From: Bacteroidales bacterium
GTDB lineage: Bacteria; Bacteroidota; Bacteroidia; Bacteroidales; UBA932
Assembly: GCA_017415715.1 (NCBI GenBank)
Contig: JAFQFD010000008.1
Location: 1-60,207, forward strand
Direction: 5' to 3'
Length of the DNA stretch: 60,207 bases
A model generated the notes under the pieces. The model saw only the letters and a program-made list of their open reading frames with translations, was not told the DNA's origin and did no database searches. The position numbers and the translations under genes were made by a program. Below, in pieces: positions 1 through 60,207 of the stretch (its first letter is position 1; every line of letters begins with the position of its first letter).

Positions 1-57
1 AATAGGAAGCAATCTTCACTTATTACTCCTTAATAACCTCGTGAGAATCAAAAATTG

Positions 58-91
58 AAGAAGGATACCGAATCATCTCGATATCCTTCTT
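58..91. terminator. Hairpin terminator at window start
   Basis: Inverted repeat with 10-bp arms at 58-67 and 82-91 around a 14-nt loop. It lies about 70 nt downstream of the stop codon of the minus-strand gene ending at 163 and is a likely terminator for that LytTR operon. Nothing else is recognised in positions 1-57. Confidence 0.6.
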
Positions 92-162
92 TTACTTAAA
101 TCTCAGCCACTTCATCAAAGGGAATCTTTTTCAGTGCCCTCTCGCGTGATGCAGATTTTTTT

Positions 163-1035
163 TTATTTGGTCCATACTATCATATCGTGTGGTTTGTCAT
201 CAATATATTCTCCATGTGACGTGCCGTCTGCTGCGCGGTAGAACAGATTCGGCTGGCTGCCTCCTGTTATATAGATCGCATCTATGAATCCAAGTTCTAC
301 AAGGGCGTCAGAGAAGCCGTGCATGGTCTCGGGATTGACGGTTTCTATAAAGTAGAGACTCTGATTACGGATCGCATAGGCGCATCGTGTCACCTTTCCT
401 TTGAGTTCAAACTGCTTGCTGCACTTGACACCTCCCGAAACCAGGGCAAACTGTCTGAACATTGATCCTTTGGCGTTGAGGGCATGCTTGAATATCTTTG
501 GACTTCTGTTGATGCCGATCTGGGCGTTGCCATTCTCGATTATCATGAAGCCTGCTCTCCAGTTGCTCTTGGCAAGTATCTCCCCATCATTGATGAAGTC
601 TCCGATGATTTCCTTTCTGTCATTTACGAGCTTGTAGTCAGAGCTCCTGGTAATCATATAGATGCTTGAATCTCCGTAGTCCGGGACTGTGTCAGCGAAG
701 TGAGCCTTCAGGCCGCTGAGCTCGTATGTGCGCAACAGCACGCCCATAGCTTCTTCTGTGCCTGCCTTTATGCCAGGAACTCCGCTCATCGGAGTCTTCA
801 GGCTGTTGAGGATCTCCTCTGTGCTGCGTGACTGGATGAACTCCTTGTGATGAACGACATGTCGCACGGCAAATATTCCAAGCACGGTAATCAGAACGGC
901 AGCAAGTGAAATTGCGGCGATCTTCCATTTCCCGTCTTTCCTGACAAGCCTGTCCTGATCCGGGTTCCATTCGGAACCTCCGATCAGTGTGACCTCGTCA
1001 TCCGGCCTCAATATGTTGTCTTTATCTTCACTCAT
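163..1035 (-). CDS. Membrane-anchored protein, phosphodiester glycosidase-like (NAGPA/DUF2233) domain
   Basis: 290 residues: a charged cytoplasmic N-terminus, one membrane segment near residues 38-58, then an extracytoplasmic domain. The C-terminal half (GFMIIENGNAQIG, then ALVELGFIDAIYITGGSQ, then NLFYRAADG, ending IVWTK) resembles the phosphodiester glycosidase (NAGPA-like) fold found in Bacteroidales exopolysaccharide-related proteins. That family match is by eye and only moderate. The start overlaps the stop of the upstream LytTR gene by 4 bp (ATGA), so the two are translationally coupled and probably work together; a membrane protein encoded beside a stand-alone LytTR domain often modulates it. 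A run of nine A follows the stop codon, and the next frame is open for 22 further codons. Substrate unknown. Confidence 0.6.
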   Translation of the reverse strand: MSEDKDNILRPDDEVTLIGGSEWNPDQDRLVRKDGKWKIAAISLAAVLITVLGIFAVRHVVHHKEFIQSRSTEEILNSLKTPMSGVPGIKAGTEEAMGVLLRTYELSGLKAHFADTVPDYGDSSIYMITRSSDYKLVNDRKEIIGDFINDGEILAKSNWRAGFMIIENGNAQIGINRSPKIFKHALNAKGSMFRQFALVSGGVKCSKQFELKGKVTRCAYAIRNQSLYFIETVNPETMHGFSDALVELGFIDAIYITGGSQPNLFYRAADGTSHGEYIDDKPHDMIVWTK

Positions 1036-1391
1036 ATCTTAAAAAACTGTTCTTTGATCTTGTTAAGCGCTTCCTGAGATGCATGAAGCTTAATCTGTGC
1101 CGGATTGGCGGAATCATATAGAACGAGATCGCCCTGTATGGGGTTTACTCTGTATATATATGTGATGTTTACTATGAAACTGCGTCCGACAACGATGAAT
1201 ACAGGCTTTTCCGTGCTGAGTTGCTCATTGATGATTGCAATGAACTTCTGCCTGTTGAACCAGAGCTGCTGGCTGTATCCTCCTGACAGGTGCATGGTGC
1301 AGTAGTTGCCTTCCGCCTCAATGTAAATGATGTCGGAAGGACGCACCTTGATCACTTCAGTGCCACTGTTGTTTAATATCAGCTCTTTCAT
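1032..1391 (-). CDS. LytTR DNA-binding domain regulator
   Basis: 119 residues made almost entirely of one LytTR domain: VRPSDIIYIEAEGNYCTMHL, then FNRQKFIAIINEQL, then FIVVGRSFIVNITYIYRVNP. There is no receiver domain, so this is a stand-alone transcription factor rather than a two-component response regulator. It is the first gene of a two-gene minus-strand operon with the membrane protein that follows. A TATCTTTG promoter element lies 6 bp upstream of the start codon, giving a very short leader. Two TTCGTAAA direct repeats 21 bp apart lie further upstream and have the geometry of LytTR sites, so it may autoregulate or control the divergent creD gene. Confidence 0.88.
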   Translation of the reverse strand: MKELILNNSGTEVIKVRPSDIIYIEAEGNYCTMHLSGGYSQQLWFNRQKFIAIINEQLSTEKPVFIVVGRSFIVNITYIYRVNPIQGDLVLYDSANPAQIKLHASQEALNKIKEQFFKI

Positions 1392-1396
1392 CTTCG

Positions 1397-1404
1397 CAAA
1401 GATA
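1397..1404 (-). promoter_or_regulatory. TAnnTTTG promoter element for LytTR operon
   Basis: CAAAGATA on the plus strand reads TATCTTTG on the minus strand, the Bacteroidota -7 element. It ends 6 bp before the LytTR start codon, so the mRNA leader is nearly absent. Confidence 0.6.
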
Positions 1405-1436
1405 GTAAAGAAAATTTAATCTGCTGAAACAGGGAT

Positions 1437-1465
1437 TTCGTAAAGCGTGGGAGGTACTTCGTAAA
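1437..1465. promoter_or_regulatory. Direct repeats TTCGTAAA, candidate LytTR operator
   Basis: TTCGTAAA occurs at 1437-1444 and again at 1458-1465, a 21-bp period (two helical turns). LytTR-family regulators are known to bind paired imperfect direct repeats with about this spacing. The site lies between the LytTR gene and the divergent creD gene. Confidence 0.5.
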
Positions 1466-1545
1466 ACCACCTTCAGAAAGCTTTGAATCGTGATGAAATT
1501 CAGACAATTTTGTTTCAGAAATCACTCACTAATATATAGATAATT

Positions 1546-2781
1546 ATGGAAAAAGAAGAAAAAAAGAAAAGAAACGGCCTGCTTATGAAAGGCCTTCTGG
1601 TCGTAGTGACCGCTCTCGTTCTGCAGATCCCGATGCTGATGCTTTCCAACCTTGTAGATGACAGGAAAGATCTTCAGGATGAAGTTACTTTGGAAATATG
1701 GCATTCTCTAGGCGGGGAACAGACTATCCACGCACCGGAATTGCAGATTGGCTATGAGTATACGACTGAAGAAAATGGGAAAAGCAAAACAGAACGCAGG
1801 ACTCGCACCAAAAGGGCGGTCGAGGCAAATCTTCAGGGCAATGCTGATGTGGAAATCCTGCATCGTTCCATTTACGAAATTCCGGTCTATACAGCTGATA
1901 TGACAATAACGGGAAAGTTCCAATTGGAAGGTAATGACTTGATGTCTCAGACAGGAGATTTGAGATTCTGTCTTCCGCTGGGTGAGCACAAAGGACTAAA
2001 AGGACGCCCGGCTGTTGTCATCAATGGGAAAGAGTATCTGTTTGAAATTGACAAGGAGGGACTTTATGTGAACGTCTCTCCTCAAGTTCTCAATGCTGAT
2101 CTGACTTTGGAGTATGCGATAACTGTCAAGTCAGATGGCATGGCCACCTTGAATTTCGAACCTAATGCGAAGAATTATACTGTTTCATTGACATCAGATT
2201 ACCCTTCTCCGAGTTTCAATGGCTGTTGTCTCCCAAGTAAGAGAGAGGTGAGAGAAGATGGATTTACAGCGGAATGGGTGGTGACTGAGATCAATACCTT
2301 CAGTGGATACGATAAGTCTTTCTTTGTTGATTTCCATATTCCGGCAAACCAGTATCAGCAGACAGAAAGGGCCACAAAGTACTCGTTCCTGATCGTCCTG
2401 CTGGTGTTCGTGGCAATTTTCTTTGTCGAGAGCATCTTCAGATGCAAGGTCAATATTGTGCAGTATTTTGTGACAGGACTTTCTCTTTGCCTGTTCTATC
2501 TCTTGCTCCTCTCGATTAGTGAATATCTTTCATTCTCAATTGCTTACATCATTGCGTCTGTAATGACAACAGCTGCCCTTGGCGGATATTTCTACGGATT
2601 TCTCAAGTCAAGGACCGCCATGATTTTCACAACAGCAATAGCCATGTTATATGCGTTCATATTCCTCCTTTTGCAAATGGAAACGGGAAGCCTGCTAGTA
2701 GGTTCATTGGCACTGTTCTTAATACTTGGAGTCATAATGTATTTCACACGAAATTCCAATCTGTTCGAGTCTGATCGGTAA
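1546..2781 (+). CDS. creD: CreD family inner membrane protein
   Basis: 411 residues. The layout matches CreD: an N-terminal membrane helix near residues 13-33, a large extracytoplasmic domain (to about residue 280) with the DMTITGKFQLEG and DLRFCLPLGEHKGLKG segments, then about five or six C-terminal helices in ATKYSFLIVLLVFVAIFFVE and onward. In Gammaproteobacteria CreD is an envelope-integrity protein of the CreBC regulon; in Bacteroidota it is often found beside a regulator, and here it diverges from a LytTR gene. The C-terminus (FESDR) is a little short for the family. Its stop codon lies inside the long palindrome shared with the convergent side. Confidence 0.85.
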   Translation: MEKEEKKKRNGLLMKGLLVVVTALVLQIPMLMLSNLVDDRKDLQDEVTLEIWHSLGGEQTIHAPELQIGYEYTTEENGKSKTERRTRTKRAVEANLQGNADVEILHRSIYEIPVYTADMTITGKFQLEGNDLMSQTGDLRFCLPLGEHKGLKGRPAVVINGKEYLFEIDKEGLYVNVSPQVLNADLTLEYAITVKSDGMATLNFEPNAKNYTVSLTSDYPSPSFNGCCLPSKREVREDGFTAEWVVTEINTFSGYDKSFFVDFHIPANQYQQTERATKYSFLIVLLVFVAIFFVESIFRCKVNIVQYFVTGLSLCLFYLLLLSISEYLSFSIAYIIASVMTTAALGGYFYGFLKSRTAMIFTTAIAMLYAFIFLLLQMETGSLLVGSLALFLILGVIMYFTRNSNLFESDR

Positions 2782-2828
2782 AAACAAAGAGTTCAGCACA
2801 GTGCTGAACTCTTTGTTTTTACCGATCA
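2772..2828. terminator. 57-bp perfect palindrome, bidirectional terminator
   Basis: Two perfectly complementary 28-bp arms (2772-2799 and 2801-2828) around a single central base. The creD stop codon (2779-2781) lies in the left arm. Poly-A/poly-T tracts in the arms give a U-rich tail in both directions, so it can end transcripts from both the creD side and the dsbD side. Confidence 0.8.
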
Positions 2829-2925
2829 AGCATTATCAATCCCACCATGATAAGTACAGCCGCAATCAGAATGACGATAAGTGTGAATGTCTTTTTTATC
2901 TTATTCCATCTCTTAGCGTCTTTTC

Positions 2926-4899
2926 TTATTTGTTGTATGTGTCGATTCCGCTTTGGAGGAAGTCTACAAATCCCTGAACGTCAAGGTCGTATCCTCTTAC
3001 CGGAACAAGGACTTCGCCCTCTGGTGAAAGCAGCACATAATTAGGCTGTGCGTTTACGTTCCAAAGAGTACGTGCCGTGTATGAGTTCGCGCGTCCGAGG
3101 TCTTTGTATACCTTTCCGGTTTCCGCGTCTGTAACATAGTCTTCCTTGTCAAGTTTCTGTTTGTCGTCAGTATATAGTGCAACCACGACAAAGTCGTTTT
3201 TCAGCATGCTGAGTACCTTAGGATCGCTCCATACTCTTGATTCCATCTCGCGGCAATTCACGCATCCGTGCCCTGTTACATCTACGAATACAGGCTTGCC
3301 AGCCTTCTTGGCTGCCTGAAGGCCTTCTTCAAGAGTGAAATAGCCGTTGAGGCCGAGAGGGAGGTGCAGGCCATACTTTGAATCAGCTGCCGGCATGAGG
3401 TCTTCACTTACACCTGAGTCTGCTGAAGTAACTGAAGATCCCTGTCCTATCACGAAGTCCTGGGTGGTGATTGGAGGCATATATCCAGAAAGCGCCTTGA
3501 GAGGAGCTCCCCACATTCCAGGGATGAGGTATACGACAAATGAGAAGACCGCGATAGCCAGAGTGAGGCGTGGAACTGAGAGATGCTCGACAGGCTCGTC
3601 GTTCTCGAAACGGATCTTTCCCAGAAGATAGAGTCCGAGAAGAGTGAATACTACGATCCATATTGCAAGGTATACCTCTCTGTCGAGGATGCCCCAATGG
3701 TATGTCTGGTCTGCAACGCTGAGGAACTTCAGTCCGAGAGCTATCTCTACAAAACCGAGAACAACTTTGACTGAGTTGAGCCATCCGCCGCCGCTCTGCT
3801 TGAATTTCTTCAGAAGAGAAGGGGAGAATGCGAGGATTGTGAATGGAAGAGCGAATGCCACAGAGAATGCAAGCATTGTCACCATCGGCTCCCAGAACTC
3901 GCCCTGTGTAGACTTGATGAGGACTGAACCTACGATCGGACCAGTACATGAGAATGATACGAGTACGAGAGTGAGTGCCATGAAGAATACTCCAGCGAGA
4001 CCCTTCTTGTCTGAACCCTTGTCGCTCTTGTTCACAAGTGACTGAGGAAGAGTGATCTCGAATGCACCGAAGAATGATGCTGCAAATACCATGAACACGA
4101 TGAAGAAGATGATATTTGGAAGCCAGTGCGTCGAGAGCCAGTTGAAGATGTCAGCTGTCACTGCGTCGCCACCGATGATCCTTGTGAGCATGATGATCAC
4201 AGAGATCGGCACGGTGTATAGAAGTACGATGAAGATACCGTACATTGCAGCCTTGAATCTTCCCTGGGCAACATTTTCAGAACCCTTCATGAAGAAGGAA
4301 ACCGTCATAGGTACCATAGGGAATACGCATGGGGTGAGGAGCATCGCAAATCCCCAGAGGATGGCTTCGAGGATCAGTCCCCAGATTGATCCGCTCTTCT
4401 TCTTGGCTGGCTCTTCTACTGCAGTGTCATCACCAAGAGGGGCTACGGCGAACTCAGGATCCACAGATACGTTGAAATCGTAGTATTCCGCCTTGCATGC
4501 TCCGCCTGTGCATGAGTTTGTGAAGATAGTTCCTGTGAAAACCGCCTTGTCTGCTGTGAGCTTGACGTTCTGGGCGATGATTATCTCATTGTAATAATGC
4601 TTTGCCGGGTCGCCGAACTCGTCAGTCTCCTCTGTCGGAGTGCTGATCTCATAAGGCGCGCCGACAAGTTCGCCGCCTTCTACTGCAGCGTCCATCACCT
4701 CAGTCGCCGAAAATTCATCAGCAAGGGTGTAGGTATGATATCCATCGGCAATCGTTCCGGTGAAGATGACTCTGTATACGTCCTTCTCGCCAGCTTCCTC
4801 GACGTGCGAAGACCAGGTCACCAGCTGTGCTGGCGCCATCTGGGCAAATGACGCAACGCATATTGCGAGCGAAGCGATAATTGTCAATAACTTTTTCAT
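2926..4899 (-). CDS. dsbD: Thiol:disulfide interchange protein DsbD
   Basis: 657 residues. Signal peptide 1-19 (MKKLLTIIASLAICVASFA), then the N-terminal periplasmic domain with the cysteine pair in NSCTGGACKAEYYDF. Eight or so membrane helices follow, carrying the electron-transfer cysteines in LTPCVFPMVPM and SFSCTGPIVGS. A C-terminal thioredoxin domain has CVNC at 546-549. This full three-domain arrangement moves electrons from cytoplasmic thioredoxin across the inner membrane to periplasmic acceptors. The gene starts 20 bp after the rny stop on the same strand, so the two may be co-transcribed. All key cysteines are present. Confidence 0.95.
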   Translation of the reverse strand: MKKLLTIIASLAICVASFAQMAPAQLVTWSSHVEEAGEKDVYRVIFTGTIADGYHTYTLADEFSATEVMDAAVEGGELVGAPYEISTPTEETDEFGDPAKHYYNEIIIAQNVKLTADKAVFTGTIFTNSCTGGACKAEYYDFNVSVDPEFAVAPLGDDTAVEEPAKKKSGSIWGLILEAILWGFAMLLTPCVFPMVPMTVSFFMKGSENVAQGRFKAAMYGIFIVLLYTVPISVIIMLTRIIGGDAVTADIFNWLSTHWLPNIIFFIVFMVFAASFFGAFEITLPQSLVNKSDKGSDKKGLAGVFFMALTLVLVSFSCTGPIVGSVLIKSTQGEFWEPMVTMLAFSVAFALPFTILAFSPSLLKKFKQSGGGWLNSVKVVLGFVEIALGLKFLSVADQTYHWGILDREVYLAIWIVVFTLLGLYLLGKIRFENDEPVEHLSVPRLTLAIAVFSFVVYLIPGMWGAPLKALSGYMPPITTQDFVIGQGSSVTSADSGVSEDLMPAADSKYGLHLPLGLNGYFTLEEGLQAAKKAGKPVFVDVTGHGCVNCREMESRVWSDPKVLSMLKNDFVVVALYTDDKQKLDKEDYVTDAETGKVYKDLGRANSYTARTLWNVNAQPNYVLLSPEGEVLVPVRGYDLDVQGFVDFLQSGIDTYNK

Positions 4900-4919
4900 T
4901 ATCAGTATAGTGTTATGTG

Positions 4920-6464
4920 TTATTTTGCAAAAGCTACAGAACGTGTTTCGCGGATGACGGTGATCTTGACCTGTCCAGGATAAACCATCTCTTCCTGGAT
5001 CCTTCTTGCGATCTCTGTTGACAGAGTCTCCGCATCCTTGTCTGTCACCTGGTCTGCTCCAACGATTACGCGGAGCTCGCGTCCAGCCTGGATTGCGTAT
5101 GTCTTTGTGACGCCAGGATAAGACTGAGCGATGTTTTCCATGTCCTTGAGCCTCTTTATGTATGACTCGATGACCTCGCGGCGTGCTCCCGGACGTGCTC
5201 CTGAGATGGCGTCACCTACCATCACGAGAGGGGAGATGATCGATGTCATCTCGATCTCCTCATGGTGGGATCCGATTGCGTTGCAGATTTCAGGCTTCTC
5301 CTTGTATTTCTCGGCGAGCTTCATGCCGAGGATTGCATGTGGAAGTTCAGGATCCTCGTCTGAAACCTTTCCGATATCGTGGAGGAGACCGGCTCTCTTT
5401 GCCACCTTAGGATTGAGGCCGAGCTCTGAAGCCATTGTGGCGCAGATATTTGCAACTTCACGTGCGTGCTGGAGAAGGTTCTGTCCATATGATGAACGAT
5501 ATTTCATGCGGCCGATGAGCTTTACAAGCTCGATGTGCATTCCATGGATGCCGAGGTCGATACATGTCCTCTTACCTGTCTCCATGATCTCTTCCTCAAG
5601 CTGCTTCTGCACCTTTGCGACAACTTCCTCGATACGTGCAGGATGTATACGTCCGTCAATCACCAGCTGATGGAGGGCGAGACGTGCAACTTCTCTTCTC
5701 ACAGGGTCGAATGCCGAAAGGAGGATTGCTTCAGGAGTATCGTCAACGACGATTTCAACGCCTGTGGCTGCCTCAAGTGCGCGGATGTTACGTCCTTCAC
5801 GGCCGATGATGCGTCCCTTGATCTCGTCGCTCTCGATGTGGAATACCGTCACTGCATTCTCGATTGCAGTCTCAGATGCTGTCCTCTGTATTGTGTTGAT
5901 CACTATGCGCTTAGCCTCCTTGCTTGCGGTGAGACGTGCCTCGTCCATTGCATCATTGATATATGACTGAGCCTGTGTCCTGGCCTCTGCCTTCATGCTT
6001 TCCATGAGCTGGTTCTTGGCCTCGGCAGCTGTCATTCCTGCAAGAGACTCGATCTGTCTGATCGCATCCTGACGCAACGCTTCATATTCCTCTCTCTTGC
6101 GGTTTGCAGCCTCGAGCTGTGCCTTGAGGCTCTCCCTCTGCTGCTCAAGCTCCTTGTTCTTGCGTCCGAGTTCGGAGTTCTGCTGGTTCAGACTGTTCTC
6201 CTTCTGCTTCAGGCGGTTCTCGATCTCGTTGATCTGCTTGTTCCTTTCATTGATGTACTGCTCGTGTTCGCTCTTGAGCTGCAGGAACTTCTCCTTAGCC
6301 TGGAAGATCTTCTCCTTCTTGATGCCTTCCGCCTCGAGCTCTGCCTTCTTGATGATCTCCTCCTTCTGTCCCTTAAGAAGTATCTTACGGACAAATATGT
6401 AGGTGCCGAGGGCGCAGACAGCACCCAGAACGGCAAACAGGATGTAAAATAGAATGTTTGTCAT
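4920..6464 (-). CDS. rny: Ribonuclease Y
   Basis: 514 residues. An N-terminal membrane anchor (about 4-26) is followed by a long charged coiled coil (about 35-150). A KH RNA-binding domain follows ([19 protein letters not shown]) and then an HD hydrolase domain with the metal-binding HDIGK motif and a second HH in [10 protein letters not shown]. It ends in the family-typical [19 protein letters not shown]. RNase Y is the membrane-bound endoribonuclease that starts mRNA decay. It lies downstream of zapB-zapA-6S RNA, with a terminator hairpin between the 6S RNA and the start codon. Length and ending are normal. Confidence 0.97.
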
Positions 6465-6492
6465 AACGTTATATATATGGTTTAAAGTTCAA

Positions 6493-6528
6493 TAAAAAAT
6501 GACCAGTCTCCTTTTCAGCAGACTGGTC
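6493..6528 (-). terminator. Terminator after 6S RNA
   Basis: 8-bp stem GACCAGTC (6501-6508) with GACTGGTC (6521-6528). On the minus strand it is followed by a run of T (6493-6499). It lies between 6S RNA and rny. Confidence 0.75.
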
Positions 6529-6544
6529 AGGTTATTTATAAAAA

Positions 6545-6726
6545 GCCGTTAGCTGTTTGTCAGAAAATCTTAAAAAATAAGATTTGGGGTCCGGTATTCA
6601 GTTCAGACATCCTCTGTCCCACTTGCGTGGAATCCCCATGCGGGTAACCTAGGTCCGTCATCCCTATCCGAGATATCCCTGTTACGTTATTAGTGTTGAT
6701 TTCAGCAAAAATAAGTAACTAACGGC
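6545..6726 (-). ncRNA. ssrS: 6S RNA (SsrS)
   Basis: About 182 nt between zapA and rny, with no open frame. Its ends form a closing stem (CTAACGGC at 6719-6726 with GCCGTTAG at 6545-6552). The interior has the long imperfect hairpin expected of 6S RNA, for example GGGGATTCCACGC, then AAGTGGGACAGAGGATG, then CATCCCTATC opposite. 6S RNA sequesters the vegetative RNA polymerase holoenzyme. Placement beside zapA is conserved in several phyla and supports the call. The 5' end lies 5 nt after the zapA stop, suggesting processing from the zapA transcript or an internal promoter. Exact ends are inferred from the stem. Confidence 0.82.
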
Positions 6727-6731
6727 TGTTT

Positions 6732-7016
6732 TTATTCCATGTTGTCAAGATAAGCCTCAAGCTCCTTGAGCAGCGCCCCTTCCTCTTCAAGGGCGTTCTC
6801 GAGCTGCTTCTGCAGCCCGCTGTTCACTATACCCACATTCAGTGCTACAAGTGACAAGACCTCGATCATTCCTTTTGTCGGGTATTTGTCAAGGTAGAAC
6901 TTCACCCTGCGGTTTATGTCGTCAACGGCCTTTCTGATCATCTCCTCGTGCTCCGGAGACTTCACCTGCAAAGGGTATGAACGGTCTGCAATTACTACGC
7001 TTATGCTCTGTGCCAT
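6732..7016 (-). CDS. zapA: Cell division protein ZapA
   Basis: 94 residues from the chosen start MAQSISVVIADRSYPL; a longer frame would add nine residues but overlaps the upstream gene. The N-terminal beta-rich ZapA domain is followed by a C-terminal coiled coil (ENALEEEGALLKELEAYLDNME). ZapA binds and bundles FtsZ at the division site. It begins 2 bp after the stop of the coiled-coil gene, forming a ZapB-like/ZapA pair, and 6S RNA follows directly, the conserved neighbourhood for this gene. Confidence 0.9.
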   Translation of the reverse strand: MAQSISVVIADRSYPLQVKSPEHEEMIRKAVDDINRRVKFYLDKYPTKGMIEVLSLVALNVGIVNSGLQKQLENALEEEGALLKELEAYLDNME

Positions 7017-7018
7017 AT

Positions 7019-7291
7019 TTATCCCTCCATCAAAGTGATGCACTTGTCAATCTCCTTTATGAGCCTGTCGATCTTCTTTCGGGCTTCGGTGTTGTCCGCG
7101 TTGCCTGATTTGAATGCGTCAGCAAGCTTAAGGTTATCAATTGTTCTTTCTAACTCTGTTATCTGCTTTGCGTAGGCTTCGTTTTGAGCTGTAGACTGCG
7201 CAAGCTCCGTTTCCAGCCTTTTACGCTCCTGTCTTTCAGTCTCGTAGGCTGATATAAGCTGCTGTATCCTCTCTTTGAGTCTGTCTATCAT
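7019..7291 (-). CDS. ZapB-like coiled-coil protein
   Basis: 90 residues from MIDRLKERIQQL. Almost the whole chain is heptad-rich coiled coil (residues about 3-60), ending in an acidic/basic helix KKIDRLIKEIDKCITLMEG. A small coiled-coil gene directly upstream of zapA is common in Bacteroidales and probably encodes a division partner analogous to ZapB, though this is inferred from position and shape only. The start at 7291 was preferred to 7345 because the promoter element at 7316-7323 lies between them. Confidence 0.75.
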   Translation of the reverse strand: MIDRLKERIQQLISAYETERQERKRLETELAQSTAQNEAYAKQITELERTIDNLKLADAFKSGNADNTEARKKIDRLIKEIDKCITLMEG

Positions 7292-7315
7292 TTCAAAACA
7301 ATTAAACCTGACGTG

Positions 7316-7323
7316 CAAATTTA
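7316..7323 (-). promoter_or_regulatory. TAnnTTTG promoter for zapB-zapA-6S
   Basis: CAAATTTA on the plus strand reads TAAATTTG on the minus strand, 25 bp before the zapB-like start codon. Confidence 0.6.
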
Positions 7324-7369
7324 TAAAAAACTGAGCGAAAATCAAAATCGTTTTGACTTTCGCTCAGTT
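7321..7369 (-). terminator. Terminator of oxidoreductase operon
   Basis: Nearly perfect long hairpin (arms 7329-7347 and 7351-7369, one mismatch). On the minus strand it is followed by a T-run at 7325-7330. It closes the four-gene operon ending at 7388 and overlaps the zapB promoter. Confidence 0.85.
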
Positions 7370-7387
7370 AAAATTTAAAATCAAGTC

Positions 7388-7933
7388 CTACAGGAGAACT
7401 TCTACTGCTTTCCTTCCTTCCTCAATGGCTGCCTTGTTGAGAGAAATAAGGTCTGCGTAGCGTGCAGGGATGCACTTTGCAAGTCCCTTGTCTATGTTCT
7501 CAGGCTTGATGAAAGGCTTCATCTGGAGGTATGCTCCCATTACGGCCATGTTGTATACCTTTGAGTTACCAACCTGTGCCGCAACGTTGATTGCATCGAT
7601 CCTGCAGATCCTGATGTCTGTTCTTGTAGGAGGGTTGATGATTCCGTTAGGGTCGTAGATGAGCAGACCGCCAGGCTTTACAGTGCTCTCGAACTTGTCG
7701 AGTGACTGCTGATTCAGGATGATCGCCGTGTCGTATTTAGTCACGATAGGCGAACTGATCTTCTTGTCGCTGAGGATGACGCACACGTTGGCTGTACCTC
7801 CGCGCATCTCCGGACCATATGACGGCATCCAGGTCACCTCCATGTCCTGCATGATTGCACAGTATGCGAGAATCTTTCCCATAGAGAGGACACCCTGTCC
7901 TCCGAATCCTGCAATGATTATCTCTTCTTTCAT
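7388..7933 (-). CDS. 2-oxoacid:ferredoxin oxidoreductase, gamma subunit
   Basis: 181 residues with the gamma-domain signature IIIAGFGGQGVLSMGKILA at residues 5-23 and a Rossmann-like fold throughout (AIILNQQSLDKFESTVKPGG). Together with the alpha, beta and ferredoxin subunits encoded upstream it forms the four-subunit KOR/VOR type enzyme. This oxidatively decarboxylates a 2-oxoacid with CoA to acyl-CoA and reduces ferredoxin, or runs in reverse. It starts 2 bp after the beta-subunit stop and is the last gene before a strong terminator. Substrate (2-oxoglutarate or branched-chain 2-oxoacids) cannot be fixed from sequence alone. Confidence 0.9.
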   Translation of the reverse strand: MKEEIIIAGFGGQGVLSMGKILAYCAIMQDMEVTWMPSYGPEMRGGTANVCVILSDKKISSPIVTKYDTAIILNQQSLDKFESTVKPGGLLIYDPNGIINPPTRTDIRICRIDAINVAAQVGNSKVYNMAVMGAYLQMKPFIKPENIDKGLAKCIPARYADLISLNKAAIEEGRKAVEVLL

Positions 7934-7935
7934 AA

Positions 7936-8709
7936 TTACTCCTGTTTTAATACGTCCTTAATGTCACCGAGCGGATATTTAGGGAACATGTTCTCCACCA
8001 TCCACTTGTTGGCTGCTGTAGGGCTCATCTTCCAGCCTGAGTTGCAAGTCGCAACGATCTCTACGAATGAGAGACCGATGCCCTTCTGGCTGTATTCGAA
8101 TGCCTTCTTGATTGCAGCTTTCGCCTTGCGGGCAGCAACAGCAGTGTGAACAGACTGCCTTGTGATGAATGCTGTACCATCGAGCTGTGCGATCATAGGA
8201 GCAAGCACGAGAGGGAATCCGTTGAGCTTTGCGTCACGTCCGTAAGGAGTGGTCGCTGTCTTCATGCCGAGGAGGGTGGTCGGTGCCATCTGGCCTCCTG
8301 TCATACCATATATACCGTTGTTGATGAAGATCACGACGATGTTCTCTCCGCGGCTGCATGCGTGGATGATTTCTGCCGTACCGATAGATGCGAGGTCGCC
8401 GTCTCCCTGATATGTGAATACATATTTCTCAGGGTTGAGTCTCTTTGCTGCAGTCGCGAGCGCAGGAGCACGTCCGTGAGCGGCCTGCTGCCAGTCTACG
8501 TCAAGGTAGTTGTATGCAAATACAGAGCAGCCTACAGGGCTGACTGCGATGGTCTCCTCCTGGATGCCCATCTCTTCGATAACCTCAGCGATGAGCTTGT
8601 GTACTGTACCATGAGAACATCCTGGACAGTAATGCATTACATTGTCTGTCAGAATAGGGGTCTTCTTGTAGACGATGTTCTCGGGTTTCTTGATATCTTC
8701 TATATTCAT
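7936..8709 (-). CDS. 2-oxoacid:ferredoxin oxidoreductase, beta subunit (TPP-binding)
   Basis: 257 residues. TPP-binding segment GDGDLASIGTAEIIHACSRGENIVVIFINNGIYGMTGGQMAPTT split as GDGDLASIG (residues about 101-109), then NNGIYGMTGGQM. The N-terminal CPGCSHGTVHKL carries the cysteines typical of this subunit. It is the catalytic subunit, encoded 8 bp after the alpha subunit in the same operon. The product depends on thiamine diphosphate, the ligand of the riboswitch found at 26.4 kb in this window. Confidence 0.92.
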   Translation of the reverse strand: MNIEDIKKPENIVYKKTPILTDNVMHYCPGCSHGTVHKLIAEVIEEMGIQEETIAVSPVGCSVFAYNYLDVDWQQAAHGRAPALATAAKRLNPEKYVFTYQGDGDLASIGTAEIIHACSRGENIVVIFINNGIYGMTGGQMAPTTLLGMKTATTPYGRDAKLNGFPLVLAPMIAQLDGTAFITRQSVHTAVAARKAKAAIKKAFEYSQKGIGLSFVEIVATCNSGWKMSPTAANKWMVENMFPKYPLGDIKDVLKQE

Positions 8710-8717
8710 ATTCTTGC

Positions 8718-9800
8718 TTATTTCAGATTGTTGAACTTCTTGAACGCCTCTACAATTTCATCAGGTGTGTAGATGATACCTCCCTGTCTTCCGTAGAAAC
8801 CTACAGGGCACTTGCCGTTGACGGCGAGTTTCACGTCGTCTACCATCTGACCGAGGTTGAGCTCGATGCTCATCATGCTCTTCACCTTGCCTGAGAGCTC
8901 CTCGAGCCTCTTGGTAGGGAATGGGAAGAGGGTTACCGGCCTGAGGAGACCTGCCTTGATGCCTTCCTCGCGGAGCTGGTCAACTACAGCTTCGCAGATA
9001 CGTGCAGAGCATCCGAATGCCACGAATACATATTCTGCATCCTCTGTCTGATACTCTTCATATTTAACTTCCTGCTCCTTGATGACCTCGTACTTTGCGG
9101 CAAGCTTCTGGTTGAAGCGCTCCTGTACATCAGACTCAAGGGCGAGGGATGTGATCACATTGTATGGTCTGTCGGCTGTCTTTCCTGTTGTAGCCCATGG
9201 AGCGGCCTTCAGAATCTCCTCCTTGGTCATGCGTGGCTTCTCCGGGCGAAGCTCTACCTTCTCCATCATCTGGCCTACGATACCGTCGGCAAGGATGATG
9301 ACAGGTGTGCGGTATTTGAATGCAAGGTCAAATCCCCAGTCAACGAAGTCGTACATGTCCTGTGCTGAAGCAGGTGCGAGGACAATAGCGTTATAGTCTC
9401 CGTGTCCGCCGCCCTTGACGCACTGGTTGTAGTCACTCTGGCTTGGCTGGATGGTTCCGAGGCCAGGGCCGCCGCGCTGGCAGTTCACAACTACGCAAGG
9501 GAGCTCTGCTCCTGCGAGGTAGCTGAGGCCCTCGCACATGAGGCTGATTCCAGGCGAGCTGGAAGAAGTCATAACCTTCTTTCCGCAGCATGCACCGCCG
9601 TATACCATGTTTATTGAAGATGTCTCGCTCTCCGCCTGGAGGACAACCATGCCTGTAGTCAGCCAAGGTCTCTCCTTCATGAGGGTTTCCATTACTTCAG
9701 ACTGCGGAGTGATAGGATAACCGAAGTATCCGTCCGCACCGTTGCGTATTGCCGATATGGCAATCGCCTCGTTTCCTTTCATCAGAATTTTCTCTGCCAT
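8718..9800 (-). CDS. vorB: 2-oxoacid:ferredoxin oxidoreductase, alpha subunit (VorB/KorA type)
   Basis: 360 residues. The N-terminus MAEKILMKGNEAIAISAIRNG is followed by GYPITPQSEVMETL, then SSSSPGISLMCEGLSYLAGAELPCVVVN and QPSQSDYNQCVKGGGHGDY, a full-length alpha subunit as annotated VorB (3-methyl-2-oxobutanoate dehydrogenase) in many Bacteroidales. It makes the pyrimidine-binding half of the active site with the beta subunit. It starts 5 bp after the ferredoxin subunit. The choice of VorB over KorA is from general family recall and is not proven. Confidence 0.9.
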   Translation of the reverse strand: MAEKILMKGNEAIAISAIRNGADGYFGYPITPQSEVMETLMKERPWLTTGMVVLQAESETSSINMVYGGACCGKKVMTSSSSPGISLMCEGLSYLAGAELPCVVVNCQRGGPGLGTIQPSQSDYNQCVKGGGHGDYNAIVLAPASAQDMYDFVDWGFDLAFKYRTPVIILADGIVGQMMEKVELRPEKPRMTKEEILKAAPWATTGKTADRPYNVITSLALESDVQERFNQKLAAKYEVIKEQEVKYEEYQTEDAEYVFVAFGCSARICEAVVDQLREEGIKAGLLRPVTLFPFPTKRLEELSGKVKSMMSIELNLGQMVDDVKLAVNGKCPVGFYGRQGGIIYTPDEIVEAFKKFNNLK

Positions 9801-9805
9801 ATCCC

Positions 9806-10024
9806 TTAGATTTTAACTCTGTAAACAGTAATTACCGAATCAGGGCAGACGACTGCACAGTTTGAACAGCCAATGCACGCCTCGCCAACCATTTCGGCAT
9901 AATGATAACCTTTGTTGTTGACCAGCTTCGAGAGTTCGATGCTCTTGGTCGGACAGTTCTCGACGCAGACACCGCAGCCTTTGCATTTCTGAGTGTCTAC
10001 TTCAATTGCTCCTTTGAATGCCAT
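9806..10024 (-). CDS. 4Fe-4S ferredoxin subunit of 2-oxoacid oxidoreductase
   Basis: 72 residues with two complete 4Fe-4S cluster motifs: CKGCGVCVENCP (residues about 13-24) and CIGCSNCAVVCP (about 51-62). This is the delta subunit that passes electrons from the TPP catalytic centre to external ferredoxin. It is the first gene of the four-gene operon ferredoxin-alpha-beta-gamma. The roughly 200-bp gap upstream is shared with the divergent amidohydrolase gene; I could not find a convincing minus-strand promoter element there. Confidence 0.92.
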   Translation of the reverse strand: MAFKGAIEVDTQKCKGCGVCVENCPTKSIELSKLVNNKGYHYAEMVGEACIGCSNCAVVCPDSVITVYRVKI

Positions 10025-10196
10025 TACTATAGAATTTAAAAGTTTTGTGATTTATGTCAGTTTCAGTGCTTTATGTGGAAAAGCATTTGTGGTTTCAAAA
10101 TCGAAGTAAATATAAGGCATTTTTGTTGAATTGTCAAACCTTTTGAATAAAAAGCATAATTTTTTCATTCCTCATCAATATGTGGGATTTTTTATA

Positions 10197-10204
10197 TAAC
10201 TTTG
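10197..10204 (+). promoter_or_regulatory. TAnnTTTG promoter for amidohydrolase
   Basis: TAACTTTG 23 bp before the ATG at 10228. The 200-bp divergent region 10025-10227 shows no other recognisable element. Confidence 0.6.
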
Positions 10205-10227
10205 AAAACTTTAAACGATGATGTCCT

Positions 10228-11499
10228 ATGGGATCGATTTTGCTTAAAAACATACTTCATGACGAGGCTCTCTGCCAGATTCTGGTGGAAGGCAACAGGA
10301 TTTCCGGAATATTCCCTGCTGATGCAGAGGTGGACATTCCGGAAGGAGCGGAGGTCGTGGACTGCACTGGCAAGGCCGTTCTTCCGGGCCTTGTGAACAT
10401 GCATACTCATGCCGGTATGGCGATGATGAGGGGAGTGGGAGAGGATATCGTCTTCCACGAGTGGATCGACCGGATATGGAAGGTCGAGTCCGACATTGAC
10501 GAAGAATATGTGTACCATGCGACAAAGGTTGCATGTCTCGAAATGATAAAGACCGGCACGACCACGTTCAATGACCATTACTGGCACATGCCGATGGGTT
10601 ATAAGGCCGCCATGGAGATGGGACTCCGCTGTGCGCTTGCGTATGTCATCTGTGACAGGAATGATCCCTCTGAAGCCGAACGCCAGAAGGCGCAGTGCAT
10701 GGAGATGTATGAGTTTTCCCGCCAGTGGGGAGACATGTCGCAGTTCGTCATCGCCATCCATGCCATATATTCAGTAAGTGAGCCTCTGCTTGTGTGGGCA
10801 GTGGATTTTGCCCGCAAGCATGGTCTTAAGATTCACATACATGTTTCGGAGACGCGCAAGGAGGTTCAGGACTGCAAGGCGCAGCACGGAGGAATGTCCC
10901 CTGTGGAATACCTCGACAGCCTTGGCGTGCTGGGTCCGGATGTCATTGCCGCACATACATTGTGGGTGTCGGACAATGATGTCAGGATCCTCGGAGAAAG
11001 GGGAGTGACCTGCGTCCATAATGTAAACTCAAACCTCAAGCTGGCTTCCGGCTATATGTTCCGCTACAATGAGTTGCGTGATGCGGGAGCAAATGTGTGT
11101 CTCGGAACAGACGGATGCGCATCGTCGAACAATCTCGACATGCTCGAGACCATGAAGACCTCTGCAATGATCCAGAAGGCATGGAGGGACGACCCTACAG
11201 CAATGCCTTTGAATGAACTCCTCGCTGCCGCGACAGCAAATGCCGGCAAGGCTCTGGGACTTGAAATCGGAAGGATACAGGAGGGCGCTCTCGCCGACCT
11301 CATCATAATAGACACAGACAATTATAACTTCCTTTCACCGGGAACTTTCCTTGCAAATCTCATATATTCAGCGCATTCGGACTGCGTGGATTCCGTGATC
11401 TGTGACGGAAAGTTCATAATGCGTGGCCGTCTGGTTCCGGGCGAGAAAGAGATTCTTTCTCAGGCCCGTCGTGAAATGGAGGGTCTTTCATCCAGATAA
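10228..11499 (+). CDS. Amidohydrolase, S-adenosylhomocysteine/methylthioadenosine deaminase family
   Basis: 423 residues. Metal-binding HTHAG (about residue 60), HVSETRKEV histidine, [14 protein letters not shown] histidine and [15 protein letters not shown] aspartate are all present, the complete zinc amidohydrolase set of the MtaD/TrzN/ATZ clade. In this clade the commonest activity is deamination of S-adenosylhomocysteine or methylthioadenosine to the inosine form. The gene is 11 bp upstream of purine nucleoside phosphorylase, which fits a purine salvage role (deaminate, then phosphorolyse). The start at 10228 was used because nearby ATGs at 10218 and 10221 are out of frame. Confidence 0.88.
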
Positions 11500-11510
11500 A
11501 CATTGAAACT

Positions 11511-12338
11511 ATGGATCCAAGAGTAGAAAAGATCATGACTGCTGCGGAGTATATAGCAGCGAAGCTTGAAGGGCGCAAGCCATATGTCGGAATAGTCCTT
11601 GGCAGCGGCCTTGGCAAGCTTGCCGACAAGATTGAAAACCAGATTGTTATCCCATATAAGGAGATTCCGGGATTTCCTGTGTCGACCGCTGTGGGACATA
11701 AAGGCAACTTCATTGCGGGAGAGCTCGGCGGCAAGTTCGTCGTGGCGATGCAGGGTCGTTTCCATTATTATGAGGGATATCCTATGGAGCTTGTCACTTT
11801 GCCTATCAGAGTGATGAAGGTTCTCGGCATCAAGTATCTATTCGTGTCCAATGCTGCAGGCGGTGTGAACTTTGACTTCAAGGTAGGTGATCTGATGGTG
11901 ATCACAGACCACATCAACCATCTTCCTAACCCTCTGGTCGGACCAAATATGGAAGAGTTCGGACCTCGTTTCCCTGATATGACCCGCCCATATGACAAGC
12001 AGCTGAGAATGAAGGCGTTCGAGATTGCTGCCGGTCTGGGATATGAGCTTCACAGCGGAGTGTATTTTGCGGGCACAGGTCCTTCGTATGAGACCCCGGC
12101 AGAGTATAAGTATTTCCGTCTGATCGGAGCGGATGCAGTGGGAATGTCTACTATTCCTGAAGTGATCGTGGCTCGTCATTCTGACATTCCTGTCTTCGGT
12201 ATGTCTGTCATCACAAACGAGGCTCATGACGATTATGCCGAGGATTATGTAAATGACGGAGACGATGTTGTCGAGGCAGCAAATGCCGCGGCAGAAAAGA
12301 TGACTACTCTGTTTACCAAGATCATCGAGACTTTATAG
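11511..12338 (+). CDS. punA: Purine nucleoside phosphorylase (trimeric PNP type)
   Basis: 275 residues. [12 protein letters not shown] (about 28-39) is the phosphate-binding loop; [17 protein letters not shown] and [10 protein letters not shown] are family motifs. [29 protein letters not shown] is split in the chain as [10 protein letters not shown] then GADAVGMST, with VITNEAHDD for base binding. The enzyme cleaves inosine and guanosine with phosphate to free base and ribose-1-phosphate. It follows the amidohydrolase by 11 bp, so the two are one operon, ended by the hairpin at 12364-12415. Confidence 0.93.
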
Positions 12339-12363
12339 TCAGCTGATTTAAAAGCACAATATT

Positions 12364-12419
12364 GGCCGTTTTCGTGTTTTTGAACATTTTTCGGGTCTAA
12401 AGCACAAAAACGGCCTTTT
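12364..12419 (+). terminator. Terminator of purine operon
   Basis: GGCCGTTTT (12364-12372) pairs with AAAACGGCC (12407-12415), extended by G-U pairs, and is followed by TTTT. It lies 25 bp after the punA stop. Confidence 0.75.
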
Positions 12420-12437
12420 ATGTGTTTTTGAATTATT

Positions 12438-14450
12438 CTAGATTTCTGCTGAGAAGAATGTGCTCCATGCGTCTGACGGCATCTGCCAGCCCCCGCGAGG
12501 GGAGAGTGACACTGATCCGACGGCCGGTCCGTCAGGCAGACATGAACGCTTGAACTGCTGGTTGAAGAATCTTCTGACGAAGGTCTTCAGCCATTTCTTT
12601 ATGGTCTCTTCGTCATAATAAGAGATCCTCACGTCGCTCCGCTCCTCAGGATGACAAACCGAGTGCTCCTCAGGATGACAAACTGAGTGCTCCTCAGGAT
12701 GACAAAAGACTTTTGTCGCGAGGAAGAGAATCTTCTCAGGACTGTATCCGTTCCTCATGAAGTTGTAGATGAAGAAATCATGGAGTTCGTATGGACCTAC
12801 CAGGTCTTCCGTTACCTGCTGGATTTCTCCTTTGTCGTTTGCCGGAAGCAGTTCCGGGCTTATCGGTGTGTCTACGATGTCGAGGAGGATTTCCCTGACT
12901 CCGCGTGTGCCTTCGCTCTTGCAGGTATCGAACCTGTTCTCTGCCGCCCATTTAACGAGGCTGCGCACCAATGTCTTAGGAACACCGGCATTGACTCCGT
13001 ACATTGACATGTGGTCGCCGTTATATGTGGCCCATCCGAGTGCCAGCTCCGAGAGGTCTCCTGTTCCGACTACAAGTCCGTTGGTCTTGTTGGCAAGGTC
13101 CATCAGGATCTGCGTCCTTTCTCGTGCCTGTGTGTTTTCGTATGTTGCATCATGCACTTCCGGATCGTGTCCGAGATCCGCAAAATGCTGGTTGCAGGCC
13201 GACACGATGGATATTTCTCTTGATGTAATACCGAGTGCGTCCATCAGGTCTGTGGCATTGTTCTTCGTCCTTGAAGTAGTACCATAGCCAGGCATTGTGA
13301 CTCCTATGATCCTGTCCCTTGACCAGCCCAGCCTGTCGAAAGCCATGGCTGCTACAAGCAGTGCCAGAGTGCTGTCCAGCCCTCCTGAGATGCCGATCAC
13401 GGCTGTGTTGCAGTTGATGTGCGCCAGTCTTCTTGCAAGCGCTGCAGTCTGGATGTCCAGGATCTCCCTGCATCTGTAGTCAAGATCTCCTGCCGGTGCA
13501 AAAGGATGTGGCTCGATATGCCTGTATAGCTTCCTGCCGAAGTCTGTAGTCTTCTCGTTGGATCCGATGATGACTGACTCGTACTTTTTGCAGGATGTGC
13601 AGCTCCTGAATGCAGCGTCCTTCATGCGGAGTGTGCTGAGCCTCTCATAGTCAACGTCTGCAATGGTCATGCTTGATTCCGACCTGTATCTGTCACCCTC
13701 TGCAAGACAGTCTCCGTTTTCCCAGACGGCAGTTGCCCCTGCGAACACCTGGTCGGTAGAGGACTCTCCACAACCGGCCGATGCGTGGATATATGCTGTG
13801 TGTGTCCTCGCAGAATGCTGCTGAAGGATCCCTTTGCGGTAGATGTCAGTGTAAAGTATCTCAGCTGTTGCTGATGGGTTTGCTATGATTGCAGCTCCCG
13901 CAAGGGAGTGGTCTGCAGAAGGAGGAATCGGCCTTCTGATGTCGTCGCCGATCTCAACTGCGAAGGTAGTGCCGTTCAGATGGAACAGCATTGCAGAGTT
14001 GATTGTGAATACTTGAAGTTCGTCTGACGGAAGGGAGAGAAAGTCGTTTCCTGATGAGAAAATTGAGCTGTCCTTCACGCTGATCTTAGGGACGTATCCC
14101 TCAAGGAAACCGTTTCCAAGTACTGCAGCGCAGTTGTAAAGCTTTCCGTTATAGCATATCGGAAGGCCGACCACAGCTGTAATACAGATGTCCTCCTCCA
14201 GGAATCTGTTCTGCATGTGGCGTTCAATTTTGTCCAGACCTTCCTCTGCGCCTTTAAGCAGCGCTGCATTAGTGAACAGATCGCCGCATGTGCTTCCTGT
14301 TAGTGACAGCTCGGGGAACACGATGAGGCTGACTTCCTCTTCGATGGCCTTGTCGATGAGCCTGCATATTTCTTCAGCATTGTATGCCGGGTCTGCGAGC
14401 CTGATTGCCGGCACTGCCGCGGCTACACGTATGAATCCGTAATTCTTCAT
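12438..14450 (-). CDS. nadE: Glutamine-dependent NAD+ synthetase with in-frame repeat insertion
   Basis: 670 residues from MKNYGFIRVAAAVP (an ATG 9 bp upstream is possible). N-terminal nitrilase-type glutaminase: catalytic Glu in FPELSLTGSTCGDL, then Lys and Cys further on. The C-terminal synthetase has the ATP-pyrophosphatase loop ISGGLDSTLAL and VGTGDLSELALGW. It makes NAD from deamido-NAD, ATP and glutamine. Oddity: between LFLATKVF and YYDEETIKKWLKTF, where family members are continuous, about 27 extra residues containing CHPEEHSV, CHPEEHSV, CHPEERSDVRI are encoded by a short repetitive DNA element, yet the frame stays open to the normal end (CLPDGPAVGSVSLSPRGGW). A surface-loop insertion in a working enzyme is the likely reading. 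Confidence 0.93.
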   Translation of the reverse strand: MKNYGFIRVAAAVPAIRLADPAYNAEEICRLIDKAIEEEVSLIVFPELSLTGSTCGDLFTNAALLKGAEEGLDKIERHMQNRFLEEDICITAVVGLPICYNGKLYNCAAVLGNGFLEGYVPKISVKDSSIFSSGNDFLSLPSDELQVFTINSAMLFHLNGTTFAVEIGDDIRRPIPPSADHSLAGAAIIANPSATAEILYTDIYRKGILQQHSARTHTAYIHASAGCGESSTDQVFAGATAVWENGDCLAEGDRYRSESSMTIADVDYERLSTLRMKDAAFRSCTSCKKYESVIIGSNEKTTDFGRKLYRHIEPHPFAPAGDLDYRCREILDIQTAALARRLAHINCNTAVIGISGGLDSTLALLVAAMAFDRLGWSRDRIIGVTMPGYGTTSRTKNNATDLMDALGITSREISIVSACNQHFADLGHDPEVHDATYENTQARERTQILMDLANKTNGLVVGTGDLSELALGWATYNGDHMSMYGVNAGVPKTLVRSLVKWAAENRFDTCKSEGTRGVREILLDIVDTPISPELLPANDKGEIQQVTEDLVGPYELHDFFIYNFMRNGYSPEKILFLATKVFCHPEEHSVCHPEEHSVCHPEERSDVRISYYDEETIKKWLKTFVRRFFNQQFKRSCLPDGPAVGSVSLSPRGGWQMPSDAWSTFFSAEI
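12622..12712 (-). repeat. HPEERSD-type repeat inside nadE, 24-bp tandem units
   Basis: Three 24-bp units begin at 12641, 12665 and 12689 (the last diverging at its end), each containing CTCCTCAGGATGACAAA. The element begins with the GATCCTCACGTCGCTCCG motif (12624-12641). On the minus strand it reads GTCATCCTGAGGAGC repeated, then GGAGCGACGTGAGGATC. This is a dispersed-repeat type often seen between genes in many bacteria; here it is in frame inside nadE. Unit length is a multiple of three, so copy-number changes keep the frame. Confidence 0.85.
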
Positions 14451-14460
14451 ATATGTCATT

Positions 14461-14494
14461 AAAATAAAAGGACAGCGTCGTGCCGTCCTTTATA
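14461..14494 (-). terminator. Terminator of DUF3276 gene
   Basis: AAAGGAC (14467-14473) pairs with GTCCTTT (14485-14491) around a GC-rich loop. An AT tract follows on the minus strand. It separates the DUF3276 gene from nadE. Confidence 0.65.
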
Positions 14495-14502
14495 TTGATG
14501 AA

Positions 14503-14835
14503 TTAAAGTTCCTCGAAATCCACGTCGTTGAATCTGTCTGCGGCTCCCTCGTCCTTGAGACAGTTCTTCTTGATGTATGCGATCACTTCCTCAAGACCTT
14601 CGGCAAACTTCTCGAAGTCCTCCTTATAAAGGAAGATCTTGTGCTTGTCATAAGCGAAATGTCCGTTAGAATCCACCCTGCGCTTGCTTTCTGTGATCGT
14701 CAGATAGTAATCCTTGCCCTTTGTGGCCTTGACGTCAAAGAAGTATGTACGCTTTCCTGCTCTTACTGGCTTAGAGTAAACATCCTCGCCTGAGCGCTCC
14801 TGAGCATTTGCTCCTTCGTAATCCTCACTATACAT
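14503..14835 (-). CDS. DUF3276 family, PUR-alpha-like nucleic-acid-binding protein
   Basis: 110 residues. The core VRAGKRTYFFDVKATKGKDYYLTITESKRR with FAYDKHKIFLYKEDFEKFAEGLEEVIAYI is split here as RTYFFDVKATKGKDYYLTI and HKIFLYKEDFEKFAEGL. It matches the small PUR-domain (DUF3276) proteins universal in Bacteroidota. Members bind single-stranded DNA or RNA in related systems; the cellular role in Bacteroidales is not established. It is a single-gene unit with a TAACTTTG promoter element at 14862-14869 and its own terminator. Confidence 0.88.
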   Translation of the reverse strand: MYSEDYEGANAQERSGEDVYSKPVRAGKRTYFFDVKATKGKDYYLTITESKRRVDSNGHFAYDKHKIFLYKEDFEKFAEGLEEVIAYIKKNCLKDEGAADRFNDVDFEEL

Positions 14836-14861
14836 AACTTATCTTTTTTAGTAAATCTCTA

Positions 14862-14869
14862 CAAAGTTA
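14862..14869 (-). promoter_or_regulatory. TAnnTTTG promoter for DUF3276 gene
   Basis: CAAAGTTA on plus reads TAACTTTG on minus, 27 bp before the start codon. It is divergent from the nusB promoter at 14892. Confidence 0.6.
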
Positions 14870-14891
14870 GGGATTTTTCTGAAATTCAGTG

Positions 14892-14899
14892 TATATTTG
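14892..14899 (+). promoter_or_regulatory. TAnnTTTG promoter for nusB operon
   Basis: TATATTTG, 22 bp before the nusB ATG. It probably drives the forward run from nusB to the lipoprotein gene ending at 20508. Confidence 0.65.
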
Positions 14900-14921
14900 C
14901 ATAAATTTTTGAGATAGAAAT

Positions 14922-15881
14922 ATGCTTAACAGAAGAATACTCAGAATAAAGGCATACAAGGTTCTTTACGGAAGCGTAATTGCCGAGGGCACAACTCTTG
15001 AGCAGGCGGAGGTGCAGCTCGAGCAGGCCTGCGAGGCGACCCGTGACCTTTATATCTACATGCTCTCCATCATTCCATCCCTGACTCAGATTGCAAAGGA
15101 CAGGATAGATGCGGCAAAGTCGAAGCTCAGACCGACAGAAGAAGATCTCAATCCGAACATGAAGTTTGCTGAGAACGAAATGGCGAGGCTTATTGCCGAT
15201 GACATCGACCTCAATAAACTTCTTGCGAAGAAGAAATTATCGTGGGCGCAGTACGACATCCTCTTGAAGAAGGTGATGACATCTGTCGCTTCCAAGGAAT
15301 ATTATGCACAGTATATGGAGTCTTCAGAGCGCTCTCTGGCAGAAGACTGCAAGCTCTTTACAAGGATATTCGAGGAAGAGTTCGATGACAATCAGGACCT
15401 GGAGATGATCCTTGAAGAGAAGTCTATGCACTGGGTGGATGACCTTCCGTATGCGCTTTCATGGTGCTGCCGCACTTTGAAGGACTTTGCTGACGGCAAG
15501 TCGTGGAGCCTGTTGCCTCTGTATCAGAGCGAGATGAAGAAGGGAGAGGACGTCGAGAGCGACAAGCTTTTCGTACGCAGGCTTCTCCAGAGCTCATATG
15601 CCGGTTATGAGAAGTATTCTGCGATGGTTGCCGAGGCCGTGTCAGGATGGGAGAAGGAGCGTCTCTTCCTGTCTGATGTGGTTCTTGTGGTCATGGGACT
15701 TGCAGAGGCGGTAACCTTCCCGACAATCCCTGTCAAGGTGACAATCAACGAGTATGTGGAGCTTGCCAAGTATTATGGCACTCCGAAGAGCCGTGCGTTT
15801 GTCAACGGACTTCTTGACAGACTCGTCCAGAATCTTGCCAATGACGGAGCCATTGCAAAGGAAGGCAAAGGATTATTGTAA
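14922..15881 (+). CDS. nusB: Transcription antitermination factor NusB (long Bacteroidales form)
   Basis: 319 residues, about twice the size of E. coli NusB, as is usual in Bacteroidales. It starts MLNRRILRIKAYKVLYGSV. The conserved NusB domain is C-terminal: DVVLVVMGLAEAVTFPTIPVKVTINEYVELAKYYGTPKSRAFVNGLLDRL read as separate motifs TIPVKVTINEYVELAKYYG and SRAFVNGLLD. NusB joins NusE/S10 on boxA RNA to prevent premature termination in rRNA operons. It is first in the operon with yajC 23 bp downstream. Confidence 0.93.
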   Translation: MLNRRILRIKAYKVLYGSVIAEGTTLEQAEVQLEQACEATRDLYIYMLSIIPSLTQIAKDRIDAAKSKLRPTEEDLNPNMKFAENEMARLIADDIDLNKLLAKKKLSWAQYDILLKKVMTSVASKEYYAQYMESSERSLAEDCKLFTRIFEEEFDDNQDLEMILEEKSMHWVDDLPYALSWCCRTLKDFADGKSWSLLPLYQSEMKKGEDVESDKLFVRRLLQSSYAGYEKYSAMVAEAVSGWEKERLFLSDVVLVVMGLAEAVTFPTIPVKVTINEYVELAKYYGTPKSRAFVNGLLDRLVQNLANDGAIAKEGKGLL

Positions 15882-15904
15882 AACACTTATTTAAATAGAA
15901 AGAG

Positions 15905-16219
15905 ATGAATACATTTACACTTTTACAGGCAGCGCAGCCGGCACAGGGCGGCGGTTGGACAATGTGGGTGATGCTTATCCTCATTTTCGTGATCATGTGG
16001 TTCTTCATGATCCGTCCGCAGAGAAAGCAGCAGAAGGAGCTCGAGAACTTCCGTAACGCTCTCAAGAAGGGTGACAAGGTCGTTACCATCGGCGGTATCT
16101 TCGGCACCGTATGCGAGATCAAGGAGGATTCTGTGCTTATCGAGGTTGACAACAACGTCAAGATCCGCGTAAGCAAGCAGGCTCTTGTGAAGGATTTCAC
16201 AGATCCTACAAGACAGTAG
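15905..16219 (+). CDS. yajC: Preprotein translocase subunit YajC
   Basis: 104 residues: one membrane helix (about 18-38, WTMWVMLILIFVIMWFFMI) followed at once by RPQRKQQKELENFRNAL, then KGDKVVTIGGIFGTV and the VEVDNNVKIRVSKQAL-like end. YajC associates with SecDF in the inner membrane. It lies between nusB and ybbR in the conserved Bacteroidales order. Confidence 0.95.
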   Translation: MNTFTLLQAAQPAQGGGWTMWVMLILIFVIMWFFMIRPQRKQQKELENFRNALKKGDKVVTIGGIFGTVCEIKEDSVLIEVDNNVKIRVSKQALVKDFTDPTRQ

Positions 16220-16239
16220 TCTGACCTCATATCAGGGAA

Positions 16240-17214
16240 ATGATGAAGAATCTGTTCAACAGATTGCTTGACGCATTGAATATCGGCGGGAGAGACTGGA
16301 TTATACTGATCCTGTCTCTCCTGCTGGCTTTCAGCGTCTGGCTCATACATAATCTTTCCCTGAAATATAATGCAGACCTTAAGGCGAAGGTTGTCGCAGT
16401 GGCGACTCTGGAAGGACATGAAGGAGTTTCATTTGCAAGCCAGGATGTGTCTGCAAGAGGTCGTGCCACAGGATACAACATCATCGCTTCATATATCAGG
16501 TCGAGGCGTCCTGTAAAGGTCGAGTTCAGTACATCTGCGCTGCAGAGATATGACGATGAGCGTTTCTTTGTGACCGGAGACAAGCTCCTGGAGCATTCAC
16601 ACCTCATATTCGGTGAGGATGTCACCGTGGATCATTATATCACCGATACTCTGTTCTTCCGCTTCCCGAGAGTCAACCATAAGAAGGTTCCTGTTGTTCC
16701 TGTTACCTTGTTTTCATTCCAGGGACAGTATATGAACAGGGGAGACCTGAAGGTTACGCCCGATTCGGTGATAGTCGAGGGCGAGCCTTATCTGCTGGAA
16801 AGCGTAAGACAGGTATATACAAAGCCTATCAGGCATTTTGACATATCTGAGAATATAAACGGCGTCATTCCGGTAGAACGCATCAAGGGCGTCAATATCC
16901 CGACATCTGAGATATATTATGAACTTGATGTCACAAGATACGTGGAGATAGAAAGAGAAGCGGTCGTGACTGCAGTCAATGTCCCTGCTGAGAAGAAGCT
17001 TATGATCTTTCCATCTGTCGTCACTGTGAAGATGAGATGTGAGTTTCCTCTCATAGAGGATATCCGTGACAACGTAGTTCTTCAGGTTGATTATGAGGAT
17101 TTCAAGACATCGCTGAAGGGCAATTGTGCGGTCCGACTCGCAGAGATGCCTAAAGGGGTCATCTCGTATGAGGTGTCTCCTTCATTTGTCAGATGTGTGG
17201 AGGAAAGCCGATGA
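16240..17214 (+). CDS. YbbR-like (CdaR-type) domain protein
   Basis: 324 residues with a single N-terminal membrane segment (about 19-37, DWIILILSLLLAFSVWLIH) and YbbR-like beta domains outside: VPVVPVTLFSFQGQYMNRG, then VTPDSVIVEGEPYLLESVRQVYTKPI. In Firmicutes YbbR (CdaR) regulates the c-di-AMP cyclase; in Bacteroidota the role is unproven. The stop codon overlaps the coaE ATG (ATGA), so coaE is translationally coupled. A second ATG three bases downstream of the chosen start is equally possible. Confidence 0.8.
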   Translation: MMKNLFNRLLDALNIGGRDWIILILSLLLAFSVWLIHNLSLKYNADLKAKVVAVATLEGHEGVSFASQDVSARGRATGYNIIASYIRSRRPVKVEFSTSALQRYDDERFFVTGDKLLEHSHLIFGEDVTVDHYITDTLFFRFPRVNHKKVPVVPVTLFSFQGQYMNRGDLKVTPDSVIVEGEPYLLESVRQVYTKPIRHFDISENINGVIPVERIKGVNIPTSEIYYELDVTRYVEIEREAVVTAVNVPAEKKLMIFPSVVTVKMRCEFPLIEDIRDNVVLQVDYEDFKTSLKGNCAVRLAEMPKGVISYEVSPSFVRCVEESR

Positions 17215-17825
17215 CCAAGGTCGTGGTCATAACAGGTGGTATTGGCAGCGGCAAGTCAGAAGTATGCAGGATATTTGCCGACAATGGCTTTGCATCTCAA
17301 TATAATGCTGATTCAAGGGCCAAAGCCCTTTATGTAGAATATCCTTCTCTGCTTGAAGCAATGCAGAACAGGCTTGGATGTTCGCTGAAAGATGACAAGG
17401 GGGATTTTCAACCGGCGTTGCTCTCTGCCAGGATATTCTCTGACAAGGAGGCGCTTGAGGCAGTTGAAAGCCTTCTTTTCCCGGTTATGATGGAAGATTT
17501 CGCATCGTTTGCGGAAAGAAGCGGTTCGGAATATGTGGTTTTCGAGTCTGCCACGGTTCTGGAGAAGCCGCAGTTCGACGGATTTGCAGATAAGGTCATC
17601 CTTGTAGATGCTCCGTTCGAGACAAGACTCGAGAGGGCCTGCGCCCGCGATGGCGCTTCGCGCGAAGCGGTGCTGGCCAGGATGCGCGCCCAGACGCTTA
17701 TGAATGAACTGTCACAAGGCGGTTCAGACCCAAGAGTTGATTATGTGATAATGAACGATTCGACTCTTGACGTGTTGCGCGAAAGAACAATGAAGACAAT
17801 CGAATTATTAACAGAAAACATATAA
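17211..17825 (+). CDS. coaE: Dephospho-CoA kinase
   Basis: 204 residues from MTKVVVITGGIGSGKSEVC; the P-loop GGIGSGKS is at about residues 9-16. It carries out the last CoA step, phosphorylating the ribose 3'-OH of dephospho-CoA. The start at 17211 was chosen over the upstream in-frame start at 17193 because AGGAAAG lies 4 bp before it and the ATGA overlap with ybbR is typical. The C-terminus NELSQGGSDPRVDYVIMND is normal for the family. Confidence 0.93.
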   Translation: MTKVVVITGGIGSGKSEVCRIFADNGFASQYNADSRAKALYVEYPSLLEAMQNRLGCSLKDDKGDFQPALLSARIFSDKEALEAVESLLFPVMMEDFASFAERSGSEYVVFESATVLEKPQFDGFADKVILVDAPFETRLERACARDGASREAVLARMRAQTLMNELSQGGSDPRVDYVIMNDSTLDVLRERTMKTIELLTENI

Positions 17826-17828
17826 AAG

Positions 17829-18248
17829 ATGAAAACAGACCTTACAAAGATTCTGGCGGTTTCAGGCCAGAGCGGATTGTTCCTTTATATTTCAGCTACA
17901 CGCACAGGCGCTGTGGTTGAGGCTCTTGCAGACAAGAAGAGAAGCTCGGTGAGCGCAACAAGCAAGATCACTTCTCTTGCTGATATCTCGATCTATACAG
18001 ATGATGAGGAGGTAAAGCTCCAGCAGGTTTTCCTCAATATGAAGGAAGTCCTCGGTGACGCTGATGCTCCATCAGCAAAGTCAAACCCTGAAGAGCTCAA
18101 GGCCCTTTTCGAGAAGGCTCTCCCTACATATGACCGTGACCGTTTTTATGTGTCGCACATGAAGAAGGTGGTAGAGTGGTACAACGCTCTCAAGAAGTAT
18201 GCTTCTCTTGATTTTGTAGAGCCAGAAGAGGCTGCAGAGCAGGAGTAG
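17829..18248 (+). CDS. DUF5606 family protein
   Basis: 139 residues beginning MKTDLTKILAVSGQSGLFLY and containing SSVSATSKITSLADISIYTDDEEVKLQQVF, split as SATSKITSLADISIYTDD and EEVKLQQVFLNM. This is the DUF5606 pattern common in Bacteroidota next to coaE. The C-terminal part is helical and acidic (VEPEEAAEQE). It starts 3 bp after coaE and ends 6 bp before rimO, so it belongs to the same operon. Function unknown. Confidence 0.85.
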   Translation: MKTDLTKILAVSGQSGLFLYISATRTGAVVEALADKKRSSVSATSKITSLADISIYTDDEEVKLQQVFLNMKEVLGDADAPSAKSNPEELKALFEKALPTYDRDRFYVSHMKKVVEWYNALKKYASLDFVEPEEAAEQE

Positions 18249-18254
18249 GCCCCG

Positions 18255-19571
18255 ATGATGAAGCTTCAGACAGTGACCTTGGGATGCTCTAAGAACAAGG
18301 TCGACACAGAACATATCCTTTCCCAGGTGGAGGATCTCTACGAGATCGTTCCCGAGGGAGAGGATATTCCCGTTGATGTCCTTCTGCTGAATACCTGTGG
18401 ATTTATCGGTGACGCCAAAGAGGAGTCGGTTCAGGCTGTTCTTGAGGCTGTAGAGAGAAAGAAGCAGGGTGATGTCGGGAAAGTGATTGTATTCGGCTGT
18501 CTTTCACAGAGATATGCCTCGGAACTTCCGGATCTTATCCCAGAGGTTGATGCATGGTTCGGAGCCCGTGAGTTTGATCCGGTTATCAAGGCATTGGGTG
18601 CAGAACCGAAGGAAGAGGCTAGAGAGTCAAGATATCTGACCACGCCTTCACACTATGCATATCTGAAGATCTCGGAAGGCTGTGATAGAAGATGTTCATA
18701 TTGCGCGATTCCGTTCATCAGGGGAGCACATAAGTCAGTCCCGATGGAGAAACTTGTCGAAGAGGCCGGACGTCTGGCAGACAAGGGAGTCCGTGAACTG
18801 ATCATCATTGCTCAGGACACTACTTATTATGGCCTGGACCTGTACCGTCGCCGTGCTCTTGCAGAGCTTCTGCAGAAGCTCTCTGAGGTTGAAGGCATAG
18901 AGTGGATCAGGATTCATTATTCATACCCTGCAGCATTCCCTGAGGATGTGTTGGATCAGATGGCCAATAATCCGAAGGTCTGCAGATATATGGATATCCC
19001 TCTCCAGCATATTTCAGACAAGGTTCTGGACAACATGCATCGCAATGTAGATGGCGCATGGACCCGTGAGCTTATCAGGAAGATGCGTGAGAAGGTTCCG
19101 GGAGTCGTTCTTCGCACGACTATGATAGTCGGCCATCCGGGTGAAGGCAAGAGGGATTTCAATGAACTCCTTGAGTTTGCACAGGAGGCTCGTTTCGAGC
19201 GTCTTGGAGCCTTCAGATATTCGGAAGAGGAAGGCACTTACGGAGCAGAACACTTCAAGGATACTATCTCTGCAAAGACAAAGCAGGAGCGTCTTGATGC
19301 CCTGATGGAACTCCAGAGCGGCATTTCTCTTGAGTTCAACCAGTCCCGTGTGGGTTCAGAGATCGATGTCATTGTCGACGATTTCGTTGACGGAGTATTT
19401 GTGTGCCGCAGCGAATTCGAGAGTCCTGAAGTCGATGGCGAGATTCTTGTAAGATATGATGCCTCGGTAATGGGTGACATAGACCCGTATTCACTGATAG
19501 GCGAATTCATCAGCGTCCGTGTTGTAGGTGCTGATGAATATGACCTTATAGCAGAACCGTTAGAAGTATAA
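18255..19571 (+). CDS. rimO: Ribosomal protein S12 methylthiotransferase RimO
   Basis: 438 residues: N-terminal MTTase domain with cysteines in LGCSKNKVDTE, LLNTCGFIGDAKEES and VFGCLSQRY; radical SAM domain with CDRRCSYCAIP (CxxxCxxC); C-terminal TRAM domain to the end. It methylthiolates Asp88 of ribosomal protein S12 using two 4Fe-4S clusters. SEGCDRRCSYCAIPFIRG distinguishes it well from plain radical SAM proteins. Tandem ATGs at 18255 and 18258 leave the start uncertain by one codon. Confidence 0.96.
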   Translation: MMKLQTVTLGCSKNKVDTEHILSQVEDLYEIVPEGEDIPVDVLLLNTCGFIGDAKEESVQAVLEAVERKKQGDVGKVIVFGCLSQRYASELPDLIPEVDAWFGAREFDPVIKALGAEPKEEARESRYLTTPSHYAYLKISEGCDRRCSYCAIPFIRGAHKSVPMEKLVEEAGRLADKGVRELIIIAQDTTYYGLDLYRRRALAELLQKLSEVEGIEWIRIHYSYPAAFPEDVLDQMANNPKVCRYMDIPLQHISDKVLDNMHRNVDGAWTRELIRKMREKVPGVVLRTTMIVGHPGEGKRDFNELLEFAQEARFERLGAFRYSEEEGTYGAEHFKDTISAKTKQERLDALMELQSGISLEFNQSRVGSEIDVIVDDFVDGVFVCRSEFESPEVDGEILVRYDASVMGDIDPYSLIGEFISVRVVGADEYDLIAEPLEV

Positions 19572-19575
19572 GACT

Positions 19576-20508
19576 ATGAAAAGAATCCTTCTTCCATTGC
19601 TGTTCGCAGCCTGCATGGCTGTGTCGTGCGGACCGAGCAAGCATGCCGTCCACGTAGAGATGAGATATCCGTCCAGGTCAGGAATTGACCTGGCAGGAAA
19701 GATCGTTTCTGTCGTATATCTTGAAAATGATGATGACAATGCCACCGCTTTCAATGGCGGTTTGGCTGAAGGCTTCGCTTATGCGCTTGAGCAGGATTAT
19801 GGTACAGGCGAAGGAAGTGTAGGCATTTACAGGATGAGGGCTCAGAAAGGAGGAAACTATGCATCTCGTGACTCTCTTTTCAATCTTCTTATAGACACAG
19901 ACGCGGATGTGGTGTTTGTCTTTGATACATTGAAGCTTGGAACGATGACTGTGGGAGGTGCGACACGTGTCGCTGCACCGTCTTCTGAGGAAACTTCTTA
20001 TCTGAGCAGGGGTTCCATGCCTTTCACTATGTCTTTGCACTGCTTCGACGGAATGGATGAGGCCGAGGAGGTACATACATTTACCGGTAGCAGCGTTGCC
20101 AGACCGGATGTGTACTCAAATGGCAAGGAGTCATCTACGGAGATAATCCGCAGGGCTTTTGCCGCTCTGGGTGATGAAGGTTTCGAGTCTGGCAAGGTGG
20201 TGGCGGATTCCTTTGAGTCGCAATGGAAGCACGAGCAGTATAGTCTCATATACTTCGATCACGAAAAGTGGTACAAGCCTCTCGACAAGGCAGAACAGTA
20301 TGATTGGAAAGGAGCTATGGAACTTTGGTTTCCGCTTCTGTCGACCAATGATCTGATGAGACGCTCATGCGCAGAATACAATATCGCAGTATGCTGCTAT
20401 ATGCTAGGGGATTATGAACTTGCGACCGAGTGGCTCGACCGGTCGGATAAAGACAACAAGCTTCCGCTGTCGGACGGACTGCGGAAGCGTATAGACGGAA
20501 GGAAGTAG
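19576..20508 (+). CDS. Putative lipoprotein, DUF6340-like
   Basis: 310 residues. Lipoprotein signal peptide with Cys at residue 19 (LLFAACMAVSC). The middle DTDADVVFVFDTLKLG and the C-terminal helical repeats (WKGAMELWFPLL, AEYNIAVCCYMLGDYELATEWLDRS) resemble DUF6340 lipoproteins with a TPR-like tail. It is 4 bp downstream of rimO and the last gene of the nusB run; the convergent acyltransferase gene begins its stop 6 bp later. Role unknown, probably in the outer membrane. Confidence 0.65.
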   Translation: MKRILLPLLFAACMAVSCGPSKHAVHVEMRYPSRSGIDLAGKIVSVVYLENDDDNATAFNGGLAEGFAYALEQDYGTGEGSVGIYRMRAQKGGNYASRDSLFNLLIDTDADVVFVFDTLKLGTMTVGGATRVAAPSSEETSYLSRGSMPFTMSLHCFDGMDEAEEVHTFTGSSVARPDVYSNGKESSTEIIRRAFAALGDEGFESGKVVADSFESQWKHEQYSLIYFDHEKWYKPLDKAEQYDWKGAMELWFPLLSTNDLMRRSCAEYNIAVCCYMLGDYELATEWLDRSDKDNKLPLSDGLRKRIDGRK

Positions 20509-20513
20509 CGAGG

Positions 20514-21584
20514 CTATTTCCTTCTTTTTTTCCTCTTTGATCTTCTCGCCTCTATCTTGGACTGTACCTGCTGACGTTTAGATGCGATCATATCTGAAAG
20601 ATTGTCACCCATGTCTTCAAAGAATGCCGGGAATCTCTCTCTTATCTTTTCCATCTTCTCCTTGAAGAACGACTTGATGTGGCGGTCTACCTTGACGTCA
20701 TAGATCTCGTCGAATGATATCATGATGCAGGTCTCTTCGGCTTCGCTGAACTCGTGGTTGATGCCGCCTCCGAAAACCTTCATTGTAGGTGACAGGCTCA
20801 TATATGCATTGACAAGTGGCGGAATGTTCACTCCAAGACGTCTTACCTCTCCGTTCAGGAGCTTGTAGTCTTCTTTGAATTCTTCCTCGGTGAGAATACC
20901 CTTCATATAGTCTTCCGGCGTGTCGATCACGAGCGGCTCGAACGGTGTTACAAGCTTGTCCTTATCTTCGAAATGCTTCATCAGGAAGTACTGGATGAGG
21001 TCTCTTGCCTGTCTGTTATACTCCGGATACATAGTCATCTTTCCGAAGAAGTATTTCATGTTGGGATACTCTATAGCCAATGCTCCGAGACCGTCCCAGA
21101 GGTTGTCAAGGGCAAACAAGGCCTTTGCGCCAGCCTTGCTGCTCTGGTATTCCGGTGTCACGAAGCTTCTTCCGAGCTCAATTGTATATGGGAGATATTC
21201 CTCTACGAATTTCCTGGAGAAATGGAACATGTGTGCTGTCGCCAGAAGCGGCTGCCCGTTCTCGTCAAGCTTGATGTCTCCGCCGAGGATGTATCTGTAT
21301 CCTCCGAGTATCTTTTCAGCGTCCGGGTCCCATACTATGAGCTGCTGGTATGGGTTCTCCATGGTGTCGAACTCGTCGATGTCAATGGAGAGGCCGCTTC
21401 CTCCGCCGGAATCGCGGAATGCCTCCTCGCGGAGACGGCCTATTTCTTTCATGACATTCGGGGAGTCATGATGATTGATCACATAGATCTCGTTGTGGCT
21501 CTTGTTGGTGTTTCTCAGCTTTTTCGCTGGTGTCAGCTCTGACTTGATGATGTCTACGCTGATAGGAGCGATGATCGGTTCCAT
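20514..21584 (-). CDS. GNAT family N-acyltransferase (OlsB/GlsB-like, hemolysin-type)
   Basis: 356 residues. The central GNAT-like domain runs from VMKEIGRLREEAFRDSGGG through LIVWDPDAEKILGGYRYIL, TIELGRSFVTPEYQ and NMKYFFGKMTMYPEYN; the C-terminus is very basic (ARRSKRKKRRK). This matches proteins annotated as putative hemolysin / GNAT acyltransferase. In Bacteroides the relative GlsB makes N-acyl glycine, the first step to glycine lipids; that link is from recall and the usual glsA neighbour is not here. It is 33 bp downstream of the DUF1846 gene on the same strand, possibly co-transcribed. Confidence 0.7.
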   Translation of the reverse strand: MEPIIAPISVDIIKSELTPAKKLRNTNKSHNEIYVINHHDSPNVMKEIGRLREEAFRDSGGGSGLSIDIDEFDTMENPYQQLIVWDPDAEKILGGYRYILGGDIKLDENGQPLLATAHMFHFSRKFVEEYLPYTIELGRSFVTPEYQSSKAGAKALFALDNLWDGLGALAIEYPNMKYFFGKMTMYPEYNRQARDLIQYFLMKHFEDKDKLVTPFEPLVIDTPEDYMKGILTEEEFKEDYKLLNGEVRRLGVNIPPLVNAYMSLSPTMKVFGGGINHEFSEAEETCIMISFDEIYDVKVDRHIKSFFKEKMEKIRERFPAFFEDMGDNLSDMIASKRQQVQSKIEARRSKRKKRRK

Positions 21585-21617
21585 AGGTTTTTCGGTTAGT
21601 TTCAGTACTGGTTCGGA

Positions 21618-23084
21618 CTACTCGGCCTTCTTGACAGGGTCGCAGGTGAGCCCTACACCCAGTTTCTTGAAGATCTTGCGGTCTACGTCGCTGAGCATCA
21701 CTGTTGAATGCATCTGGCATCCTTCCAGCTTCGGAAGCTGGTCGATAGCCTTGCGGCAGTTTTCGTCCTTGATGCTGAGCATTGACAGGGCGACAAGCAC
21801 TTCGTCTGTATGAAGGCGAGGGTTGTGTCCGTGAAGATATGTGACTTTTGTCTTCTGTATAGGTGCGATCATCTCCTCAGGAATGAGCTGCTCGCTGTGT
21901 GGTATTCCTGCGAGATGCTTTGTCGCATTGAGGATAAGCGCAGCGCTTGGACCGAGGAGAGAACTTGTCCTTGATGTTATGATTGTTCCGTCCTGCAGCT
22001 CAATGGCGGCTGTCGCAACTCCTGAAAGTTCTTTCCTTTCGTGTGCCGCTACTGTCGTCCTGCGGTATTCAGTAGTGAGTTTGGCCTGCTTGAGAATGAG
22101 CGAGATCTTGTTCACCTCGTTCTCGTTGTTTCCCTTCTCGGCAAGGTTGCAGAGTGCGTAATAGTATCTCCTGATTATCTCCTCTCTTGCAGCATTGCAG
22201 CATACGTCCTCGTCGCTCATGCAGAAGCCTATCATGTTGACTCCCATGTCGGTAGGGGACTTATACGGGCTTTCTCCATATATTCCTTCAAAAAGCGCGC
22301 TCAGGACAGGGAATATCTCGATGTCCCTGTTGTAACTTGCTGCGACCTTTCCGTATGCCTCGAAATGGAACGGGTCGATCATGTTGACGTCATTGAGATC
22401 TGCTGTGGCAGCCTCGTATGCAATGTTTACAGGATGCTTGAGCGGCAGATTCCATACAGGGAATGTCTCGAATTTTGCATATCCTGCCTTTACGCCACGC
22501 TTGTTCTCATGATAAAGCTGGCTCAGACATACGGCCATCTTTCCGCTTCCGGGCCCCGGAGCAGTAACTACTACGAGAGGCTTTGTTGTCTCTACATAAT
22601 CATTCTTGCCGAATCCTTCGTCGGAGTCGATCAGGGCTACGTTGTTAGGGTATCCTTCGATAGTATAATGGTAGTATACCTTTATGCCGAGACGCTCGAG
22701 GCGTGCACGGTATGCATCAGCACTTGCCTGACCGTTGTAATGTGTTATGACCACGCTGCTTACATACAGACCTACCTTCTCGAATTCCCCGCGAAGTCTG
22801 AGCACGTCCTCATCATAGGTTATGCCCAGGTCGCCGCGCACCTTGTTCTTTTCAATGTCAAGTGAGCTTATGACGATAAGAATCTCCGCCTCGTCTTTCA
22901 GCTGCATGAGCATGTGAAGCTTGCTGTCCGGCTTGAAGCCAGGCAGTACTCTGCTTGCGTGATGGTCGTCAAATAGCTTTCCTCCGAACTCGAGGTAAAG
23001 CTTGTCTCCGAACTGCGCTATGCGCTTTTTAATCTGTTCTGACTGTATCCTGAGATACTTTTCGTTATCAAATCCCGTTTTCAT
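21618..23084 (-). CDS. DUF1846 domain-containing protein
   Basis: 488 residues from MKTGFDNEKYLRIQSEQIKK. Strongly recognisable as DUF1846: FGGKLFDDHHASRVLPGF, VVTAPGPGSGKMAVCLSQLYH (a P-loop-like GPGSGK) and SRTSSLLGPSAALILNATKHLAGI split as SLLGPSAALILNATKHL. The biochemical role of the family is not known; the fold is of a cytosolic enzyme. The start at 23084 was preferred over 23123 because a TATATTTG promoter element lies at 23093-23100, between the two. Confidence 0.88.
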   Translation of the reverse strand: MKTGFDNEKYLRIQSEQIKKRIAQFGDKLYLEFGGKLFDDHHASRVLPGFKPDSKLHMLMQLKDEAEILIVISSLDIEKNKVRGDLGITYDEDVLRLRGEFEKVGLYVSSVVITHYNGQASADAYRARLERLGIKVYYHYTIEGYPNNVALIDSDEGFGKNDYVETTKPLVVVTAPGPGSGKMAVCLSQLYHENKRGVKAGYAKFETFPVWNLPLKHPVNIAYEAATADLNDVNMIDPFHFEAYGKVAASYNRDIEIFPVLSALFEGIYGESPYKSPTDMGVNMIGFCMSDEDVCCNAAREEIIRRYYYALCNLAEKGNNENEVNKISLILKQAKLTTEYRRTTVAAHERKELSGVATAAIELQDGTIITSRTSSLLGPSAALILNATKHLAGIPHSEQLIPEEMIAPIQKTKVTYLHGHNPRLHTDEVLVALSMLSIKDENCRKAIDQLPKLEGCQMHSTVMLSDVDRKIFKKLGVGLTCDPVKKAE

Positions 23085-23092
23085 ACGGAATG

Positions 23093-23100
23093 CAAATATA
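23093..23100 (-). promoter_or_regulatory. TAnnTTTG promoter for DUF1846 gene
   Basis: CAAATATA on plus reads TATATTTG on minus, 9 bp before the start codon. Confidence 0.6.
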
Positions 23101-23133
23101 ACAAATCTGCCTTGACTCTGCAAGAGGTTAGAA

Positions 23134-23166
23134 CAAAAAAAGGGCAGGCAAAAGCCAACCCTTTAA
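23134..23166 (-). terminator. Terminator of RNase P RNA
   Basis: AAGGGTTGGC with GCCTGCCCTT form a hairpin (23141-23164), followed on the minus strand by a T-run (23134-23140). Confidence 0.8.
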
Positions 23167-23170
23167 CTGT

Positions 23171-23490
23171 CAGGCGAGACCGTAAGCCGGTTTCTGTTTT
23201 ATCCTGTCATTTATCTTCGCAGCCTACCCCCTGGAAAAGGACGAGCAGCCCTTTTGCCCTTGCGGACTTTCCAGTATATTTGGCCTTGCTGGACCTGGTG
23301 CCGTCACCGTCGCATGTCGCCATACGGCGTCGTGAGCTCTTGCCTCGCGGTTTCACCCTTACCCTTTCGGGCGGTTTGTTTTCTGTTACGGCATTCATAA
23401 GATTACTCCCATCTGTGCTTTCCACAGCAGGCCGCTCTCTCCAGTCCGGACTTTCCTCACCTCGAAGGGCGCGACAGGTCATCCCGCCTG
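23171..23490 (-). ncRNA. rnpB: RNase P RNA
   Basis: About 320 nt. On the minus strand it contains the universal 5' core GAGGAAAGTCCGGACT and the 3' core ACAGAAACCGGCTTACGG, both hallmarks of bacterial type A RNase P RNA, the ribozyme that matures tRNA 5' ends. Ends are set by the P1 helix: CAGGCG (23485-23490) with CGCCTG (23171-23176). The 5' end lies one base after the stop codon of the upstream oxidoreductase gene, so its promoter must sit inside that gene or it is processed from that transcript. Confidence 0.96.
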
Positions 23491-23491
23491 A

Positions 23492-24748
23492 TTATTTGTA
23501 TCCGAGCTTGCGCTCCATCTCATCATTCTGTCTGTTCATCCTCTCGACCTCCTTGACCAGGGCCGGGGTGATGTCTTCGCAATGCTTGTGGCACTGCATT
23601 GACTTCGAGTACATTCTGCCTATGCAGAAGTTGCTGTGCGTACATCCGCTGCAGTGATTTTCATCAGCCTGCATCTTGTTGACAAAGTCTGTGTCCTCAA
23701 GGACTGCGCGTCCCATCTGGATCATAGGGAATCCCTTGTCTATGGCTTCGTCAGCGCTCTTGCGGTCAACCACGCCTCCGACATATACGAACGGGAAGTC
23801 AGGCATGGCCTCGCGGAACTTCAGCGCATCTTCCATGAAGAAAAGCTTCCTAAAAGGCACTGTAGGCGCTACAATCTTTCCTGCCAATGATACTCCGAGC
23901 TTTAGCCACCATTTGCTCCAAGGGAAATAATGCACGATGGTCTTCACCGGGAACTGTCCGCGCATCACATATTGCGGATGACGGCTTACGAATCCTCCGG
24001 AAAGCACTATCGACTCTATGCCGAGGTTGCGAAGTTCCTTCGCCACCTCTATCAGTTCGTCAGTCTCCTGACCGCCCTTGAAGCCGTCGCGCGTGTTGAG
24101 CTTTGCAAACAGCGCAACCTTTCCTTTGCCTGCCGCTACGGCCTTGCTTACGCACATCCTCATGAAGCGCATCCTGTTTTCAAGACTTCCACCGAACTCG
24201 TCGCGACGTTTGTTGGTGTATGGCGAAAGGAACTGCGAGATGAGATATCCGTGTCCTGCGTGGATCTCTATCGCGTCGAATCCTGCCTCGACAGCAAGCT
24301 CGACAGCCTTCCCGTATGCGTCTGCAACCTCGTTGATCTGCTCCATGTTCATCTTCTGGACGAATGTAGGGGAGTACAGGTTGAAGCCTCTGCTGGCTCC
24401 GTAAGGCATGCATCCGCATATGCTCCTGTGTGACATGTTGCCGCAGTGGCCGAGCTGGATCGATGCCTTCGCGCCTTCTGCATGTATTGCGTCGGTGAGT
24501 TTCTTGAGTTCCGGCACTATCTCCTCACGCATCCAGAGCTGGTTCTCGAATGAAAGACCGCTCCTGCATACGGCAGCGTATGCTACCGTGGTCATTCCGA
24601 TGCCTCCGCGAGCTACTGCTGTATGGTAGTCAAAAAGCTCCTTTGACGGCCTCTGGCCGGGACACATCGCTTCGAATGCGGCTGACCTGATGGTCCTGTT
24701 TCTCAATTCGAGGGGACCGATCTTGTAAGGTGTGAATAATTCGCTCAT
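23492..24748 (-). CDS. Old-yellow-enzyme family NADH:flavin oxidoreductase (5-beta-reductase-like)
   Basis: 418 residues, one FMN-binding TIM barrel: PYKIGPLELRNRTIRSAAFE, IQLGHCGNMSH, AGFDAIEIHAGHGYLISQFLSP, RRDEFGGSLENRMRF, and YVGGVVDRKSADEAIDKG with QMGRAVLEDTDFVNKM. A C-terminal cysteine cluster (CSGCTHSNFC, then CHKHC) may bind iron-sulfur. It lacks the extra FAD/NAD domain of BaiCD-type enzymes. It overlaps by 1 bp (TAATG) a 5-alpha-reductase-like gene. Such OYE / 5-alpha-reductase pairs in gut Bacteroidales have been reported to reduce 3-oxo-delta-4 steroids (bile-acid or hormone intermediates); assigning that here is inference. RNase P RNA follows immediately. Confidence 0.85.
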   Translation of the reverse strand: MSELFTPYKIGPLELRNRTIRSAAFEAMCPGQRPSKELFDYHTAVARGGIGMTTVAYAAVCRSGLSFENQLWMREEIVPELKKLTDAIHAEGAKASIQLGHCGNMSHRSICGCMPYGASRGFNLYSPTFVQKMNMEQINEVADAYGKAVELAVEAGFDAIEIHAGHGYLISQFLSPYTNKRRDEFGGSLENRMRFMRMCVSKAVAAGKGKVALFAKLNTRDGFKGGQETDELIEVAKELRNLGIESIVLSGGFVSRHPQYVMRGQFPVKTIVHYFPWSKWWLKLGVSLAGKIVAPTVPFRKLFFMEDALKFREAMPDFPFVYVGGVVDRKSADEAIDKGFPMIQMGRAVLEDTDFVNKMQADENHCSGCTHSNFCIGRMYSKSMQCHKHCEDITPALVKEVERMNRQNDEMERKLGYK

Positions 24749-25527
24749 TACCAGATGTATGGTATAATATGTTTCTTGTTGAGTTTAGTGTATTCCTCGC
24801 CGAATTCCTTTTCATACTTCTCGGTAAGCGATTTCGCTCGTGGACCGAGGTTTGCGAAGGTCCATATTGCGAAGAGCAGTCCGGCCGGAGACCATGTGAG
24901 GATGGCGAAGCCGATCCATTCTGTAAGCTCTCCGAAATAATTTGCCGATGTCACATATTTATAGAATCCCTTGCGTGGAATGTAATGTCTTGTGTCCCCT
25001 GGCTTGCGGAGGTTGCGGATGACGTGGTCGGAATGCAGGTTTATGGCCATTCCTGCGAAGAACACGATCGTTCCGATAATGAACTGCGGGCTCCATAACC
25101 ATTCTGTTCCATACATGCCTGCCGGTGCCTCTGCGTAGAGCCATCCTCCGATGATGTAGGCATTCAATGTGTTGAATGTGAGGCCCATGAGCATGATGGC
25201 TATCGGCATTGTGCTCTTGCCTCTCATGATCAGAGGGAAGATGAACGATCTCTGGAAGTAATGCAGGAGGTAGAAGGATGCCATTATATAGAGTACAGCC
25301 TTCGAATTGCCGGTGTCTGTCCCGGAGAGAGCAAACCTGATTGTATAATAGAGCATGAAAATGAAAGCAGGGGCTTCCATCAGGACCCATGCAACCTTGT
25401 TGCTGATCTTAGGGCCCCAGTTTGATGTTGACAGATATCCGTAGCCTGCCTTGAAGAAGAACAATGCCACGAAGACAATGACAGCCATCACTGCCATGCT
25501 TGCCATTATGATGTAATAAGTGTTCAT
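24748..25527 (-). CDS. 3-oxo-5-alpha-steroid 4-dehydrogenase family membrane reductase
   Basis: 259 residues from MNTYYIIMASMAVMAV; an in-frame ATG seven codons upstream was rejected because AAAGGTA sits just before this one. About six or seven membrane helices. The C-terminal signature GFYKYVTSANYFGELTEWIGFAI and ANLGPRAKSLTEKYEKEFGEEY, read as separate motifs, is that of the steroid 5-alpha-reductase C-terminal domain (NADPH-dependent reduction of a delta-4 double bond). It forms a two-gene operon with the OYE-family gene. A TAAATTTG element at 25546-25553 precedes it. Substrate cannot be read from sequence; a different enone lipid is possible. Confidence 0.85.
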   Translation of the reverse strand: MNTYYIIMASMAVMAVIVFVALFFFKAGYGYLSTSNWGPKISNKVAWVLMEAPAFIFMLYYTIRFALSGTDTGNSKAVLYIMASFYLLHYFQRSFIFPLIMRGKSTMPIAIMLMGLTFNTLNAYIIGGWLYAEAPAGMYGTEWLWSPQFIIGTIVFFAGMAINLHSDHVIRNLRKPGDTRHYIPRKGFYKYVTSANYFGELTEWIGFAILTWSPAGLLFAIWTFANLGPRAKSLTEKYEKEFGEEYTKLNKKHIIPYIW

Positions 25528-25545
25528 TACCTTTAGAATATTCTG

Positions 25546-25553
25546 CAAATTTA
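25546..25553 (-). promoter_or_regulatory. TAnnTTTG promoter for reductase pair
   Basis: CAAATTTA on plus reads TAAATTTG on minus, 19 bp before the start codon at 25527. Confidence 0.6.
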
Positions 25554-25583
25554 ATCAAATTTTCGCAATATTGATTTTTTGCT

Positions 25584-25591
25584 TACTTTTG
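25584..25591 (+). promoter_or_regulatory. TAnnTTTG promoter for glutaminyl cyclase
   Basis: TACTTTTG ends 7 bp before the ATG at 25599, implying an almost leaderless mRNA. It is divergent from the reductase promoter 30 bp away. Confidence 0.6.
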
Positions 25592-25598
25592 TGGCACA

Positions 25599-26354
25599 AT
25601 GAGAAGACTTTTAGGCATAATAATATCATCATTACTGCTTCTTTCCTGCGCTGACGCGTCTGTGAAGCAGTATACACTTGAAGTGGTTGCTGAGTATCCT
25701 CACGATACCGGGGCTTACACGCAGGGACTGTTTTTCGAAGATGGACAGCTGTATGAAAGCACGGGACAGAACGGGAAATCGTCTTTCAGGAAGGTTGACC
25801 TGGCTACTGGTGAAGTGCTGGAGATCATCCGTTTTGATGACAGATATTTCGTGGAAGGCTCAGTGATGTTCGGTGACAATCTTTATATCCTTACATGGGA
25901 GTCCCGCACTGCTTTTGTATACGATGCCAAGACACTTGAGTTCAAGACTTCGTGGAAATATCCGCGAGAGGGATGGGGATTGACCCACGACGGAAAGAAT
26001 CTGATAGCATCGGACGGGTCGTCCGTCCTTCATTTCATGGATGAGAACTTCAAGTCGGAGCGAAAGGTGGTTGTCAAGCTTGAAGACAGACCGGTGCGCT
26101 GGCTCAATGAACTCGAATACATTGACGGAAAGATATGGGCCAATGTATATACATCTGACGAGATCGTGATCATTGATCCGAAAGACGGAAGAGTAGAGGG
26201 CGTGATTGACTGCAGGGGACTCTTGCCAAAGGAGATGCGTTCGCCTGATACAGACGTGCTTAACGGTATTGCATATGATGAAAAGACCGGCAAGATCTAC
26301 CTTACGGGAAAGAACTGGCCGAGGCTTTACGAAATAAAACTGACAAGACAATAG
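25599..26354 (+). CDS. Glutaminyl-peptide cyclotransferase (plant/bacterial beta-propeller type), lipoprotein
   Basis: 251 residues. Signal peptide with lipobox ending LLLLSC (Cys 17). The mature protein is a five-bladed beta-propeller type glutamine cyclotransferase: YPHDTGAYTQGLFFEDGQLYEST split as AYTQGLFFEDG and LYESTG, then GEGWGLTHDGK-like (REGWGLTHDGKNLIASDGS) and LNELEYIDGKIWANVY. It converts N-terminal Gln of exported peptides to pyroglutamate, which shields them from aminopeptidases; in Bacteroidales it acts in the cell envelope. Single-gene unit followed by short repeats and a TPP riboswitch. Confidence 0.9.
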   Translation: MRRLLGIIISSLLLLSCADASVKQYTLEVVAEYPHDTGAYTQGLFFEDGQLYESTGQNGKSSFRKVDLATGEVLEIIRFDDRYFVEGSVMFGDNLYILTWESRTAFVYDAKTLEFKTSWKYPREGWGLTHDGKNLIASDGSSVLHFMDENFKSERKVVVKLEDRPVRWLNELEYIDGKIWANVYTSDEIVIIDPKDGRVEGVIDCRGLLPKEMRSPDTDVLNGIAYDEKTGKIYLTGKNWPRLYEIKLTRQ

Positions 26355-26404
26355 TGTCATCCCCGACGTGGATAATTTGACGTCATCCCCGACCTGATCG
26401 GGGA
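26355..26404. repeat. Short dispersed repeat GTCATCCCCGACCTGATCGG
   Basis: Two copies of the GTCATCCCCGAC motif at 26356 and 26382. The second carries the full hairpin CCCCGA (26387-26392) / TCGGGG (26398-26403). It resembles a repeat widespread between bacterial genes that begins GTCAT, like the elements at 12.6 and 43.3 kb. It may double as a terminator for the cyclotransferase gene. Confidence 0.7.
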
Positions 26405-26415
26405 TCTATATAATT

Positions 26416-26490
26416 GCAGGGGTGCTCCGGGCGACCGGGGCTGAGATCATACCCAGGAACCTGATCCGGATAATGCCGGCGTAGGAAGCA
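26416..26490 (+). promoter_or_regulatory. TPP (thiamine pyrophosphate) riboswitch
   Basis: Contains the THI-element core in order: GGGGTGCTCC, GGGGCTGAGATCATACCC, AGGAACCTGATCCGG, ATAATGCCGGCGTAGGAAGC. Every conserved block of the TPP aptamer (P2/P3 CTGAGA, P4/P5 ACCTGATC-GGATAATGCC-GCGTAGGAA) is present. It lies 52 bp upstream of a TonB-dependent receptor gene, the arrangement known for outer-membrane thiamine uptake in Bacteroidota. High TPP should reduce expression. Confidence 0.96.
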
Positions 26491-26519
26491 GTATCTCATG
26501 TGTATCATGCATACACGCC

Positions 26520-26557
26520 CCTTGCATTAATGTGTAAGCATTATGCGAGGTTTTTTG
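26520..26557 (+). promoter_or_regulatory. Riboswitch expression platform: hairpin enclosing the start codon
   Basis: CCTTGCA and TAATG (26520-26532) pair with CATTA and TGCGAGG (26539-26550), with one bulged T, followed by TTTTTTG. The ATG at 26543 lies inside the 3' arm, so the hairpin could hide the start codon, or act as a terminator through the T-run, when TPP is bound. Confidence 0.6.
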
Positions 26558-28819
26558 TTTTTTGCAGCGTTAATGACGCTGATCCCGGGCATCGTACAAG
26601 GTGCGGAGCCCGAAGGCACGGTCGAGAAGCTCGACAGTGCGGTCGTTTCGACCTCAAGAGCGGGAAAGTCAACTCCGGTCACCTACACAATGGTCTCCCG
26701 AGAGGAACTACATGAGACCAACCCGATGAATTCACTGCCAATGGCACTTGCCCTCCAGCCATCTGTGGTCACTGTAAATGAGGGCGGCACCGGTCTGGGC
26801 TATTCCAAGATGACCATCCGTGGCTCAAAGGGCTCTCAGATCAATGTGACTCTGAACGGCATAACTCTCAATGATGCCGAATCTCAGGAAGTCTTCTGGG
26901 TGAACATCCCGGCACTTTCCGGCATGCTCTCCAGCGTGCAGCTCCAGCGCGGCCTGGGCACGTCTGCCGCCGGCCCCGGCGCCTTCGGAGCCAGCATAAA
27001 CATGAGTACGGCCTCAGTAGGAGCTGATCCGTATGCGTCCGTAGACCTGGGATACGGTTCATATGGCACTTTTACGGCTTCTGCGTCAGTCGGAACAGGC
27101 CTTACACGCTCGGGGCTGTATTTTGACTTTGCATATTCACGCGGTCTGACTGACGGATACATAAGGAATGCCTATGCAGATGTTCAGTCTGCGTTTGCGG
27201 TCCTGGGCTGGATGAATGATCGTAATTCGCTCCGACTGACCTGGCTTTTCGGAGATCAGCACACCGGCATCACATGGCATGGAATAGACCTGGCTCAATA
27301 TGAGGCTGACAGGAGGTATAATCCTGCCGGAGAATATTATGACCAATATGGCAACGTACGTTACTATGATAATGATACTGACAACTATACGCAGCATCAT
27401 CTTCAGCTGAACTACACGCGTCAGTGTACAGATCGTCTTATATGGACCACAACATTCAACTGGACTAAGGGAGACGGTTATTACGAGAATTACAAGGCAG
27501 GTAAGAGATTAAGCAAGTACAATTTCGTTTTTGAGGAAGACTCGAAAGGTGATTTCATAGTGCAGGAGGCGATGGACAATCACTATTTCGTGCTGAACTC
27601 CGACCTTAAATATTCTTCAGACCGTCTTGCCCTGACGGCCGGGATCAATCTTTCACGTTATGACGGCGATCATATCGGCAAAGTGCTGTGGAGCGATATC
27701 CTGGGAGATGATTATGACTATGCATCGCACAAATGGTATCTCAACAACGGCCTCAAGCAGGAGGCCAATGCATTCGTCCGTGCCGAATGGAATCCTCTTG
27801 ACTGGATGACAGCGTATGCTGACTTGCAATACAGAGGGGTGTGGCTCGATATGAGTGGTCCGGAAGACGACCAAGTCCCTTTGGACTATTCTACTCAGTG
27901 GCAGTTCCTTAATCCACGTGCGGGACTCTCATTCCATTGGGATCCTCGTCAGAAGGCGTATGTTTCGGCAGCATTGGGCCATCGCGAGCCAGGCCGTAGC
28001 GACATCAAGGAAAACATCAAGAACGCATGGATAGCCGATCAGGCGGGAGTCGCAAATGAGGGCGTGTCGTTGAAACCGGAAAAGATGCTCGATATCGAAC
28101 TGGGCTATACATTCGCATCTGAGAAGATTTCGGCTTCTGCCAATATATATCTTATGGAATATCGGGACATGCTTCTGGAGACAGGACGTCTGTCGAATGT
28201 GGGATATGCGATCAAGGAGAATGTCGCCCGTTCATGGAGAAGGGGAGTCGAACTGGCTGCATCATGGCAGGCTCTCGCCTGGCTGCGTGCAGATGCCAAT
28301 CTCACACTCAGTGTCAACAGGATCAAGGATTATACTGACTATGTGCAGCATGTCGACACATATGACAACTGGAGCGAGACAGGAAAGACGACGGCGATGA
28401 ATTACGGTACCACAACAATGCTGATGTCTCCATCTCTCACAGGAATGGCGCGTCTGTCATTCAAGCCTTGGTGTCATGCTTCAAACTCATTGAAAACCAT
28501 TGAATTGTCAATGGACGGAAAATACGTCGGCAAGCAGTATATGGACAATACGATGACTGACAGCCGATCGATCCCGGCATACTTCGTTTCAAATCTTGGC
28601 ATCAGCTACTCGCTCCCGCTGCGCAGATCTCTTGACTTCGATCGAGATGACAGCATCAGAATAGCGTTATATGTAAACAATGTATTCAACAACATGTACT
28701 ACGCTGACGGCTGGTGCTGGAAGAACCTTGTAGAAGAAGACGGAGCCGTGGCAGACGGCATTGGCGTCTATCCACAGGCTCCGATAAACTGTATGCTCAA
28801 GGTCAGCTGGAATTTCTAG
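26543..28819 (+). CDS. TonB-dependent outer membrane receptor, probable thiamine transporter
   Basis: 758 residues. Signal peptide MRGFLFFAALMTLIPGIVQG, plug domain beginning LDSAVVSTSRAGKSTPVTYT with GLGYSKMTIRGSKGSQINVTLNGI split as TIRGSKGSQINVTLNG, then a 22-strand-type barrel with many aromatic repeats (RADANLTLSVNRIKDYTDY). The last residue is Phe (KVSWNF), as outer-membrane barrels require. Control by a TPP riboswitch makes thiamine or its phosphates the likely substrate; comparable riboswitch-linked receptors are known in Bacteroidota. No inner-membrane PnuT-type or kinase gene follows, so it is a stand-alone transporter gene here. Confidence 0.92.
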   Translation: MRGFLFFAALMTLIPGIVQGAEPEGTVEKLDSAVVSTSRAGKSTPVTYTMVSREELHETNPMNSLPMALALQPSVVTVNEGGTGLGYSKMTIRGSKGSQINVTLNGITLNDAESQEVFWVNIPALSGMLSSVQLQRGLGTSAAGPGAFGASINMSTASVGADPYASVDLGYGSYGTFTASASVGTGLTRSGLYFDFAYSRGLTDGYIRNAYADVQSAFAVLGWMNDRNSLRLTWLFGDQHTGITWHGIDLAQYEADRRYNPAGEYYDQYGNVRYYDNDTDNYTQHHLQLNYTRQCTDRLIWTTTFNWTKGDGYYENYKAGKRLSKYNFVFEEDSKGDFIVQEAMDNHYFVLNSDLKYSSDRLALTAGINLSRYDGDHIGKVLWSDILGDDYDYASHKWYLNNGLKQEANAFVRAEWNPLDWMTAYADLQYRGVWLDMSGPEDDQVPLDYSTQWQFLNPRAGLSFHWDPRQKAYVSAALGHREPGRSDIKENIKNAWIADQAGVANEGVSLKPEKMLDIELGYTFASEKISASANIYLMEYRDMLLETGRLSNVGYAIKENVARSWRRGVELAASWQALAWLRADANLTLSVNRIKDYTDYVQHVDTYDNWSETGKTTAMNYGTTTMLMSPSLTGMARLSFKPWCHASNSLKTIELSMDGKYVGKQYMDNTMTDSRSIPAYFVSNLGISYSLPLRRSLDFDRDDSIRIALYVNNVFNNMYYADGWCWKNLVEEDGAVADGIGVYPQAPINCMLKVSWNF

Positions 28820-28888
28820 AAATAAATGTGTATCCATTGGGACTTCCCTCAGGATATTTAATGCCAGCAGTAATAGGACGTAATGCAT

Positions 28889-28935
28889 AATCGCCCGTGA
28901 TAACCTCAATTTTCGAGGATCACGGGCGATTGTTG
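28889..28935 (+). terminator. Terminator-like hairpin after TonB receptor
   Basis: Perfect 13-bp arms AATCGCCCGTGAT (28889-28901) and ATCACGGGCGATT (28919-28931), with an inner CCTC/GAGG pair. The T-tail is weak (TTGTTG). Positions 28936-29047 hold nothing recognisable. Confidence 0.65.
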
Positions 28936-29061
28936 TATCTATAACTTGAATACTTTACCGTTAAAATCGTCTAGTCGAGCGGTTACCTTTCACGACAAAC
29001 GACATTAAAATTAAGATGAAAGAAAATTTCAATACCTCACAACAATTTTGAGAGCAAATCA

Positions 29062-29069
29062 TTATATTT
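29062..29069 (+). promoter_or_regulatory. TAnnTTTG promoter opening the AT-rich island
   Basis: TATATTTG with no gene start for about 350 bp downstream, so it must drive a long leader or a non-coding RNA. Confidence 0.55.
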
Positions 29070-29073
29070 GCAG

Positions 29074-29416
29074 AGTCGGTGATCCGACAGACATATTGTT
29101 GATGAAAGTGTTTGCTTCGTCCTTTACTGAAAATCTGGTAAATTTTTATGTGAAAAGGGATAGACAAATGCGCTCATCACCTTGTATCGATATGGTGCAT
29201 ACGCTCTGTATGCCTCTATCATACGGGTGTGGGGTATTGTTTATTTTTTCACGGGTTTTACCAGAACCTTCAGTAAGATATACAAGGCTCCACACTTTCT
29301 GTGTTTAACCCAATGCCAATTATTTATGAAAGAAAGCATGGTCGTTAATGGTTTCGCAAGCCGTGCACATCTTCAATTAGTAACCAAGTTAAATTGCGGA
29401 ACATTAGATTACAATT
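29074..29416 (+). other. Long untranslated region or candidate structured RNA
   Basis: 343 bp between a promoter and the zinc-ribbon ORF with no convincing coding frame: two overlapping frames of 86 codons exist but neither has coding character. Hairpins are visible: GTCGG/CCGAC at 29074-29087, GCATAC/GTATGC near 29197-29213, GTGTGG near 29227 with CCACAC near 29291, and GGTT/AACC around 29254-29268. It may be a structured leader or an independent RNA; no known family recognised. Confidence 0.4.
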
Positions 29417-29554
29417 ATGGGATTATTAGATTTATTATTTAGAAAATGTCCATGGTGTGGGCACAACTCTTACAAGGCTGTACGCAGATTACCCAATGGT
29501 TTTATGCTTAGAAGATGTTCGCATTGTGGCTATGAGGGCGAGAGTGCATCATAA
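29417..29554 (+). CDS. Zinc-ribbon microprotein
   Basis: 45 residues. Two treble-clef style knuckles CPWCG (residues 11-15) and CSHCG (34-38), 20 residues apart, would bind one zinc. The N-terminus MGLLDLLFRK is hydrophobic then basic, and the stretch between the knuckles is basic (YKAVRRLP, MLRRC). It heads a series of small AT-rich genes. Zinc ribbons of this size usually bind nucleic acid or a protein partner; the function here is unknown. Confidence 0.65.
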   Translation: MGLLDLLFRKCPWCGHNSYKAVRRLPNGFMLRRCSHCGYEGESAS

Positions 29555-29590
29555 CTAACAAAACTTATTAACAAGCAAACTTTAAGTACA

Positions 29591-30076
29591 ATGAGTAGTC
29601 AGGTAATTAATAATGATTATAATTTCCCGATTCATTTATTCTATAAAGGATGGTATGTAATTTTGGAATGGGAAACAAAGAGCTTCTGGGATAACGTTAA
29701 AATATCAGCTAGCTTTCACATACCGATAGATGAGTATGCTAACATATATGCATATGCAAGGGAGTATAAAAAGGATTTTAGTGTACTTTATCATGGAACT
29801 CAGCCTCATTTTATGGGTTCTCTGTGGTATCGCGTATATCATGGTTTAGACTATTATGCAGATGCGTACAAATATGCTAAAATTGTTGCATCAAATTTAG
29901 CAAGAACGAAAAAGCAACCTCCTATATATCGGTTTCATATAGAAGGCACAGTGTTTAAAAAATTATCCTTTACTGGTAGTGCAGATGCCAAACATGAAGC
30001 AATTCGAAAAGTAGAAAATTTTATTGATAGGAATCTCGGTGACATTTGGGCTGAATTTAGAAATCAAGTATTATAA
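29591..30076 (+). CDS. Hypothetical protein, weak ADP-ribosyltransferase-like pattern
   Basis: 161 residues, AT-rich codons (TTA, AGA, ATA), no signal peptide or membrane helix. The order FSVLYHGTQPHFMGS ... YHGLDYYADAYKYAKIVAS ... PPIYRFHIEG recalls the YHGT / YxxxxxxAxxYA / final strand order of DUF3990-type ADP-ribosyltransferases, but the match is weak and no catalytic glutamate motif is clear. It lies 36 bp after the zinc-ribbon ORF. Treat as unknown; the ART idea is only a hypothesis. Confidence 0.6.
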   Translation: MSSQVINNDYNFPIHLFYKGWYVILEWETKSFWDNVKISASFHIPIDEYANIYAYAREYKKDFSVLYHGTQPHFMGSLWYRVYHGLDYYADAYKYAKIVASNLARTKKQPPIYRFHIEGTVFKKLSFTGSADAKHEAIRKVENFIDRNLGDIWAEFRNQVL

Positions 30077-30100
30077 ATCTAGGACTAAATCTGGACTTAT

Positions 30101-30235
30101 ATGGTGAGATATTATTTCGATTTAGGTTTTAGGGTTAAATGGGCGACATGTAATATAGGAGCAAGTTACCCGGAAGAATGTGGATATTACTTTACATGGA
30201 GTAATATAAACCCAGATTTTTTATTCTCTTATTGA
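30101..30235 (+). CDS. Short ORF with FISUMP-like motif, possibly a gene remnant
   Basis: 44 residues: MVRYYFDLGFRVKWATCNIG then ASYPEECGYYFTWSNI. The core VKWATCNIGASYPEE-GYYFTW is the hallmark start of the FISUMP/DUF1566-like extracellular domain of Bacteroidota (usual form V-WATCNVGAS-PE-YG-YFAWGE), but the other 150 or so residues of that domain are missing and the frame ends with FLFSY. It is 24 bp after the previous ORF and 4 bp before the next. It looks like a truncated remnant, or a very short gene that has borrowed the motif. Confidence 0.45.
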   Translation: MVRYYFDLGFRVKWATCNIGASYPEECGYYFTWSNINPDFLFSY

Positions 30236-30239
30236 TATA

Positions 30240-30428
30240 ATGGATGTTGTAGATATACAACTAAAATCGGAAGAGTTCGTAAAGCATATCACTGACTTGG
30301 GTATAACAAAAGTAAAATATAAAGATTTGATGGAATGGAGATTAAAGGATATAATTAGAGATGTGGAGAGAGAGCTTGGTACAATAGTTATCTATAACAT
30401 TAGGGAGAGATCAGTTCAATGCTTTTAA
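30240..30428 (+). CDS. Hypothetical small protein
   Basis: 62 residues, mostly predicted helix with mixed charge (MDVVDIQLKSEEFVKHITDL, then YKDLMEWRLKDIIRDVEREL), no signal or membrane segment. It starts 4 bp after the FISUMP-like fragment, so it may be coupled to it. No family recognised. The 110 bp after it (30429-30538) show nothing. Confidence 0.4.
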   Translation: MDVVDIQLKSEEFVKHITDLGITKVKYKDLMEWRLKDIIRDVERELGTIVIYNIRERSVQCF

Positions 30429-30538
30429 AGTCTATAGTTAACCGTGAAAGATATGAATTGTACAAGTATTCTTAGCAGCCTGATGTTTCGCTTTACAAGA
30501 TGACTATGATGATATGATTTTAAAAATAAAAGATTTTT

Positions 30539-31030
30539 ATGGTGAATTATTCAAATCGATCATATGGCTTGCCATGGATTTCAGTTCCTAGACTTCAATA
30601 CATAGATTTTAAGTTTAGCAAAGTCCCCAACATGATTAAACAAAGAAGTAGCTTTTATTTTGATTTTGACGCTAATTTTGACGAGGGTGAAATCATTCCA
30701 GATAGAAGGTTTCATCTAAGTTTTAGTGGGCGCTATATGGATTGCGGAATGCTTCTTTCTAAAGACCTTTATGCTACGTTGAGAATAACTGCTTACCCAT
30801 CTTGTCGAGAACTTTATGACGGTTATTGTTATGAGTGTAAATTCAATATGGAAAAACGTGGATTTGAGTTTAACCGATATCAAGTAGGAGGCCTTTACGA
30901 GTTGATGATTACTACTTTGCAAGAGTTTATTGATTCCGGGAAAGCTTCTTATGAAGATGAACCTTTAAAGGGGAGAATTTATATAAACTTAGATTGGATA
31001 GATGCGATGAACAACAATTTTCATTGGTGA
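30539..31030 (+). CDS. Hypothetical protein
   Basis: 163 residues, rich in aromatic residues (FYFDFDANFDEG, RRFHLSFSGRYMDCG), with paired cysteines in YCYECKFNMEKRGFEF. Soluble by appearance. AT-rich codon use matches the other island ORFs and differs from the neighbours beyond 31.1 kb. No family recognised. A 20-codon hydrophobic ORF (31038-31100) follows but is too short to support as a gene. Confidence 0.55.
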   Translation: MVNYSNRSYGLPWISVPRLQYIDFKFSKVPNMIKQRSSFYFDFDANFDEGEIIPDRRFHLSFSGRYMDCGMLLSKDLYATLRITAYPSCRELYDGYCYECKFNMEKRGFEFNRYQVGGLYELMITTLQEFIDSGKASYEDEPLKGRIYINLDWIDAMNNNFHW

Positions 31031-31130
31031 GTTACTTATGAAAATTGTGAGCATATTATTGATTCGAGCTTTTGCTCTAATTCTACTATATCTTAACTAG
31101 GTGGCAATTTAAATTCATCGGTAATTTACC

Positions 31131-31772
31131 ATGGCAATAAATATTCTAATCCTAATCATCACAGCCATCTTCATCGCGTGGGGGCTGTGCAGAAGTAAGC
31201 AGACGGAAAAGCAGGCGATAAGGAAGACCGATGTTTGGTTTACCATAATATCGCTGGGGATTTCTGCGTTTTTTACGATTGTGGGAACGTGGTTCCGTCT
31301 TACTGATCATATCAGGATATTGCTGCTGCCGGCAGTGGCAATATCCTTGATGTGCATTTATACTGGACGCAGGACAAAACATGAATCCGATAAAGTCTTT
31401 TCTAAAATGGAGAAGGCGTTTCTGGTGTTGATGGTCATATTCCTATGCAGCGGTCTGGTTGATTGCAGTTATCGCTACCCGCGGGTGCGCTTTACTGATT
31501 TCTATATGGCTTCGATGTTCTATAAGATGCTTGGAGGATGGATCCTTGCTGAGCTGGTGTTTTGCCGTCAGTTTCCTTTGGCTCAGGTAAAAGCTTTTTT
31601 CCTCACTGTGCTTACTGTGAACGTCATCAGATTCATCCTGCTCTTTTCTTCTTCCATTTATCAGGATGGATATAACATACTTATTCAAATAGGCCTATCA
31701 CTGTTCATACTTGGCTACATGTATTTTAAATATCCTGGTGCTTATAAGATCAAGATAGATAAGAAGTCGTAG
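31131..31772 (+). CDS. Hypothetical integral membrane protein
   Basis: 213 residues with about six or seven membrane helices (about 3-18, 37-53, 62-78, 95-112, 130-146, 153-173, 185-199) and short charged loops; the C-terminus KIKIDKKS is basic and probably cytoplasmic. Codon use returns to the GC-richer host pattern, so the gene is outside the AT-rich island. No family recognised. It lies 100 bp upstream of the Fic gene, but the promoter between them argues for separate transcription. Confidence 0.65.
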   Translation: MAINILILIITAIFIAWGLCRSKQTEKQAIRKTDVWFTIISLGISAFFTIVGTWFRLTDHIRILLLPAVAISLMCIYTGRRTKHESDKVFSKMEKAFLVLMVIFLCSGLVDCSYRYPRVRFTDFYMASMFYKMLGGWILAELVFCRQFPLAQVKAFFLTVLTVNVIRFILLFSSSIYQDGYNILIQIGLSLFILGYMYFKYPGAYKIKIDKKS

Positions 31773-31801
31773 TGTAACGGTAATCACTATGAAGATAAAA
31801 C

Positions 31802-31817
31802 TTGCCGTTATCGGCAA
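31802..31817. promoter_or_regulatory. Inverted repeat TTGCCG-TTAT-CGGCAA, candidate operator
   Basis: Perfect 6-bp arms with a 4-nt spacer, 8 bp upstream of the TATATTTG element (31825-31832) of the Fic operon, so a bound protein would block RNA polymerase. A third half-site, TTGCCG, lies at 31854-31859 between promoter and start codon. The Fic protein itself has an N-terminal helix-turn-helix and is a candidate autoregulator. Confidence 0.55.
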
Positions 31818-31824
31818 AAATAAC

Positions 31825-31832
31825 TATATTTG
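31825..31832 (+). promoter_or_regulatory. TAnnTTTG promoter for Fic-sigma operon
   Basis: TATATTTG, 40 bp before the ATG at 31873, flanked by TTGCCG half-sites on both sides. Confidence 0.65.
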
Positions 31833-31872
31833 TAGTGGTTTTCGGCTCAAACCTTGCCGATAGCACAGCATT

Positions 31873-32760
31873 ATGAAGTATATATCAGTAGCAGAATTTG
31901 CTCAGAGGCATGGTATCTCAGAGAGGACAGCGAGAAATTACTGCTCCCTCGGAAAGATTAAAGGAGCATATCTTGTCGGTAAGACATGGAATATTCCGGA
32001 AGATGCCGAAATGCCATCTCGTAAAAGCAAGGCTAAAAAGGTCTCTCCGCTTCTGCAGACATTGCGTGAGCAACAGCAGATGCGTATCAAGGGTGGAATC
32101 TATCATCGCACCCAGATTGACCTTACCTATAACTCCAACCATATTGAGGGCAGCCGTCTTACTCATGACCAGACCCGTTACATCTTCGAGACCAATACCA
32201 TAGGTATTGAAGGCGATAGTGTCCGTGTGGATGATATCATGGAGACTGTCAACCACTTCCGTTGCATAGACCTTATCATTGATCGTGCAGAGGAGACTTT
32301 GACAGAGAGTCTGCTCAAGGAACTTCACCAGATTCTCAAGACAGGCACCTCCGACAGCCGTAAGGACTGGTTTGCTGTAGGTGAATACAAACGACTTCCA
32401 AATGAGGTCGGAGGCAATGAGACCACCGCTCCGGAAAAGGTACATCGTGAGATAAAGGCTCTTCTTAAAGAGTACAATTCAAAGAAGGACAAGACCTTTG
32501 AAGACATTATTGACCTGCACCAGAGGTTTGAAGCAATCCACCCTTTCCAAGACGGGAACGGCCGTGTCGGTCGTCTGATCATGTTCAAGGAGTGTCTTGC
32601 CAATGGTCATGTACCATTCATCATTACTGAGGAACTGAAGATGTACTACTATCGTGGACTCCGTGAGTGGAACGATATTCGAGGCTATCTGCTTGACACC
32701 TGTCTTGCTGCACAGGATAACTATAAGGCGATGCTGGATTACTTCAAGATCAAGTACTGA
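31873..32760 (+). CDS. Fic family protein with N-terminal helix-turn-helix
   Basis: 295 residues. Residues 1-45 (YISVAEFAQRHGISERTARN, then GAYLVGKTWNIPEDAEMPS) form an excisionase/MerR-like DNA-binding helix-turn-helix. The Fic domain has the complete active-site motif HPFQDGNGRVGR (about 223-234), where His acts as base and GNGR binds nucleotide, plus an inhibitory-helix motif SNHIEG (SxxxEG) at about residues 90-95, so it is a self-inhibited Fic that transfers AMP to proteins when released. It starts a three-gene run: the sigma factor begins 2 bp after its stop. The target is unknown; the sigma factor or its own operon are obvious candidates. Confidence 0.92.
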   Translation: MKYISVAEFAQRHGISERTARNYCSLGKIKGAYLVGKTWNIPEDAEMPSRKSKAKKVSPLLQTLREQQQMRIKGGIYHRTQIDLTYNSNHIEGSRLTHDQTRYIFETNTIGIEGDSVRVDDIMETVNHFRCIDLIIDRAEETLTESLLKELHQILKTGTSDSRKDWFAVGEYKRLPNEVGGNETTAPEKVHREIKALLKEYNSKKDKTFEDIIDLHQRFEAIHPFQDGNGRVGRLIMFKECLANGHVPFIITEELKMYYYRGLREWNDIRGYLLDTCLAAQDNYKAMLDYFKIKY

Positions 32761-32762
32761 AT

Positions 32763-33485
32763 ATGACCGATACTCAACTCCTCATAGGAATAATGCAGAA
32801 TGACAATCGCTCATGGCGGTACATCTGCAGAAATCTGAAACCGGGATTCTCTAAAATTCTTGGTGACGCTTTCCCATTAACAAAATTGACAAATGAGGAT
32901 ATTGAAGATATCTTTCAGGATTCTTTGCTGAAACTGTTGGAAAAAGTCAAGAAAGGTGGAGTCACTGTATCGCGCGAAGGTGCAATTTTCAGTTATCTTG
33001 TACAGATCGGGAAGTTGACAGCATGCAATTTCATCAGGAAAAGAAAGAACCTGACTTCTGAAGAAGGGGTTATGATTTCCCGCAACCTACATAAAGAAGT
33101 AGATGATATCGAAGTGCCTGTAGAAGTGAAGCAGCAGACTCAGGATGAATTTCTTGACAGAGCGTATGATTCGTTGCCGGAAACGTGCAAGAAGATATTC
33201 AAGAAATATTACTGGGAGCATAAGCCATTTGACGAAATTGCTGACACTATAGGATATGGCACAATAGACTCAGTAAAGACTAAAAAGAGCAAGTGTATGA
33301 AACAGTTTAAAGACTTTGCCAAGAAACTTCTGGATAATGATGAGTTTGCAGAAGAAGTTGTGCGTGCAACTGTTGAAAGAGCAGCCCTGAGAGAACTGAT
33401 ATCTGATGAACGGGTTTATGCTGAAACTGGTGTGACTACGGCTGCTTTGGATATCGAGAACGAATCTGACGATTCAGAAAAGTAA
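32763..33485 (+). CDS. ECF-like RNA polymerase sigma factor
   Basis: 240 residues. Sigma-70 region 2 (NEDIEDIFQDSLLKLLEKVK, then GAIFSYLVQIGKLTACNFIRKRK) and region 4 (LPETCKKIFKKYYWEHKPFDEIADTIGY, given in parts, then SVKTKKSKCMKQFKDFA). An acidic extension of about 50 residues follows region 4 and ends NESDDSEK, unusual for small ECF factors and possibly a regulatory tail. It sits 2 bp after the Fic gene and overlaps by 1 bp (TAATG) the HEXXH membrane protein gene. No anti-sigma factor of the FecR or zinc type is encoded beside it. Confidence 0.85.
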   Translation: MTDTQLLIGIMQNDNRSWRYICRNLKPGFSKILGDAFPLTKLTNEDIEDIFQDSLLKLLEKVKKGGVTVSREGAIFSYLVQIGKLTACNFIRKRKNLTSEEGVMISRNLHKEVDDIEVPVEVKQQTQDEFLDRAYDSLPETCKKIFKKYYWEHKPFDEIADTIGYGTIDSVKTKKSKCMKQFKDFAKKLLDNDEFAEEVVRATVERAALRELISDERVYAETGVTTAALDIENESDDSEK

Positions 33486-34213
33486 TGATCAGAAACTTTC
33501 AGAAATACTCATATTGGCTGACTACCGGTATATATGTTTTGCTGGCACTCTTGTTCTTCGGGGTGCTGCTCAAGTCGTTCGGATATGACGCCGTGGACAT
33601 GTGGGTAAACTTCAAGACAGAAAGAGGCAAACAAGGCAATATGATTGGTCTGTTATGCGGTTTTGCAGCATATACTTTGTTCCTGCTCTTTCTTATTTCG
33701 CCTAAAATCCGACATAACCTCAGATGGTTCATGCACTTCACTCATGAACTGACCCATACGCTGGTGGCTCTGTTATTCTTCAGGCGGATTGAGGAATTTG
33801 TAGTTTCTGGAAGAGACTGCTATGTAAAGTATCAGAAAAGCAGCATCGGATATGTACCGATTACTCTGTCACCATATTGCATACCGATATACACATTCAT
33901 GCTCTTTCCGTTCAGGTATTTCGGCGCGCCTCAATATATGTTTGCATTCGATGTTATGATAGCATTTACATATGCTTTCCATGTTCACTCATTTATAAGA
34001 TATACCCGTTATACCCAATCTGACATCGAAGGCTGCGGTCTTGCCAGATCAACTGCCTTCATCTCATTCGTACATTGCTCTGTCCTCGCCCTCATCCTTT
34101 CAATGCCCAAAGGAGGAATGAAACTCGCAATCCAAAGAGTCTTCTGGGAGTATCCTATACAATTCCTTACTGATCCACTCGGATGGATTCATGACGTTGT
34201 AAAATTTTTCTGA
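33485..34213 (+). CDS. M50-like membrane protein with HEXXH motif
   Basis: 242 residues with about six membrane helices. HELTH at residues 87-91 sits at the start of a helix (FTHELTHTLVALLFF), followed by GYVPITLSPYCIPIYTFMLFPF, which resembles the second conserved region of M50-type (PF13398-like) membrane metalloproteases. Site-2 proteases of this kind cut anti-sigma factors or other membrane proteins. Overlap with the sigma factor gene (TAATG) suggests a joint role. The metal-binding third ligand is not certain, and non-proteolytic membrane function is possible. Confidence 0.65.
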   Translation: MIRNFQKYSYWLTTGIYVLLALLFFGVLLKSFGYDAVDMWVNFKTERGKQGNMIGLLCGFAAYTLFLLFLISPKIRHNLRWFMHFTHELTHTLVALLFFRRIEEFVVSGRDCYVKYQKSSIGYVPITLSPYCIPIYTFMLFPFRYFGAPQYMFAFDVMIAFTYAFHVHSFIRYTRYTQSDIEGCGLARSTAFISFVHCSVLALILSMPKGGMKLAIQRVFWEYPIQFLTDPLGWIHDVVKFF

Positions 34214-34288
34214 TTTTCCTGTTTATCTTTTCTTCGATGCGACATTATAGAGTGAAAGCAAACAAATAACACTCTAAAATCGAGCATT

Positions 34289-34678
34289 ATGAAGAAAATC
34301 TTTTTTGCAGCGATCATTTCGCTCATTACTATCCTTTGCGTTTCTGCAACTGTCGCCAACATTCCTGCAGGCAATTTCTCCTCATCGATAACAGCTAGAA
34401 TCGCCGGCTCTGATGAGGGTATCGACTTTGACACCAAGACTTTGGTGACCATCTACAATCTTATGCCTCAGAAGGTCAAGGATCTTTGTGTAGCAAGTTA
34501 CAAGGATATTGCACCAAGAATTGACGCGTCCGGCTCCAAAGGCTTCACCTATGAAGGAGTTGCAATCCATCCGATCAAGACTGATGGTGGCGTCAACCTT
34601 AAGTTAAGTTGCGGAGGTCATACCATCGTAGTCGAGAACTATACACGTTCTGAGTTTGACTCAATTTTCGGACTCTAA
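34289..34678 (+). CDS. Hypothetical exported protein
   Basis: 129 residues with a signal peptide (MKKIFFAAIISLITILCVSA, cleavage probably after VSA or ATVA). The mature domain of about 105 residues has no recognised family; notable are GSDEGIDFDTKTLVTIYNLM and LKLSCGGHTIVVENYT. It is 3 bp upstream of the YiiX-like lipoprotein, so the two are one operon. A TAGAGTG/CACTCTA inverted repeat (34248-34276) lies just before its start. Confidence 0.6.
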   Translation: MKKIFFAAIISLITILCVSATVANIPAGNFSSSITARIAGSDEGIDFDTKTLVTIYNLMPQKVKDLCVASYKDIAPRIDASGSKGFTYEGVAIHPIKTDGGVNLKLSCGGHTIVVENYTRSEFDSIFGL

Positions 34679-34681
34679 GCC

Positions 34682-35233
34682 ATGAGGTGGATATATGTTC
34701 TTTTATCAGTGCTGTTGCTGTCTTCATGTAGCAACAGCGCCGATATCACAGATCTCCAGGAAGGGGATGTCGTATTTATTGAAGGACAATCGTCACAAGC
34801 TCCATACATCAAGCTCGGGACAATGTCGAAATGGACTCATTGCGGGGTAGTGGTTGATACTCCTGACGGTTTGAAAGTTCTTGAGGCTTCAAAGACTGTA
34901 AGACTCACTCCATTTGCGACTTTCATCAGTTGGGCAAAGGATGAGAACTGGTGCGTCAAAAGGCCTTCGCGGCGCCTTACGAAGCGGATTCCATACAGTA
35001 AATATCTTGGACAGCCATACGATCTTGAATTCAAGTTCGATAATGGAAAGATGTATTGTTCGGAGCTGGTTTGGTGGATATATAAGGAGCAGGAAATAGA
35101 ATTGTGCAAGCCTCGTAAGGTTTCAAGTTACATCTGCACTAGAATTCCTAGGGTGAAAAGGCTTATGGACAAGAGAAATATATCAATGGATCAGTATGCC
35201 GTCGCCCCTGTGGACCTTTATAAGGCCATATGA
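34682..35233 (+). CDS. YiiX/YebB-like NlpC/P60-superfamily cysteine hydrolase, lipoprotein
   Basis: 183 residues. Lipobox LLLSSC (Cys 16). Permuted NlpC/P60 layout: GDVVFIEGQSSQAPYIKLGT, then catalytic His in WTHCGVVV, then catalytic Cys in KMYCSELVWWIY. Such envelope hydrolases (DUF830/YiiX) act on amide or thioester bonds in peptidoglycan or lipids. It follows the exported protein by 3 bp and ends where the MtgA promoter begins, so peptidoglycan work is a reasonable context. Confidence 0.85.
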   Translation: MRWIYVLLSVLLLSSCSNSADITDLQEGDVVFIEGQSSQAPYIKLGTMSKWTHCGVVVDTPDGLKVLEASKTVRLTPFATFISWAKDENWCVKRPSRRLTKRIPYSKYLGQPYDLEFKFDNGKMYCSELVWWIYKEQEIELCKPRKVSSYICTRIPRVKRLMDKRNISMDQYAVAPVDLYKAI

Positions 35234-35262
35234 TGCGAATTCTTCACTGTCAGGATTTTTAT

Positions 35263-35270
35263 TACCTTTG
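35263..35270 (+). promoter_or_regulatory. TAnnTTTG promoter for mtgA
   Basis: TACCTTTG ends 4 bp before the ATG at 35275; the mRNA would be essentially leaderless. This placement fixes the start at 35275 rather than the upstream in-frame ATGs. Confidence 0.6.
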
Positions 35271-35274
35271 CGCC

Positions 35275-35955
35275 ATGTTCAGACGTTTATCTAAAATATG
35301 CCTGAGGCTGGTGACGGCATTTTTAGTGCTGAGTGTGGCTTGGGTGCTGCTATATAAGTGGGTGCATGTAAAGTGGACACCGCTGATGCTCAAACGAAGC
35401 ATTCAGAATGTAAAAGTGGATGGGTATCGTAATGTCCGCACATGGGTTGACCTGGAAGATGTTGCTCCGGTCATGGTACGTGCGATTCTGGCTTCCGAAG
35501 ATGGACGTTTCATGGAGCATAATGGCTTTGATGTGCAGGAACTGCAGAAGATGAAGCGTGAGCATGAGACTAAGGGTAAGAAGATACGCGGCTGCAGCAC
35601 GGTGAGTCAGCAGGTAGCCAAGAACTGTTTCACTTTCTGTAGCAGAAGCTGGTGGCGCAAGGGATTCGAGACCTATTATACGTTTCTGATCGAACTGCTG
35701 TGGAGCAAGGAGAGGATCATGGAAGTTTATCTGAACATTGCCGAGATGGGACCGGGAGTCTTTGGAGTCGAGGCCGCGTCCCAGCGGTATTTTGACTGCA
35801 ATGCCTCTAAACTGACAACTCATCAGGTGGTTTCAGTAGCATGCGTCTTGCCCAATCCCTTAAAACGCAATCCCAAGACTGTCAGTAAGACCAATCGTTC
35901 CAAATATAACACGACCTACAAAAGGACACTCCAGACCGCTTATCCGTTTAAATGA
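35275..35955 (+). CDS. mtgA: Monofunctional peptidoglycan glycosyltransferase MtgA
   Basis: 226 residues from MFRRLSKICLRLVTAFLVL. One N-terminal membrane anchor (about 8-28) and a GT51 domain: catalytic Glu in ILASEDGRFMEHNGFD, then GCSTVSQQVAKNCF, then KERIMEVYLNIAEMGPGVFGVEAAS split as MEVYLNIAEMGPGVFGVEAA. It polymerises lipid II glycan strands at the outer face of the inner membrane and lacks a transpeptidase domain. It follows the YiiX-like hydrolase. Confidence 0.94.
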   Translation: MFRRLSKICLRLVTAFLVLSVAWVLLYKWVHVKWTPLMLKRSIQNVKVDGYRNVRTWVDLEDVAPVMVRAILASEDGRFMEHNGFDVQELQKMKREHETKGKKIRGCSTVSQQVAKNCFTFCSRSWWRKGFETYYTFLIELLWSKERIMEVYLNIAEMGPGVFGVEAASQRYFDCNASKLTTHQVVSVACVLPNPLKRNPKTVSKTNRSKYNTTYKRTLQTAYPFK

Positions 35956-35996
35956 ACATTCCGTATGGGGAGAAATTCTCTGAGCATCTACAAGAT

Positions 35997-36038
35997 ACAC
36001 AAACTGCGTGCTCCCTTTTGACGGCACGCAGTTTGTGT
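35997..36038. terminator. Hairpin terminator after mtgA
   Basis: Perfect 15-bp arms ACACAAACTGCGTGC (35997-36011) and GCACGCAGTTTGTGT (36024-36038) between convergent genes. Tail is not T-rich. Confidence 0.7.
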
Positions 36039-36075
36039 AAAGTGTTGTGTGTCAGGTGATTGCTCCGCAGGTTGG

Positions 36076-36657
36076 TTACGAGAACATTCCTTTTTTTGTG
36101 AGGTCGACTTTGTGGAACTTGTATCCGAGGCGTTTCAGTTCGAGGGCTGCTCCTGTCCTGTACATCACTTTGACGGTGCGTGCAAAAATGTGGAACGCCT
36201 TCACGGTCTGATGCTCGATCTGCTCATGCTGGATGAACGTTGCGGCTTTCTGGGCGCAGCATAACAGGATGTTCATGATCTGTTTCGCCTCTATAGAGTC
36301 AAGAGTGAGTCCGAGGATGTTCTGGACTATGTTCTCGTCCATGTCATCGAAGCCACGAGGACCGTGGAGCGCTTTGTACTCTTCTCCATGATGGCGGCCC
36401 CAGTCTTCATCCCACCAGTGTGCCGCGGCCATACCGGCATATCCGGCGCATGCGATCGCAAAGTCAGGATATGCATTGACTTCAGGAAGGGCGTCAGCAA
36501 TGTATTCTGGCGCCCATTCCTTCCATTTCTGGTCGATGTCTTCTGAAGAGAGCAGTTCGCCCTCGAGCATGCCGAGGCTTGTGCACATCTTCAGCACCTC
36601 TCTCTGGAGGTTTTCTTCGTAAGTGTCGAAATATTGTATGTTCTCTTCCATGGTCAT
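36076..36657 (-). CDS. Conserved-looking hypothetical protein
   Basis: 193 residues from MTMEENIQYFDTYEEN; a start two codons later is also possible. Helical and acidic, with HWWDEDWGRHHGEEYKALHG in the middle, a cluster of His, Asp and Glu that could bind metal, then CCAQKAATFIQHEQIEHQT. No signal peptide. No family recognised. A TATATTTG element at 36673-36680 lies 15 bp upstream, itself just downstream of a strong terminator hairpin. Confidence 0.7.
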   Translation of the reverse strand: MTMEENIQYFDTYEENLQREVLKMCTSLGMLEGELLSSEDIDQKWKEWAPEYIADALPEVNAYPDFAIACAGYAGMAAAHWWDEDWGRHHGEEYKALHGPRGFDDMDENIVQNILGLTLDSIEAKQIMNILLCCAQKAATFIQHEQIEHQTVKAFHIFARTVKVMYRTGAALELKRLGYKFHKVDLTKKGMFS

Positions 36658-36683
36658 TAAACTTTTCGGCTGCAAATATAAGT

Positions 36684-36713
36684 AAAAAAGCTCGCATCAC
36701 TGCGAGCTTTTTT
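36684..36713. terminator. Strong hairpin terminator between sRNA region and unknown gene
   Basis: Perfect 13-bp arms, GCTCGCA with TGCGAGC flanked by six A and six T, loop TCAC. It works in either direction; on the minus strand it ends transcripts coming from 36800 or from trmD. Confidence 0.9.
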
Positions 36714-36804
36714 GGTTAGTTAGTAGTGTAGTGTATTCCCTTTTGGGATGATTAATTATTAGTGGTTAGAAACGTCTGATTGACATAAAGTGTTATGTCT
36801 GATG
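36684..36804 (-). ncRNA. Candidate small RNA or attenuator leader
   Basis: A TAAATTTG promoter element (36805-36812, minus strand) is followed about 90 nt later by a perfect terminator hairpin. In between are a GACATAA/TTATGTC hairpin (36783-36800) and a six-codon ORF (36766-36786, peptide MSIRRF) whose AUG lies in that hairpin. A second promoter element (36673-36680) and an unknown gene follow. It could be a free-standing sRNA of about 115 nt or a leader controlling the 36076-36657 gene. Confidence 0.5.
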
Positions 36805-36882
36805 CAAATTTATGTAAAAAAATATTACTTCCAAATAATTCTCTTTAAAAAATTATAAAAACTCCATGAATAATGATGAAAA

Positions 36883-37560
36883 TTATTCGGAAAGCAGTCC
36901 CGGACGTAGACGTTTCGTGCGCTCTATGGCCTGTTCGTCCTGCCATTCTCTGATGAGTTTCGGATTGCCGCTGAGGAGCACTTCCGGTACCTTCCATCCG
37001 TTGAATTCGGCAGGTCTTGTGTATACGGGAGGGGAGAGAAGACCGTCCTGGAAACTGTCGCTCAGCGCTGAAGTCTCGTCTGAAAGCGCTCCCGGGATCA
37101 GTCTGATGATCGAGTCTGCCAGGATCGCTGCAGGGAGCTCGCCTCCGCTGAGGACATAGTCCCCGCAAGAGATCTCGCGCGTGATGAGATGCTCGCGGAT
37201 GCGATGGTCGATGCCTTTATAGTGGCCGCAGAGGATGATTATGTTGCCTTTGAGTGAAAGTTCGTTGGCGATGTTCTGATTGAGGATTTCTCCGTCCGGA
37301 GACATGTATATCACCTCGTCATAGTCTCTCTCGGCCTTGAGCTCCTGAATCATGTTGAATACAGGCTCAAGCATCAGGACCATGCCAGCATCTCCTCCGT
37401 AGCTGTAGTCATCGACCTGCTGGCGCGGGCCTTTTCCGTATTTGCGGAGGTTGTGGATGTGTATTTCCACAAGGCCTTTCTTGATGGCGCGTCCTACTAT
37501 CGAATGGCTCAGCGGGCTGTCCAGAAGCTCCGGCACTACTGTAAGTATGTCTATTCTCAT
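36883..37560 (-). CDS. trmD: tRNA (guanine37-N1)-methyltransferase TrmD
   Basis: 225 residues from [20 protein letters not shown]; an upstream TTG is possible but less likely. SPOUT knot motifs: [43 protein letters not shown], and [18 protein letters not shown]. It methylates G37 beside the anticodon, preventing frameshifting. Single-gene unit with a TATTTTTG promoter element (37593-37600) diverging from the DUF349 gene. Confidence 0.96.
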
Positions 37561-37592
37561 CTCGGATGTTTTCAAAAAGTTGTTAACGGCTG

Positions 37593-37641
37593 CAAAAATA
37601 GCATTTTGATGCGAGTTTTACTAAAAATTATGGTATATTTG
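37593..37641. promoter_or_regulatory. Divergent TAnnTTTG promoters, trmD and DUF349 gene
   Basis: Minus-strand TATTTTTG (37593-37600) for trmD and plus-strand TATATTTG (37634-37641) for the DUF349 gene, 33 bp apart. Confidence 0.6.
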
Positions 37642-37678
37642 CGACTTGTATTATTTATAAACCAATAACTCCATTATT

Positions 37679-39442
37679 ATGAGTGAAGAGATGATTCCTG
37701 ATGTGGAACTGACATCAGATGTAGCAGAGGCCGAGATTGCAGAAACTGCAGAACCGGCTGTAAATTATTCAGAAAAGACATTGGCAGAGCTTGTTTCTCT
37801 TTTTGAGGAGCTCATGCAGAATGAGGAAAGGATGAAGATGTCCAAGGAGGCCGAGGCGATAAAGTCCGCTTTCTATAAGAGGCTTCAGAAGGAAAAGGCG
37901 GAGGCAGGTATCGTGATCGCAGAGACTCCTGCTGAAGAAGAGGCATCAGAAGAGGTTGCGGAAGTTCCGGCAGACAGCCCTTTCGCAGTCATAGAGGCAG
38001 GCTTTAAAGAGCAATATAACAGGTATAAGAAAGAGCGTGCGGAGTACAACAAGGCGCTTGAGAAGGAGAGGGAGGAAAACCTTGCGCTTAAAGAGGCTGT
38101 GATCGCAGATCTCAAGGCGCTCCTCGAAAAGCAGGAGGATGTCAATGCCACATTCCCTGAATTCCGCGAGATCCAGGCACGCTGGAGAGCGATCGGACCG
38201 GTTCCGGCACAGAATTATAGAAACATCACTGAGACATATCAGCTCTATGTCGAGCAGTTCTATGATATGGTGAAGATCAACCGTGAGCTTCGCGACCTTG
38301 ACTTCCGCAAGAATCTTGAGGCAAAGGAGCAGCTCTGCCAGCAGGCGGAGGCTCTTGCTGAGCAGGAGAATGTGGTCGAGGCATTCAGAGAGCTTCAGAA
38401 GCTCCATGACCAGTGGAAGGAGTATGGTCCGGTGGCCAAGGAGTTCAGAGAGTCGATCTGGGAGAGATTCAAGGCTGCTACAGCGGTGATAAACAGAAAG
38501 TATCAGGCGCATTTCGAAGGCCTGAAGGAGCAGCAGGCTGAGAACCTCGCAAAGAAGACGGTTCTTTGTGAGAGGGTGGAGGCCATTGCTGAGCGCGAGA
38601 TTGCAGATTCCAATGAGTGGAACGCCTGCTCGAAGGAGATCGAGGAGATCCAGAAGGAGTGGCGCACCATCGGATTCGCTTCCAAGAAGGAAAATCAGAA
38701 GATCTACGACCGTTTCCGCGCAGCATGCGACAAGTTCTATGAGCGTAAGCGTGAGTTCTATTCAGAATATAAGGACAGCATCAATGCAAACCTTGAGAAG
38801 AAGATCGCTCTCTGCGAGGCGGCTGAGGCTCTCATGACCAGCACAGACTGGAAGAAGGCCACTGATCAGTTCATCTCGCTCCAGAAGCAGTGGAAGGAGA
38901 TCGGAGCGGTTCCTCGCAAGAAGTCAGAGCAGCTCTGGAAGAGATTCCGTGCGGCATGTGACTATTTCTTCGCAGAACGCGACAAGCATGCAAAGCCTGA
39001 GAATGACTACTATGGAAACCTCAAGGCAAAGCTTGCTCTCATAGAGGAGATCAAGGCGTATGAGATGAAGGGTGACGAAAGTGACCTCCAGGCTATGCAG
39101 GATTTCCAGAAGAGATGGCAGGAGATCGGTTTCGTTCCGTTCAAGGAGAAGGACAGGGTTGCCAAGGCATATAAGGATGCAATGGCGAAGTTCGCTTCTG
39201 CACGCGCCCCTCGCAGAGGACGTGGCAGACAGCTCACTGAAAAGGAGCGTCTGATCCAGAAATATCATCAGCTGGAGCAGGACATCGTCACTTATGAGAA
39301 CAACATAGGCTTCTTCTCGATGTCAAAGGCTTCAGAGCCGCTCATCAAGCAGATGCAGGAGAGGATAGCGCTGGCGAAGGAAGAGCTCAAGGCTCTTGCA
39401 GAGCAGATCAGACAGCTTTCGGAGACAGAGGAGCAGGAGTAA
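37679..39442 (+). CDS. DUF349 repeat protein
   Basis: 587 residues. After an acidic N-terminus come about five DUF349 repeats, each with the pattern (L or I) x x (L or I) Q x x W (R or K) x I G: IQARWRAIGPVP, LHDQWKEYGPVA, IQKEWRTIGFAS, LQKQWKEIGAVP, FQKRWQEIGFVP. Highly charged and helical throughout, with a basic stretch ARAPRRGRGRQ near residue 505. The family is universal in Bacteroidota; E. coli YeaF/YicC-type parallels are not informative and the role is unknown. It is followed 18 bp later by yidC. Confidence 0.92.
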   Translation: MSEEMIPDVELTSDVAEAEIAETAEPAVNYSEKTLAELVSLFEELMQNEERMKMSKEAEAIKSAFYKRLQKEKAEAGIVIAETPAEEEASEEVAEVPADSPFAVIEAGFKEQYNRYKKERAEYNKALEKEREENLALKEAVIADLKALLEKQEDVNATFPEFREIQARWRAIGPVPAQNYRNITETYQLYVEQFYDMVKINRELRDLDFRKNLEAKEQLCQQAEALAEQENVVEAFRELQKLHDQWKEYGPVAKEFRESIWERFKAATAVINRKYQAHFEGLKEQQAENLAKKTVLCERVEAIAEREIADSNEWNACSKEIEEIQKEWRTIGFASKKENQKIYDRFRAACDKFYERKREFYSEYKDSINANLEKKIALCEAAEALMTSTDWKKATDQFISLQKQWKEIGAVPRKKSEQLWKRFRAACDYFFAERDKHAKPENDYYGNLKAKLALIEEIKAYEMKGDESDLQAMQDFQKRWQEIGFVPFKEKDRVAKAYKDAMAKFASARAPRRGRGRQLTEKERLIQKYHQLEQDIVTYENNIGFFSMSKASEPLIKQMQERIALAKEELKALAEQIRQLSETEEQE

Positions 39443-39460
39443 TAATTTTAATAAATATAG

Positions 39461-41314
39461 ATGAATAAGAGTAATATTATCGGATTTATTCTGATCGGTA
39501 TTGTCCTGTTTGGCTTCAGCTGGTATCAGGGCAAACAGTCAGAAAAGCAGATTGCAGCCCAGGCGCAGATCGATTCGATCGCCAGGGCCGAGCAGATGGC
39601 CGCGATGGCTCTGGATTCTGCAAAGAGGGCAGCAGGACTTGTCACCGACGGTGAGACATCGGGTGTGAAGGTCATGAACATGCCCGCATACAAGGACAGC
39701 CTCCTTACAGAGGCACGACTTGCGGAGGCACAGATCTGCAAGATCGGCAACGACAAGCTTGAGATAGAGTTCTCAACCAAGGGCGCGCAGCCATATTCAG
39801 TCAAGATCAACGACTATATGACATATGACAGCACGGCTCTCTATCTTATCAAGCCGGACATGAGCGACTATAACATCAGCATATATGCCGGTGAAAGCAT
39901 CAATACTAAGGATCTCGTCTTTACAGTTGCAGAGTCAACTGACTCGTCGATTGTGATGAGGCTTCCTTTCGCTCAGGGCGGTTATATCGAGCAGAGATAC
40001 TGGCTCAATGAAGGCAGCTATATGGTTCAGAATGAACTCGCTTTCGTTGGAATGGAGAATGTCATTCCACGTAACGTGTCATTCTTCGACATTGACTGGT
40101 CAGTGGTCATTCCACGTCTGGAGAAAGGATACAAGAACGAGAAGCAGTATTCAAAGCTTGACTACTATTTTGCCGGAGACAAGAAGCCTGAACAGATTGC
40201 AAGAGGAAAGGACCAGTCAAAGAGAGTTGATACAAAGATCAAGTGGTTCGCATTCCAGCAGCAGTTCTTCTCGGCCATCATGACTCCTGCGACAGATTTC
40301 GCCTCTGCGGACTTTGATGTGAGATATTACAGTGAGGACGATCCTTCGCGCAACCTCATGGCATGCAGCGCAAAGCTTCGTTCAGAGTTCCGTGGTGGAT
40401 CTGACAGGGTAGTGATTCCTTACGAGTTCTATTTCGGTCCGAACGACTACCGCACACTAAAGAGCTATGATGAGAAGTATGAGAAGATAATCCCGCTCGG
40501 TGGATGGATGGTTGCATGGTTCAACCGTATCGTGATCATCCCTTGCTTCGACTTCCTCGGCAAGTTCATCAGCAATTACGGAATCGTCATCCTTCTGATG
40601 ACTCTCCTCATCAAGCTGCTTATCTCGCCTCTTACAATCAAGTCATACAAGTCGACTGCAAGGATGCAGGTGATCAAGCCTGAGATCGACAAGCTCAACG
40701 AGAAGTATCCTAATGAGAAGGATGCCATGAAGAAGCAGCAGGCGATGATGGACCTCTATCAGAAGGCGGGCATCAGCCCGATGGGAGGATGTCTCCCGAT
40801 GCTTCTGCAGATGCCTATCCTCTTTGCCATGTTCCGTTTCTTCCCTGCGTCGATCGAGCTTCGCCAGCAGAAGTTCCTTTGGGCTGACGACCTCAGTGCG
40901 TACGACTCCATCTGGGATTTCGGTGTGAATGTTCCGCTTCTCGGAGACCATCTTTCACTCTTCGCACTTCTGATGGCAGTTACCATGTTCGTATACTCGA
41001 AGATGTCTTCGTCACAGATGTCTGACGATCCGAACATGGTCGGAATGAAGTTCATGAGCGTATGGCTTATGCCTATAATGATGTTCTTCATCTGTAATAA
41101 CCTTTCGTCAGCGCTCAGCTACTATTACCTCCTCTCAAATATCATCACAATGATAATGACATGGTACATCCGCAAGTTCGTTGTGACTGAGGAGAAGGTG
41201 AGGAACGAAATGATGCTCAAGGCAAAGCAGCCAAAGAAGAAGTCGAAGTGGCAGCAGAGGCTTGAGGAAGCCCAGAAAATGCAGCAGCAGATGCAGCAGC
41301 AGAACCGCAGATAA
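39461..41314 (+). CDS. yidC: Membrane protein insertase YidC
   Basis: 617 residues. N-terminal helix (about 5-23), a large periplasmic beta domain (about 75-350), then the conserved five-helix insertase core: FISNYGIVILLMTLLIKLLI, PLTIKSYKSTARMQVIKPE, QKAGISPMGGCLPMLLQMPI, and a basic, Gln-rich cytoplasmic tail (KQPKKKSKWQQRLEEAQKMQ). It inserts proteins into the inner membrane alone or with SecYEG. It is between the DUF349 gene and yggS, all within 20 bp of each other. Confidence 0.97.
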   Translation: MNKSNIIGFILIGIVLFGFSWYQGKQSEKQIAAQAQIDSIARAEQMAAMALDSAKRAAGLVTDGETSGVKVMNMPAYKDSLLTEARLAEAQICKIGNDKLEIEFSTKGAQPYSVKINDYMTYDSTALYLIKPDMSDYNISIYAGESINTKDLVFTVAESTDSSIVMRLPFAQGGYIEQRYWLNEGSYMVQNELAFVGMENVIPRNVSFFDIDWSVVIPRLEKGYKNEKQYSKLDYYFAGDKKPEQIARGKDQSKRVDTKIKWFAFQQQFFSAIMTPATDFASADFDVRYYSEDDPSRNLMACSAKLRSEFRGGSDRVVIPYEFYFGPNDYRTLKSYDEKYEKIIPLGGWMVAWFNRIVIIPCFDFLGKFISNYGIVILLMTLLIKLLISPLTIKSYKSTARMQVIKPEIDKLNEKYPNEKDAMKKQQAMMDLYQKAGISPMGGCLPMLLQMPILFAMFRFFPASIELRQQKFLWADDLSAYDSIWDFGVNVPLLGDHLSLFALLMAVTMFVYSKMSSSQMSDDPNMVGMKFMSVWLMPIMMFFICNNLSSALSYYYLLSNIITMIMTWYIRKFVVTEEKVRNEMMLKAKQPKKKSKWQQRLEEAQKMQQQMQQQNRR

Positions 41315-41316
41315 TC

Positions 41317-42018
41317 ATGATCAAAGATATCATAAATAAGTTACATTCAGAACTGCCAGCAACTGTGAAGTTGGTGGCAGTTTCTAAATTTCACCCTTTT
41401 GAAGCAATTGAAGAGGCCTATGCTGCCGGTCAGCGTTGCTTTGCAGAGAGCCGTCCGCAGGAGCTGGCCGCAAAGGTAAAGCGGCTGGAAGAGATACGCC
41501 TGGAGAGGGGAGAGCCGGACTATATGTCCGATATCGAATGGCATTTCATCGGCCATCTCCAGACCAACAAGCTAAAGATGGTTCTGCCTCATGTGGCACT
41601 CGTCCAGTCGGTCGATTCTGTCAGGCTTCTTGATGCAATAAACGCCTGGGGAAAGGCTAACAATAAAGTTATAAACGTTCTGTTAGAATGCTTTATATCA
41701 GGCGAGGAGACTAAGCAGGGGCTTTCCGAAGAAGAGCTCATTCAGATAGTTTCCGGTGTCGTTCGTTATGATTTCATTCATATAGACGGCCTGATGGGAA
41801 TGGCTTCCTTTACAGATGATGAGGCAGAAATTCGCGAAGATTTCCAGAGGCTGCTTGACATGCAGCAGATCCTTCACGACTGGATCGGTGAAAGCGGAAA
41901 TGTCGATGCTGATTGCAGCGAGCTTTCCATGGGCATGTCGGGAGATTATCCTATAGCGATAGAAATGGGCTCTACAATGGTCCGTATCGGTTCTATGATT
42001 TTTGGGGAAAGGAATTGA
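41317..42018 (+). CDS. YggS family pyridoxal phosphate homeostasis protein
   Basis: 233 residues. PLP-lysine motif LVAVSKFHPFEAIEEAYAAG (Lys about 26), EWHFIGHLQTNK, and C-terminal LSMGMSGDYPIAIEMGSTMVRIGS split as LSMGMSGDYPIAIEMGS. PLPBP proteins bind PLP without catalysis and balance vitamin B6 and amino-acid pools. It starts 2 bp after yidC, and its 3' end overlaps the convergent lpxB by 26 bp. Confidence 0.95.
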   Translation: MIKDIINKLHSELPATVKLVAVSKFHPFEAIEEAYAAGQRCFAESRPQELAAKVKRLEEIRLERGEPDYMSDIEWHFIGHLQTNKLKMVLPHVALVQSVDSVRLLDAINAWGKANNKVINVLLECFISGEETKQGLSEEELIQIVSGVVRYDFIHIDGLMGMASFTDDEAEIREDFQRLLDMQQILHDWIGESGNVDADCSELSMGMSGDYPIAIEMGSTMVRIGSMIFGERN

Positions 42019-43276
42019 GTTCCTGCAGCATGGCCTTGGCTACTGCTGCGGATGCTCCTGTGCCACCGAGGGCGTTGCGAATGTCTGCATAATCGTTCAG
42101 CATTCTTTCGCGACGCTCTTTGTTTTCTATAAGATCTCTGATTTCAGCCACGAGTGCGTCAGGGTTGCAGTCATCCTGGATGAACTCCTTGAAAGCCAGT
42201 CTGTCGATAATCAGGTTTCCGAGGCTTATGTATTTGATCTTGACTATTTTGCGTGCTATGCGATAGGTGAGTGGATTGGTTATGTATCCGACCACCTGTG
42301 GAGTTCCGAATAGTGCGGTTTCAAGTGATGCCGTACCGGAATTTATGACTCCGGCTTCAGCATGACGGATGATTGACTGTGTCTCTCCGAAGAGGATCTT
42401 GACATACAGTCTGTTCTCGTCTGTCAGCCATGGTTCGTAATCCTTCATGCTTCGTGCAGGCGCACCTGCTATAAGGAACTGATAATCCTGATATTGCGGC
42501 AGAGCGTGCATCTTGGCGGCAAACTCTGTCAGAACCGGCATCATTGTGCTGATCTCAGCTTTCCTTGATCCCGCCAGCATTGCTATGACGGGCTTTGCCT
42601 CAAGCCCTGCTCTTTGGAGGAATTCTTCGCGTGTCTCCTTCATCGCCTGGGAACCGTCTACCGCGTCGACCAATGGATTGCCTTTATATATGTATTCAAC
42701 GCCTTTGGCGTCGAAATATGGCTTTTCAAACGGGAATACGATGAAAAGCTTGTCTAAGTATGCCTTAAGCTTCTTTATGCGTCCTTCGCGTGATGCCCAG
42801 ACTTTCGGGGCGATGTAGTAGAATACCTTGAAACCGGCTTTGTGGGCGAATTCTGCGATCCTGAAGTTAAATCCCGGGTAGTCGATGAGGATAACTACGT
42901 CAGGGTTCCATTGCTGGATGTCTTCCTTGCAGAATGCGACGTTCTTCATCAGTCTTCCGGCCTTTGCCAGCACCTCCACAAAACCCATGACAGCTCCATC
43001 CTTATAATGACGTACCAATCCTGATTGACAGGTGGCGGCATGGGTATCCAAAACAACCCCTTTCGTGCCTTCGGCGCTTCTTCCCCCTGCGGCCAGGGGG
43101 GTAGCACGGTTTTGGATACCCATGCCGTCACCATGAAAATGATTCCAGACTTCAAGCATCAGATCCCCGCCCCAGAAGCGGATGTCCGCCTGAGGGTCCT
43201 CGGCATATATGCCCTTCATCAAGTTTGAACCATGAAGGTCGCCTGAGGCTTCTCCAGCAATAATATAGTATTTCAT
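41993..43276 (-). CDS. lpxB: Lipid-A-disaccharide synthase with in-frame palindromic insertion
   Basis: 427 residues; relatives are about 380. MKYYIIAGEASGDLHGSNLM at the start, VILIDYPGFNFRIAEFAHKA, MLAGSRKAEI, and the family end are all normal. LpxB joins UDP-2,3-diacyl-GlcN with lipid X to form the lipid A disaccharide at the inner membrane. Oddity: after FWGGDLMLEV, where relatives continue directly to the VRHYKDxAxMGFVEVL motif, about 40 extra residues are present. Residues 49-82 are encoded exactly by a 102-bp palindromic element, 34 codons long. The frame is kept, so the gene is probably functional with a surface loop. Confidence 0.92.
   Translation of the reverse strand: MKYYIIAGEASGDLHGSNLMKGIYAEDPQADIRFWGGDLMLEVWNHFHGDGMGIQNRATPLAAGGRSAEGTKGVVLDTHAATCQSGLVRHYKDGAVMGFVEVLAKAGRLMKNVAFCKEDIQQWNPDVVILIDYPGFNFRIAEFAHKAGFKVFYYIAPKVWASREGRIKKLKAYLDKLFIVFPFEKPYFDAKGVEYIYKGNPLVDAVDGSQAMKETREEFLQRAGLEAKPVIAMLAGSRKAEISTMMPVLTEFAAKMHALPQYQDYQFLIAGAPARSMKDYEPWLTDENRLYVKILFGETQSIIRHAEAGVINSGTASLETALFGTPQVVGYITNPLTYRIARKIVKIKYISLGNLIIDRLAFKEFIQDDCNPDALVAEIRDLIENKERRERMLNDYADIRNALGGTGASAAVAKAMLQELNSFPQKS
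43031..43132. repeat. 102-bp palindromic element inserted in lpxB
   Basis: Terminal inverted repeats of 24 bp (43031-43054 and 43109-43132) with one mismatch; CGTGC/GCACG (43064-43068, 43104-43108) and a CCCCCTG/CAGGGGG hairpin with a CGGC loop (43083-43100) lie inside. Its length is divisible by three, and it is open in the lpxB frame. It carries no gene of its own, like a non-autonomous palindromic mobile unit. Confidence 0.85.
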
Positions 43277-43288
43277 TGTATCATCAGT

Positions 43289-43313
43289 TTTCTCGACTTC
43301 ACTCGAAATGACA
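43289..43313. repeat. Short repeat TGTCATTTCGAGTGAAGTCG between surE and lpxB
   Basis: Minus strand reads TGTCATTTCGAGTGAAGTCG then AGAAA, a form of the GTCATTTCGAG dispersed repeat seen in many Bacteroidota. It fills most of the 41-bp gap between surE and lpxB. Confidence 0.6.
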
Positions 43314-43317
43314 GAAG

Positions 43318-44136
43318 TTAATCGAAAAGTCTGTGAAGATTCTCGGTTTCTTTGTAGTCTGTGCAGTCGATGTTATGGGCGACTACCGAGATGTATCCAT
43401 CCGATAAGAGCCTGTGGTCTGCGTTTGGTGCGTTGCGAGGGTCGTCAGTGAATTCTCCGACCATCATGTAAAGGTCTTCGCCTTCTTCCAGCTTTGGAGT
43501 AGAGCTCTGACCGAGCAATTCAGGTGTTATGCCGTATTTAGCATAATGCTGGAGGTCCCATTCCTTGAACTCGCGTACCCATCTTCCCATACCCTGTACT
43601 CCTGTGCGTACGCCTTTGATCTCGCCAGCAGGAATATTCGGGAAATTGACATTGTAATATACTCCGTGCTTGTCCGGCCAGTTCTCCATCAGTTTGTTGA
43701 AGATGTCTCCGAAGTACTTCTTCACAGCGCTGAAGTCAGCGTCCGGATGCAAAGTATCCAATGATACCCCTATGGCAGGGATGCCGTTCAGGGCGCCTTC
43801 CATCGCAGCTCCGAGCGTACCCGAATAGCATGATGCAGTAGCTGCATTTGATCCATGATTGATTCCAGACACGACAACATCAGGGAAGTTGTCGAGGAAC
43901 ATGGTGTTAAGACCGAATTTCACGCAGCTTGCAGGAGTTGCATCCACATAATGCCAACCCTCTCCGAGATCCTTGTGGGCTATCTGCTTGAAGCCGAGAG
44001 AAACGGCCATGGACATGCCTGACTGGTGGTGTTTTGGTGCTATGACGGTCACTTCTCCGAACTCTTTCATGATCTCGGCAAGGACTTTGATGCCCTTTGC
44101 CTGGTAACCGTCGTCATTTGTAATCAGAATACGCAT
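43318..44136 (-). CDS. surE: 5'/3'-nucleotidase SurE
   Basis: 272 residues. MRILITNDDGYQAKGIKVL has the NDDG metal-binding motif; VVSGINHGSNAATASCYSGTLGAAMEG (in parts SGINHGSNAA and SGTLGAAMEG) carries the second metal site. It removes phosphate from nucleoside monophosphates and also polyphosphate, and is linked to stationary-phase survival. A TATCTTTG promoter element (44158-44165) precedes it. lpxB follows after 41 bp. Confidence 0.95.
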   Translation of the reverse strand: MRILITNDDGYQAKGIKVLAEIMKEFGEVTVIAPKHHQSGMSMAVSLGFKQIAHKDLGEGWHYVDATPASCVKFGLNTMFLDNFPDVVVSGINHGSNAATASCYSGTLGAAMEGALNGIPAIGVSLDTLHPDADFSAVKKYFGDIFNKLMENWPDKHGVYYNVNFPNIPAGEIKGVRTGVQGMGRWVREFKEWDLQHYAKYGITPELLGQSSTPKLEEGEDLYMMVGEFTDDPRNAPNADHRLLSDGYISVVAHNIDCTDYKETENLHRLFD

Positions 44137-44157
44137 TATAGATGTGTTGATTTTTCA

Positions 44158-44196
44158 CAAAGATAGATAATATATTCATAAATTTTTCTAAATTTG
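44158..44196. promoter_or_regulatory. Divergent TAnnTTTG promoters, surE and gap
   Basis: Minus-strand TATCTTTG (44158-44165) for surE and plus-strand TAAATTTG (44189-44196) for gap; the gap leader is about 55 nt. Confidence 0.65.
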
Positions 44197-44222
44197 CACC
44201 GATTTTGACGACAGTAGTTTAA

Positions 44223-45251
<1,029 letters not shown>

Positions 45252-45270
45252 TCTGAACCTCAGAACAATC

Positions 45271-45307
45271 AACAGACCGGCAGAAATGTCGGTCTGTTTT
45301 GTTTTTT
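45271..45307 (+). terminator. Terminator of gap
   Basis: AACAGACCG (45271-45279) pairs with CGGTCTGTT (45290-45298), followed by TTGTTTTTTT. Confidence 0.85.
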
Positions 45308-45361
45308 TCTGACTTTTTATATAAGTTTGTGAAAATTATCAATCACATAAATTATTTAGCT

Positions 45362-45733
45362 ATGAAACTTACACCAAAACAGCTGGCGGCTGTCGTCAAG
45401 GCCGGCCTCATCGTAACTAATGCAGATGGAACTGCAAAAGAGGAAGAGTATCGTATAATCATAAATGAGATGAACAGCTTCAACATCACTCAGGAGCAGG
45501 GTAAAGCTCTCATTGAGGTTGCAGAAGCAATGTCTGTAGAGGATATGGTTGCTGAACTCAAGGGACTAAGCGAGCAGGATAAGAAGTATGTCTGCGGTTA
45601 TCTCGTAGCCATCGTAGCTGTCGATGGAGATATCCATGACAATGAGGCTGAGGCATGGCAGGCTATGTGCAGCCTCTGCGAATTCCCTGATGTGAAGGCC
45701 TCTGAGGCACTTGAATACTGGAAAAATAACTAA
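45362..45733 (+). CDS. TerB-like helical protein
   Basis: 123 residues from MKLTPKQLAAVVKAGLIVTN; the longer frame from 45299 runs into the gap terminator and was rejected. All-helical with acidic repeats: DGTAKEEEYRIIINEM and VDGDIHDNEAEAWQAM, each with DG followed by E..E, the pattern of the tellurite-resistance TerB fold (metal-binding acidic sites). Function unknown. The stop overlaps the convergent GH25 gene by 4 bp. Confidence 0.75.
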   Translation: MKLTPKQLAAVVKAGLIVTNADGTAKEEEYRIIINEMNSFNITQEQGKALIEVAEAMSVEDMVAELKGLSEQDKKYVCGYLVAIVAVDGDIHDNEAEAWQAMCSLCEFPDVKASEALEYWKNN

Positions 45734-46617
45734 AGCGATCTGAGCATCCTTTCGGATGTCACATTGAGATCTACTTCGCCGTCGATGCCGTATACAACAG
45801 CGTCGTCGGCGAATTGCCATATATGCCATCTGTCGCATCGTGGTCTTGCCGCCCCGTAATGAGCCACCCAGATAGGGTAGTTCTCAAGAATTTCCTTGCT
45901 CAGGTTGTCTTTGAGAAATGATGCTGACGAGTATACAATTGGTTTTCTGCCATAATGCTCCTCTACAATTCGCAGCCATGTCAAGGCTTTGTCGTTGAGA
46001 GTTTGCCGAGAGCACCCTCTGTGTATCGTTTCTATGTCCAATACAGGAGGCAGGTCATCTTCTGAAAGTTTCCCGACGGTGTTGATGAAATGCCTTGCCT
46101 GCTCACCGGCATCTTTTGATGACCTGAAGAAGTGGTATGCACCTCTCCTGATGCCGGCAGCTCCGGCGTTCCTCCAGTGCTTTCTGAAATATTTGTCTTT
46201 ATGTGAGGTCCCCTCTGTCGCCTTAATGAAAACATAAGATATATTCTTGATGTTTTTGGCATGAGTAGGTGAGTTTATAGTCCTTCCCTGAGCGTCAGTA
46301 AGCACTTTAAGCGAGTGCCAGCTGACATCAGGCTGGTACTTTGATATGTCTATGCCATAGCAGTAATAGCCAGTAGGAACTTTCGCTCCTTTGTCATCAG
46401 AAGTTGAAGACTTCACTTTAAGGTATGGCATGGCTATGAAAACCGCCACAGCTGTTATCACAGCGACAACGATCCAAAGATTCAAGTTGATTTTCTTTGA
46501 CTTGCGTCTTTTACGCTTCTTGCCTTTGGCTTTGGCTTTGCCTTTTGGCTTTGCTTTTCCTTTCGCTCCAGGGTTTTTCCGGACTTCAGATGATGTAAGT
46601 GTTGAGTTGTCTGCCAT
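45730..46617 (-). CDS. Glycoside hydrolase family 25 lysozyme, membrane-anchored
   Basis: 295 residues. Low-complexity Lys/Gly-rich cytoplasmic head (residues 18-42), a membrane helix (about 47-64), then a GH25 domain: YGIDISKYQPDVSW (catalytic Asp), FIKATEGTSHKD, GAYHFFR, PPVLDIETIHRG (catalytic acid), and WQFADDAVVYGIDGEVDLN. It cleaves the MurNAc-GlcNAc bond of peptidoglycan. The promoter at 46625-46632 is part of a 21-bp perfect inverted repeat shared with nhaC. Confidence 0.92.
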   Translation of the reverse strand: MADNSTLTSSEVRKNPGAKGKAKPKGKAKAKGKKRKRRKSKKINLNLWIVVAVITAVAVFIAMPYLKVKSSTSDDKGAKVPTGYYCYGIDISKYQPDVSWHSLKVLTDAQGRTINSPTHAKNIKNISYVFIKATEGTSHKDKYFRKHWRNAGAAGIRRGAYHFFRSSKDAGEQARHFINTVGKLSEDDLPPVLDIETIHRGCSRQTLNDKALTWLRIVEEHYGRKPIVYSSASFLKDNLSKEILENYPIWVAHYGAARPRCDRWHIWQFADDAVVYGIDGEVDLNVTSERMLRSL

Positions 46618-46671
46618 AAGGTTGCAAATTTATGAAATAATCTGCGGATTTTTCATAAATTTGCAACCTTA
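46617..46671. promoter_or_regulatory. Divergent promoter in a 21-bp perfect inverted repeat
   Basis: Arms 46617-46637 and 46651-46671 are exactly complementary, with a 13-nt spacer. Each arm holds a TAAATTTG promoter element (46625-46632 minus, 46656-46663 plus), driving the GH25 and nhaC genes. The symmetry extends beyond the promoter elements, suggesting a shared operator. Confidence 0.65.
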
Positions 46672-46728
46672 CTGTAATGATTGTTTATTTACAGCAGGTT
46701 CAGTGTAGTGTTAAATTATTAGTTGCAG

Positions 46729-48192
46729 ATGAAATTCTTCACTCGAGGTGAAAAGCCTTCTTGGTTCGTTTCACTCATTCCTTTTGTGGTGCTGATCGCC
46801 ACTTTGGTCGTTGTAATCAAGGTCTTCGGTGCAGATGCTCTTGAGGGAGGCAGTCAGGTTTCCCTTCTTTTCGCTACAGGTGTGATTGTGGCGATATCCA
46901 TGATTTTCTACAGAATCCCTTGGAAAGATTTCGAAGAAGGGATCCTTGATAATATCCGTGCAGTAGGTACATCCATACTTATTCTTCTGCTCATCGGAGC
47001 GGTTGCCGGTTCATGGATGGTGAGTGGTGTGGTGCCGACTATGATTTATTATGGAATGAAGGTCATCTTTCCAGAGGTATTCCTGTTCGCTACATGCGGA
47101 ATATGTGCGTTGATTTCAGTGATGACGGGAAGTTCCTGGACTACAATCGCAACAGTAGGTGTGGCCTTGGTCGGAATCGGTACAGCCCAGGGTTATGATC
47201 CGGGCTGGATTGCGGGAGCCATCATCTCCGGAGCATATTTCGGTGACAAGGTCTCTCCTTTGTCCGACACGACCGTCCTGGCTTCATCTTCGGCAGGTAC
47301 GCCTCTTTTCACTCATATCAGATATATGATGGTGACAACTGTGCCGTCGTTTGTCATCGCAATGATAGTTTTCCTTGTCGTGAGCCTTTGTCATGACGTG
47401 CCAAGCGCGGTGGAAACTCTTGACTTTACACATGACCTTACTTCTACTTTCAATATTTCAGCATGGCTTCTCCTTGTACCGGTGTTCACTGGAATATTGA
47501 TTGCCCGGAAAGTTCCTGCAATGCTGACGCTGTTTGTAGCCGCTTTAGTTGCAGGAATCTTTGCCGTTTTCTTCCAGCCCCACATAGTGGGCTCGGTGGC
47601 TTCAGGCCTGTCTCCGGATCCATCGCAGCCGCTTACCTTCCTGGAGGGCTTCAAGGGCATATTCATCTCATATTATGGTTCCACGGCGATAGATACAGGC
47701 AATGCTGCCTTGAACGACCTGGTCGCTACTCGTGGCATGTCAGGAATGATGAATACCATATTCCTTATTATTTCAGCAGTGGCTTTTGGCGGAGCGTTGG
47801 TCGGCAGCGGGATGATGCAGAGTCTTACCGAGGTCCTTACAAGATTCATAAGGCGCCGCGTCACGATGGTATCAGCCACGGTGGGCACGGGAATCTTTGC
47901 CAACATGATCACCGGCGACCAGTATCTCTCGATAATCCTGACAAGCAGCCTGTATAAGAAACTATATAAGGAGAGGGGGTATGAAAGTAAGCTTCTGAGC
48001 CGTTCCGTGGAGGATTCCGCCACGGTGGTTTCCGTACTCATACCTTGGAATTCCTGCGGTATGACGCAGGCTACAGTGCTCAAGGTCAGTACGATGACAT
48101 ACCTTCCTTATTGTCTTTTCAACCTGTTATCTCCAATAATGTCCATTTTAATTGCAGCGATTGGCTACAAAATTGCACGTAAATCAAAATAG
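46729..48192 (+). CDS. nhaC: NhaC family Na+/H+ antiporter
   Basis: 487 residues from MKFFTRGEKPSWFVSLIPF; an in-frame TTG two codons upstream is possible. About 11-12 membrane helices. Family landmarks: SVMTGSSWTTIATVGVALVGIG, ISGAYFGDKVSPLSDTTVLA, SATVGTGIFANMITGDQYLSI and VSVLIPWNSCGMTQATVL. It exchanges sodium for protons at the inner membrane; related NhaC-type proteins can also carry malate/lactate, so the substrate is not certain. It has its own promoter, and the rubrerythrin gene follows. Confidence 0.92.
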   Translation: MKFFTRGEKPSWFVSLIPFVVLIATLVVVIKVFGADALEGGSQVSLLFATGVIVAISMIFYRIPWKDFEEGILDNIRAVGTSILILLLIGAVAGSWMVSGVVPTMIYYGMKVIFPEVFLFATCGICALISVMTGSSWTTIATVGVALVGIGTAQGYDPGWIAGAIISGAYFGDKVSPLSDTTVLASSSAGTPLFTHIRYMMVTTVPSFVIAMIVFLVVSLCHDVPSAVETLDFTHDLTSTFNISAWLLLVPVFTGILIARKVPAMLTLFVAALVAGIFAVFFQPHIVGSVASGLSPDPSQPLTFLEGFKGIFISYYGSTAIDTGNAALNDLVATRGMSGMMNTIFLIISAVAFGGALVGSGMMQSLTEVLTRFIRRRVTMVSATVGTGIFANMITGDQYLSIILTSSLYKKLYKERGYESKLLSRSVEDSATVVSVLIPWNSCGMTQATVLKVSTMTYLPYCLFNLLSPIMSILIAAIGYKIARKSK

Positions 48193-48197
48193 TTTTC

Positions 48198-48205
48198 TAT
48201 ATTTG
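48198..48205 (+). promoter_or_regulatory. TAnnTTTG promoter for rubrerythrin
   Basis: TATATTTG, 41 bp before the ATG at 48247; this supports the internal start rather than the ATG at 48223. Confidence 0.6.
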
Positions 48206-48246
48206 TAGAACACTGAAATACAATGTTAACGATAAATGATTTAATT

Positions 48247-48789
48247 ATGAAAGAGTTGAAAGGAACAAAGACTGAGGCTAATCTTCAGACAGCTTTTGCT
48301 GGTGAGTCGATGGCTCGCAACAAGTACACATATTATGCGTCAAAGGCAAAGAAAGACGGTTATGTTCAGATAGGCAAGCTCTTCGAAGAGACTGCAAACA
48401 ATGAGAAGGAGCACGCAAAGATCTGGTTCAAGCTGCTTCACGGCGGTGAGATGCCAGATACAGCAACAAACCTCCTTGATGCTGCCGAGGGTGAGAACTA
48501 TGAGTGGACTGACATGTATGCCGGTTTTGCAGTAGAGGCTCGCGAGGAAGGCTTCGAGGAGATTGCAATCCTCTTCGAGAAAGTCGCTGCAATCGAGAAG
48601 ATGCATGAGGAGCGTTATCGCAAGCTTCTCGCAAATGTTGAAGGCGGACTCGTATTCTCTCGCGACGAGGATATGATGTGGGAGTGCTCAAACTGCGGTC
48701 ATATCGTAGTAGGCAAGAAGGCTCCGGAGATCTGCCCTGTATGCAAGCATGCAAAGAGCTACTTCATGATCCATCCGACAAACTACTAG
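48247..48789 (+). CDS. rbr: Rubrerythrin
   Basis: 180 residues from [20 protein letters not shown]. Four-helix diiron domain with Glu ligands in [39 protein letters not shown] and [11 protein letters not shown], then a C-terminal rubredoxin domain [20 protein letters not shown] (CxxC...CxxC). It reduces hydrogen peroxide with electrons from rubredoxin/NADH and protects anaerobes from oxygen stress, matching the ferredoxin-dependent enzymes elsewhere in this window. Single-gene unit. Confidence 0.96.
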
Positions 48790-48792
48790 TCT

Positions 48793-51030
48793 ATGATCAA
48801 ATATCTTTACCGACTCCTGCTTATGGCAGGAGTTGTTTTTATTAGTGTCACTTCTGTCTTTGCAGGCAATGAAGAAGACCGCGTGGAAGCTTTGCTTCAG
48901 CAGATGACCCTCCAGGAGAAGATTGGTCAGTTAAATCAGCTCTCTGTGGGAGGATTTGACCAGAATGCGGCAGGAATGATGCGTGCCGGCATGGTCGGGT
49001 CAATCCTCAATGAGTGTAATCCTAAGGTCCTGAACCGCTATCAGAAGGTAGCAGTGGAGGAATCCCGACTGGGAATTCCGTTGATCATTTCACGAGATGT
49101 GATTCACGGATTCAAGACCATCTTCCCGATTCCTCTTGGACTTGCCGCTACTTTTGATCCGGAACTAGTGGAGAAAGGAGCACGTGTCGCTGCTGTAGAG
49201 GCGACAGCTAACGGTATCCGCTGGACATTCTCACCAATGCTCGACATTGCCCGTGATCCACGTTGGGGACGTATTGCTGAGGGTAGTGGTGAAGATACAT
49301 ATCTGGATGCTGTGATGGGCGTAGCCATGGTGAAGGGCTATCAAGGAGAAGCCATCGACCAAACAAGCATGGCGGCATGCGTTAAGCATTTCGTGGCTTA
49401 TGGAGCAGCTGAAGGCGGTCGTGACTATAACTCTACAGGAATTACTGAACGCACCCTCAGAAATGTGTATCTCCCTCCATTCGAGGCATGTGTGAAGGCG
49501 GGAGCAATGACTCTCATGACCTCATTCAACGACAATGACGGCATTCCATCAACAGGAAACGGTTTTCTTGTGAATGATGTTCTTCGCGGTGAATGGGGAT
49601 TTGACGGTTTTGTTGTCAGTGACTGGGCTTCTATCTATGAGATGGTCAACCACGGATTTGCCGAAGACAACAAGCGTGCAGGTGAACTAGCCATCAATGC
49701 CGGGGTTGACATGGATATGATGTCTTATGCTTACATAAGTCATCTTGAGGAGCTCATCGGCGAGGGAAAGGTCTCAATGGAGACTGTTGACAATGCAGTG
49801 CGTAATGTCCTGAGGATCAAGTTCCGTCTCGGCCTGTTTGAAAATCCTTACATTGATGAGCAGAGGGCTGAAGAGGTCCTTTATTCCCCTGAGGCCCTTG
49901 AAGCAGCGCGTGTTTCCGCAGTCGAGAGTGCGGTGCTCCTGACCAATGACGGAGTTCTTCCTCTGGATAAGTCGAAGGTCACAACCGTGCTTGTGACCGG
50001 ACCTATGGCGAATGCTCCGCATGATCAGCTCGGAACATGGACTTTTGACGGCGAGCCTGCTCACACTGTGACTCCTCTCAAGGCTATCCGTGACCTTTAT
50101 GGAAAGGATGTGAAGGTGATCTATGAACCAGGCCTTACATTCACCCGCGAGTTCAATGAGGACGGAATAGCAAAGGCTGTCAAGGCTGCCAGGAAGGCAG
50201 ATGTGGTCCTTGCATTCATGGGAGAAGAGGCAATCATGTCAGGTGAGGCTCATTGCCTTACGGATATAACTCTGAAAGGTGACCAGAGGAAGATGATCGA
50301 GGCTCTCCATGCCACAGGAAGGCCTGTAGTCCTGAATATCATGGCCGGCCGTCCTCTTGTACTGGACTTTGAAATAGAGCATTCTGATGCAATCATTTAT
50401 TCGTTCCATCCGGGAACCATGGGCGGTCCTGCAGTTGCGCAACTGATCTTCGGTGATGAGACGCCAAGCGGAAAGACTCCGATAACATTCCCGAAGAATG
50501 TAGGACAGATTCCGATCTATTATAATCATAATATGACAGGACGCCCATATAACGGAACGGAGACAATGCTCTATGATATTCCGCTCAGAGCTGGACAGAC
50601 ATCCCTTGGAAACACAAGCTATTGGCTTGATTCTACTTTCGAGCCTGAGTTCCCGTTCGGATATGGACTGACATACACTACAATTGAGTATTCTGAACCA
50701 TCAGTTGAAAAGACCGAGTATGGTGTCAATGATGTTTTGCGTGCGAGTGTGGAGATCACAAATGCAGGTGACAGGGAAGCGGAAGAAGTCCTTCAGTTTT
50801 ATGTCCGCGACATGGTAGGTTCTGTTACAAGGCCGGTGAAGGAACTCAAAGGCTTCAAGAGAGTGAAGGTGGCTCCGGGCGAGACCGTCAAGGTCGAGTT
50901 TGAACTTCCGGTGCAGGATCTTTCCTTCTATGGCATTGACATGAAGAAGAAAGTCGAGCCGGGCAAGTTCCGGTTATGGATTGCTGGCGACAGCGCTTCC
51001 GGCAAGCCGGTTGAATTTGAGGTTGAATAA
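48793..51030 (+). CDS. bglX: Glycoside hydrolase family 3 beta-glucosidase
   Basis: 745 residues. Signal peptide about 1-25 (LLLMAGVVFISVTSVFA). GH3 N-terminal barrel with MTLQEKIGQLNQL, ISRDVIHGFKTIFPIPLG, FSPMLDIARDPRWGRI and the nucleophile Asp in GFVVSDWASIYEM. A C-terminal sandwich domain (LVTGPMANAPHDQLGTW) and fibronectin-III-like end (PVKELKGFKRVKVAPGETVK) follow. It is the periplasmic type that releases glucose from beta-glucosides. It starts 3 bp after rubrerythrin, but a functional link is not implied. Confidence 0.94.
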   Translation: MIKYLYRLLLMAGVVFISVTSVFAGNEEDRVEALLQQMTLQEKIGQLNQLSVGGFDQNAAGMMRAGMVGSILNECNPKVLNRYQKVAVEESRLGIPLIISRDVIHGFKTIFPIPLGLAATFDPELVEKGARVAAVEATANGIRWTFSPMLDIARDPRWGRIAEGSGEDTYLDAVMGVAMVKGYQGEAIDQTSMAACVKHFVAYGAAEGGRDYNSTGITERTLRNVYLPPFEACVKAGAMTLMTSFNDNDGIPSTGNGFLVNDVLRGEWGFDGFVVSDWASIYEMVNHGFAEDNKRAGELAINAGVDMDMMSYAYISHLEELIGEGKVSMETVDNAVRNVLRIKFRLGLFENPYIDEQRAEEVLYSPEALEAARVSAVESAVLLTNDGVLPLDKSKVTTVLVTGPMANAPHDQLGTWTFDGEPAHTVTPLKAIRDLYGKDVKVIYEPGLTFTREFNEDGIAKAVKAARKADVVLAFMGEEAIMSGEAHCLTDITLKGDQRKMIEALHATGRPVVLNIMAGRPLVLDFEIEHSDAIIYSFHPGTMGGPAVAQLIFGDETPSGKTPITFPKNVGQIPIYYNHNMTGRPYNGTETMLYDIPLRAGQTSLGNTSYWLDSTFEPEFPFGYGLTYTTIEYSEPSVEKTEYGVNDVLRASVEITNAGDREAEEVLQFYVRDMVGSVTRPVKELKGFKRVKVAPGETVKVEFELPVQDLSFYGIDMKKKVEPGKFRLWIAGDSASGKPVEFEVE

Positions 51031-51031
51031 C

Positions 51032-51065
51032 AAAAAAGGAACGATTTTTAAATCGTTCCTTTTTT
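51032..51065. terminator. Bidirectional terminator between bglX and pssA
   Basis: Perfect 16-bp arms AAAAAAGGAACGATTT (51032-51047) and AAATCGTTCCTTTTTT (51050-51065), loop TT. The right arm contains the pssA stop codon and its last codons (KKGTI). Confidence 0.9.
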
Positions 51066-51788
51066 TGCTCTAGGCATCAGCATTATGCCGATGTTCATCA
51101 CTATGTATGAGACAAAGGTCAGCAGTATGATCAGCGACCAGTTCAGTCCCAGCAGCAGAACCAGCACGCTTGCCACAACCATCACTCCGACGAATGCTAT
51201 CCTCTGCTTGTGGATCGGGCTTCCGGGAAGAATGTTCTTCTTGAACTTCATCGAGAACATAGGAATCTCGCTTACGAGAAGGAATGACAGTATAAGTGAA
51301 GATGCAGGGATGAAGAATCTGCTTGCAGCCCATCCGCACAGAACGCTTGACGGATCCTTGAATATGTAGTATGCGAATGATCCGCATATCATAGCACACG
51401 CAGGAGTCGGCAGGCCTATGAAATTGTCGCTCTGGCGCTCGTCAATGTTGAACTTCGCCAGTCTGATTGCGGAGAATACGGCAATCAGCAACGGAATATA
51501 GCACCAAATGCCGTCAGTGCCGTTCAGAACCATGAGCCTGTGTGCCATAAGGGCCGGCAGCGCTCCGAAACTGACCATGTCAGCAAGAGAGTCCAGCTCC
51601 TTTCCAAGGTCGGAATATGCTTTCAGGAGCCTTGCTGCAAAGCCGTCGCAGAAGTCGCATACGGCTGCGGCCAGCATCAGATAGAATGCTGTGTCTAGCT
51701 GTCCTTTGAATGTGAATATCACACCCATGAGTCCGCAGAACAGATTCATGGATGTGATTGTATTCGGAATATGCTTGATGATATTCAT
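51048..51788 (-). CDS. pssA: CDP-diacylglycerol-serine O-phosphatidyltransferase
   Basis: 246 residues with about eight membrane helices. CDP-alcohol phosphotransferase motif complete: CDFCDGFAARLLKAYSDLGKELDSLAD split as DFCDGFAARL and GKELDSLADMVSFG, the DxxDGxxAR...GxxxDxxxD signature. It makes phosphatidylserine, the precursor of phosphatidylethanolamine. It shares the terminator hairpin with bglX; its last residues KKGTI are encoded within that hairpin. It follows the C1 peptidase by 10 bp and may be in its operon. Confidence 0.93.
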   Translation of the reverse strand: MNIIKHIPNTITSMNLFCGLMGVIFTFKGQLDTAFYLMLAAAVCDFCDGFAARLLKAYSDLGKELDSLADMVSFGALPALMAHRLMVLNGTDGIWCYIPLLIAVFSAIRLAKFNIDERQSDNFIGLPTPACAMICGSFAYYIFKDPSSVLCGWAASRFFIPASSLILSFLLVSEIPMFSMKFKKNILPGSPIHKQRIAFVGVMVVASVLVLLLGLNWSLIILLTFVSYIVMNIGIMLMPRAKKGTI

Positions 51789-51797
51789 GTCTGGCTG

Positions 51798-52967
51798 TTA
51801 TTTGATGCCGAGCTTCTTGGCGATGTGCTTAGGAAGAGCATCCTTGTGTACAACGATGTTCAGAGTCTTGTAGCGTACGAAAGCGTCTGAAGCATACCAT
51901 ATGCCCTTGTACTTTCCGGCCTCGCCCCAAGAGTTCTTTACCATGAAATACTGGTTGCCGTTCTGGTCTTTTGCAATGCCATAGATGTGCATTCCGTGGT
52001 CATCGGTAGTGGTCTTGCGGTCATATCCGTCCTGACGCATCTCCTGAGTGATTGTCATCTCTTCAGGAAGCTCTTTCTTCACTTCCTCCTCAGGCTTCTC
52101 GGCAGCCTTGCCGACCCAACGCTCCTGGTCAGATCCGGCAACAGCCTTCTTCTCCTCTACAGGCATTACGGCGAGACCGTCGCGGGTGAACCCCTTCTCG
52201 CTGACGTCAGAACCCCAGGCGATGGTGTAGCCCTTGTCGATAGCGTTGTACATCACTTCCATCATCTCATCCATAGGAAGGTTGTATGCGCTGTCCCATC
52301 TCCAGTTGTCGCATACCTCGATGATGAACGGCTCATAGAATGGGTGGTGTGTGAATGATGTGATGTTTACATAGTCGTCGTAGTTGATTCCTAGGTGGTC
52401 TCTGTATGACTCTGGAGTATATTCTGCGCCATCAACCACGAATGTCTCAGGATATTCGCCGAAATACGCCTCTACGATGCCGTCGAAACCGTTGATCCAG
52501 GCAGTGGTGAGCTTGCGGTTAGGATTGCTTCTGATTGCGTCTACATAACCCTTGAGAGCCGCGTCAAGCTCGGAGTGCTCAGGTTTGTCTGTGCCATAGT
52601 TGAATCCAGGCATGGCATCCTGCGGAACGATGCCGTAATCGTCGATGACGTGAAGTACATCACCGAATGAGCTGCCGGCAGCGAAGTTGAGATGTCCGTC
52701 AAGGCGTACATACTTTACGGCTCTGTCGTGGTATGACTTTCCTACAACGAACATTTCGGAAAGGTCTACCTCTACGCCCTTGGTCCTTAGGATCTCAGAC
52801 TCGATGAACGAGAGGGCTGAGAAACACCAGCATGTACCTGAACGGTACTGATTCTTGATTGATGTTACAGGATTCTCCTTCACTGTAGTGAATTCGTACT
52901 CCTGCGCTGAAAGTGCTGTGCATGCGATTGCGAGAACCGCAGCAGACAAGATGAATTTAAGTTTCAT
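51798..52967 (-). CDS. Exported C1-family (PepC/bleomycin hydrolase-like) cysteine peptidase
   Basis: 389 residues with signal peptide MKLKFILSAAVLAIACTALS (cleaved before QEYEF). Papain-fold catalytic set: Gln in SIKNQYRSGTCWCFSALSF with the nucleophile Cys in GTCWCFS, His in DDHGMHIYGIAK, and Asn in YFMVKNSWGE. It resembles PepC/bleomycin hydrolase aminopeptidases but is exported. An insert EEEVKKELPEEMTITQEM lies before the His. Promoter TATCTTTG at 53007-53014. pssA follows 10 bp downstream. Confidence 0.88.
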   Translation of the reverse strand: MKLKFILSAAVLAIACTALSAQEYEFTTVKENPVTSIKNQYRSGTCWCFSALSFIESEILRTKGVEVDLSEMFVVGKSYHDRAVKYVRLDGHLNFAAGSSFGDVLHVIDDYGIVPQDAMPGFNYGTDKPEHSELDAALKGYVDAIRSNPNRKLTTAWINGFDGIVEAYFGEYPETFVVDGAEYTPESYRDHLGINYDDYVNITSFTHHPFYEPFIIEVCDNWRWDSAYNLPMDEMMEVMYNAIDKGYTIAWGSDVSEKGFTRDGLAVMPVEEKKAVAGSDQERWVGKAAEKPEEEVKKELPEEMTITQEMRQDGYDRKTTTDDHGMHIYGIAKDQNGNQYFMVKNSWGEAGKYKGIWYASDAFVRYKTLNIVVHKDALPKHIAKKLGIK

Positions 52968-53006
52968 AATATAAGGTTTTGTTTATACTTCATGTGTACA
53001 TCAAGG

Positions 53007-53033
53007 CAAAGATAAGAAAAATATATAACTTTG
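53007..53033. promoter_or_regulatory. Divergent TAnnTTTG promoters, C1 peptidase and hydrolase
   Basis: Minus-strand TATCTTTG (53007-53014) and plus-strand TAACTTTG (53026-53033). The plus element ends 2 bp before the ATG at 53036, so that mRNA would have essentially no leader. Confidence 0.6.
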
Positions 53034-53035
53034 CG

Positions 53036-53680
53036 ATGCTTATGGCTCATGTGCTTTACATACATGGCATGGGAGGCGGGGGAGACAGCAGGATTCCTTC
53101 GATCCTGGCAGATGCATTTGCTGATGAAAATGTGTCTGTGACAGTCCGTACCTATGATTTCGATCCGGAGATTGCCGCAAACCAGATAGCGTCTTGGGTT
53201 GATGAACTGAAGCCTCGTCTGATAGTGGGCGAGTCGCTCGGAGCCCTTCATGCGATGCGCATAGAAGGCCTTCCGCATCTGTTTGTCTCTCCGGCCTTGA
53301 ATTCTCCATTATACTTTGAACCTCTTGCATGGCTGTCGCTGATTCCCGGTGTCACAAGATTCTTCGACTGGTACTACCGCCCGAAGGAAGGAGACCGTCA
53401 GAAACTCCATTTCACCTTCCGGACGTTAAGAAAATACCGCCGTCACAGGAAAGAAGCCTTTGCTTCTGTTCACCGTAAAGGCGGTAGAGATGAATATTTT
53501 GCTTTCTTCGGAACCCGTGACCACTATCGCAGAAGCGGTGTGGTCAGTGTCAGGGCCTGGCGAAGAGTCTTTGGTGTGGATTCATATCAGCTCTATGACG
53601 GAACCCATTTCATGGAAGAGGAGTTTGTACGCTCCCTTCTCGTTCCTAAGATCAGAGAGTTCTTCCGGGATATGCCTTAA
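53036..53680 (+). CDS. Alpha/beta hydrolase, YqiA/UPF0227-like
   Basis: 214 residues from MLMAHVLYIHGMGGGGDSR; the start could instead be the next Met at 53042. Nucleophile elbow LIVGESLGALHA (Ser about 70) and catalytic His in YDGTHFMEEEF; a candidate Asp lies in FGTRDHYRR. A basic stretch RKYRRHRKEAFASVHRK follows the lid region. Small intracellular esterase by appearance, substrate unknown. The start is placed right after the promoter element; the 3' end overlaps the convergent aminotransferase gene by 29 bp. Confidence 0.78.
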   Translation: MLMAHVLYIHGMGGGGDSRIPSILADAFADENVSVTVRTYDFDPEIAANQIASWVDELKPRLIVGESLGALHAMRIEGLPHLFVSPALNSPLYFEPLAWLSLIPGVTRFFDWYYRPKEGDRQKLHFTFRTLRKYRRHRKEAFASVHRKGGRDEYFAFFGTRDHYRRSGVVSVRAWRRVFGVDSYQLYDGTHFMEEEFVRSLLVPKIREFFRDMP

Positions 53681-54854
53681 GTCCTTCCTCAAGGATGTGG
53701 AGAGCCTTCTCAAGCTCTTCAACCTCAAGTACATAAGCAATGCGTGCGTGATTCTTTCCCTTGCCCGGAGTCTTGTAGAAAGACGCGGCAGGAGTCACCA
53801 TTGTGGTTTCGTTGTCGATCCTGAATGACTCAAGCATCCATTTCGCGAATTTCTCAGTGTCGTCTACTGGAAGCTCGGCAATTGTGTAGAACGCTCCCAT
53901 CGGAAGCGGAGTGAATACTCCTTCTATCTTGTTGAGCCCCTCGATCATGAAGTCTCTTCTCTTGATGTATTCCGCCTTTACAGCCTCGAAATATGAGTCA
54001 GGAGTGTCAAGCGCTCCGATCGCCGCCTTCTGACCGAGGACAGGAGGGCAGAGGCGCGCCTGGGCGAACTTCATTGCCGCAGCCATCACCTCCTTGTTGT
54101 GTGATACGATACAGCCGACACGCGCGCCGCAGAGGTTGTATCTCTTTGAAACAGAGTCAATAAGGATTACATTCTGCTCAAGTCCAGGGATGTTCATCGC
54201 TGAGAAGTGAGGTTCATCTGTGTAGCAGAACTCACGATATACCTCGTCAGAGAGGAGGAAGAGGTCGTGCTTGCGGGCGATTTCGCCTAGTGCAAGCATG
54301 CTTTCCTTTGAATACTGTGTTCCTGTAGGATTTCCAGGATTGCATACAAGGATAGCCTTTGTCTTGTCTGTGATAGCCTTCTCGAATTCCTCGATAGGAG
54401 GGATCTGGAAACCGTTCCTGATGTCTGTTGGTATGGCCTTGAGAGTCAGGCCGTTCATGAAGGCGAATGTATTGTAGTTTGTGTAGAATGGCTCAAGTAC
54501 GATGACTTCGTCGCCCGGATTGCAGGCAATCTCAAGTGCGAGATTGACGCTTTCGCTTCCTGCAACTGTGGTGATGAGTTCATCTGCAGTAATGTCAATG
54601 CCGATCTTCTTATAGTATTTCTCTGCAAGTCCCTGACGGAGTTCCATCAGGCCTGCCGAATGTGAATAAGATACGTTTTCCTGTGAGAAGTTTCTGATTG
54701 CGTCGAGGACGCATTCCGGGGATTTGATGTCGGGCTGTCCGAGATTCAGATGATATACTTTGACTCCCTGCTTTTTAGCTGCATCTGCAAATGGAACGAG
54801 TTTTCTGATGGCAGATGCCGGCATCTGGACTGCCTTTTCTGAAATGTTTGCCAT
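53652..54854 (-). CDS. Class I/II aminotransferase (aspartate aminotransferase-like)
   Basis: 400 residues, PLP fold type I. YHLNLGQPDIKSPECVLDAI near the N-terminus, AGSESVNLALEIACNPGDEVIV, VCNPGNPTGTQYSKESM, DEVYREFCYTDEPHFSAM, and the PLP lysine in LIDSVSKRYNLCGARVGCIVS, read in parts (SVSKRYNLCGARVG). It transfers an amino group between an amino acid (probably Asp or an aromatic residue) and 2-oxoglutarate. It has its own promoter (54895-54902), diverging from glutamine synthetase. Confidence 0.92.
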   Translation of the reverse strand: MANISEKAVQMPASAIRKLVPFADAAKKQGVKVYHLNLGQPDIKSPECVLDAIRNFSQENVSYSHSAGLMELRQGLAEKYYKKIGIDITADELITTVAGSESVNLALEIACNPGDEVIVLEPFYTNYNTFAFMNGLTLKAIPTDIRNGFQIPPIEEFEKAITDKTKAILVCNPGNPTGTQYSKESMLALGEIARKHDLFLLSDEVYREFCYTDEPHFSAMNIPGLEQNVILIDSVSKRYNLCGARVGCIVSHNKEVMAAAMKFAQARLCPPVLGQKAAIGALDTPDSYFEAVKAEYIKRRDFMIEGLNKIEGVFTPLPMGAFYTIAELPVDDTEKFAKWMLESFRIDNETTMVTPAASFYKTPGKGKNHARIAYVLEVEELEKALHILEEGLKAYPGRTL

Positions 54855-54894
54855 AGTCGTTTTATTTTAGTTCCTTGTTTACTTTTAAGATGTG

Positions 54895-54932
54895 CAAAGA
54901 TAGATAAAAGATAGATATATTTATTATCTTTG
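54895..54932. promoter_or_regulatory. Divergent TAnnTTTG promoters, aminotransferase and glnN
   Basis: Minus-strand TATCTTTG (54895-54902) and plus-strand TATCTTTG (54925-54932), the same octamer, forming a 9-bp inverted repeat GCAAAGATA / TATCTTTGC. Confidence 0.6.
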
Positions 54933-54961
54933 CGACCGACTTGACAAATGTTTTATCCACT

Positions 54962-57136
54962 ATGGCAATTTTCAGACAAAGAGCATTGGACGAGGCTGCT
55001 TCCCACCAGACCCGTAGATTTTATGATGAAGCAGGGCCGGTCTCAAAGTATTTCGGACAGAATGTCCTGGACCTTGATAAGATGAGGGGGTATATGTCCC
55101 AACAGGCTTATGAGGCTGTGCTTGCGTCTGTGAAGTTCGGCGCGAAGCTTGACCGCAGTCTTGCAGACGAGATTGCGGCCGGAATGAAGGAATGGGCCAT
55201 AGAGATGGGTGCAACACACTATACGCATCTTTTCCAGCCGCTCACGGACTCTACTGCGGAGAAGCATGAGGCATTCATATCAATGAAGGATGGACTTGCT
55301 TTTGAGAAGTTCGGCGGAACTGCCCTGGTTCAGCAGGAGCCTGATGCGTCAAGTTTCCCTAACGGTGGCCTCCGCAATACTTTCGAGGCCAGAGGATATT
55401 CTGCATGGGATCCGTCTTCTCCGGTATTCGTTATGGAAGGCACATTGTGTATTCCTTCCGTGTTTGTTTCGTATACAGGTGATGCTCTGGATACTAAGGT
55501 TCCTCATTTGAAGTCTTTAAGCGCTCTGGATGATGCGGCAACTTCTGTGGCAAGCCTTTTCGATGACGATGTAAGGTCAGTCAGGGTGAACCTTGGAATT
55601 GAGCAGGAATATTTCCTTGTAGACGAGTCGCTTTACAATGCACGCCCGGACCTCATGCTCTCGGGAAGGACTGTCATAGGACATACCTCGGCTAAGGACC
55701 AGCAGCTTGAGGATCATTACTTCGGCGCCATACCTTCTCGTGTCATTTCTTTCATGAAAGACTTTGAGACAGAGGCATATAAACTGGGAATACTTCTGCA
55801 GACACGTCATAATGAAGTGGCTCCGAACCAGTTCGAGTGCGCTCCGATGTATTGCGATGCGACAAAGGCGATAGACCAGAACATGATGCTGATGATCGTG
55901 ATGCAGAAAGTCGCTCAGAAGCATCATCTCAAAGTGATCTTCCACGAGAAGCCTTTTGACGGAGTCAACGGCTCCGGCAAGCATTGCAACTGGTCGCTTG
56001 TGACTGATACGGGAGTCAATCTGCTCTCGCCGGGAAAGACCCCGATGAAGAATCTCCGCTTCCTGTCATTCTACGCTTCAGTCCTGAAGGCTGTGCACAA
56101 GCATCACTTCCTGCTTATGACCTCTGTGGCTTCGCTGAGCAATTCATACCGCCTCGGCGGTGGCGAGGCTCCTCCGGCGGTCATGTCAGTGTTCTCGGGG
56201 TCGACCTTGTACAGCATTTTCAACTCTATAATGGAGATGAGTGAGCTGGAGGTCGCATCTGACAGTCAGGAGTCCATAAGGATAGTCAACTCCCTTCCGG
56301 ACATCTTCCCTGACAATACAGACAGAAACCGCACATCTCCGTTTGCATTTACGGGAAACAGGTTCGAGTTCAGAGCCGTGGGAGCGTCACAGAATGTGGC
56401 TTCTGCTGCATATGTGCTTAATTCGATTGTCGCTGAAAGCCTTAATGAGTTCCGTACTGAGGTTGACGCGCTGATGGCCGCAGGCGAAGACAAGTCTTCT
56501 GCTGTCATGTCAGTCGTACGTAAATTCGTTTCCGAGTCCAAGGACATCATGTTCGAAGGAAACGGATACAGCAGGGAATGGGAGGCCGAAGCCCTCAGCA
56601 GGGGATTGCGGCCGGTGGCGAATGTTCCAGATGCATATGAGGTATATCACGAGGAGCAGACCATTGACCTTTTTGACAGACTTGGAGTGCTTGCTCCGAA
56701 TGAGGTGGAAGCACGCTTCGAGATCCTCAATGAGACATATGTGAAGAAACTCCAGATAGAGGCCCGCATAATCGGTGACATGTGCCTCAATCACGTGATT
56801 CCTGCAGCTGTGCGTTACCAGAACCTCCTTATCGAGAACGTGAAGGGACTTAAGGAGATATTCGGGGACGACAGTTTCCGCTACTGCAGTTCGGAAATTG
56901 AAACTTTAAAGAAGATATCTACATATATAAATGATGTATCCGCAGATGTTGAGGCTCTTGTCGAGGCCAGAAAGAAGGCCAACAGGATTGCCGACATATC
57001 TGAAAGGGCGAAGGTCTATTCCCGCGATGTCAAGGACATGATGGACAAGGTCAGAGTAAGCGCTGACAACCTTGAAATGCTGATTGACGACGAGATGTGG
57101 CCTCTGCCGAAGTACAGGGAACTCCTGTTCTTCTGA
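54962..57136 (+). CDS. glnN: Type III glutamine synthetase
   Basis: 724 residues from MAIFRQRALDEAASHQTRRF. GSIII-type landmarks: THYTHLFQPLTDSTAEKHE, QQEPDASSFPNGGLRNTFEA split as EPDASSFPNGGLRN, LGIEQEYFLVDE, FDGVNGSGKHCNWSL, and NRTSPFAFTGNRFEFRAVG. It makes glutamine from glutamate, ammonia and ATP; type III is the main form in Bacteroidales. The ATG was chosen over an upstream TTG at 54941. The downstream exonuclease follows closely. Confidence 0.96.
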   Translation: MAIFRQRALDEAASHQTRRFYDEAGPVSKYFGQNVLDLDKMRGYMSQQAYEAVLASVKFGAKLDRSLADEIAAGMKEWAIEMGATHYTHLFQPLTDSTAEKHEAFISMKDGLAFEKFGGTALVQQEPDASSFPNGGLRNTFEARGYSAWDPSSPVFVMEGTLCIPSVFVSYTGDALDTKVPHLKSLSALDDAATSVASLFDDDVRSVRVNLGIEQEYFLVDESLYNARPDLMLSGRTVIGHTSAKDQQLEDHYFGAIPSRVISFMKDFETEAYKLGILLQTRHNEVAPNQFECAPMYCDATKAIDQNMMLMIVMQKVAQKHHLKVIFHEKPFDGVNGSGKHCNWSLVTDTGVNLLSPGKTPMKNLRFLSFYASVLKAVHKHHFLLMTSVASLSNSYRLGGGEAPPAVMSVFSGSTLYSIFNSIMEMSELEVASDSQESIRIVNSLPDIFPDNTDRNRTSPFAFTGNRFEFRAVGASQNVASAAYVLNSIVAESLNEFRTEVDALMAAGEDKSSAVMSVVRKFVSESKDIMFEGNGYSREWEAEALSRGLRPVANVPDAYEVYHEEQTIDLFDRLGVLAPNEVEARFEILNETYVKKLQIEARIIGDMCLNHVIPAAVRYQNLLIENVKGLKEIFGDDSFRYCSSEIETLKKISTYINDVSADVEALVEARKKANRIADISERAKVYSRDVKDMMDKVRVSADNLEMLIDDEMWPLPKYRELLFF

Positions 57137-57156
57137 TGCATCGATTGACAATGATT

Positions 57157-57771
57157 ATGTTTAAGGAATGTGTAATGCCCGGAGATCTGGAAAAGCTGGA
57201 ATATGCTTCCTGTCCGGGAAAAATAATAGTGATAGAGTCGGTTGGAGCGGAATTCAACCGTGCCATCGCGTATCTGCGTTCGCAGAAGATCATCGGCTTT
57301 GACACAGAGACGAGACCGACCTTCACGCCGTCGCAGCCGCGATACTCTGTCTCCTTGCTCCAGCTTTCGGGACCGGACAGGGCCTACCTTTTCAGAATCA
57401 ACAAGATAGGAATGCATCGCAGACTCTGCAACCTCCTTGCAAGTGACAAGGTTATCAAAGTCGGCGCTGCCATCCATGACGACATTCGCGGCCTGCAGAA
57501 GCATCGCGACTTCAATCCGTCATCTTTTGTGGACCTGCAGAAGATCGTATGGGAATGGGGTATAAGAGACAAGGCGGTGAAGAAGATGGCTGCCATCATC
57601 CTTGGCATACGCATCTCCAAGACGCAGCAGCTTTCCAACTGGGAGGCGGAGACACTCTCCGAGTCACAGTGCAAATATGCGGCGACAGATGCATGGGTGT
57701 GCCGTGAGATGTATCTCAAGCTTATGAGGTCAGAAAAGAATCCATTGAAAGAAGAAGAAAATCAGATATGA
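57157..57771 (+). CDS. 3'-5' exonuclease, RNase D-like (DEDDy)
   Basis: 204 residues from MFKECVMPGDLEKLEYASCP; Met codons at 57136, 57151 and 57175 are alternatives (57175 has AAGGA before it). All four acidic residues of the DEDDy exonuclease family are visible: GFDTETRPTF (Asp, Glu), GAAIHDDIRGL (Asp) and YAATDAWVC (Tyr, Asp). Compact single-domain form without HRDC domains. It removes nucleotides from RNA 3' ends, or trims DNA in some relatives. It overlaps the rRNA methyltransferase gene by 4 bp. Confidence 0.9.
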   Translation: MFKECVMPGDLEKLEYASCPGKIIVIESVGAEFNRAIAYLRSQKIIGFDTETRPTFTPSQPRYSVSLLQLSGPDRAYLFRINKIGMHRRLCNLLASDKVIKVGAAIHDDIRGLQKHRDFNPSSFVDLQKIVWEWGIRDKAVKKMAAIILGIRISKTQQLSNWEAETLSESQCKYAATDAWVCREMYLKLMRSEKNPLKEEENQI

Positions 57772-58961
57772 TAAAGATAATATTGAGAAGGGGCAGGGAA
57801 GAGTCTCTGCTCAGGTTCCACCCTTGGGTGTTTTCGGGAGCGATTGCTGAAGTGCAGGGCAATCCTAAAGAGGGTGAAATCGTTGCTGTGCATGCCTCTG
57901 ACGGCTCTTTCCTCGCATATGGACATTATCAGATAGGCTCGATCGCAGTCCGCGTCCTGAGCTTTGACGACTCGGCTCTCCGTCCGGATTTCTGGGAGAC
58001 AATGCTCGCGCGTGCGCTTCAGGTGCGCATCGCATGCGGCCTCCATGGCTCTGATACAACCAACTGCTACCGCCTTGTTCACGGCGAAGGCGATAATCTT
58101 CCAGGCCTTATCATCGACTACTATGATGGTGTATGCGTCATGCAGGCGCATTCGGTGGGCATGTTCCGCGCCAAGAAGCATATCTCTGATGCTCTCCAGA
58201 AGGTTTATGGCGAGTCTTTGAAGGCAGTATACGACAAGAGCTCCGGAACGGCGCCTTATAAGGCCGGTCTCGAGCTTATAGACGGATATATGTATCGTCG
58301 TGAGGATTTCAATGAAAATGAACTTGCAGTCCTTGAAAACGGTCATAAGTTCATCGTCAACTGGACTGAGGGTCAGAAGACCGGTTTCTTCCTTGATCAG
58401 AGGGAGAACAGGGCATTGGTCGGCAGTGTTGCCAAAGGACGTAATGTGCTGAACCTCTTCTGCTACACCGGTGGATTCTCTATCTATGCTTTAGCAGCAG
58501 GAGCAGAGCATGTGGACTCTGTAGACAGCTCCAAGAAAGCCATGATGATGGTCGACAGGAATGTCGCTCTCAACGGTTTCGACGAGACAAAGCACACCAG
58601 CCTCTGCTGCGATGCTATTGATTACCTCCGCGATGTTCCGGAAGGAAAGTACGATCTGATGATCGTTGATCCGCCAGCATTCGCAAAGCATAGGGGAGCG
58701 CTTAAGAATGCCCTCAGGGCATACCAGCGCCTCAATGCGGCCGCAATCTCAAAAGTAGCTCCGGGCGGATTCGTATTCACATACAGCTGCTCACAGGTCG
58801 TGGACAAAGAGGCCTTTGCCCTCGCCGTCTTCTCGGCGGCAGCCCAGTGCGGCCGAAGCGTCCGCATCCTGGACCGCCTGAACCAGCCGTGCGACCACTC
58901 TGTAAACATCTACCATCCTGAAGGAGAATACCTCAAGGGACTCCTTCTGTATGTAGAATAA
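57768..58961 (+). CDS. Class I SAM-dependent rRNA methyltransferase (RlmI-like)
   Basis: 397 residues. N-terminal PUA domain (LRRGREESLLRFHPWVFSGA, then EIVAVHASDGSFLAYGHY), central EEHGE-like region, then the Rossmann methyltransferase: GQKTGFFLDQRENRALVGS, LNLFCYTGGFSIYALAAGAEHV (in parts NLFCYTGGFSIYA), VDPPAFAKHRGAL and YSCSQVVDKEAF. RlmI makes m5C1962 in 23S rNA, but family members differ in target. It starts inside the exonuclease stop (ATGA), so the two are coupled and both act on RNA. Confidence 0.92.
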   Translation: MIKIILRRGREESLLRFHPWVFSGAIAEVQGNPKEGEIVAVHASDGSFLAYGHYQIGSIAVRVLSFDDSALRPDFWETMLARALQVRIACGLHGSDTTNCYRLVHGEGDNLPGLIIDYYDGVCVMQAHSVGMFRAKKHISDALQKVYGESLKAVYDKSSGTAPYKAGLELIDGYMYRREDFNENELAVLENGHKFIVNWTEGQKTGFFLDQRENRALVGSVAKGRNVLNLFCYTGGFSIYALAAGAEHVDSVDSSKKAMMMVDRNVALNGFDETKHTSLCCDAIDYLRDVPEGKYDLMIVDPPAFAKHRGALKNALRAYQRLNAAAISKVAPGGFVFTYSCSQVVDKEAFALAVFSAAAQCGRSVRILDRLNQPCDHSVNIYHPEGEYLKGLLLYVE

Positions 58962-58996
58962 TATGAAATAAATTTTGCAAATCAGATAAAAGTATC

Positions 58997-59004
58997 TATA
59001 TTTG
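58997..59004 (+). promoter_or_regulatory. TAnnTTTG promoter for tRNA-Cys
   Basis: TATATTTG 19 bp before the mature tRNA 5' end. Confidence 0.65.
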
Positions 59005-59022
59005 CAATCCCAAACGGAAAAT

Positions 59023-59093
59023 GGTGCTTTGGCCGAGCGGTTAGGCACAGGTCTGCAAAACCTGCTACAGCGGTTCGATTCCGCTAGGCACCT
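59023..59093 (+). tRNA. tRNA-Cys (anticodon GCA)
   Basis: 71 nt cloverleaf. Acceptor GGTGCTT (59023-59029) with AGGCACC (59086-59092), discriminator T; D arm GCCGAGCGGTTAGGC; anticodon stem CAGGT/ACCTG around loop CTGCAAA, giving anticodon GCA; T arm AGCGG-TTCGATT-CCGCT. The 3' CCA is not encoded. A terminator hairpin follows 6 bp later. Confidence 0.98.
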
Positions 59094-59098
59094 CGCTC

Positions 59099-59128
59099 AA
59101 CCCCTCTAGAATAGCTTCTAGAGGGGTT
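59099..59128 (+). terminator. Terminator of tRNA-Cys
   Basis: Perfect 13-bp arms AACCCCTCTAGAA and TTCTAGAGGGGTT with loop TAGC. Confidence 0.85.
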
Positions 59129-59139
59129 TGTCATTAAAA

Positions 59140-59204
59140 TTGATACTGAGTTGATACTGAATTCAAAAATAAGGCCTCACTTGTTACTGAAACGAGTGAG
59201 GCCT
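59140..59204 (+). other. Direct repeat and second hairpin downstream of tRNA-Cys
   Basis: TTGATACTGA occurs at 59140-59149 and 59151-59160. An AGGCCTCACT/AGTGAGGCCT hairpin (59172-59181, 59195-59204) follows. tRNA 3' regions are common integration sites, but no integrase or second att copy lies in the window. Positions 59205-59324 show only AT-rich leader sequence with a TACCTTCG element at 59284. Confidence 0.4.
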
Positions 59205-59324
59205 AAACGAATTATTAACGGTTGCAGTTTCATCAACCGATGTGCAAATCTACAATTTTTCCATGAAAAATTAAAATTTTCTCTACCTTCGCCCAGGAAT
59301 CCCAGAGCCGTCGCCCTAACGACA

Positions 59325-59939
59325 ATGCACATCATACTCGACAACGGCCACGGCCTCAACACTCCTGGCAAACGCTCTCCGGACGGAACTCTCATCGAAG
59401 CAATCTACACAAGACAACTCGTCAAAGACCTGGCTCTCGAACTTGAAAAACATGGCCACACAGTCCACATCCTCGTACCCGAACCGGAAGATATTCCCCT
59501 AAATGTCCGTGTCAAGCGAATAAACGCCATTTGCCGGGCTGTAGGTGTCAAGAATACAATTCTCATCAGCATCCACCTCAACGCCGCCGGAGATGGCTCA
59601 AAATGGATGAGAGCCACCGGATGGTCTTGCTATACTTGTAAAGGGCAAACAGAATCAGATCGACTCGCAGACTGCCTTTATAAAGCCGCAGAACAGAATC
59701 TCAAGAACCAGGTAATCCGATCCGACTACGCAAGAGACGGAGATCCGGACTGGGAAGAGGACTTCTATATACTACGTCATTCCTTGTGCCCTGCAGTACT
59801 TGTAGAACAATTCTTCATGGACAATAAAAAAGATTTCGCTTACCTCATCTCTGATGAAGGCAAACGAAATCTTATTGATGTTATTGTTGGTGGATTAGAG
59901 GTTTTCTGCAGTTTATCGTTTCCTTTTCACGAGCATTAG
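59325..59939 (+). CDS. N-acetylmuramoyl-L-alanine amidase (Amidase_3)
   Basis: 204 residues from MHIILDNGHGLNTPGKRSPD; the longer frame from 59151 crosses the hairpin and is not supported. Zinc ligands of Amidase_3: His in LDNGHG, Glu in GTLIEAIYTRQLV, His in ISIHLNAAGDG; catalytic Glu in AVLVEQFFMDN. It cuts the amide between MurNAc and L-Ala in peptidoglycan. There is no signal peptide at this start, so export would need another route, as is common for phage- or element-borne amidases. The 3' end overlaps the convergent CPBP gene by 27 bp. Confidence 0.87.
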   Translation: MHIILDNGHGLNTPGKRSPDGTLIEAIYTRQLVKDLALELEKHGHTVHILVPEPEDIPLNVRVKRINAICRAVGVKNTILISIHLNAAGDGSKWMRATGWSCYTCKGQTESDRLADCLYKAAEQNLKNQVIRSDYARDGDPDWEEDFYILRHSLCPAVLVEQFFMDNKKDFAYLISDEGKRNLIDVIVGGLEVFCSLSFPFHEH

Positions 59940-60207
59940 AATTCCGACAGTAACACCGATTAGAACTGTTACAATCGACCCCTCAAACCCATTATTGCCA
60001 CCCGTCAGTATATATGGTCCTGAAATCTCAGGAATTATCGCATAGGCATCCTCCGATATTCGAGAAACTCCAACGCCGAATATAGGACCTAAAGTAAAAT
60101 TCCAAGCCCAATGAATACCTATCGGAATCCAAAGATTGTTTCTGAACTTGTATGCTGCTGCCAACATAAATCCGGCTTCAGCGGAAATGGCCATTGCAGT
60201 CCAGAAA
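59913..60207 (-). CDS. CPBP family intramembrane metalloprotease, C-terminal part (cut by window edge)
   Basis: Only the last 97 codons are in the window; the frame is open through position 60207. The visible part AISAEAGFMLAAAYKFRNN, then LWIPIGIHWAWNFTLGPIFG, is the third and fourth motif region of CPBP (Abi/CAAX-type) glutamic proteases: LWxPIGxHxxWNF carries the essential His and Asn. Membrane helix near the end (VTVLIGVTVGILMLV) with a KRKR tail. These proteins process prenylated or bacteriocin-like peptides or confer self-immunity; the substrate is unknown. Confidence 0.8.
   Translation of the reverse strand, partial: FWTAMAISAEAGFMLAAAYKFRNNLWIPIGIHWAWNFTLGPIFGVGVSRISEDAYAIIPEISGPYILTGGNNGFEGSIVTVLIGVTVGILMLVKRKR

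Follow-up and report, generated by a model that had tools for sequence, protein, structure and literature searches.

The 60,207-nucleotide stretch of Bacteroidales DNA analysed here, which we call the window, carries lpxB on the minus strand at 41993-43276. The 427-aa product is recognized as lipid-A-disaccharide synthase by NCBIfam model TIGR00215 (227.7 bits; cut-off 190.25) and by its PDB relatives 5w8s/5w8n (E 3e-37). Within the gene lies a 102-bp palindromic element (43031-43132, minus strand) that corresponds exactly to codons 49-82, and the reading frame crosses it without a stop. An inverted-repeat search delimits two 24-nt arms, the gene-upstream arm GGTGACGGCATGGGTATCCAAAAC (43109-43132) and the gene-downstream arm GTTTTGGATACCCATGCCGCCACC (43031-43054); they pair at 23/24 positions (96% complementary). 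The 54-nt spacer between them (43055-43108), which reads CGTGCTACC ... GGGGTT in gene orientation, is the part repeated across the family described below, hereafter the core. Core hairpin 1, CCCCCTG-loop-CAGGGGG, occupies 43083-43100, where the core search pattern matches at 43083-43107. Core hairpin 2, GCGCC-GAA-GGCAC, at 43065-43077, was read from the sequence and is helix 3 of the covariation alignment; its stem and loop vary among copies. The insert strand has a folding energy of -61.4 kcal/mol (z -7.2), a stability equalled by 0 of 200 shuffles.

The insert lengthens the loop between the GGD and HYKEG motifs of LpxB from 51 nt in the relative G063 to 171 nt in the window, a gain of 40 residues. 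A second genome, G090, whose LpxB is 93% identical to that of the window, has the same insert with identical arms; the insert is therefore not a one-off assembly error. In other relatives the same loop is diverse in length and sequence, and is thus a naturally variable part of LpxB. In an AlphaFold2 model built from 44 sequences (mean pLDDT 83), residues 50-83 fall below pLDDT 50 and lie between helix 38-48 and strand 87-90, so that the insert is modelled as a low-confidence loop without predicted structure. A preliminary description of this DNA had proposed a 102-bp palindrome in frame in lpxB, near-perfect 24-bp terminal inverted repeats, about 40 additional residues, and toleration of the insert as a loop. 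All of these hold, and alignment with relatives shows that the extra residues are not common to all close LpxB homologues. Just upstream of lpxB, at 43289-43310 (minus strand), the window also contains CATTTCGAGTGAAGTCGAGAAA, which appears in 0 of 100 shuffles. The hutI loop of G259 (L205) is filled with units that resemble it (TGTCATTTCGAGCGA...).

A conserved core in many genes

A search of the window's own genome returned more copies in hutI, aroE, tilS, and aroK, and one between genes on contig C30. The hutI copy alone can be aligned over arm positions (85% over query 12-111); for the others, the match is limited to the core. The core is kept while the arms differ among copies, yet within each copy the arms mirror each other. 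The repeated unit of the family is thus a core of about 55 nt, joined to arms that are locus-specific. In this respect the preliminary description has to be revised: it proposed searching genomes with the terminal arm, a search that would find almost nothing, since arms vary between loci. It had raised the possibility that no related genome carries the arm again; further copies of the core are present.

With up to 2 mismatches allowed, the core pattern occurs at 109 places in 37 of 400 same-genus genomes, 1-7 per genome; the reversed pattern, used as a control in the same 400 genomes, occurs at none. The exact pattern gave 91 stretches among 84,980 species and 0 matches in viral contigs. Among the matches listed (80 of 91), all are titled as Bacteroidales MAGs, and where these titles name a host it is always a ruminant. 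We extracted 104 distinct copies, counting identical copies once and leaving out G270:C21 and L054, the latter cut by a contig end. Because the search pattern allowed little departure from the core, copies with conserved cores are over-represented; the C30 copy of the window's genome (L004), which has a one-base gap in its core, is missed by a substitution-only pattern. Identical match coordinates in two pairs of genomes (G026:C37 and G366:C6; G021:C13 and G266:C92) suggest that the same contig was binned into two MAGs.

The 104 copies fall at 12 recurrent and 10 single sites. Eight genes hold 80 of them: hutI (16), lpxB (14), truB (11), an M20 peptidase gene (11), aroE (10), miaA (9), aroK (6), and tilS (3). 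NCBIfam names lpxB, hutI, truB, miaA, and tilS above cut-off; aroE and aroK are best matches below cut-off, and the M20 protein is assigned at family level only. Another 14 copies lie at four other recurrent sites, where the longest open frame is short or bears no relation to a recognized gene. In the eight genes the element is open and in frame in 79 of 80 copies, the exception (L043) being cut by a contig end. The preliminary expectation of protein-inserting palindromes in Bacteroidales comparable to those of Rickettsia is borne out by these many in-frame copies.

Among the 79 in-frame copies, the core runs with the gene in 40 and against it in 39. The one DNA sequence encodes at least four peptides (RATPLAAGG, VLPPWPQGEG, GPSPCGQGGSTV, and PPAARGVARF), so it is the nucleotide and not the protein sequence that is conserved; the in-frame state combined with differing peptides indicates that selection keeps the frame rather than a peptide. 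Insertions are survivable because several frames of the core, in either orientation, lack stops. The TilS of the window's genome (L005) also contains the repeat-like peptides HCEERSDVAI and VIPDLIGDP, which resemble translated interspersed repeats. The truB loops of G026 and G090 (L030/L093) and the hutI loops of G000, the window's own genome, and G026 (L002/L015) match fully or almost fully (97% for hutI), in genomes that elsewhere, at lpxB, are about 80% alike; recent exchange or mis-binning is the likely cause.

Might a Y1 (RAYT) tyrosine transposase move these copies as REP-like or MITE-like elements? The family shares with such elements the character of short, palindromic, non-coding repeats, and Y1_Tnp is found in 37/37 core-bearing genomes, against 20/37 hand-picked non-bearing genomes (Fisher p 1e-6, relatedness ignored), an association that may reflect clade membership. 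REP hairpins carry a GTAG or GTGG tetranucleotide at their foot; here GTAG follows hairpin 1 in the reverse reading, on the opposite side from the usual REP layout. Unlike REP or MITE elements, the copies are few, mostly intragenic, and without shared terminal repeats: outer arm identity between loci is 0.35, with only an inner consensus of about 12 nt. Cores of family A (the family described so far) and of families B and C (below) are found in 0 of 40 Y1 neighbourhoods of about 1.2 kb on each side, fewer at contig ends (L435-L474). REPs usually exceed 100 copies per genome, according to PMC2817692, in contrast to 1-7 for this core at up to 2 mismatches. We regard this origin as doubtful, although a Y1 transposase might yet provide the mobilization in the explanation preferred below.

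Arm complementarity and covariation

In the 93 of 104 copies with an arm score of at least 12 (the 11 scoring lower were excluded), the Watson-Crick fraction over the first 20 arm positions is 0.94; reassigning right arms to other copies lowers it to 0.42, and to at most 0.46 in 500 such reassignments. The inner 12 nt or so show a weak consensus, GGnTTTSAAAAC, and outer arm identity within the same locus is 0.46. Alignment A1 comprises the 68 of 104 copies with an arm score of at least 16, a short core, and an arm directly adjoining it; its arm helix is 98.8% paired, a percentage pushed up by this selection, and 17 of 18 arm pairs vary at both partners. Covariation scores 0.650 in this alignment, as opposed to 0.162 for shuffled and 0.104-0.116 for slid alignments.

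The same pattern appears in likely orthologs. The 29 such pairs overlap in membership and so are not independent; of their 116 left-arm differences, 90 have a counterpart in the right arm that preserves pairing in both copies. At aroK (L006/L033) one arm change is matched; at hutI (L070/L109) five of five are matched while the core is inverted. At the M20 gene (L063/L069) and at site T5 (L048/L084), 0 of 2 changes are matched in each.

Strong covariation, and a core conserved as nucleotides whatever the frame, would also be expected of a functional RNA: an mRNA hairpin selected for stability, processing, or regulation, with arms held together by compensatory mutation. Such selection would predict a preference for wobble pairs among the mismatches. 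In the transcribed orientation, however, the 1797 arm cells comprise 1723 Watson-Crick pairs, 35 A-C, 21 G-U, and 18 others; there is no G-U excess among these mismatches, which favours DNA copying over RNA selection. Moreover, the core is about equally frequent in both orientations relative to transcription, the element is absent from sister species at each site, and Rfam yields only sub-threshold matches and no family. A selected RNA is therefore an improbable explanation.

Core orientation, decay, and probable turnover

Both core orientations occur at hutI, lpxB, truB, aroE, and the M20 gene, and flipped cores with similar arms are seen at hutI (L070/L109), aroE (L039/L110), and the M20 gene (L045/L088). 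These pairs would suit an intragenic switch, with a site-specific recombinase inverting the arm-flanked core and so varying the protein within a population; DNA inversions are known from gut Bacteroidales (PMC10939037). Against a switch, the arms of different loci have no site in common beyond the inner consensus, orientation is uniform in miaA (9/9 F), aroK (6/6 R), and tilS (3/3 R), and the hosts are housekeeping enzyme genes; we consider it unlikely. Orientation agrees in 9 of 10 pairs with at least 85% flank identity, and otherwise bears no clear relation to relatedness. Excision of the insert from mRNA, or its bypass by the ribosome as in the hairpin-like inserts of Magnusiomyces mitochondria (cited in PMC6649704), would leave a protein without the insert; neither would require the open frame kept in 79/80 copies, and we give this idea very little credence.

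Copies decay, and their cores change. Decayed or deleted copies occur in aroE (G090, G080), lpxB (G160, G193, G362), and hutI (G312); in truB of G032, both arms are present and the core is absent. At the M20 site, G153 and G259 have arms in common around a long and a short core, respectively. Core length is about 50-60 nt, or 90-99 nt in the long form. Similarity over the variable part of the core is 0.676 at the same locus, 0.674 in the same genome, and 0.661 for unrelated copies, so that cores hardly cluster by locus or by genome, with no signal of concerted core evolution within a genome (p 0.28). By contrast, the core type, defined by two bases (C..G or T..A), goes with the locus. The C/G type is found in lpxB (14/14), the M20 gene (11/11), miaA (9/9), hutI (14/16), truB (10/11), aroE (9/10), and tilS (3/3), and the T/A type in aroK (6/6) and in 13 of 14 copies at the four other recurrent sites. 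The core type argues for some persistence at a site. We read the combined pattern as probable long residence with turnover of the core interior, a reading in which core type and core similarity are not fully reconciled.

Filled and empty sites

Four comparisons of filled and empty alleles indicate where the arms come from: one arm in each belongs to the interrupted gene, and what has been added is the core plus an inverted copy of that arm. These comparisons are unrooted, and are compatible both with insertion and with precise loss in the "empty" relative. At miaA, the empty allele of the window's genome (G000) reads GACGGTGTTCAGGCGGGTGCT, and the filled allele of G366 reads GACGGCGTTCAGGCGGGG-TCGGAAAG-core-CTTTCCGA-CCCCGCCTGAACACCG, followed by 7 nt and then GGAGCT; the mirror arm retains a T of G000 that the native arm has lost. 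At hutI, the empty allele of G063 is GCCCTCGGCTGGAGCGGT|GCAGAATAT, and G261 has the G063 stretch, inner stem, core, inner stem, and inverted copy, and then GTAGAGTAT, with no loss and no filler. In a second hutI comparison (G160 filled, G032 empty), the mirror arm again retains bases of the empty relative that are gone from the native arm. Likewise, one arm is native in aroE of G259 (L100), compared with the empty site of G153.

A fifth case, lpxB of G400 compared with G211, is weaker. Filler amounts to 7 nt in miaA G366 and lpxB G400, and to about 30 nt in hutI G160. By eye, there is no direct repeat at the target in hutI G261/G063, miaA, or aroE, whereas hutI G160 shows a short one. Which side of the core the native arm occupies is not constant. 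W-L codons that are present in empty relatives of aroE also lie within the arms of L017, L039, and L110.

For lpxB, inspection by eye shows that the arms of copies with core R (G026, G415, G281, G147) reach conserved V-W/Y codons on the left, and those of copies with core F (G421, G400, G323) reach conserved S-G-L/M codons on the right; the gene must therefore have received at least two insertions. For the window copy itself, comparison with empty relatives gives values of 0.75 and 0.62, with shuffles reaching 0.81, and neither arm stands out. An automated comparison of 45 filled copies, most of which have no close empty relative in these hypervariable loops, found only hutI L196 and miaA L279 clearly beating shuffles with a native left arm; where the match is to L204, L270, or L281, the partner is a remnant rather than a true empty site. 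A different insert occupies the same LpxB loop in G127 (L134), flanked by a direct repeat of about 30 nt, CCCCGTCCTTATAGTGGCGGACTTGTCTGC, which also mirrors the conserved HYKDG codons.

Proposed mechanism

We consider it likely that the family is a mobile palindrome comparable in effect to Rickettsia palindromic elements (RPEs), with arms copied from the target and kept matching, and a core inverted, by template switching. The element consists of a conserved multi-hairpin core flanked by a pair of arms, each the inverted copy of the other. Insertion would bring in the core and a short inner stem; at that moment, as the four filled/empty comparisons suggest, 15-25 nt of adjacent target would be copied in inverted form onto the far side of the core, leaving one arm as the gene's own sequence and the other as its mirror copy. 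Later template switching during replication would keep the changing arms complementary, in line with the observed covariation, and would sometimes turn the core round, which would give the two orientations seen. Survivors would be the copies that keep the frame and add a tolerated loop; the insert, open and in frame, is presumably translated. This explanation does not require a benefit to the host.

Template switching is reported to have such effects: it is said to create and maintain stems (PMC8794818) and, at inverted repeats in yeast coding genes, both to homogenize arms and to invert the spacer (PMC8604942). The likeness lies in a single mechanism producing both outcomes within coding sequence; the difference is that the inverted spacers reported in yeast amount to 2-5 substitutions, whereas the Bacteroidales spacer is a mobile core of 50-100 nt.

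Three other schemes were set aside. A transposon with shared terminal repeats does not fit arms that differ between loci. One ancient insertion per gene followed by vertical descent is insufficient, given the insertions needed in lpxB. The idea, suggested by lpxB, that the native arm always has the same polarity with respect to the core is contradicted by aroE, miaA, and hutI. Reverse transcriptases show no association with the core (13/37 core-bearing genomes, 11/37 others).

Comparison with known systems

The best-known palindromic elements lying in frame in conserved genes are those of Rickettsia and related bacteria. The Bacteroidales family resembles them in being a small palindrome, in frame and tolerated in conserved genes, and truB is a host in both; its arms, by contrast, vary with the locus and, where this can be tested, derive from the target. 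The RPE side of this comparison is drawn from described features. RPEs are about 150 bp long, with 44 counted in R. conorii genes (PMC10969869), and R. conorii truB carries an RPE-1 (PMC3733652). The CGTC end tag reported for RPE-4 and RPE-6 is missing from the locus-specific Bacteroidales termini. In addition, RPE arms are said in PMC6649704 to lose identity over time, in contrast to the covarying Bacteroidales arms. The preliminary comparison with RPEs thus stands for the effect on the host protein, and does not extend to membership, as judged by the end tag. The family is widespread in one genus and unusual; it works like an RPE, and the target-derived arms set it apart.

Nematomorpha mitochondria offer another parallel. 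As set out in PMC6649704, near-perfect inverted repeats lie in their protein genes, and the arms seem to stay identical through conversion or template switching; these coding palindromes lack a mobile core of the conserved kind and carry conserved protein sequence in both arms. In the Bacteroidales element, by contrast, the same core recurs in different genes, and one of the two arms is a by-product. A search of one open-access library found no paper on an element of this kind in Bacteroidales.

Further core families

Two more core families are present, and the first of them, family C, has the same architecture. The family C core, starting GTGCCACCCGCGGCACGGAAGC, is present in 55 of 400 genomes, and 21 of its 33 distinct copies have mirror arms with a score of at least 12 (swapped control, 0.6%). 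Several of these copies sit in miaA or truB loops of genomes without family A there, and one (L291) holds an extra hairpin module known from the long form of family A; the cores look modular. A family B core is found in truB of the window's genome (L229). The architecture is therefore not confined to a single sequence.

More tentatively, and with somewhat less than even confidence, we propose a class of Bacteroidales mobile elements that copies 15-25 bp of target in inverted form at each insertion, an inverted target duplication presumably arising by fold-back priming or template switching. The hairpin of each copy would then be host-made, and core families A, B, and C, with exchangeable modules, would have colonized the same enzyme loops repeatedly. 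If the arms are target-copied, the outcome of insertion is unlike the usual direct target duplication, and the origin and matching of inverted repeats in genes become testable. The gut Bacteroidales family, with its roughly one hundred copies, its empty sites at orthologous positions, and its several core families, is a comparative system in which one can ask how non-coding sequence enters and persists in essential proteins. By adding loops of differing sequence at one site, the element is a source of protein novelty.

The family B core (GAAGAC...CACCCCCTAGCCGGGGGTGGCAYGTCTTC), with short mirror arms, lies in the truB loops L229, L224, and L226, and elsewhere in the window's genome at L009 and L010. 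Family C has many exchangeable hairpin modules. In its copies L399-L428 and L408, the loop of the first hairpin, ACCCGC, is complementary to GCGGGG or GCGGGT just downstream, a possible pseudoknot.
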